IMG/VR virus record: IMGVR_UViG_3300034063_000056
Span: 1 to 24,959 of that record
Length of the DNA: 24,959 nucleotides
From: a virus
Reading direction: 5' to 3' (one strand)
In this document: positions 1-24,959 of the stretch, one piece after another
Layout of the letters: each line of letters opens with the position of its first letter
Position numbering within the stretch: position 1 is the first letter of the stretch
The notes under the pieces: model-generated
What the model was told of the DNA's origin: nothing
Database searches by the model: none
What the model saw: only the letters and a program-made list of their open reading frames with translations
Translations under genes and position numbers: made by a program

Positions 1-32
1 AAATCACTCGAACAACTGGAGAAGAAAGATGA
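1..32 (+). CDS. 3' end of an upstream small phage gene (partial)
   Basis: The frame starting at base 3 reads into the window and stops at TGA 30-32, whose TG is shared with the ATG of the next gene (ATGA, 29-32). The same four-base coupling recurs at 208-211 and 393-396, which supports a real gene ending here. Only about nine residues are visible, so no function can be given. A second open frame (bases 1-78) also enters from the left and would encode a charged helix; it is an alternative. Confidence 0.4.
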   Translation, partial: ITRTTGEER

Positions 33-211
33 ACTGGCGCGAGCTAAACAAAAAGCTAAACATGCTGACCGAGGGTGAGGTGCTGGCGCTGCTGGAGGCC
101 GAGCGCCAAGGCGCCAAGCGTGTGACGTTCTTGGAGCGCCTGCACCAGCGGTACACCATGCTGCGAGCAGCGCGCGAACGAGTGGAACTACTGAAGGAAG
201 CAGTCAAATGA
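29..211 (+). CDS. small charged helical phage protein, unknown function
   Basis: A 60-residue, strongly charged, predicted all-helical protein with no membrane segment or metal motif. The ATG at 29 lies behind a purine-rich GGAGAAGAAAG Shine-Dalgarno stretch and overlaps the previous stop by ATGA. Its own stop overlaps the next ATG (208) in the same way, so it is part of a translationally coupled plus-strand string. Small helical proteins like this are common at the end of phage early modules. I do not recognise a function. Confidence that it is a gene rests on the ribosome binding site and coupling. Confidence 0.7.
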
Positions 212-396
212 AATCCCGTATCCTAGACCCCAACTTTAAATATGTGCCGGCAGCGGCGACAGATGTTCAGGCAACATGGCGAAAATTTGGATGGAAACCT
301 CTCGATGAAATGCCCAACGTGCGCAGCGTGGACAGAAGTAAAATTGACCAAGCAGATGGGCGAGTACGTCCAGAGATCAAGGGTATGCGGCAATGA
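208..396 (+). CDS. small conserved phage protein with [13 protein letters not shown] motif
   Basis: A 62-residue protein. The first 35 residues contain the run [18 protein letters not shown], which I recall as a recurring signature of very small phage proteins of unknown function. The tail is more variable. ATG 208 overlaps the previous stop (ATGA) and follows GGAAG. Its last 92 bases are also read in another frame by the zinc-ribbon gene starting at 305, which could explain its unusual C-terminus. The protein might end functionally near residue 35, the rest being constrained by the overlapping gene. Function unknown. Confidence 0.65.
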
Positions 397-520
397 GCAC
401 AAGTTCACCACAGAAGAGCGCGTCGTCCCCACCAAGCCGCACGGAGGGGCCAGACTTCGCAAGCTGGAGCCCAATGGTGCTGACGAAGTTCGCGCAAGAC
501 TCCTACGCAAAGATGCGTGA
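305..520 (+). CDS. NrdR-like zinc-ribbon protein (overprinted)
   Basis: A 71-residue protein beginning MKCPTC. Probable zinc ligands are C3, C6, C28 and H32, followed by KFTTEERVV. This matches the N-terminal zinc ribbon of NrdR-type repressors, but there is no room for the ATP-cone domain of true NrdR, so binding to ribonucleotide-reductase promoters should not be assumed. It probably binds nucleic acid or protein. I chose ATG 305 rather than the in-frame ATG at 242 because the family starts immediately before the first CxxC and the extension looks like shadow sequence. The gene overlaps the 208-396 gene by 92 bases and the 393-599 gene by up to 128, each in another frame. Confidence 0.7.
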
Positions 521-599
521 GCAGGAGGACCAGCTAGAGCAGTTGCGCCAAGACCTCAAGACGGCGCTAGAGGCTTACCGGGCCTTGTTGCGGCTGTAG
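393..599 (+). CDS. small coiled-coil phage protein
   Basis: A 68-residue protein. The first 27 residues are Ser/Pro-rich, then from MVLTKFAQ onward it is a heptad-like coiled coil with two EQxxQLRQ-type turns. ATG 393 overlaps the previous stop (ATGA). An internal ATG at 474 behind GGAG (466-469) would give only the coiled coil and reduce the overlap with the zinc-ribbon gene. Either start is possible, and both products could be made. Its 3' end converges on the minus-strand holin gene with a 25-base tail-to-tail overlap, marking the junction of the plus-strand and late modules. Function unknown. Confidence 0.6.
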
Positions 600-946
600 A
601 ACAGCGTCCGGTCGCCGAACAGGTAGAAGCCCACAGCCGCAGCGAAGTTGTCCACAGCGTCGCTCGGCTGGCCCGACAGCTTGAGCGAGGCCCAGGTGCC
701 CAGCACAATCATCGCTACAGTGGGCCGCATAAGGCGCACAGCGGCCTCGACCCACGGGTACGAGGGGTTGGCCCCACCGGCCTCGTTCATCGCCTTGAAC
801 ATGTCCAGATCGAACTGGCGCATCTTGACGTACTCTTCGACGTTGACAGGCTTGTAACCGTCGGTCTGAATGAAGCGCCCAATGAGCGACTTGCCCAGGT
901 CAACGGCCAGAGGGCCGAGGGCTGCCAAAATCGTGAGCGGGTCCAT
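575..946 (-). CDS. putative holin (3-TM / gene-transfer-release type)
   Basis: A 123-residue membrane protein. A hydrophobic N-terminus (residues 1-20), a polar helix (about 30-55) and two C-terminal hydrophobic segments (about 72-90 and 98-112) surround an arginine-proline pair (LMRPTVAMI). That layout resembles the 'holin of 3TMs, for gene-transfer release' family. It would make the inner-membrane holes that release the endolysin. The ATG follows a strong GGAGGTG and lies one base after the endolysin stop, so the two are cotranscribed. It is the last late gene and overlaps the converging plus-strand gene. The holin assignment rests on topology, family resemblance and context. Confidence 0.65.
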   Translation of the reverse strand: MDPLTILAALGPLAVDLGKSLIGRFIQTDGYKPVNVEEYVKMRQFDLDMFKAMNEAGGANPSYPWVEAAVRLMRPTVAMIVLGTWASLKLSGQPSDAVDNFAAAVGFYLFGDRTLFYSRNKAR

Positions 947-947
947 G

Positions 948-1424
948 TCACACCTCCAGCAGGTCGCAGATGCGGTTGGCCCAGCCTCGGCTGAACGCCG
1001 GCCAGTTGGGCAGCTTGGCCATGAAGCGCAGACGCTGGGCGAGGATGCGCCGGCGCAGCCCCTCGGAGTGCAGCGTACTGGCCGCGCGGATGGTAATGGG
1101 GCCGATCACGCCGTCGTCCTTGACGCCGCAGGCCCGCTGGAGCCACTTGGCCGACTGAGCCACGCCTGAGTTGACGGCGCCGTCGAAGACGATGTAGCGC
1201 ACGTCTGGGGGCAGGCTCTCAGCCTGCACGGCGTCCCAGTACCGCTCCTTGTAGATGCGCTGCGCCAGCTCCAGCGGCAGCTCGCGCATGTCGCCACGGT
1301 AACCGACCTCGCGGGCCACGGCTTCGGTGACGCCGTAGCGGGTCTTGCCGCCAGGGTCGGCGGGATGGTTACTGTAATCGCCCTCATGCTTGAGCAGCTT
1401 GTCGAAGGCGGTTAGGAAGTTCAC
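948..1424 (-). CDS. endolysin, GH108-type N-acetylmuramidase with C-terminal peptidoglycan-binding region
   Basis: A 158-residue protein. HEGDY followed by NHPADPGGKTRYGVT (residues 13-33) is the glycoside hydrolase family 108 active-site signature, and E14 is the expected catalytic acid. The mid-region AVNSGVAQSAKWLQRA and a GVIGP turn match the C-terminal peptidoglycan-binding part of the family. Length is typical. The start is GTG at 1424, chosen because the family begins a dozen residues before the catalytic Glu; it overlaps the upstream stop as GTGA. No signal peptide is seen, so it should need the holin. It would cut the glycan strand of murein at the end of infection. Confidence 0.92.
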   Translation of the reverse strand: MNFLTAFDKLLKHEGDYSNHPADPGGKTRYGVTEAVAREVGYRGDMRELPLELAQRIYKERYWDAVQAESLPPDVRYIVFDGAVNSGVAQSAKWLQRACGVKDDGVIGPITIRAASTLHSEGLRRRILAQRLRFMAKLPNWPAFSRGWANRICDLLEV

Positions 1425-1642
1425 TTGTCAGCCTTGTTCTCAAGCCGATCGAAGATTTTTCCGAGCATCTCTCGTATGTCCCTAAGATCGGATCGGTAGT
1501 CGTCGCGGCCAACGTAGTGCGTCGGCATCTGCCGCACATCAGCGTCAAGCCGGTCGATGGCCTGGTAGATGCGGTTGAGTGTCCAGCCCCCGAAGAACCC
1601 TGCGACGGCCACGGCGATGTTGAAGAGAATTTGGTAGTCCAT
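1421..1642 (-). CDS. small membrane protein with C-terminal helix (lysis-associated)
   Basis: A 73-residue protein starting MDYQILFNIAV. One N-terminal transmembrane helix (about residues 4-22) is followed by a charged, probably coiled-coil domain ending DIREMLGKIFDRLENK. I prefer ATG 1642 over the in-frame TTG at 1660 because proteins of this kind begin MDYQ. No strong Shine-Dalgarno is visible. It lies directly upstream of the endolysin and overlaps it by GTGA. The topology would suit an inner-membrane spanin or a holin accessory protein, but no outer-membrane lipoprotein partner is visible. Function is inferred from context only. Confidence 0.65.
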   Translation of the reverse strand: MDYQILFNIAVAVAGFFGGWTLNRIYQAIDRLDADVRQMPTHYVGRDDYRSDLRDIREMLGKIFDRLENKADK

Positions 1643-1701
1643 GACCGTTAATTTGACCAAACGTTTGCGCGAAGTTCAAGACGAGTGACAAAATTTTGCA
1701 G

Positions 1702-3363
1702 TTATCTTTGTTGGGCGGCTACAGGTGCGGCGATCAATGTAGACAGCAGAGCGTTATTCAAAGGTTCTGTCGCCATCAAACTATTAACCGGACGATCATA
1801 TGTCGGCAGCGCGCGGCGCTGGCCCATTTGGGACAGCAGGTAGTTGCGAGCACCGTAAGACACCGTGCCCGGCGCCATCATGCCGAGCATAGCGCCTGCT
1901 GATGCGCCTTGAGTGCCACCAAACAACGCGCCTGCGCCCGCGCCTACGCCGCCGCCCAAAGTCGGGCCAAGCATGGTGCCCGCGCCGGGCGTTCCCATCG
2001 TGCCCGGCGGCACCATCACGGGCCGCGCGACATTGGCAAAGCGTGCGATCAGGTCAAGATCGCCGCTGAAATACCGCCCCCGCGTCTGCAAATCGTTCGC
2101 CAGTTGCCGGGCGTTGACAGAACCTCCACCCTCAACGATTGCATCTTCTACTGCGTGGCTGATTGCCATACGCTGACGCGAAGCGCGGAACTGATCAAGC
2201 ATAGCTTGCGCGTTTGGGTTTCCGGCGGTTTGAAGCGACCGTTCAATCTGGTCTTCCAAAGCGTTGCTGATTGCGCGCTGCGCCAGCCCCAACTCATTGT
2301 CGCCGCGAGCCAAGTTGGCGCGGGATGCTTCGCGCAGCGTGCGAGTGGCGCCCACAGCGTCGGCGGCGTTAAATTGCCCGACGCGATAGTTAGCCACCAA
2401 GTCTTGCACAGGTTGCGGTATGGCGTTGGGGAACGACCGGCCGGGGCCGGTATACGCGGCAAGAACATTGTTTAGCGCGTTGTCAAAATCTTGGTCAGCG
2501 CGTACAACGCCAATGTTGTTAAGCGGCGCGTACCCTCGCTGGTACTCTTGCCCGCGAATCTGACGCATGTTTTCGCGGGTGAGCGGCGCGTCGTCCGGCA
2601 GACTTAGCGCGCGGCGCGACAAGCGATCCGTTACCTGTTGGTTTTGCGACGCAGCCTCTTGCTGAGTGCGGGTCTTGCCGGCCAAACGCTCAAGAAGCAC
2701 GTTTTGCGCGCTGGGCGTAACGCTGCCTGGCGTAACAAGATAGCCTTCTGCTTGTCCTTGGCGAATTGTCAAGTCGCGCACAGCGTTGCGGGCTTGCTCG
2801 GCTTGCAGCCGCGCTTGTCTGGCTTGTGCAACGCTTGTTATGGCGGTCGGCGTACCCATAGCAACAGCCAGCCCCGCAACAGGGCTACCCGTTAGCTCTG
2901 TAGTAGTCTGACCCGCAGTGCCTGCGGCCAAACCTTTAGCCGCGCTTGCGCCTACCTCACGCAAAGACGCTGCGGGCGAGATCGCGCCGCCCGTAGCGGC
3001 TTGCAGACCGACATCAAGAATGCGCTGGCCGGTCGTCATGCCTTCTGTAGGCTTGATCAGCCCCATTCGTTTGAACGCTGCTGCTACTGGCTGGCTTGGC
3101 TCGGTAACGTTCGGCGCCAGTTCTGGGCGGCCGGCTGCGGTTACTGCCGTGCCATACGCCATCTTTGCGAGGTTGGCGATGTTTTGCGGCGTATTGATAA
3201 ACAAATCCGCAACGCCGGCGATCGCTTTGTAGGGGGCGCTAGTGGCGACGTCTAGCGTAGACGGCGGCTGGCGCGGGCCTGGAATGCCGGACGGCGGTGC
3301 GGCGGTAAATTCCGCAAACGGGTTTGGCTGCGCGGCGAATTGAGCAAACGGATTTGTCGCCAT
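1702..3363 (-). CDS. ejection / DNA-transfer protein candidate (gp16 position)
   Basis: A 553-residue Ala/Gly/Gln-rich protein. The N-terminus carries two NPFA(Q/E)F repeats (residues 4-9 and 14-19). The middle is mainly helical with coiled-coil stretches. Residues about 453-499 are a glycine-rich hydrophobic segment (GGGVGAGAGALFGG and on) suited to membrane insertion. It is the third of three consecutive large virion-type genes after the tail-machine genes, the place of gp16 in P22 (609 residues), one of the proteins ejected with the DNA. Sequence identity to P22 gp16 is not evident; the assignment is by order and composition. Its ATG overlaps the upstream stop as TAATG. Confidence 0.7.
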   Translation of the reverse strand: MATNPFAQFAAQPNPFAEFTAAPPSGIPGPRQPPSTLDVATSAPYKAIAGVADLFINTPQNIANLAKMAYGTAVTAAGRPELAPNVTEPSQPVAAAFKRMGLIKPTEGMTTGQRILDVGLQAATGGAISPAASLREVGASAAKGLAAGTAGQTTTELTGSPVAGLAVAMGTPTAITSVAQARQARLQAEQARNAVRDLTIRQGQAEGYLVTPGSVTPSAQNVLLERLAGKTRTQQEAASQNQQVTDRLSRRALSLPDDAPLTRENMRQIRGQEYQRGYAPLNNIGVVRADQDFDNALNNVLAAYTGPGRSFPNAIPQPVQDLVANYRVGQFNAADAVGATRTLREASRANLARGDNELGLAQRAISNALEDQIERSLQTAGNPNAQAMLDQFRASRQRMAISHAVEDAIVEGGGSVNARQLANDLQTRGRYFSGDLDLIARFANVARPVMVPPGTMGTPGAGTMLGPTLGGGVGAGAGALFGGTQGASAGAMLGMMAPGTVSYGARNYLLSQMGQRRALPTYDRPVNSLMATEPLNNALLSTLIAAPVAAQQR

Positions 3364-5198
3364 TACTGCCCCCTTGCACGTTTAGCTGCGCCCGCCCCAA
3401 AAATTGCGTCAAATTGCTCGTCAGTACCCCGGCCAGCCTTAAGAGCGTCGATTGCTGCTTGTGGGATGGCTGGCGCAGCACTTGGGGTTTGTGCGGCGGC
3501 GGGCGTAACGTATTTCTTAAGCTCCGGTCGGTCAAACAGCGATTTGCCGCCGGGCCCCGAAAACCAAGCATCCTCTGCGCCGTCGAAACTGTTTTTTCCT
3601 GGCCCCCTGCGCCATTCGTTATAAAAGTTGCGCTGCTCTATGTCCCGCTTAAGTTGCGCTTTTGCAACATCAATGATGAACCTATTCGCGTTAACAGTGT
3701 TGCCAAGTTGCGCGCCCGTCTGGGTAATACGTTGCGCGTCTGCTTCAGTCTGCGGGCCTTTTTGCTCAAGCTGACGCTGAAGCACAGCTTGTTGCGTGGC
3801 CGCCAAAAAAGTCTGCGCGTCTGTAGCAAATTTTTCTGCTTCAGGTACGCCCAACGCCGCCAATACAGACGCGCCAGCTTTTTTAACCTCTGTACCAAAC
3901 CCAGTGCTAAACCCTTGGTCAAGAATTTTTGCTTGAGTATCCAGCGCAGGCAAAGTTTTTGCGGCTAAGCCGGCGGCTTTGGAGATGTCTTCGTATTGCT
4001 TGACAAGAAGCTCACCAAACTTTCCTCTTTCGGCCTTTTCTTGCACGTTAGTCAAGTTAATTTGCGTAGGCGGTGCGTGTGTCCCAAGTTTGTCGATCTT
4101 TTTTTGGATCGCTACAACATCAGCGTCAGTTCTTGACTTACCCCCTTTAATCAAAGCATCGCGTTCTTGCATCAAGCGAGAAATGTCGCTAACTTGCGGC
4201 GCTTGCGACAACCTTGAAAATCTTGCAAACCCTTCTTCGGTGATCGGGATGCCCAACTCACGCATTTTTCTGATTGCGTCAGGAGAGCGCGCCGATTGCA
4301 TGGCGTTTTCAATTTGCTTAAGAAGCACCGCAGCGTCGGGACTGCCGGCCCTAACGGCGAGGTTATATTGCCGCCTCAAAGCGTCTATGTTCGGCGCCGC
4401 ACCAGCAGCCGCCGCCAACTGATTGAGGTTTGCAGGAGGCGCGGTAGGCGCAAGAGCGTTAGTCTGAGCAGCGGCGGGCGGCGCAGGCTCACTAGTAGGC
4501 TCAAAAGGCGGCAACGGTTCGGCCAAAAACGGGTTGGTCGTTGTTGGCATGCTGTAGCTAAAAACGCGCCCGGAAGCAGAGTCCATTGGGTTTACATACC
4601 GCACCAAAGGCCGGCCTGATTCAGACTCGCTTTGCAACATGCCACGCAATTCGGCTTGTGACTTGCCCTGCGCTCGACGTTGTGTAGATGTTGGGGAGCT
4701 TTCATAAGGCATTACCTCAATGAAAGGACTTTCCGGCGTACCTTTTTCTTCGACATGCGACCGCATGTCAAAATCAGTGCTTTTAACAGGCTCAGCCGCT
4801 GCCGGCGCAGCACCAGTGATCGCGCCAGCAGCCGATGTCGGCGTTGCTGCTCCAGCCGCGCCGGGGGCCAATCCTTCGCCGCGCTCGTATTCATCAAGCC
4901 GCTGCTGCTTTTGCAACGCTTGATAGATGTTGTACCCCTGCTCGCTGGTTCTGGGATTTTGCATCATCAGCAGCGATGCAGTCCTAAGATCGGGGCCGCC
5001 TTTAGCCGAGATAGCGGCTGCGATCTGACCAAGAACGCCGCGCTCACGGCGCAGGTCTTCTAGCTGCATGCCGGCCACTTCAGCCTGGCGCTGACCACCT
5101 ACAATCTGTTGGACTTGCGCGTACTCGGCCAGCGCATTACGCGGCCTAAACTCGGGCTGGCGAAAGCTCATCGCAATGTTAGGGTTAACGAGTGCCAT
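3363..5198 (-). CDS. ejection / internal virion protein candidate (gp20 position)
   Basis: A 611-residue protein starting MALVNPNIAMSF, an N-terminus I recall from phage internal or injection proteins. Residues 20-110 are helical and Gln/Arg-rich. Residues about 110-270 are a low-complexity Ala/Pro/Thr region, probably disordered. Residues about 280-520 are again helical with coiled coils, and the C-terminus is Ala-rich. It lies between the gp7-like and gp16-position genes, the place of P22 gp20 (471 residues). No enzymatic motif is visible. Such proteins leave the head with the DNA and help it cross the envelope; for this one that role is inferred. Confidence 0.7.
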   Translation of the reverse strand: MALVNPNIAMSFRQPEFRPRNALAEYAQVQQIVGGQRQAEVAGMQLEDLRRERGVLGQIAAAISAKGGPDLRTASLLMMQNPRTSEQGYNIYQALQKQQRLDEYERGEGLAPGAAGAATPTSAAGAITGAAPAAAEPVKSTDFDMRSHVEEKGTPESPFIEVMPYESSPTSTQRRAQGKSQAELRGMLQSESESGRPLVRYVNPMDSASGRVFSYSMPTTTNPFLAEPLPPFEPTSEPAPPAAAQTNALAPTAPPANLNQLAAAAGAAPNIDALRRQYNLAVRAGSPDAAVLLKQIENAMQSARSPDAIRKMRELGIPITEEGFARFSRLSQAPQVSDISRLMQERDALIKGGKSRTDADVVAIQKKIDKLGTHAPPTQINLTNVQEKAERGKFGELLVKQYEDISKAAGLAAKTLPALDTQAKILDQGFSTGFGTEVKKAGASVLAALGVPEAEKFATDAQTFLAATQQAVLQRQLEQKGPQTEADAQRITQTGAQLGNTVNANRFIIDVAKAQLKRDIEQRNFYNEWRRGPGKNSFDGAEDAWFSGPGGKSLFDRPELKKYVTPAAAQTPSAAPAIPQAAIDALKAGRGTDEQFDAIFGAGAAKRARGQ

Positions 5199-5200
5199 GA

Positions 5201-5896
5201 TTAGTACCCCACGCCAGCAAAGTTAGACGGGTCGTAACGGCGGCTGTTAAGAGCCTGTTGCAGCAACGAGTTCTGCGCTTGACCCTGCTGATAGTTCATG
5301 TATTGGCCCAAGCCGCCAGTAATTGCGTTGGCTGCGCCCATGTAGCCAGATGCGCGGGCCTGAGCACCAGCACCAATGGTTTCAGCCAAGTTGGAGCCGA
5401 ACTGCCCGGCTTGTCCGGCAAGATTTTGCGCTGCGGTCTGACCAACGCCGGCCAGCGATTGCAACGGGTTAAGCCGCGCTTGGCGCTCGGATTGATAGCG
5501 GTTGAAGGCGTTCTGGTACTCTTGTGAGCCCATCTCCTGCCCAAACCGCGTCAGCGCCTTGCCCGTAGCGCCGCCCATCAGCCCGCCCCGCGCCGCAGCC
5601 GACCGCTCCAGCGCCTTCTGGCCCTCCGACAACCTGAATGCGTAGCCAGGATCAGCCTGAAACTGTTGCATTCCGAACGGCGTGTATTCGGTTGCCAGCG
5701 GGATCAGCTTGTTAAGCGCCTGCTCACCAGCCTCACGGTAGGGTCTGCCCAGTTCAACCTGACGCTCAAAAATCTCGCGCTGCACATCGGCAGCGCGGTC
5801 AGCAGCGGCGGCTTGTGTGCTGGCGGCGCTGCTCGACGCCCTGCTGCCAAGCAAAGAACTGCCAATAATTGCGGCGGGAAGCATCCATGCGGCCAT
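5201..5896 (-). CDS. gp7-like DNA transfer (ejection) protein
   Basis: A 231-residue protein with a hydrophobic N-terminus (MAAWMLPAAIIGSSLLG), a helical arm, and a conserved central block DPGYAFRLSEGQKALERSAA followed by RGGLMGGATGKAL. I recognise that block as the hallmark of a widespread podovirus virion family often annotated as DNA transfer protein. The C-terminus is Gly/Ala/Gln-rich. Length is close to P22 gp7 (229), and it occupies the gp7 position. In P22, gp7 is ejected into the host and helps DNA cross the envelope. AAGGAG precedes the ATG, and the gp20-position gene starts two bases after its stop. Confidence 0.82.
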   Translation of the reverse strand: MAAWMLPAAIIGSSLLGSRASSSAASTQAAAADRAADVQREIFERQVELGRPYREAGEQALNKLIPLATEYTPFGMQQFQADPGYAFRLSEGQKALERSAAARGGLMGGATGKALTRFGQEMGSQEYQNAFNRYQSERQARLNPLQSLAGVGQTAAQNLAGQAGQFGSNLAETIGAGAQARASGYMGAANAITGGLGQYMNYQQGQAQNSLLQQALNSRRYDPSNFAGVGY

Positions 5897-5906
5897 GTCA
5901 AACTCC

Positions 5907-6242
5907 TTAAGTCACTTCGCGTCCACTGACGCGCATGTTGATGGCGCTGGCAGTTCCAGCAATTGTACTGATGAAGTCGCCGATGCCAAGCACCTGGCCC
6001 ACGAGTTCGGGGAAGGTGTACACCTCGGACGGCTGAAGTGTCTTAGTCTTGGTGATCAAGTTCTGGTTGCCAGCCGAACCAGCAGCCGTGACGAGGTTGA
6101 CGCTGATCGTCGCGGCGCTGGCGCTGTAGTTCGTCGCGGTGAACTTGTCGATGATGGTTGTCACGCCAGTCGCGGTGTACTGGGTGGTTTGAGTGTTCTC
6201 GACCGTCTTGGCCGGAACGAGGACTTTGACTGAAACGGTCAT
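5907..6242 (-). CDS. small beta-rich virion-type protein (gp14 position)
   Basis: A 111-residue protein of alternating Thr/Val/Ser strands, predicted all-beta. Conserved-looking segments are QTTQYTA, IDKFTATNYSA and the C-terminal ELVGQVLGIGDFIST with SGRE. I recall this pattern from many phage structural clusters, without an assigned role. It sits between the needle candidate and the gp7-like gene, where P22 has gp14. An AGGGAG Shine-Dalgarno precedes the ATG. It may decorate the tail or be an assembly factor. No enzyme motif is present. Confidence 0.7.
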   Translation of the reverse strand: MTVSVKVLVPAKTVENTQTTQYTATGVTTIIDKFTATNYSASAATISVNLVTAAGSAGNQNLITKTKTLQPSEVYTFPELVGQVLGIGDFISTIAGTASAINMRVSGREVT

Positions 6243-6244
6243 GG

Positions 6245-7324
6245 CTAGACTCCCTGTAGTGTCGGCACAGAGGCTATCGACACAGTTAATATGACTGACG
6301 GCGTGGCCGGGCGAACTGGTCCAGTTTTTGCAGCAATGTACTCAATTGTAGTGGAGGTGTCAGTAGTTGCCCACATCAACTCGATGTACTCGTCTGCGGC
6401 TAAATCGATGAACAAGTTCAACGCGCCGATCAAGTGGCCGTCTATGGAACCGTGCCGATTGGGCACGGAAAACTGGCTGTTGGAGTCAGGCACATCAACC
6501 CCGTTTTTACGCATCCAAACGTCAATGTCGTGGATGTTGTTGTCGGTGTTGACCATCTGGACGCTGAACTGAATGTTGTACGTTCCGGCAATTTCGCACC
6601 TGACCTTGGACTTGCAGGTGCCGGTGATGGTTGTAGACGCTACGGTCTGCGACACGCTGACCTGATAGGTGCCGGTGCTGCCATCCGTGCCTGTTAGCTG
6701 GGACACAATGCGAGTTCCAGCCGTAACGCCAGTGCCCGTGATCACCATGCCAGGGTAAATTGGCCCCGAGGTGATCGCTGTCACCGTCATGGTGGTTGTG
6801 GCAATCGACGCAGTGAACACGGCTGTGCGGTCTTCTATCGTGACGTTTTTGCTGAACTGCGTGGTGTCGTACAGCAGCGGGTACGCCGTAGTTGTTGAGC
6901 CGTCTGGCTGGTTGGCCGTGCTGTAAAAGGAGCCGTATACAAACTGCGGAATCTGCGGCGTGGTAATCGGCGCAGATTGAAGCGCGTCGATCTGCTTTTG
7001 CATCTCGGCTATCTGCGACACCAAAGCCGAGCAGCAGTCTGCCAACGCTTCTGCTTGGATTTGCTTAGCCAACTCATTGCTCAAATCAGCCGCAGGCGGC
7101 AGCGTCTGCAACTCTTGCCGCACGGCGTCGAGCGCAGCCTCAAGAGACGCAATCGTTGACTCGGCGCTGAACGTAAGCCCTGAGTCATCAACGACTGCCG
7201 TGGCCGCATCGTTGAGCGACAAGAAGAACAAGTACCAAGCCCTGTCGATCAACCCGGTGCGCGGGTCGATCAACGGCACCCGTGGCGGGGTGATTGGCGT
7301 CGGCGTTGCGTTAGGGCTAGGCAT
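6245..7324 (-). CDS. tail needle / fibre-like protein with inserted beta module
   Basis: A 359-residue protein. The N-terminus (residues 13-36, [18 protein letters not shown] and on) looks like an anchor. Residues about 55-117 form a coiled coil. Residues about 128-168 and 237-355 make a beta-rich head ending in a jelly-roll-like domain ([30 protein letters not shown]). Residues about 169-236 are a separate Thr/Gly-rich module that appears inserted in the head domain. It follows the gp10-like gene, the place of the P22 gp26 needle (233 residues); Sf6-type needles also end in a knob. I infer a trimeric needle or fibre that plugs the tail. A peripheral fibre is the main alternative. Confidence 0.65.
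6617..6820 (-). other. putative mobile beta module inside the needle/fibre gene
   Basis: These codons encode about 68 residues running from [13 protein letters not shown] through [13 protein letters not shown] to [18 protein letters not shown] recognise this pattern as a recurrent exchangeable module in unrelated phage tail and fibre proteins. It separates SKNVTIED from [12 protein letters not shown], which together look like one continuous jelly-roll. Boundaries are approximate. Confidence 0.55.
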
Positions 7325-8756
7325 TCGTTGGACTCAGAATCAACTCTGCGCCCATGATGCTGATCTTGACCGGATCGGTGCCCGATAGCTCATAAACGCG
7401 GTCGCGCAGCTTCAGGGTCATGCCCATGCGCCGCCAGAACACCCGGCGGTAGTATTCGCCGATCTTGCCGATCTGCGCCCAGTGCTCGTTGCCCCATGTG
7501 TGGCCGCCGTCGTCCGACCAGCGCAGCATGACCTCGGGGTTGCTGCCTTGGCCCAGATTCAGGCCAGTGCCGGCCTCAATGTCCAGTTGCAGGCTGTGCT
7601 GCGCGGTGCGCTTGAGGTTGTTCTGGCCGGTAGGCAGCGCCCGCCACGACCGCAGCCACTTCTGGATGCTGCCGTTGTCCGAGTAGTCTTCCAGATCAAA
7701 GGCGTAGATGTTGCCGTTCTCGTAATCGCCAACAACGATCTTGTTGTTGAACGCCATCTGGCAGTTGCTGCGGTGCCGGGTGAACTCGCCGTTGCTCCAG
7801 CCAGCCCGCTCGTGCCAGGCTTGGGTGGCGGCGTCGTAGACCCAGGTCGTGTTGGCCGTGGGGAAGATCAGCACATAAAAGCTGTGGCCGTCCTGCTGGT
7901 AGGTGTACGCGATGGCGTCCGACAGGTCGCTGTACTGCTGAATCTGCCACTCAACGGCGTGGGTGCTGATGCGCTGGCCGGTGTAGCCGTTGGCCCGGTA
8001 GACCATGCCTTGGCCCCGGCGGTCGCGCCCAAGCCAGAACAAGGCGTTGTCCATCTTGGCAACCGAAAACGGGGCCGCGCAGCCCAGCTCGTTAAACGCG
8101 CCTTGGATGCGCTGGAGCGGGAAGTCGGTCGCGCCGGAGTCGTACCAAACCTCAATTGAGTTGGTGCCAAAGGCCCAGATTTCGCGGAAATTAGACGCCA
8201 CGGCAACCAGCCCGTCAGGCGAGCCCTCGGTGCTGGCAAACTCCAGCGGGTCAATCGACGTGCCGTCCAGCAGCGCCGTGATCCACATCTTTTGGCTGTT
8301 GGGCTGATTGAAGACGAAGTAGCCGTCCAAGTAGCCCACGGTCACGGCGCCGGGAAAGTCCGGGTCGGTGATCTGCCCAAAAGCGTTGGTCGTGTTGTTG
8401 TAGATGTAGCTCGGGCCGTTGGCCGCGATGAAAAGCTGGGTGCCGTTGTCGGCCATGCTGACCGGGCCGGTGCCGGCCACGGTGCCGATGAGCGTCGGCG
8501 TGTAGCTGTTGTTGATCTTGTAGAGTTGCGTGCCCGACACCACGAAGCCGGTGCCGTCCTGCGGCGAGAAGGCCCACAGCCCTCGGATCGGGCCGGTGCC
8601 AATCGAGTTGAGCAGCTTTAGCCCCGGAGCGCGGTTCAAAAACGCCGGCTCCTTGCCCGCCTCGGGCACGATCTCGGGGAACAGGTTGACCATGCGGGCG
8701 TCGGCAGCGTTGACGCTGCGAGCCACGTACGAGCTACCCAATATAGGAGTTTTCAT
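7317..8756 (-). CDS. P22 gp10-like packaged-DNA stabilisation / tail hub protein
   Basis: A 479-residue protein, close to P22 gp10 (472). It opens [20 protein letters not shown] and NLFPE, continues with a repeated beta pattern ([37 protein letters not shown]) and has [15 protein letters not shown] with [13 protein letters not shown] in the second half. This matches the Phage_stabilise family. The protein assembles under the gp4 ring, closes the portal after packaging and docks the needle. Its ATG overlaps the gp4-like stop (TGATG), and the needle candidate starts inside its last codons, so stoichiometry is probably coupled. Confidence 0.9.
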
Positions 8757-9487
8757 CAGTAGTTACCGGCATAGATGTTGTACCGCTGCCGCGTGGCAAT
8801 CAGCGAGTACGGCATCGACATCACATCGTCCGGGTTGTTGATGCGCTTGAGGTTGCGCTTGCTGTACATCGCGATGCGCTGCACCTGGGGGCTTGGCTCG
8901 ATGCCAAACTCCGGCGCGATCTCGCAGGCCAAGTTGTAGGTAAACGCCCGCAGATAGCCTGGCGGGAACAGAATCTGGGTGGACAGATTGGCCGGCTGCG
9001 TCAGCTCTTGGACGCTGATGAAGTGAAACTCCAGCAGCCGCGTCGGGCGCGGGTAGATGAAGATGTCAAAGTCCGGGTAGGTGTTGTTGACGAACATCAC
9101 CTGCGGGTACGTCGAGGTCACGGTCTTGACCGCGATGCCGTCGTACTGCTGCTGGTTGATCAGCTTGATGCCGTACGACACGCCAGTGCCGGGGTCTTTA
9201 AAGTAGGTGGCGTCGTCCACCAGAATCGGGCGTACAGCAGTGCCGTTGAGCCGCACCAGCGAGCCGCTGGGGCCAAGGGTTGCGTTGATTAAGCCAACCG
9301 GCCAATTGCAAATCTGGTCGATGGTGGCAAAAACAGACAGGCGCTCGGTTGACCACGAGTCGATCATCTGATTTAGCGCCATCAGGGAGTCCTGAGACAC
9401 TGAGGCCGACGACGTTTCGCCCTCGGCTAGAACGCCTAGCAGCCGCAACGCCCGGTTAATCTGTTCGCCTGCGGTGTAGGTCGTCAT
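8756..9487 (-). CDS. P22 gp4-like tail accessory factor (portal-tail adaptor)
   Basis: A 243-residue protein beginning MTTYTAGEQINRALRLLGVL, with ALNQMIDSWSTERLSVF (residues 37-53) and a C-terminal half with FPPGYLRAFTYNLACEIAPEFG. These features fit the P22 gp4 tail accessory family; P22 gp4 itself is 166 residues. Such proteins form a dodecameric ring below the portal and prevent DNA leakage. GAGGAA precedes the ATG. It lies directly before the gp10-like gene, as in P22. No muramidase motif is obvious, so the peptidoglycan-cutting activity reported for P22 gp4 should not be assumed here. Confidence 0.88.
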   Translation of the reverse strand: MTTYTAGEQINRALRLLGVLAEGETSSASVSQDSLMALNQMIDSWSTERLSVFATIDQICNWPVGLINATLGPSGSLVRLNGTAVRPILVDDATYFKDPGTGVSYGIKLINQQQYDGIAVKTVTSTYPQVMFVNNTYPDFDIFIYPRPTRLLEFHFISVQELTQPANLSTQILFPPGYLRAFTYNLACEIAPEFGIEPSPQVQRIAMYSKRNLKRINNPDDVMSMPYSLIATRQRYNIYAGNY

Positions 9488-9488
9488 G

Positions 9489-9683
9489 CTATTCCTCTTC
9501 GTCCTTTTTGCGCCGCCCGCGCCGAGGTGCAGGTGCTACCTCAATTTGCGGCTCGATCTGAGGCGCATCTTGTTCCTCAGGATTGTAGCGTGACCAGCCG
9601 TTTTGAACATCAAAATCGGCTTCTAGGTCCATCACGGCAACTTTAGCGCCGTGGACGGGATGTGTCAGGTAGATTGCGGCCAT
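9489..9683 (-). CDS. small conserved phage protein with acidic/basic tail
   Basis: A 64-residue protein starting MAAIYLTHPVHGAKVAVMD and continuing with FDVQNGWSRYNPEE, then a charged tail (RRGRRKKDEEE). I recall related phage proteins with YLxHPxHGxKVA near the N-terminus, which is why I place the start at ATG 9683 and not at the in-frame ATG 9713, which lies inside a terminator-like hairpin. Function unknown. Position next to coat and decoration genes suggests a minor head or assembly role. It ends one base before the gp4-like ATG. Confidence 0.7.
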   Translation of the reverse strand: MAAIYLTHPVHGAKVAVMDLEADFDVQNGWSRYNPEEQDAPQIEPQIEVAPAPRRGRRKKDEEE

Positions 9684-9691
9684 GTGTGCAA

Positions 9692-9715
9692 AAGTGGGGG
9701 CCAAAGCCCCCACTT
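9692..9715 (-). terminator. perfect 10-bp stem-loop, terminator-like, between virion genes
   Basis: The arms AAGTGGGGGC (9692-9701) and GCCCCCACTT (9706-9715) are exactly complementary around a four-base loop. On the minus strand the stem runs into CTTTTG, a short T-tract. The hairpin sits immediately after the stop of the 151-residue gene (9718) and before the ATG at 9683, so it should end or attenuate high-level coat/decoration transcripts before the gp4-like gene. Confidence 0.75.
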
Positions 9716-9717
9716 AA

Positions 9718-10173
9718 TTAAGAAGCGACAAGAGGAACGGAGAACCAGTCTGTGGTGTCATACGCCACAAACCAGCAAGCCGTTTTCGCAGCCATCGAGA
9801 AAGCCGTAGTGCCCGCGACGCCGTTGATTTTGGCGCTGCCGGGAGCGTAGACCTTCAAAATAGCGTTGGCCGTATCGTCGTTCTTAACCACAAGCAGTCG
9901 GCCGGCCGTGGGAGCAGGCAGCACAACACCTTTGGTGGCGTCAGCTGCAGTCACCCAGTTGAACGAAGCCGTCATAGCCGTCGCGTCGGCGCGGGTCGAA
10001 CCCGCAGCCGCCGGTTTGGCGACGTCGACGCTCAGGGAGGCGCCGGTCAGCGTGGGGCTGGACAGCGTGCCGCCGGTGATCGTGGAGTTGGAAATAGCGG
10101 CACCCGTAATCGTGGTCCCTGCGACAAGCTCGGGATCGGAAAACGCGACGCCTACTGCTTTAGTATTTGGCAT
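9718..10173 (-). CDS. putative virion surface / decoration protein
   Basis: A 151-residue protein starting MPNTKAVGVAFSDPELVAGT. The first 50 residues contain a short repetitive beta pattern (TITGAAISNSTITGGTLS). The rest is a compact beta-rich domain with ATKGVVLPAPTAGRLLVV and ACWFVAYDTTDWFSV. Start ATG 10173 is chosen because AAAAGGA precedes it and the longer in-frame reading (from 10284) would cross the UUCG hairpin and the previous gene. It is one of two small beta proteins right after the coat gene, where decoration proteins often lie. Decoration or head-fibre function is inferred from position and fold. Confidence 0.72.
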   Translation of the reverse strand: MPNTKAVGVAFSDPELVAGTTITGAAISNSTITGGTLSSPTLTGASLSVDVAKPAAAGSTRADATAMTASFNWVTAADATKGVVLPAPTAGRLLVVKNDDTANAILKVYAPGSAKINGVAGTTAFSMAAKTACWFVAYDTTDWFSVPLVAS

Positions 10174-10182
10174 GATATGTCC

Positions 10183-10209
10183 TTTTAAAAACAGGAGGCC
10201 GAAGCCTCC
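10183..10209 (-). terminator. UUCG-tetraloop hairpin with T-tract
   Basis: On the minus strand GGAGGC-TTCG-GCCTCC (10209 down to 10194) is followed by TGTTTTT. A stem closed by a UUCG loop plus a T-run is a standard intrinsic terminator. It lies between the 142-residue and the 151-residue virion genes inside the late operon, so partial readthrough or RNA stabilisation is likelier than a full stop. Confidence 0.75.
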
Positions 10210-10216
10210 CGTTAGC

Positions 10217-10645
10217 TTAGACGCGGTACAGAGTCCAAGTCGTGTCGCTGGTTTTACGAGCGATAAACGAGGCCGAAGTACCATCGTTGATGGTCAGCGA
10301 GCCAACAATCGTCCAGCCCGTGCCAGTGCCAGCGGCCATCGTGATGTCGCCGGTCGAGGTGCCAATGTTGACCACCACCCAGTTAAAGGTGCTGCCAACT
10401 TTAGCACTGGAGACCAGATCGTTCACACCAGTGACGCCGCCTGCTGTAACCACGATAGGCATCGTGTAGATCGTAGCAGTGGTGCCAGGATTGGCGATCA
10501 GAATACCGCCGGTTACTTCAGCAGCGGTCAGAGTGACGGCGGAAGTGCCAGTTTCAGTAGTAGGGGCGGGCAAGTAGCCGATGACGGGTTCGTTGAGGTT
10601 GCCGTCGCCGACTTGATAGCCGCCTGCGCCATTAGGGAGAGCCAT
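10217..10645 (-). CDS. putative virion surface / decoration protein
   Basis: A 142-residue protein starting MALPNGAGGYQVGDGNLNEP, an N-terminus I recall from small phage proteins encoded just after coat genes. The remainder is beta-rich with Thr/Gly/Val strands and ends in IARKTSDTTWTLYRV. No catalytic motif is seen. The leader contains GAAAGGAA before the ATG. It is flanked on both sides by UUCG hairpins, implying its transcript level is set separately from the coat upstream and the 151-residue gene downstream. A head-decoration role is inferred from position, size and composition. Confidence 0.72.
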   Translation of the reverse strand: MALPNGAGGYQVGDGNLNEPVIGYLPAPTTETGTSAVTLTAAEVTGGILIANPGTTATIYTMPIVVTAGGVTGVNDLVSSAKVGSTFNWVVVNIGTSTGDITMAAGTGTGWTIVGSLTINDGTSASFIARKTSDTTWTLYRV

Positions 10646-10677
10646 GATAAATTCCTTTCAAAAAGTTACGAATTGAA

Positions 10678-10691
10678 GCCCCCGAAGGGGC
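10678..10691 (-). terminator. short UUCG hairpin just after the coat gene
   Basis: On the minus strand GCCCC-TTCG-GGGGC (10691 down to 10678) lies eight bases after the coat stop codon. The stem is only five base pairs and no immediate T-tract follows (CTTTTTG comes about ten bases later). It is better read as an RNA-stabilising or attenuating hairpin than as a strong terminator. Confidence 0.5.
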
Positions 10692-10698
10692 GTCAAAA

Positions 10699-11898
10699 TC
10701 AACCCCACATCCGAACGCCCATCTGGGGACGGATGGTGCTGTAGCCGTACAGAACGTCAATACGGCAAGGCATACGGTCGTTGTTGATGTCGTACTGGCG
10801 CACCACACGCAGGCTGATGCCATTGTGAACGGCGCGAGCGGCCATGTCCACACCTTGCGGCAGGAGCAGGTCGGCGGTTGCGAAGGTGATCGCGTCCTTG
10901 TGGTACACCAAGTTCTGGGCGTACTGGCTGGACGGAGCGCCAACGAACACGACAGCCTTGTTGTTGCCAGGCAAAGCGGTCATGGTCGCCAGAGCATGGC
11001 TGGCCGAGTACATCGGAGCCACGGTCACAGTTGCGGTGGTGGTGGCGGTCGAAGAAGCCAAGGCCACAAACTGAAACAGCGAGCCGGTGGACTCGCGAGT
11101 CTGCGGGTTCACAGCGTAGACATCAGCGATGGTGAACACGTCACCAACAGCGATGGTGTCGCCAGAGCCAACAGTCAGGGTCAGCGTAGCATCGCCTTCA
11201 GCAGTCACGGCGGCGGCGGTAACCACGCCAGTAGCAGCGCGGGAGCCGGTGGTGTGCTGCTTGATCGACTGAGACATGTTGATCTCGTCGAAGCCCAACA
11301 CGCCCATGCCCATCATGCCGTTCTTGAACTGCTTGCTAATGGTGTCGGTGGGGTTGAAGAGACCCTTCATGCCCTCGACCAGACCAGCGTTGGCAGCCGG
11401 GTTGACGGTTGCGTAGCGCGGGCTCATCACAGCAGCGTTCTCGTTGAGCTTCTGCTGGGCTTGCAGCAGAACCAGCGAGGTAGCGGGCGTGGTGCCAGGG
11501 GTACCGACGGAGTTACCGATGCTCTTGTAAGCGTTGGCAACGTCAGCGTCGATGCTCGATGCCAACTGGCTGATACGAGGCTTCAGAACACGCTCTGCGA
11601 AGTCGTCCAACTGCATGGTTAGTTCGGCAGACGTGAAGTTCACGCCGATGTGCTTCTGCGAAGCCACAGTCAGGGTGGTGAACTGCTCGTTGTCATCTTG
11701 CACTTGCAAGGCGGCGCCGTCGGTGACCAGAGCGCGGTCAGGCAGACGGATACGCAGAGTCGAACCAATCTTGGCACCTTCAACAGCAAAGCTGTCGTCG
11801 TACTGACGGTTCACGTTACGGGTGAGCACAAGGTTGTTTTCAAGGATTTCCAAAGCCTTCCTTGTGATCATGTCAATGGTGAGAATACTGTTCGCCAT
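10699..11898 (-). CDS. major capsid protein, P22 gp5-like coat
   Basis: A 399-residue protein (P22 coat is 430). The N-terminus (NSILTIDMITRKALEILENN) and KIGSTLRIRLPDRALV fit the P22 coat family. Residues about 222-298 form a beta segment containing FTIADVYAVNPQTRESTG, which corresponds to the P22 insertion (I) domain. The C-terminus (DINNDRMPCRIDVLYGYSTI) completes the HK97 core. It forms the icosahedral shell with the scaffold encoded directly upstream. AAAGGA precedes the ATG. The promoter before the scaffold gene should give it high expression, and a UUCG hairpin follows it. Confidence 0.92.
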   Translation of the reverse strand: MANSILTIDMITRKALEILENNLVLTRNVNRQYDDSFAVEGAKIGSTLRIRLPDRALVTDGAALQVQDDNEQFTTLTVASQKHIGVNFTSAELTMQLDDFAERVLKPRISQLASSIDADVANAYKSIGNSVGTPGTTPATSLVLLQAQQKLNENAAVMSPRYATVNPAANAGLVEGMKGLFNPTDTISKQFKNGMMGMGVLGFDEINMSQSIKQHTTGSRAATGVVTAAAVTAEGDATLTLTVGSGDTIAVGDVFTIADVYAVNPQTRESTGSLFQFVALASSTATTTATVTVAPMYSASHALATMTALPGNNKAVVFVGAPSSQYAQNLVYHKDAITFATADLLLPQGVDMAARAVHNGISLRVVRQYDINNDRMPCRIDVLYGYSTIRPQMGVRMWG

Positions 11899-11919
11899 GA
11901 TGCGAGTCCTTTCAAAGTT

Positions 11920-12711
11920 TTAGCGGTTCATTTGCGCTTGCAACTTTTTCATCTGCCTAGCACGTTCAGCTTCAATCCACTGCGAATCTGTCATGGTCTT
12001 GGTAGACCTAGGATCAGTCGTGTCGTAGGACGAACTTCCACTGGTGCGTGCGGTAACAGGCGAAATAGGCGTAGGCGCAGACGTAGTTGGTTTCACAAGA
12101 GGATTGGAGCCAAGTTTGGCCTCAATCTTCCCAATCTCTCGGGCCTGCAAAAGAGGTGCCAAGCGGGAAATGCGATCAGCTTCCTTCGGGTTGGTTCCCA
12201 GCCAATAGGCTAGGTCCGGCCCCATGTCGGACGCCTTGATTGTCTCGGCCATCACGTCAGTGACTCGAAGCTGCGGGTTGTAGGCGACTTGTTCAAAGTC
12301 GTCGTACTTGGCCCTGGCCTCTTCCTCACGGTCGTGGTAAGCGTCGTTAATCTCAGCCTGCTGCCGTTGGAACTCACGCTGCGCAAGCAGTTCTTCAGCC
12401 TTTTTGACGGCCAGCGCTTCCGCGTAGGCATCAGGCGACTCGAAATGCTCGATAGGCGGGACTTCTCTTGGCGCTTGCGGTTGGGCAAGTTTAGCCTGCT
12501 GCTCACGTTCCCATTTGCGCTGCTCTCTGGCAAGGCGCTTGCTGATCTTCTCGTCGAGTTCAGCCTGGGTGAATTTCTTCTCCTCGGGCGTCTGCTCGGG
12601 TTGACTCTCAGCTACTTCCGGCGCGTTTTGTGCATTCTCCGGGGCGGCCGTCGCCTCGGGTGCTGGCGCGGATTCAACTTCCGCTAAGGCTTGTTGGACT
12701 TCTTCAGTCAT
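11920..12711 (-). CDS. scaffolding protein
   Basis: A 263-residue highly charged protein: an acidic Pro/Glu-rich N-terminus (1-45), a long helical region with coiled-coil character (about 46-140, EEKKFTQAELDEKISKRLAR), a linker rich in Ser/Thr/Pro, and a basic C-terminal helix (ARQMKKLQAQMNR). In P22 scaffold (303 residues) the basic C-terminal helices bind coat. The position directly before the coat gene supports the call. No protease motif is visible, so it is probably expelled and reused as in P22. The Shine-Dalgarno is weak despite the strong promoter upstream. Confidence 0.85.
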   Translation of the reverse strand: MTEEVQQALAEVESAPAPEATAAPENAQNAPEVAESQPEQTPEEKKFTQAELDEKISKRLAREQRKWEREQQAKLAQPQAPREVPPIEHFESPDAYAEALAVKKAEELLAQREFQRQQAEINDAYHDREEEARAKYDDFEQVAYNPQLRVTDVMAETIKASDMGPDLAYWLGTNPKEADRISRLAPLLQAREIGKIEAKLGSNPLVKPTTSAPTPISPVTARTSGSSSYDTTDPRSTKTMTDSQWIEAERARQMKKLQAQMNR

Positions 12712-12752
12712 TTTTGATTCTTGTGAATCCCTGGTCTACCGGGCCAGTACAG

Positions 12753-12787
12753 TTCTCAGATTATGCGCTAAGAAGGCGCAGTGTCAA
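12753..12787 (-). promoter_or_regulatory. strong internal sigma70 promoter for scaffold-coat, with operator-like spacer
   Basis: Reading the minus strand, -35 TTGACA (12787-12782, perfect) and -10 CATAAT (12765-12760, 5 of 6) are separated by 16 bp; the start should be near 12753, about 42 bases before the scaffold ATG. It sits right after the tailspike stop codon. The spacer contains the inverted repeat TGCGC-N7-GCGCA (12764-12780), a possible operator. Confidence 0.75.
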
Positions 12788-12792
12788 GACGA

Positions 12793-14442
12793 TTAAAGTT
12801 GAATCAACGAGTTGCCGTTGCGGATAAATTGCACCACTTGGCCGGTTGTGAACGCAGTGTCTGTTCCAGTCTTCAAAATAAACTTGAAAGCCGCATTGAC
12901 GCTGTAGTTGTTCTTCAATGTGCAGTTGGTTGAGAAGTTTAAGTAGAACACCTCAAACTCACCGATCATTGGGTAGTCAATCGCAAGTTCTTCATAAGGA
13001 CGTATGGAGACAAAGCCTTCCAGCGTTGTCAACGTTCCTGTCATCGCGACATCCCAAACATTTGACGATGCTCTGTTGAAATACGCAATGCAATTAGTTG
13101 CGGTCACCGTTGTCAAGGTTGTTGCGCCAATATTTACCGGACGATTTCTGTTAAACCCTGCCATTGTTGGGTATTGCAACAGCGTGATCGTATAGTTGTT
13201 TGGTAGCAGCGCATCTACTGTGTACCCAGTTCCTGTGGAGTTCGCGGCATCTATGGCCCACATCTTAATTTCGGCGTTAGTAATAAACTTAGTGCCAGAA
13301 AAAGATGAGTTAATTGTTCCACGGCAATCTTTAGCTGTGACCCAATTCATATCGTTGTCAACCAACAGCAAGTTAGTTGTGATGGTCGGAGGGCGAATGC
13401 GCTCAAGATGCAACTGAGCATCGGTAGCAGGCTGTGTTCCTGTGTAGCGAACAATGGCGTTGGTCGTGCCACTGTCTTGCGAATGTCGCCATCCGTCAAT
13501 CTTAATGTCGTGAATGTCATAGTCACGAATCCACATCGCCACAAAATTGTCGCCAGCGTTTTCCGCATAGCAGTCTTGAATGACGATATTGGTAAATCCA
13601 ATTGCGCCCGTTGCGCCAACAGATGTACCTAGCTCAAAACCAGCCACAACAGTTCCGCTTGCCTGCATACCGCCAAGAGCAAGATAGCAATACTCAAAGC
13701 GAACATCAAGGCAGGTGTCAAACAAGCCAACAACAGGATAAAAAGAAGCACCAAGAATATAAAATTCTTGCTGAAACTCGCACATGTTGAAAACTTTGTC
13801 GCGGTTTGAATTGGGTACGCTATCGTCTTTGTAGACTGACGATGGTAAACCGGTGTCCCACACCGATGAGCAATACTGACCACCAAAAATTGAGCCTTCT
13901 ACAAAAATGCCCTCTGCGCGGGTGTTGATGTAGGCCGCTTTCAAGAACGGGCCGAACACATAGGCGTTGTAAATTTTGACCTGCTGGCAAGTTGGGCCAG
14001 CAGTGATATTCAAGCCCTGAAGCGTGTAGTTTCCTGGCTCACGGTACAGCATCAAACCGCACACGGGGCGGTTAGCAAGCGAGACAGCCTGCCATGCAGT
14101 CAAGTCTAGATAAGACGGGATTTTCAACCCGTGAATTTCGCCGCTATAGCACGATCCAACTTCGACCACATTCTTGTGAAACCAGTTTGCATCTGGGTCA
14201 GGCAAGATGATTGCACCATCGGCAAAGATGCTAAAAAACCACATGCGGCGAAACGAAATAGTGTCGCTGACGTAATATTTCCCTGGTGGGATGTAGATGG
14301 CAACACCAGCTTTTTCAGTTGTTGCTGCGGTCAATGCTTGGAAAGCAGCAGTGCTGTCAGTTGCACCTGTTGGGTCAGCACCGTAATCAAGGACGTTGTA
14401 AGGCGCCCCTTGAATCATGGAGTAGGAAACTTTTGTCAGCAT
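12793..14442 (-). CDS. tailspike: right-handed beta-helix, pectate-lyase-like
   Basis: A 549-residue protein. YNVLDYGADPTGATDSTAAF (residues 14-33) is the classic N-terminal signature of pectate-lyase-superfamily beta-helix proteins, followed by IYIPPGKYYVSD. The body has helix-rung spacing of Ile/Asn/Gly-rich strands up to about residue 370, then a separate beta C-terminal domain (about 400-549). There is almost no head-binding domain before the helix, so it should attach through a partner, probably one of the adjacent fibre/adaptor proteins. It probably recognises, and may cut, a host surface polysaccharide; catalytic residues cannot be assigned by eye. The DNA is visibly more AT-rich than its neighbours, suggesting transfer. 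Confidence 0.85.
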   Translation of the reverse strand: MLTKVSYSMIQGAPYNVLDYGADPTGATDSTAAFQALTAATTEKAGVAIYIPPGKYYVSDTISFRRMWFFSIFADGAIILPDPDANWFHKNVVEVGSCYSGEIHGLKIPSYLDLTAWQAVSLANRPVCGLMLYREPGNYTLQGLNITAGPTCQQVKIYNAYVFGPFLKAAYINTRAEGIFVEGSIFGGQYCSSVWDTGLPSSVYKDDSVPNSNRDKVFNMCEFQQEFYILGASFYPVVGLFDTCLDVRFEYCYLALGGMQASGTVVAGFELGTSVGATGAIGFTNIVIQDCYAENAGDNFVAMWIRDYDIHDIKIDGWRHSQDSGTTNAIVRYTGTQPATDAQLHLERIRPPTITTNLLLVDNDMNWVTAKDCRGTINSSFSGTKFITNAEIKMWAIDAANSTGTGYTVDALLPNNYTITLLQYPTMAGFNRNRPVNIGATTLTTVTATNCIAYFNRASSNVWDVAMTGTLTTLEGFVSIRPYEELAIDYPMIGEFEVFYLNFSTNCTLKNNYSVNAAFKFILKTGTDTAFTTGQVVQFIRNGNSLIQL

Positions 14443-14451
14443 ACAAAACCC

Positions 14452-15084
14452 TTATACCGAGTATGTCAAGGAAAATTGTGCGCCAGCCCCACCTTGTGCA
14501 TTAGCTGCGTACCCGGACACTTGAGTTCCGTTTAAAAATCCGCGAATAACAGCGTAATCTTGACCGCCTGCTGCAAACAACTGAACAGCGGTTGCTGCTG
14601 GTAAGTTAGCAAATCCATACACAAATACAGCGCCGGCCCCTGGTGAAGAATTTTGAATATTAAAAGGCAACCCACTAATTCTAAGATCGCCGGTGGGGGA
14701 TAAAACAGACGCAATGTTGATATATCCTTCAACAGTAACCAATCTACCTATTCGGGTGTACCGCCCGCCGCGATCAGTGGATGTGATGCTGCCACTTGTC
14801 CCAGCTTGAAATGCAGGCGTCCAAGTCCCCTCCTCATACCAGTTCAGCAACTGGCTCGTCATCCCCGCTGCGGGGGTGTTGGCGGTGAAGTTGACGCCTT
14901 TGGCTGCGGTGCTTTGGGTAATGTTGTCCGTAAACGACCCGCCAGCCGTTGCAACAGCGCGGCCAGCCGTAAGGTTTGCGACAGACACTTTTACCGTTGA
15001 CCCGCTTTGAACAATCGGCAGAACCTCGGTGCCGGCAAGAGGAGTGCTTGCCCCAGTCAGTGCAGAAATTTTTAGGTCGGCCAT
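14452..15084 (-). CDS. tail fibre protein with YEEGTWTP receptor-type domain
   Basis: A 210-residue protein. The N-terminus MADLKISALTGASTPLAGTE and VLPIVQSGSTVKVSVANL is a widespread phage fibre opening. From about residue 80, LLNWYEEGTWTPAFQAGTSG and GRYTRIGRLVTVEGYI form the C-terminal beta domain that ends many fibres. AAGGAA precedes the ATG. It lies between the adaptor-like gene and the tailspike and probably makes a second receptor-binding fibre. No catalytic site is visible. The downstream tailspike start has AAGGG ten bases away, so the two are cotranslated from one message. Confidence 0.8.
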   Translation of the reverse strand: MADLKISALTGASTPLAGTEVLPIVQSGSTVKVSVANLTAGRAVATAGGSFTDNITQSTAAKGVNFTANTPAAGMTSQLLNWYEEGTWTPAFQAGTSGSITSTDRGGRYTRIGRLVTVEGYINIASVLSPTGDLRISGLPFNIQNSSPGAGAVFVYGFANLPAATAVQLFAAGGQDYAVIRGFLNGTQVSGYAANAQGGAGAQFSLTYSV

Positions 15085-15093
15085 GATTGTTCC

Positions 15094-15597
15094 TTAGACG
15101 TAATTGACTTCGATTGTCGAAGTAGTAGGCGGTGCCTCTGAGAAGGTGAGCACAGCGCCAGCAATGCTGTATGTGTTCTTTTGCTGGTACACGCCGTTGA
15201 TGTACACATTGGTGGCGTTTTCGCCTGCGGGGGCGCTTGCCAGCGTGAATGCCACAGTGGAGCCATTGCCGGTAAAGTTGGCAATGATTGCGGTGGCGTT
15301 AAAGCTGCTGCCCACATTGTCGTATGTGGCGATCAAAACGCCGGTGCTGGTTTCAAGCACGAACTTGTACAGCCGCAGTGCAATCCAAATCTCGCCGCCG
15401 CTAGGCACCCGGCCAGCAGCATTTAGCACGATGGGGTTGGTGTGCGCGGTGTTGCCGGACGACGAGGTGTACGAGGCCAGCGGCGTAGTTGTGCCAGCTT
15501 CGTAGGTGTAGATTTTGCCGCCAGTCAGCACATTGCCACTGTTGTCAAAAAATTGAGCACCAACGCCGCCAAAGACTGAAAGCGATACTGCGGGCAT
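15094..15597 (-). CDS. head/tail-binding adaptor for fibres or spikes
   Basis: A 167-residue two-part protein. Residues 1-85 (GGVGAQFFDNSGNVLTGGKI, then YTYEAGTTTPLASYT) resemble the virion-binding domain at the N-terminus of podovirus tailspikes. Residues about 105-167 (NFTGNGSTVAFTLASAP, VYINGVYQQKNTYSI) are a small beta module common in tail fibres, often as a connector. Because the neighbouring tailspike lacks its own head-binding domain, this protein is a good candidate for the adaptor that anchors it. That partnership is inferred from gene order. Confidence 0.72.
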   Translation of the reverse strand: MPAVSLSVFGGVGAQFFDNSGNVLTGGKIYTYEAGTTTPLASYTSSSGNTAHTNPIVLNAAGRVPSGGEIWIALRLYKFVLETSTGVLIATYDNVGSSFNATAIIANFTGNGSTVAFTLASAPAGENATNVYINGVYQQKNTYSIAGAVLTFSEAPPTTSTIEVNYV

Positions 15598-15600
15598 GTG

Positions 15601-15762
15601 TTACTCCAACAAAATCAAGCCGCCGTCCTCTTGGACGAGGTTGTCACCGGACTCGGTAAGAAGGTTGCTCTGAGCCTGCTCGCTACCACGCCCGCCGAAA
15701 AGCGAAATGATGCCGCCCAGCCCAAGGCCGACGGCGTTGCGAAAGGCTACACCGAAGCTCAT
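15601..15762 (-). CDS. very small conserved phage protein (53 residues)
   Basis: ATG 15762 to TAA 15601 encodes 53 residues beginning MSFGVAFRNAVGLGLGGIIS. A hydrophobic glycine-rich N-terminal segment (about 4-22) is followed by an acidic tail (NLLTESGDNLVQEDGGLILL). I recall very similar mini-proteins among phage structural genes. The ATG overlaps the upstream stop (ATGA at 15762-15759), and the stop is three bases from the adaptor ATG, so it fills the gap exactly. The segment could span a membrane or pack in a virion. Function unknown. Confidence 0.75.
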   Translation of the reverse strand: MSFGVAFRNAVGLGLGGIISLFGGRGSEQAQSNLLTESGDNLVQEDGGLILLE

Positions 15763-16067
15763 TGCTTGTTGATGGGTTTGGCGTACGCAGTTCCGTCGGT
15801 GCTGCCAATCCGCAGCACGCTGACGCGCCAGGGAGCGCCGGTCGTGTTCAGCGGCACGACAAACGGAATGGGCGTGAAGGCGGGGATCGGGGTGCTGGCG
15901 CTGGTAGCCACGGCCCCCACACCTACCTGAACGTAGCAGGGCTGGTCAGACCACACCATCACGCCTTGAGGACCAGCGCCCCATGCAGTCGTGTTGCCCG
16001 CAGTAGCACCGGCAGTTGCGGAGTAAGCGGGAAAATCCGCTTGGCTCATCGGGTTGAGGAGTTCCAT
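15759..16067 (-). CDS. small beta-rich virion-type protein
   Basis: A 102-residue protein with an alternating beta pattern: GNTTAWGAGPQGVMVWSDQP, CYVQVGVG, TPIPFVVPLNTT and WRVSVLRIGSTDGTAY. It looks like a small beta-sandwich phage structural protein. AAGGAC lies before the ATG, and it is coupled to the 53-residue gene by ATGA. Position between portal-side genes and the fibre module suggests a minor tail or head-tail component. No specific function recognised. Confidence 0.68.
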   Translation of the reverse strand: MELLNPMSQADFPAYSATAGATAGNTTAWGAGPQGVMVWSDQPCYVQVGVGAVATSASTPIPAFTPIPFVVPLNTTGAPWRVSVLRIGSTDGTAYAKPINKQ

Positions 16068-16077
16068 GATGTGTCCT

Positions 16078-16443
16078 TTACGCCAGGAATTTCAGTTTGT
16101 ACAAACTGGTCAAGTACAGTTCGACGATATTATCAATCAACTGCTGCAATGTTGAGTCTTCTTTTTTCGCCACCTTGTAGCGCATCTCCTCGACCTCGGC
16201 CAGAGATGCCTCAAGGAACTCGGTGATGTTGGTCGTCTTCTTGGCCGAGTGTAAGGTAATCGGCCCGATCAGCCCGTGACGGCCTTGGTACGCCTCGGCA
16301 AACGCATCAGCGTGGTCGATGATGGTGTCGTAGAAGGTGTTGAGCGCCACATGCTTGGAGTAGCTGCGCGTGTTCAGATGCACCGAATGGGCTACGTCGC
16401 GAGCCAAGAACAAGAGGCCCATGAAGTCTGCGGCGGTGCTCAT
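16078..16443 (-). CDS. Dps/ferritin-like helical protein
   Basis: A 121-residue, predicted all-helical protein. H19, H31, D46 and E50 are spaced exactly as the ferroxidase ligands of Dps proteins (H51, H63, D78 and E82 in E. coli; H31, H43, D58 and E62 in Listeria); the fifth position (Dps D67/D47) is N35. The surrounding text (AHSVHLNTRSYSKHVALNTF, YDTIIDHADAFAEAYQG) fits the first two helices of a four-helix bundle, and the C-terminus (LQQLIDNIVELYLTSLYKL) fits the last. It is shorter than Dps (about 150-170). I recall related phage proteins annotated only as a domain of unknown function. Iron binding is inferred. Its ATG overlaps the portal stop. Confidence 0.65.
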   Translation of the reverse strand: MSTAADFMGLLFLARDVAHSVHLNTRSYSKHVALNTFYDTIIDHADAFAEAYQGRHGLIGPITLHSAKKTTNITEFLEASLAEVEEMRYKVAKKEDSTLQQLIDNIVELYLTSLYKLKFLA

Positions 16444-18623
16444 TGCATGGCTCCTTCAGGTGGCATCATTGGGGGCTGCTGCTCCATCATCTCTGGCTGC
16501 ATCTCCGGCATTTGCGAGTTCAGGTTGTTGCTCTCCATCGCCGCAGCCACGACGCCCATAGCGATGTCCTGAATCTGCTGCTCGGTCATGCCGGCCTGCA
16601 CCGCACTGATGCGCTGCGTCTCGGCCTGGTACGCCTTGATCTCGGCCTCAAACTCTTTGATCGACAGGTCGCGGGCTTCCATCGACTTCTGCACGTTTTG
16701 AAGCATCCCGGCCATCTGCTGCATCTCTTGGTTCATGGCCTCCATCTGCTGCTTGGCCGCAGCCAGCGCCGGATTGTCCTCATCGTCGCCGATGATCGCC
16801 GGGTCGATGACCTTGGCAAACCGCTGAGACATCTCCTGAGCGCCCGGCCAGTCCATGTTCTTGACAAACAAGTCGCCAGCCACGCGCCAGAGGTCCGGGT
16901 TGCCTTGCAGCAGTTGAGCCATCGCTTCCAGCGACTCTTGACGCTTGGTGGCAAAGCCGGGCCCGGTGATGACCATCACGTCGTACTTGCCGACGCCGGG
17001 GTTGTAGATTTTGTCCACCACGATGCCCTGCTCGTTGCGGATTTTCTTGACCGGCTCGGGCTGCATCGGGTTGATCTTGATCATCTTGGACTCGCCATCC
17101 TCGCCGACAATCCGGGCGATGCGCTGCGTGTCGTAGATTTTCGGGATCAGGTCGATCAACTGACGGCCGATGTAGCGAATAAACCGGGCGTAGTTGTCAA
17201 CGTAGTGATAGGTGCCGGTGTCCGACTCTTTTTGCCGGGCCAAGATAGCCCTGCCCGACCGCTCGTTGGACGTTTGGCCCAGCGATGCGTTGTACTGCCC
17301 AGTGACCGACTTGATGTCGTCAGCAGCGCCCATTTTGGCCTGTATGAGCCCGGTCTGGGGCAGGGGCGGGGCAGCACGCTGGGGCAACGGCAAGACGGCT
17401 CCTGCGCCGTCTGTAACGTCTGGGTTGACCTCAAGGTAGGGCCAGTTCTGGGTGTTTGCAGTCTTCCACTGCATCTCGTAACCCTCGAACTGACCGCCGT
17501 AGCCGATGAACGGCGCCTTGGGGGCCAGCGCCAGCATCTCGGCCTCTTGGCTGGTCCAGTAGTTGTACATGCGCTGCGCGTCTTTGGCGTTACGCACGAG
17601 GCCGCTGACGTACAGCCGGCCTTCAACCTCGAACTCATTGCCCACGCAGCGGATCACCGGGATGTGCGAGCCGGCCCAGTCGGACCGCTCCAGCACCTCG
17701 TAGCCGTTGATCTTGAGCCACTTGACCTTCTTGCGGTCAGACGGGCGCGAGCGCAGCGGCTTGCCAAACTGCGCCCGCATCATTTTGTCCTCGGGCGTGC
17801 CGCTAAATGCCGTGGCGTTGCCGGGGTACAGGTTGAGCGTTTCCTTGGTGTTCTCGATGTAGAAATATTCGGCGATACGCACCGTGTTTTCGTTCATCCA
17901 CTGGCTAAAGCCTTGGTCGCCCACGCCCAGCGTTTGCAGCGTGGTGATGGGCGCAGCGTCCGGGTACTGGCGCTCGTACTCGTCCTTGGGGATGTCCTCG
18001 GTGATGAAGCACCAGCGGGCGTCTGAGCCGCACGGGTCTTGGATCAGCGGGTCCATGTAGACGCTAAAACTGTTGCGGATGCGCCCGATCTTGATGTCCT
18101 GATCGAACGTGTTGTCGTCGCAGTACTCGGTCAGAATGCGAGCGTAGCCCTCGCCGTAGGACACCTGGTTCTCGCAGGCCGTGTCGTAGGCCACGTCGGC
18201 GTCCGAGATGTACTCGATGTGCCGGATCATGCCGTTGAAGATCTCGGCTACCTCAACGTCAGCGCCGTCGTCTGCCGGGATGACCTTAGGCTGCGGCCGG
18301 TTCTGCCGCTGCTCGTTGGTCACTTGGTGGACGTGCTGGGGCAGCTTGTTGATTGTCAGGCACGGTCTGGCGTTGATCGTCTGGCCCTGCACCGCGCCAC
18401 GGGTCGCCAGCACGTCAGCCGGCCACTGCCAGTGGTTGTCGGGCGAGCCGGCGTAGAACCGCAGGTCGTCCAGCTCGTCCTCACGCGACTCAGACAGCGC
18501 AGAAATCGCCATGTCGAGGCGACTACGGGCCGTCGAGAGCACCTCAGAGTCGCTCTTGTCCTTGGCCGAGCCGCCCTCGCTGACCGCTCCAGCAGCGGCG
18601 ATTCCTGTGTAGTCTTGAGGCAT
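16440..18623 (-). CDS. portal protein, P22 gp1-like
   Basis: A 727-residue protein, almost the length of P22 portal (725). Residues about 30-60 (RSRLDMAISALSESREDELD) lead into DLRFYAGSPDNHWQWP and LTINKLPQHVHQVTNEQRQN, typical of this family. The core has SYGEGYARI, YMDPLIQDPCGSDARWCFI and SGRAILARQKESDTGTYHYV. From about residue 600 the C-terminus is Gln/Met-rich helix and coiled coil, the equivalent of the P22 portal barrel. It forms the dodecameric DNA channel, binds TerL for packaging and the gp4-like ring afterwards. It lies upstream of the fibre module and not directly next to scaffold as in P22. Confidence 0.93.
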   Translation of the reverse strand: MPQDYTGIAAAGAVSEGGSAKDKSDSEVLSTARSRLDMAISALSESREDELDDLRFYAGSPDNHWQWPADVLATRGAVQGQTINARPCLTINKLPQHVHQVTNEQRQNRPQPKVIPADDGADVEVAEIFNGMIRHIEYISDADVAYDTACENQVSYGEGYARILTEYCDDNTFDQDIKIGRIRNSFSVYMDPLIQDPCGSDARWCFITEDIPKDEYERQYPDAAPITTLQTLGVGDQGFSQWMNENTVRIAEYFYIENTKETLNLYPGNATAFSGTPEDKMMRAQFGKPLRSRPSDRKKVKWLKINGYEVLERSDWAGSHIPVIRCVGNEFEVEGRLYVSGLVRNAKDAQRMYNYWTSQEAEMLALAPKAPFIGYGGQFEGYEMQWKTANTQNWPYLEVNPDVTDGAGAVLPLPQRAAPPLPQTGLIQAKMGAADDIKSVTGQYNASLGQTSNERSGRAILARQKESDTGTYHYVDNYARFIRYIGRQLIDLIPKIYDTQRIARIVGEDGESKMIKINPMQPEPVKKIRNEQGIVVDKIYNPGVGKYDVMVITGPGFATKRQESLEAMAQLLQGNPDLWRVAGDLFVKNMDWPGAQEMSQRFAKVIDPAIIGDDEDNPALAAAKQQMEAMNQEMQQMAGMLQNVQKSMEARDLSIKEFEAEIKAYQAETQRISAVQAGMTEQQIQDIAMGVVAAAMESNNLNSQMPEMQPEMMEQQPPMMPPEGAMQ

Positions 18624-18625
18624 GA

Positions 18626-18811
18626 TTACTTGATCTTGTTCAGAACCTTAGCAACCGTGGCCTTGACGTTGGTGCCCGACGGGATGCTGCCGTGACAACC
18701 CATGCCCGGCATTTTGGAATACGTCTCTTTGTTGCGGTCAGGCATCCCGCCGCCGGACATCTTCGGCTCACGGGCGTTGAGTTTGCTGATGGGTGCGAGG
18801 ATTTTGCTCAT
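18626..18811 (-). CDS. small basic phage protein
   Basis: A 61-residue basic protein (MSKILAPISKLNAREPKMSG, then GMPDRNKETYSKMPGMGC and a Lys-rich end). AAGGCAAGAA precedes the ATG, and its stop is two bases from the portal ATG. No known motif; a single Cys and several Met-Pro/Gly turns suggest a mostly unstructured protein. I recall similar mini-genes before P22-like portals. Function unknown. Confidence 0.65.
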   Translation of the reverse strand: MSKILAPISKLNAREPKMSGGGMPDRNKETYSKMPGMGCHGSIPSGTNVKATVAKVLNKIK

Positions 18812-18827
18812 TTCTTGCCTTTTAAAT

Positions 18828-19061
18828 TTATGCCCACACGCGATGCGGGCTACTTACTTGAACTGCAAACGGCGTCAGTGTATCACTCTGAGGCCCACGG
18901 ACATTGACATGCCAGCCTTCGATAGGAGTCATTACTGGCTCCTCGTCAGTGCCGCCCGTGCGCTTGTAGATAATGCCAATGGTGTCGATGCTGCCCTCGT
19001 AGCCTTCCAGCGCTTGGGTGGCTTGGGCTTCGCTTGTGAATTTTAGGTATAGATCAGTCAT
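18828..19061 (-). CDS. small phage protein, unknown function
   Basis: A 77-residue protein ([20 protein letters not shown]) with a mixed alpha/beta pattern; LYLKF-SEAQATQAL followed by IDTIGIIYKR and a final WHVNVRGP. I recall this kind of protein from tail-fibre neighbourhoods. The ATG overlaps the stop of the spike-fibre gene (ATGA, 19061-19058), so translation is probably coupled. It could be a fibre-assembly helper or chaperone, but nothing in the sequence proves this. Confidence 0.68.
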   Translation of the reverse strand: MTDLYLKFTSEAQATQALEGYEGSIDTIGIIYKRTGGTDEEPVMTPIEGWHVNVRGPQSDTLTPFAVQVSSPHRVWA

Positions 19062-20347
19062 GCTGTGATCCCTTGCAATTCAGCGTTTGCCAAGCGACGG
19101 GGGTAGTAGGCGATTTGACGATACCGGATGTTTGAGGTACTACCTGCGCTTGACGCCGAAAGCCGCAATGCAATAATTCCAGTTGGGACTGCTGCAACAG
19201 TATCTGTAGTTCCGGCAGTTCCGTTGATTGCACCGACAGTATTGTTTGTCGCAAGCGCAACCGCTTGCTTGTAATATGCTCCTGCCGCATAAGTCGTGCT
19301 AGGCGTTGAATTAACCGCCTCTGTAATGCTAGAAACAACTACTGGGTTTTGCATGTTGTTTCCGGATGTGGCGGTCATCCCCCAGTAATTAGCTGTCGTG
19401 CCGTCGTCCACAATCAAAGTTCGCTGCCCTGCAACCAATTTCAACCCAACCCAAGCATAGTCTGCAAACAACGTCCCCGCACTGGCGTTATACCAACTAC
19501 TGAAGTTCGTCCCCGTCATGCTTGCAAAATCAGCCGCACGGGTCACTTGTGACGCCACTGTGGGGATGTAGCTGGTGGCGAAGGCTCCGGCTTCTAGTTG
19601 AGCGCCCCAGATGAAGATGCCTGATGTGCCGTCGCCTACTGTGTCAGAAGCATTAACCTGCCCGTAAATTCGCGGTGATGCCGTTGCCGTGGCAACAGTT
19701 GTGTATGTAATTGAACATCTGTACCAGCCGTTACCGGCAGGTGTTATGGAAGCAGTGCAATTTGCAACGCCGGTAGTTGTTCCGTTTGCTAGATTGAAAT
19801 ATGCTCTTGTAATTGATGCAACAACCGTACCTGTAATTCGTAATTGACAAAAATTGTACTCACCTGCTTTAGCGTAAACACTAACGGTGTATGCTGTTCC
19901 AGTGGTTTGGCTTAAAGACTGAACAACAAAACCAAGTTGGCTAATGTTTGAAGTTATTTTGTCGCCAGTCAATGCCCCATCCGGCGCAATAACAGTATTT
20001 GCCGTAATACTGGAGTTGGTTTTAGTCCAAGCCGCATTGTCAAACTGCTCAGAATACGTCCACAAATTTACCCGCTGCTCTTCAATTAGCAGCCCAAGGC
20101 TTGCAAGCGTTGTGGGGTTGTAGTCAAACCGGGGTGCGTCGATGGCCGCTGTTTGGATCAGGCCGTTAGAGCCGGTGAACGTGGCCGTGGTAGAGCGTGT
20201 GAAGGTGATGCGGGGGTCGAGCGTGCTGGTGTTGGTGAAGTTAAGCAGCAGCGAGGGTGACAACTTGTTAAGCAAGTTCGGCCCGCCAAGCGTTGCTTGG
20301 TACGACACACCCAACGAAACAGCGTTACGCGCCCCAAGATAGCTCAT
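19058..20347 (-). CDS. spike/fibre protein with carbohydrate-binding-like and LamG-like domains
   Basis: A 429-residue beta-rich protein. Residues about 32-90 ([20 protein letters not shown], then [10 protein letters not shown]) and [13 protein letters not shown] (98-110) form the hallmark of the 'phage head spike fiber' type. Residues about 110-265 look like a carbohydrate-binding jelly roll ([41 protein letters not shown]). Residues about 275-420 look like a concanavalin/LamG fold ending [18 protein letters not shown]. It probably binds glycans, either as a head-attached fibre or a second adhesin. Its location between packaging genes and portal, away from the tail-fibre module, favours a head or connector site, which is inference. 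Confidence 0.78.
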
Positions 20348-20481
20348 TTTTTAGCTTTCGGTGCAGCACGTTTGACAGCATATGCAATGGCAACGGCCTG
20401 CTTGACGGGCTTGCCGCTCTTGACCTCCGCAGAGATGTTCTTGCGGAAGGCTTCTTTGCTGGTGGACTTGACGAGTGGCAT
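20344..20481 (-). CDS. very small basic conserved phage protein (45 residues)
   Basis: ATG 20481 to TGA 20344 encodes 45 residues, [20 protein letters not shown] followed by [20 protein letters not shown] and a Lys-rich end. I recognise this pattern ([21 protein letters not shown]) as a very common mini-protein in phage packaging regions. It overlaps the upstream gene by TAATG and the downstream one by ATGA. The charge suggests nucleic-acid contact. Function unknown. Confidence 0.82.
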
Positions 20482-20636
20482 TATTTACCCTTCTTGGCAG
20501 TTTTGGCCGACTCTTTGAACGCCTTGTCGGTAGGTGCGCCAGGCGAGCCAGGCTTTCGCATCTTCTCGTTAGAACCTTGCTTGATGCGCTCGCGTTTAGC
20601 TGCAATGTTACTGTAGAGTCCGGGTTTAGTAGCCAT
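20481..20636 (-). CDS. very small basic conserved phage protein (51 residues)
   Basis: A 51-residue Lys/Arg-rich protein starting [20 protein letters not shown] and continuing with [21 protein letters not shown] recall this pattern from the same small-gene cluster in other phages. Start ATG 20636 is chosen because TAAGGCT precedes it and family members start at MATKPGLY; the in-frame upstream Met at 20762 would overlap the previous gene heavily. Disordered and basic, possibly DNA- or RNA-binding. Function unknown. Confidence 0.78.
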
Positions 20637-20643
20637 GATAGCC

Positions 20644-21471
20644 TTATTTTTGCATGATACGTTGGTTGATCGGTGCGTCTGTAGCAATAAACGGGTTGTA
20701 CAGAAAATTTTCCGGTGCGTCTTGCTGCCGCACTTTTGCGGGTAGCCGCACAACGCTTTCATTTCTCATGTAGCTGTATTCAGGGCGTTTTGCGCCGTAA
20801 GTGCTAAAAGACCCTATGTATTCGCTAGGCACAATTCTGACAGGCATGTATTCCACACCTTGCTCCATCAGTACCATAGCGCGGTGACGCCCTTCATGCC
20901 CGGTTACGCGGGCGCGTGATTGGTCTTTAGACACACGCATTTCCAAATACGGGACATCCGCAAGCGGCGTGTTCGTGCTGATAGCTTGCCGAATGCGGTC
21001 CAATTTTTCTTTGCTTGGTTTTTCTAGCGGCGCAGACAATGACAAAAAATCTTGGGGGCGCACAAACGCAAGCGTTTCTTTTGCTTTGGGGTCGTTAGCT
21101 TGCTTAACTGCTCTTTGCACGGCGTTAGAGTCAAACAAATTGCTCGCCGCAACAACTTTATCCGCAACTTTAGACCCGGCAGAAAGTGACGGTACAAGGG
21201 GTAAAAGCCCAAGCCCAAGCAGCATTGCGTCGCCGTAGTTACCTTGCCGCGCCGCTTGCACAGCGTCGTAGCCTGACAAAAGATCACCAATTACAGGCGT
21301 AAACCCCAGCGCAGTCTTGGCAACATCCGATGCTTGTTCGGGTGACGCATAGCCACCTTGAAGCGCCCTAGCTTTTGCGCCCTGCGCGGCTATGTTTGGA
21401 TTGCCAAAGTACGGGCGGCTGAGATCGGCTAAGGCGTTGGCCGGTGTGGGGGCAAGTGCATTGCTAGGCAT
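20644..21471 (-). CDS. ParB-fold-like domain protein with membrane-type N-terminal region
   Basis: A 275-residue protein. Residues about 52-97 (TALGFTPVIGDLLSGYDAVQ, then LLGLGLLPLVPSL) are hydrophobic and glycine-containing, as in phage polyvalent and internal proteins. Residues about 137-215 resemble the ParB/sulfiredoxin-type fold: a strand, a helix, then GHEGRHRA (191-198) followed by MVLMEQGVEYMPVRIV, comparable with the GERRxRA box and following strand of ParB. It sits between DUF-type mini-genes and TerL, an unusual place for a partition-type fold. Catalysis or CTP binding is not established. It may be a virion-internal or host-modifying protein. Confidence 0.6.
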   Translation of the reverse strand: MPSNALAPTPANALADLSRPYFGNPNIAAQGAKARALQGGYASPEQASDVAKTALGFTPVIGDLLSGYDAVQAARQGNYGDAMLLGLGLLPLVPSLSAGSKVADKVVAASNLFDSNAVQRAVKQANDPKAKETLAFVRPQDFLSLSAPLEKPSKEKLDRIRQAISTNTPLADVPYLEMRVSKDQSRARVTGHEGRHRAMVLMEQGVEYMPVRIVPSEYIGSFSTYGAKRPEYSYMRNESVVRLPAKVRQQDAPENFLYNPFIATDAPINQRIMQK

Positions 21472-21732
21472 TTAGCACTTCCATCGTTTGAGTGATGCCT
21501 TGGCCCGCTCTGCTGGACCTTTGGCGTTCTTTACGACGCCCTCCATGCGGGCGCAGAAGCTTGCCTTGCGGCCAGCGTCGGCTTTGGTCTTGGGGTTGGG
21601 CGCCGGCGCCTTGAGGTTCGAGCCAGTGGCTGCGTTGTACTTGGCGCGGCCCTTGGCGGTCAGGCCCGCGCCCTTGCTGACGGGCAGCTTTTCGCCCCGT
21701 CCAACGCTTAGAGACACGCCTTTTTTAGCCAT
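21472..21732 (-). CDS. small basic protein, DUF6321-like
   Basis: An 86-residue basic protein starting MAKKGVSLSVGRGEKLPVSK. The segment SKGAGLTAKGRAKYNAATGS followed by NLKAPAPNP and the C-terminal RKASFCARMEGV...ASLKRWKC match a small conserved phage family that I recall as DUF6321. Start ATG 21732 overlaps the TerL stop as TAATG; the in-frame ATG at 21747 lies inside TerL. Two Cys near the C-terminus are conserved in my recollection. Proposed to bind nucleic acid by charge; function unknown. Confidence 0.8.
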   Translation of the reverse strand: MAKKGVSLSVGRGEKLPVSKGAGLTAKGRAKYNAATGSNLKAPAPNPKTKADAGRKASFCARMEGVVKNAKGPAERAKASLKRWKC

Positions 21733-23264
21733 TACGCCCCCATCCAACTGGTTACAGCCCCGCCACTATACCCGCTTGCGGTGCGGATGTGTGACTTTGG
21801 CTCACGATACTCTCGGCTGGCGACAGGATACGCAAACGTCAGCGCGATGGCGTCTGCTGCGTCCGGTGAGGCCAGACCACGGGCTTTCATGTCCTTTTTG
21901 GACTCTAGATAGATCGTACCACGCGAATCGGGCTTCATCTTAGGCGAAATCAGGTCACTTTTCAAGAACCTGTCGTTGGGCACGCTGGCTGTTTTCAGCC
22001 AATCGCGCATATCACCCCACATTTCAGCCCGTTTGTTGCCGTACATAATGGGGTTTTTGGCCTTGTTGCCAAAGTTAACTCCCCTGACCTTGTACCGCTG
22101 CTCTTTAAGCCGGTCCACGACCCCCGCCCCCAGCCCGCCCTCGTCGATGTTGACCAACGACGGCTTAAATTCCTCAATCGCGTCGATAACGTGCCCGACC
22201 ACCGTCATGGTGTCGTCGCCCCGGTGCCGGATCAGCTTGACGATGTCGCGCCCCTGCCGCACGGCAATGACCGTTGCGTCTGCCCCGAACCGCGCCGGGT
22301 CTACGCCGATCACAATTGGTGCCGACTGGTCCATATGCTTGGCCCGTTTCATCGCCTCATCGACCACGCCAATACTGATGAACTGATCGTCGCCCTCGTT
22401 CGGAAACTGACCGTACACCTCGACGTGCGCTTGTGAAGAGTCCGGCCCGTATTCCGCGATGATCTGCTCGTAAACCGCCTTGTCGGTGCCCTCGACCGTC
22501 CTGGCGTCCACTATCTTGGACGCCCAAAACTCCCGTTTGCTGTTAAACGCCTCGTAGAAGTACCCGGTGTTGCGGCGCGGGTTGGAAAACGCCAGCCAAA
22601 AGCGGTTTGGCGTGTTCTCCGTAAAGAATCCACTGGTCACCGCCCAGATCGAGTCGTCGATACCACTGGCCTCGTCGAAGATCACCATCACGCCGTCAAA
22701 GTTATGCACGCCAGCGTAGGCGTCCGGGTTCTCGGCCGACCATAGCCGCCCCTCGACGCCCCAGTATCTAGTGCCTTTCTTCAGGTCGCGCTCAACCAGC
22801 TCTGTCAGCCACTTGGCCGGCATCAGTCTGGTAGCGCTTACTTCGAACCAATGGCTGTTGATCGACATCGCCAGCCACTTTGTCAGCTCGGCCCAAGTGA
22901 TACTGCGGAGCTGGCTTTCTGAGTTGGCCGAAATAATGGTCGTCGAGCCGATGCGCGTGGACAGCATCCAGTCCGTGATCCAAGACACTAAGGCCGACTT
23001 GCCAATACCCCGGCCCGAACTGACCGCCAGACGCAGCACGTCGAAGTCCAGCTTGCCGCCGTTCTTCTTGATGTGCTCGGCCATAGTCGCGAGCACCTCG
23101 CGCTGCCACTTGCGCGGGCCAGTGAAGTGCTCCAGCGGCGTGCCCTTGACGCCCCACGGATACGCGAACATCACAAACGCCAGCGGGTTGTCCTTGATCG
23201 CCGGGCTCCATAGCCGAGCCATCAGCTCCTGCTCATCCTGCGCGCTGTAACGTGTGGTCTGCAT
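21732..23264 (-). CDS. terL: terminase large subunit (ATPase-nuclease)
   Basis: A 510-residue protein (P22 gp2 is 499). Walker A is GRGIGKS (84-90), with Walker B VMVIFDEAS (192-200) carrying D197 and E198. The RNase-H-like nuclease has D322 (IGVDPARFGADATVIA), D374 (NIDEGGLG) and a third acidic residue at D468 or D471 (SPDAADAIALTF). It pumps DNA through the portal and cuts the concatemer; P22-like neighbours suggest headful packaging, which is inference. Its ATG lies inside the TerS 3' end with a 32-base overlap. All key motifs are intact. Confidence 0.95.
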   Translation of the reverse strand: MQTTRYSAQDEQELMARLWSPAIKDNPLAFVMFAYPWGVKGTPLEHFTGPRKWQREVLATMAEHIKKNGGKLDFDVLRLAVSSGRGIGKSALVSWITDWMLSTRIGSTTIISANSESQLRSITWAELTKWLAMSINSHWFEVSATRLMPAKWLTELVERDLKKGTRYWGVEGRLWSAENPDAYAGVHNFDGVMVIFDEASGIDDSIWAVTSGFFTENTPNRFWLAFSNPRRNTGYFYEAFNSKREFWASKIVDARTVEGTDKAVYEQIIAEYGPDSSQAHVEVYGQFPNEGDDQFISIGVVDEAMKRAKHMDQSAPIVIGVDPARFGADATVIAVRQGRDIVKLIRHRGDDTMTVVGHVIDAIEEFKPSLVNIDEGGLGAGVVDRLKEQRYKVRGVNFGNKAKNPIMYGNKRAEMWGDMRDWLKTASVPNDRFLKSDLISPKMKPDSRGTIYLESKKDMKARGLASPDAADAIALTFAYPVASREYREPKSHIRTASGYSGGAVTSWMGA

Positions 23265-23685
23265 GTTGTAGCACTTGGCTTGGGTTGTTCTCGATTACGT
23301 CTACGACGTCCAGTACGCGCCGCTCGGCCTCTTGTAGCGCCGCTGTGATGCTGATGGACTGGTTCACATCTACTGTAATGGCCTGCTTGGCTACCCAGCC
23401 GTGGACGTTCTGGAGGATCGCCAGCGCCGCTTTGGCGTCGCCCTGCGCTGCGGCGTCGTGCAGCAGGTGGCTCATCTCCAGCTCGCCCTCGGCGCGGCCC
23501 TTGAGTTCAGCGTACTCCGCGATCTCGTCAAACTGCTTGAGCCTGGCGTACTCCTTGGGCAACATGCCTGCGGCCAACGCCAGGTTGTCGCCCTTAAGGC
23601 CGAGCTTGGCAGCCTTGTAGATGCGATGCAGCCGGTCCTCAGTCGCTTGCAACTGACGCGGCTCATATGGCAGGGTCTCGAACAT
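23233..23685 (-). CDS. terS: terminase small subunit
   Basis: A 150-residue protein starting MFETLPYEPRQLQATEDRLH. It is helical throughout, with a conserved-looking core (GLKGDNLALAAGMLPKEYAR, then FDEIAEYAELKGRAEGELEM) typical of TerS-like packaging proteins, and a C-terminal coiled region. P22 TerS (gp3) is 162 residues. It would recognise the packaging site and load TerL. ATG 23685 is preferred to the in-frame TTG at 23691 because it overlaps the nuclease stop as TAATG. The assignment rests on this pattern plus its place directly before TerL; no pac site can be picked by eye. Confidence 0.78.
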   Translation of the reverse strand: MFETLPYEPRQLQATEDRLHRIYKAAKLGLKGDNLALAAGMLPKEYARLKQFDEIAEYAELKGRAEGELEMSHLLHDAAAQGDAKAALAILQNVHGWVAKQAITVDVNQSISITAALQEAERRVLDVVDVIENNPSQVLQHADHTLQRAG

Positions 23686-24167
23686 TACCAAAGCTCCCGC
23701 TCAGCGTTTGCGCGCGCTTGGGCAGCGTCTTCTATTGTGTAGAAGTTCCCTAAAAATTTTCGATTGCCGTTAGCCACGATGTCCGCTCTCCAAGCTTTTT
23801 TTAGGCGCCTACCATTACGCAGTGGTCGCAAGGATACACCTTTTACGCCAGATTGGCTACGCCGCTGCGGGCCCGAGTTGTTGGCGTTTTCAGAGCGCCC
23901 TACGTCGCGTAAGTTTTCTATACGGTTGTCGGTGCGGTTGCGGTTTATATGGTCAATCACACCCGCAGGCCACTGCTTGTACACATACAGCCACGCTAGT
24001 CGCTGAGCTGTGTGCGTTCGGCCGTTAAACGCTATTTGCACATACCCGTCTCGGCTAAGGCCACCAACAACTGAGCCAACGGGCTTAGACCCCCACTTCT
24101 TTTTTCGCGTAAACACGCCAGTTGCGGGGTCGTAGCTAAACGCAGCGCGTAAAAGTTCATGTTCCAT
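23685..24167 (-). CDS. HNH endonuclease with AP2-like DNA-binding domain
   Basis: A 160-residue protein. Residues about 55-98 carry an HNH_3-type motif, IDHINRNRTDNRIENLRDVG with H73 and the NRxxNL segment, followed by RSENANN. Residues about 105-155 (SGVKGVSLRPL, AWRADIVANGNRKFLGNF) resemble an AP2 DNA-binding domain, the usual layout of free-standing homing-type HNH nucleases. It is the first gene of the leftward late operon and is followed by TerS and TerL; HNH enzymes beside terminases are reported to help packaging cleavage, so it is either a packaging helper or a homing element. The ATG lies 7 bases below a TATAAT box, so the transcript may be leaderless. Confidence 0.85.
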   Translation of the reverse strand: MEHELLRAAFSYDPATGVFTRKKKWGSKPVGSVVGGLSRDGYVQIAFNGRTHTAQRLAWLYVYKQWPAGVIDHINRNRTDNRIENLRDVGRSENANNSGPQRRSQSGVKGVSLRPLRNGRRLKKAWRADIVANGNRKFLGNFYTIEDAAQARANAERELW

Positions 24168-24202
24168 GTCGCAATTATAGGGCTTGCGTTTTTAAATTTC
24201 AA
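24167..24202 (-). promoter_or_regulatory. strong leftward sigma70 promoter for the late operon
   Basis: On the minus strand -35 TTGAAA (24202-24197, 5 of 6) and -10 TATAAT (24179-24174, perfect) have the ideal 17-bp spacing, with an A/T-tract (24203-24211) upstream that could act as an UP element. The expected start, about 7 bases past the -10, is base 24167, the A of the HNH ATG. Confidence 0.8.
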
Positions 24203-24246
24203 TAAAAAAATTCGCAGTTTTTGTAGCCCCTCCGCTGCCGTGACCT

Positions 24247-24271
24247 CCCGGTCCCCGGCCCCCTCCCCCCC
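24247..24271 (-). other. potential G-quadruplex tract
   Basis: The minus strand has G-runs of 7, 5, 4 and 3 separated by 1, 2 and 3 bases, meeting the standard G3+N1-7 rule; the plus strand could form an i-motif. It lies upstream of the leftward promoter, 45-75 bp from its -35, and next to the repeat cluster. Confidence 0.6.
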
Positions 24272-24319
24272 TCGGTTTTGGCCGGCAGCACCTGGCCGCG
24301 CGCCGCTTGGGCGACGGCC

Positions 24320-24346
24320 GTGGACCATGTGGACAATGTGGACCAT
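24320..24346 (+). repeat. tandem 9-bp repeats, block 1 (3 units)
   Basis: Three head-to-tail units, GTGGACCAT, GTGGACAAT and GTGGACCAT, at 24320, 24329 and 24338. The exact 9-mer TGTGGACAA (complement TTGTCCACA) lies at 24328-24336, a DnaA-box-like sequence. Confidence 0.85.
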
Positions 24347-24395
24347 GGCCCGACAGTCGCATGGCTTGCGTGCTGCGCGGCTGCGCGCCAGTCGC

Positions 24396-24413
24396 GTGGA
24401 CAATGTGGACAAT
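24396..24413 (+). repeat. tandem 9-bp repeats, block 2 (2 units)
   Basis: Two identical units GTGGACAAT at 24396 and 24405, starting 76 bp after block 1. TGTGGACAA occurs at 24404-24412. The preceding GGCTTGCGTG (24363-24372) recurs at 24430-24439 before block 3, so blocks and flanks may derive from one duplication. Confidence 0.85.
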
Positions 24414-24454
24414 GGCCGGTCAAGCGCAAGGCTTGCGTGGCGTGGGCCAAGGAC

Positions 24455-24488
24455 GTGGATTTGTGGACAATGTGGACATGTGGACAAT
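24455..24488 (+). repeat. tandem 9-bp-type repeats, block 3 (4 units)
   Basis: Four consecutive units, GTGGATTT, GTGGACAAT, GTGGACAT and GTGGACAAT, at 24455, 24463, 24472 and 24480; two are one base short. TGTGGACAA occurs at 24462-24470 and 24479-24487. Confidence 0.85.
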
Positions 24489-24547
24489 CGATTTCAAGTC
24501 GGTCAACCCCCTTTGGGGCGCGGGCTGACGGCGCGGCCCATTGTCAC

Positions 24548-24567
24548 TACTGTATATCCATACAGTA
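24548..24567. promoter_or_regulatory. perfect LexA (SOS) box
   Basis: TACTGTATATCCATACAGTA is an exact inverted repeat with 8-bp arms and matches CTGT-N8-ACAG, the LexA operator of beta- and gammaproteobacteria (CTGT 24550-24553, ACAG 24562-24565). It heads an AT-rich stretch to about 24602. The promoter it controls is not clear; a TATACT (minus strand, 24569-24564) overlaps it but lacks a good -35. Confidence 0.8.
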
Positions 24568-24602
24568 TATTTTTTATCTCTCTTTAGACTTATAAACTAA
24601 TA
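24556..24602. other. AT-rich stretch, possible DNA-unwinding element
   Basis: A conspicuously A/T-dominated segment in an otherwise GC-rich region, placed between forward (24320-24488) and inverted (24603-24617) GTGGAC repeats. Placement beside DnaA-box-like repeats is what an unwinding element would show. It also holds half of the LexA palindrome and may simply be promoter DNA. Confidence 0.4.
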
Positions 24603-24617
24603 GTCCACATTGTCCAC
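24603..24617 (-). repeat. inverted pair of 9-bp-spaced GTGGAC units
   Basis: GTCCAC at 24603 and 24612, separated by ATT, is the reverse orientation of the same unit with the same 9-bp spacing; TTGTCCACA is exact at 24610-24618. The repeats therefore flank the AT-rich stretch in opposite orientations. Confidence 0.8.
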
Positions 24618-24640
24618 ATAGCCCATTTCCCCAATGGCGC

Positions 24641-24660
24641 GACGTGGACAACGCCACGTC
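24641..24660. repeat. inverted repeat containing a GTGGAC unit
   Basis: GACGTGG (24641-24647) and CCACGTC (24654-24660) are exact 7-bp arms around ACAACG; the left arm is part of CGTGGACAA. It could be an operator or a short hairpin. Confidence 0.6.
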
Positions 24661-24663
24661 AAA

Positions 24664-24696
24664 AACGCTATCCACGCATGGTCCAACGCTATCCAC
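24664..24696 (+). repeat. 21-bp-spaced direct repeats AACGCTATCCAC
   Basis: The 12-mer occurs at 24664-24675 and 24685-24696, exactly two helical turns apart. The second continues to CTATCCACA, one base from the classical DnaA box TTATCCACA. Both lie just upstream of the rightward promoter. Confidence 0.75.
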
Positions 24697-24708
24697 AACC
24701 CTACTATC

Positions 24709-24724
24709 TGTCGCAAACGTGACA
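24709..24724. promoter_or_regulatory. imperfect inverted repeat upstream of the rightward promoter
   Basis: TGTCGC and GTGACA (5 of 6 pairs) are separated by four bases and end 10 bp before the -35 box. It is a weak operator candidate. Confidence 0.3.
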
Positions 24725-24734
24725 ACTAGGGGGC

Positions 24735-24769
24735 TTGACAAGATAAGAGATTCCCTTACACTGTGGCTT
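24735..24769 (+). promoter_or_regulatory. rightward sigma70 promoter
   Basis: -35 TTGACA (24735-24740, perfect) and -10 TACACT (24757-24762, 4 of 6) are 16 bp apart, the same spacing as the scaffold promoter. The start should fall near 24768-24769, about 40 bases before the ATG at 24809. Confidence 0.72.
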
Positions 24770-24781
24770 CGCCTCGGCGAA
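24768..24781. promoter_or_regulatory. operator-like palindrome at the rightward start site
   Basis: TTCGCC-TC-GGCGAA is an exact 14-bp inverted repeat lying on the predicted +1 to +13. That is a usual place for a repressor operator; as RNA it could fold into a 5-bp stem with a CTCG loop. Confidence 0.5.
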
Positions 24782-24808
24782 CCGATAAACACACCTGGAG
24801 TAAACGAC

Positions 24809-24959
24809 ATGACACCCAAGCAGCTAGCCAAATGGATCGACAGTCTGCCGGACGCGACTGAGATTTACATTCAAGACGATTGGACCGCGCAGCAGCGCGG
24901 CGCCGTGCAAGCCAAAGTAAACGCCGACAAGGCGCGCTACGCGGCGCTGCTCGACGCGC
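24809..24959 (+). CDS. first gene of the rightward module, partial
   Basis: ATG 24809 follows GGAG with an 8-base spacer and sits behind a TTGACA promoter. The 50 visible residues begin MTPKQLAKWIDSLPDATEIY and continue with a charged, Ala-rich helix (VQAKVNADKARYAALLDA) to the window edge without a stop. The acidic middle (QDDWTAQQRG) and helix do not match a family I recognise. As the first product of this promoter it is a candidate early regulator or replication accessory protein, but only its position supports that. Confidence 0.75.
   Translation, partial: MTPKQLAKWIDSLPDATEIYIQDDWTAQQRGAVQAKVNADKARYAALLDA

Follow-up and report, generated by a model that had tools for sequence, protein, structure and literature searches.

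Introduction

The closest described systems to the locus analyzed here include replication initiators that combine a helicase with an origin-reading domain. As described in PMC7581432, which cites Ubeda et al. 2007, the C-terminal domain of SaPI Rep and SCCmec Cch2 recognizes short origin iterons near the gene, and two hexamers have been proposed to act at the SaPI origin (PMC7581432). In P4 alpha, a winged-helix domain is described as binding the origin repeats, ori/crr, and pRN1 ORF904 and Bordetella phage BIP-1 combine an AEP primase, an SF3-type helicase, and a winged helix, a class in which no origin iterons were found and a stem-loop origin was proposed (PMC4234260). For the NrS-1 phage polymerase, PMC7102993 reports two copies of an 8-nucleotide site; we found no winged-helix iteron array described there. 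In the PLE RepA/ICP1 Odn case of phage-satellite conflict, the DNA-binding domains of initiators vary in concert with the origin iterons, the two behaving as exchangeable modules (PMC8263062).

Here, we analyze a repeat array in a 24,959-base genome fragment of a virus of freshwater bacteria, the whole IMG/VR record IMGVR_UViG_3300034063_000056 (hereafter, the window), and the phage helicase-primase that may read it in a manner similar to SaPI Rep or P4 alpha. SaPI Rep and Cch2 share with this protein a replicative helicase and C-terminal recognition of short repeats, the latter suggested here by covariation. However, SaPI and SCCmec are islands with a separate primase, whereas here one phage protein unites primase, helicase, and predicted winged helix. 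The SaPI origin lies near the helicase gene, whereas the array studied here is about 2.5 kb or more away, beside terS, and is built of 9-bp tandems that converge on an AT-rich gap whose length is nearly constant. P4 alpha has a bacterial (Toprim) primase, in contrast to the RepB_primase/AEP (PF16793) type of the phage protein, which is therefore not a P4 alpha family member. The domain set is that of pRN1 ORF904 and BIP-1, but the candidate origin is a clear iteron array, and the NrS-1 polymerase provides the sole PDB sequence match of the helicase domain. PLE RepA, a RepA_N-type initiator with semi-palindromic iterons of about 30 bp, is unrelated. In literature naming DUF5906 with origins, we did not find the pairing of a DUF5906 helicase with an iteron array described.

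The repeat array and its surroundings

The window array extends from 24320 to 24696 and, read directly from the letters with computed positions, comprises nine GTGGAC, one GTGGAT, two GTCCAC, and two ATCCAC units. Three blocks on the plus strand form its left arm: the first (24320..24343) with GTGGAC at 24320, 24329, and 24338 in 9-bp steps, the second (24396..24410; GTGGACAATGTGGAC) with units at 24396 and 24405, and the third (24455..24485) with GTGGAT at 24455 and GTGGAC at 24463, 24472, and 24480 in steps of 8, 9, and 8 bp. A gap of 117 bp (24486..24602), a candidate DNA unwinding element, separates this arm from the opposing one; its right half is AT-rich, reaching 80% AT in 40-bp windows near 24561-24606. 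The opposing arm is the inverted tandem pair GTCCACATTGTCCAC on the minus strand (24603..24617), with GTCCAC at 24603 and 24612, and farther right lie a solitary plus-strand GTGGAC (24644..24649) and, on the minus strand, two outlying ATCCAC units at 24670 and 24691 within the repeated AACGCTATCCAC (24670..24696).

This anatomy largely bears out an earlier reading made from the window sequence alone (the sequence-only reading), which had described three forward blocks at mostly 9-bp steps left of an AT-rich stretch, with two inverted units at the same step and further related sites to its right. The AT-rich stretch, the inverted pair, and the further sites are present, and the predominant step is 9 bp apart from two 8-bp steps (24455 to 24463 and 24472 to 24480) and the wider spacing between blocks. 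The three blocks likewise stand, but their count of nine GTGGAC units does not, since one of the nine is the GTGGAT at 24455. The 9-mer TTGTCCACA or its complement is exact at 24328, 24404, 24462, 24479, and 24610, and CTATCCACA occurs at 24689, all as previously listed.

Eleven exact GTCCAC/GTGGAC units fall within 378 bp, compared with a mean of 0.27 and a maximum of 4 in 1,000 shuffles of the array region; when the whole window was shuffled 100 times, no 378-bp stretch held more than four. Allowing up to one mismatch, TTGTCCACA occurs 17 times in the whole window versus 5.6 expected. Thus, the array is real and far beyond chance.

The array region is intergenic (24168-24809), between a minus-strand HNH endonuclease ORF (23685..24167) and a plus-strand gene starting at about 24810. 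The minus strand of the window carries a P22-like structural module (large terminase, portal, major head protein, and head closure), beside which the small terminase gene (TerS; 23233..23691, minus strand) was assigned from its position next to the large terminase gene and its conservation, with no family match. The HNH ORF lies between the array and the small terminase gene, and in the nearest relatives, L007, L008, and L009, no HNH gene occupies this place, which indicates an insertion rather than a part of the origin; it is possibly a homing gene next to the origin. A sigma-70-like promoter, TTGACA-N16-TACACT (24735..24762, plus strand), identified by pattern match only, points into the gene at about 24810. 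Inside the AT-rich part lies a near-perfect palindrome resembling a LexA/SOS box, TACTGTATATCCATACAGTA (24548..24567), and the pattern CTGT-N8-ACAG was present in 37 of 196 related regions versus 1.9 expected. Host SOS control may extend to the phage origin or an adjacent promoter, although a search for signs of a temperate lifestyle gave no PF00589 integrase match in 11 long relatives. No RNA families were found in the window. The window contig ends without the helicase gene, which is known here from relatives; a walk from L007 toward the helicase gene of the window's nearest relative found no overlapping contig.

Arrays in related phages

Searching IMG/VR with the large terminase yielded 80 loci, and searching with the helicase yielded several hundred more. 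Loci with a complete helicase-to-terminase region were scored for the array (196 distinct and 72 held-out loci, about 270). In all but a small minority of these, it was located upstream of the small terminase gene, its place between the early genes and this gene being kept. The arms were convergent in all 67 scorable relatives, which represent two dialects (see below), and the gap had a median length of 113 bp (interquartile range, 104 to 114), close to the 117 bp of the window. AT content was about 82% in the richest 40 bp of the gap versus 62% in the background.

The spelling of the repeat unit, here termed dialect, varies among GTCCAC, ACCCAA, ACCCAC/ACTCAC (10-bp steps), GCCAAC, GTCCAT, and GACTAC, and longer unit forms across the relatives are GTCCACATT, ACCCAAATG, ACCCACAAT/ACTCACAAT (10-bp steps), GCCAACATA, GTCCATA, GACTACATG, and TGACAATAT. 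Dialect units were about 11- to 50-fold concentrated at the array in eight long relatives. Near-identical flanks can enclose different dialects (L011 and L013 versus L012). Hence, of the DnaA-box-type array that had been proposed for comparison with related phages, place, pitch, and convergent layout are kept, but the unit sequence is not. The pitch was 9 bp in the helicase wing classes with enough loci, the sole exception being the class with leucine at helicase position 723, with 10 bp. Such 10-bp arrays accompany this leucine in L246, L265, L267, and other loci with the wing GLLKSR.

In L277 (IMGVR_UViG_3300047561_000517; upstream of TerS at 6297), we observed a hybrid array with ACCCAA units near the AT-rich gap and GTCCAC units farther out. 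Its helicase wing is of the ACCCAA type, matching the gap-proximal part. L277 may represent a natural recombinant origin, showing the pattern expected after a recent crossover if the gap-proximal part is what matters.

A near DNA match of the array was not found among isolated phages. The nearest annotated genomes, OR003940 and MW202483, carry other repeats, and MW202483 also has a different helicase tail. In this more distant relative (L307, MW202483.1), many GTTTACAT / TGTTTACATAAACA repeats are located at 10150-10650 upstream of the terminase, and the wing is very different (GMCFAPELSTKRH), perhaps representing a further dialect. Helicase relatives also occur in MAG contigs labeled Rhodoferax or Betaproteobacteria (L326, L328, and L329), which suggests Burkholderiales hosts, although binning may err and other matches were labeled actinobacterial or Mucilaginibacter.

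Covariation of the repeat unit with the helicase-primase

In the relatives, the early region codes for a DUF2800 protein resembling exonucleases, a family A DNA polymerase, and the helicase-primase, a protein of 765 residues in which RepB_primase and DUF5906 matches were found. Its N-terminal part matches RepB_primase/AEP (PF16793), with no Toprim match, and a PDB sequence search with the helicase domain retrieved only NrS-1 polymerase helicase domains (6k9c and 6k9e; E 2.5e-4, residues 481-600). With loci sorted by dialect, the C-terminal 60 residues of the helicase-primase change along with the array.

For an unbiased scan of the protein columns, dialect labels were assigned from DNA alone; residues are numbered as in L014. 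Among the 765 helicase columns, 727, 730, and 725 ranked highest. After stratification by clades defined on helicase residues 1-640, columns 730, 728, 743, 725, and 727 led, carrying up to 0.77 of the dialect information versus a permutation maximum of 0.24, and columns 725, 727, and 730 jointly carried 0.87 of the within-clade dialect information. The best columns elsewhere reached 0.22 in TerS, 0.18 in TerL, 0.27 in PolA, and 0.13 in the upstream gp210 gene. Of two genes adjacent to the helicase gene, one, present in 32 loci, had a best column of 0.49 there, and the other, present in 71 loci, one of 0.66.

A tree built on residues 1-640 provided independent pairs, in which the wing and the dialect changed in the same direction about 12.4 times and in opposite directions 0 times; all seven GTCCAC/ACCCAA pairs agreed in direction. 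L100 and L091 constitute a natural swap, with helicases 99.8% identical over residues 1-640, yet differing in wing (R-L-A-S-A-D-Y-P in L100, R-L-K-S-R-A-N-D in L091) and dialect (ACCCAA and GTCCAC, respectively). Against the trend, relaxed or mixed arrays were seen at seven loci with a K-S-R wing; several of these seven carry R732, and R732 wings tend to accompany relaxed GNCCAC arrays. Overall, the dialect tracks the wing tip of the helicase-primase that the phage itself encodes. Given the focus on three wing-tip residues, the lack of any other universal gene, and the result in held-out loci, this protein is probably the partner of the array, the best one by a wide margin.

Predicted structure of the C-terminal domain

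The full-length AlphaFold2 model was poor overall (pLDDT 61) but agrees in the C-terminal part, and the C-terminal domain (about 110 residues) was therefore folded alone, using 82 relatives. AlphaFold2 returned a winged helix (pLDDT 87, pTM 0.78) with helices at 7-17, 32-42, and 51-61 and strands 64-69 and 78-82 around a loop, 70-77, with a pLDDT of about 95 there. The dialect residues, 725-732, form this loop at the tip of the modeled wing. Most of the Foldseek matches in the PDB were winged helices, though the matches were weak (best E 0.14), so that the fold assignment rests on the topology of the model. Sequence searches gave no credible PDB relatives of the winged-helix domain and no match between the helicase C-terminal domain and the P4 origin-binding domain. 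RFX1 reads DNA with its wing. It is listed as a winged helix with an unusual DNA-binding mode (reference 41 of PMC9611036), a parallel that offers a lead for wing reading, not a test of it.

Prediction in held-out loci

A rule frozen before use was applied to the 72 new loci. The wing RxKSRxx[DE] correctly predicted a GTCCAC array in 18 of 18 held-out loci, and none of the 52 other classified held-out loci had such an array. In L345 and L347, where G replaces D730, the arrays are of the ACCCAC dialect, a refinement of the rule. For ACCCAA, the rule was wrong in both held-out loci of a distant clade, one of which, L364, has a TGACAAT array; therefore, the amino-acid-to-repeat code is incomplete. 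From the pure GTCCAC dialect of the window, we predict that the helicase of its phage has the wing R-x-K-S-R-x-x-D-x-K-K-H.

Discussion

We consider it likely that a P22/epsilon15-like podovirus uses the array as its replication origin, with iterons read by the C-terminal winged helix of its own primase-helicase, a proposal built on computational evidence. As in iteron origins, multiple short direct repeats lie beside an AT-rich element, the relatives encode a phage helicase with a predicted C-terminal winged helix, and both covariation and held-out prediction point to specificity of the repeats for the C-terminal domain of the cognate helicase. The term origin-like, used in the sequence-only reading, is thus supported by the anatomy and by the identity of the covarying protein, but not by cumulative GC skew, which in eight long relatives did not turn consistently at the array.

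From these patterns, we infer physical binding, ring assembly, melting, and origin activity. Wing-tip residues 725, 727, 730, and 732 would read the repeat unit, with one primase-helicase protomer per 9-bp step. Helicase rings would be loaded at the opposed arms, one arm flanking each side of the AT-rich gap; the gap would melt, and the primase domain would prime synthesis there. It is tempting to go further, tentatively and short of calling it probable, and to speculate that the wing tip rather than the recognition helix spells the origin in a nearly modular amino-acid-to-base code, with dialects diversified by repeated swaps in freshwater phages. In such a code, the unit would begin with GT where K725 and D730 are present and end with C where R727 is; G, A, or S at position 727 would be matched by A or T as the final base, and L723 by a pitch of 10 bp rather than 9 bp. 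Diversification of this kind would prevent relatives or satellites that infect the same cell from activating one another's origins.

The array might instead be an operator at which the helicase winged helix or another phage protein controls divergent early and late promoters, with replication starting elsewhere. Its location between divergent transcription units, the promoter-like site at 24735-24762, and the LexA-like box at 24548 would suit such a role. However, the protein that covaries with the array is a primase-helicase of the replicative kind, and tandem blocks converging on a gap of near-constant length fit ring loading better. In the interval from helicase to array, no other ORF family is present throughout and at the same time restricted to a single dialect, and the two tested neighbor genes are missing from most loci. 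We therefore regard an operator as unlikely.

Linkage can mimic part of the covariation between wing and dialect. The helicase tail, the small genes, and the array lie within about 3 kb and recombine together, and part of the dialect signal is found in nearby small genes; a third protein encoded between helicase and array might thus read the sites and be swapped together with the helicase tail. Against this, the signal peaks at three wing-tip residues and is not spread over the C-terminal third, no gene of this interval is shared by all loci, and L118 and L139 agree in the body of the helicase and over about 1 kb of neighboring sequence, yet differ in wing and dialect. Linkage as the whole explanation is, in our view, very unlikely.

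The sequence-only reading had offered an origin using host DnaA, a DnaA-titrating locus, or iterons of a phage initiator, and only the last is favored by our data. Host DnaA opening the origin or being titrated by the array was suggested by TTGTCCACA, which is one base off the E. coli DnaA box and exact at five places, and by the AT-rich element between the arms. However, TTATCCACA is absent from the window array, and TTWTCCACA, present in 59 of 59 GTCCAC arrays, recurs in only 9 of the 137 same-place arrays that use another dialect, so that the boxes are lost from relatives rather than conserved. This near-confinement to one dialect, together with a dialect that tracks a phage protein also in the held-out loci, argues for a phage protein with exchangeable specificity and leaves DnaA boxes strongly disfavored and highly improbable. 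Although pac sites are often in or near terS and the array lies directly upstream of TerS in all relatives studied, a packaging (pac/cos) site read by the small terminase of the adjacent gene is rejected as having next to no probability, since identical TerS proteins accompany arrays of different dialects (L299/L293 and L286/L244) and the best TerS column falls far below the wing in dialect information (0.22 versus 0.77).

If the array is indeed an iteron origin read by the helicase-primase, a replication origin would be identified for a large uncultured family of freshwater phages, and the class of proteins joining AEP primase, helicase, and winged helix would gain an iteron origin where a stem-loop had been proposed (PMC4234260). 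The case also illustrates that annotation can be misled by an array resembling DnaA boxes. With natural initiator-origin pairs of matching dialect available by the hundreds, initiator specificity would become readable as a protein-DNA code, and the same pairs may serve the question of why origins diversify.
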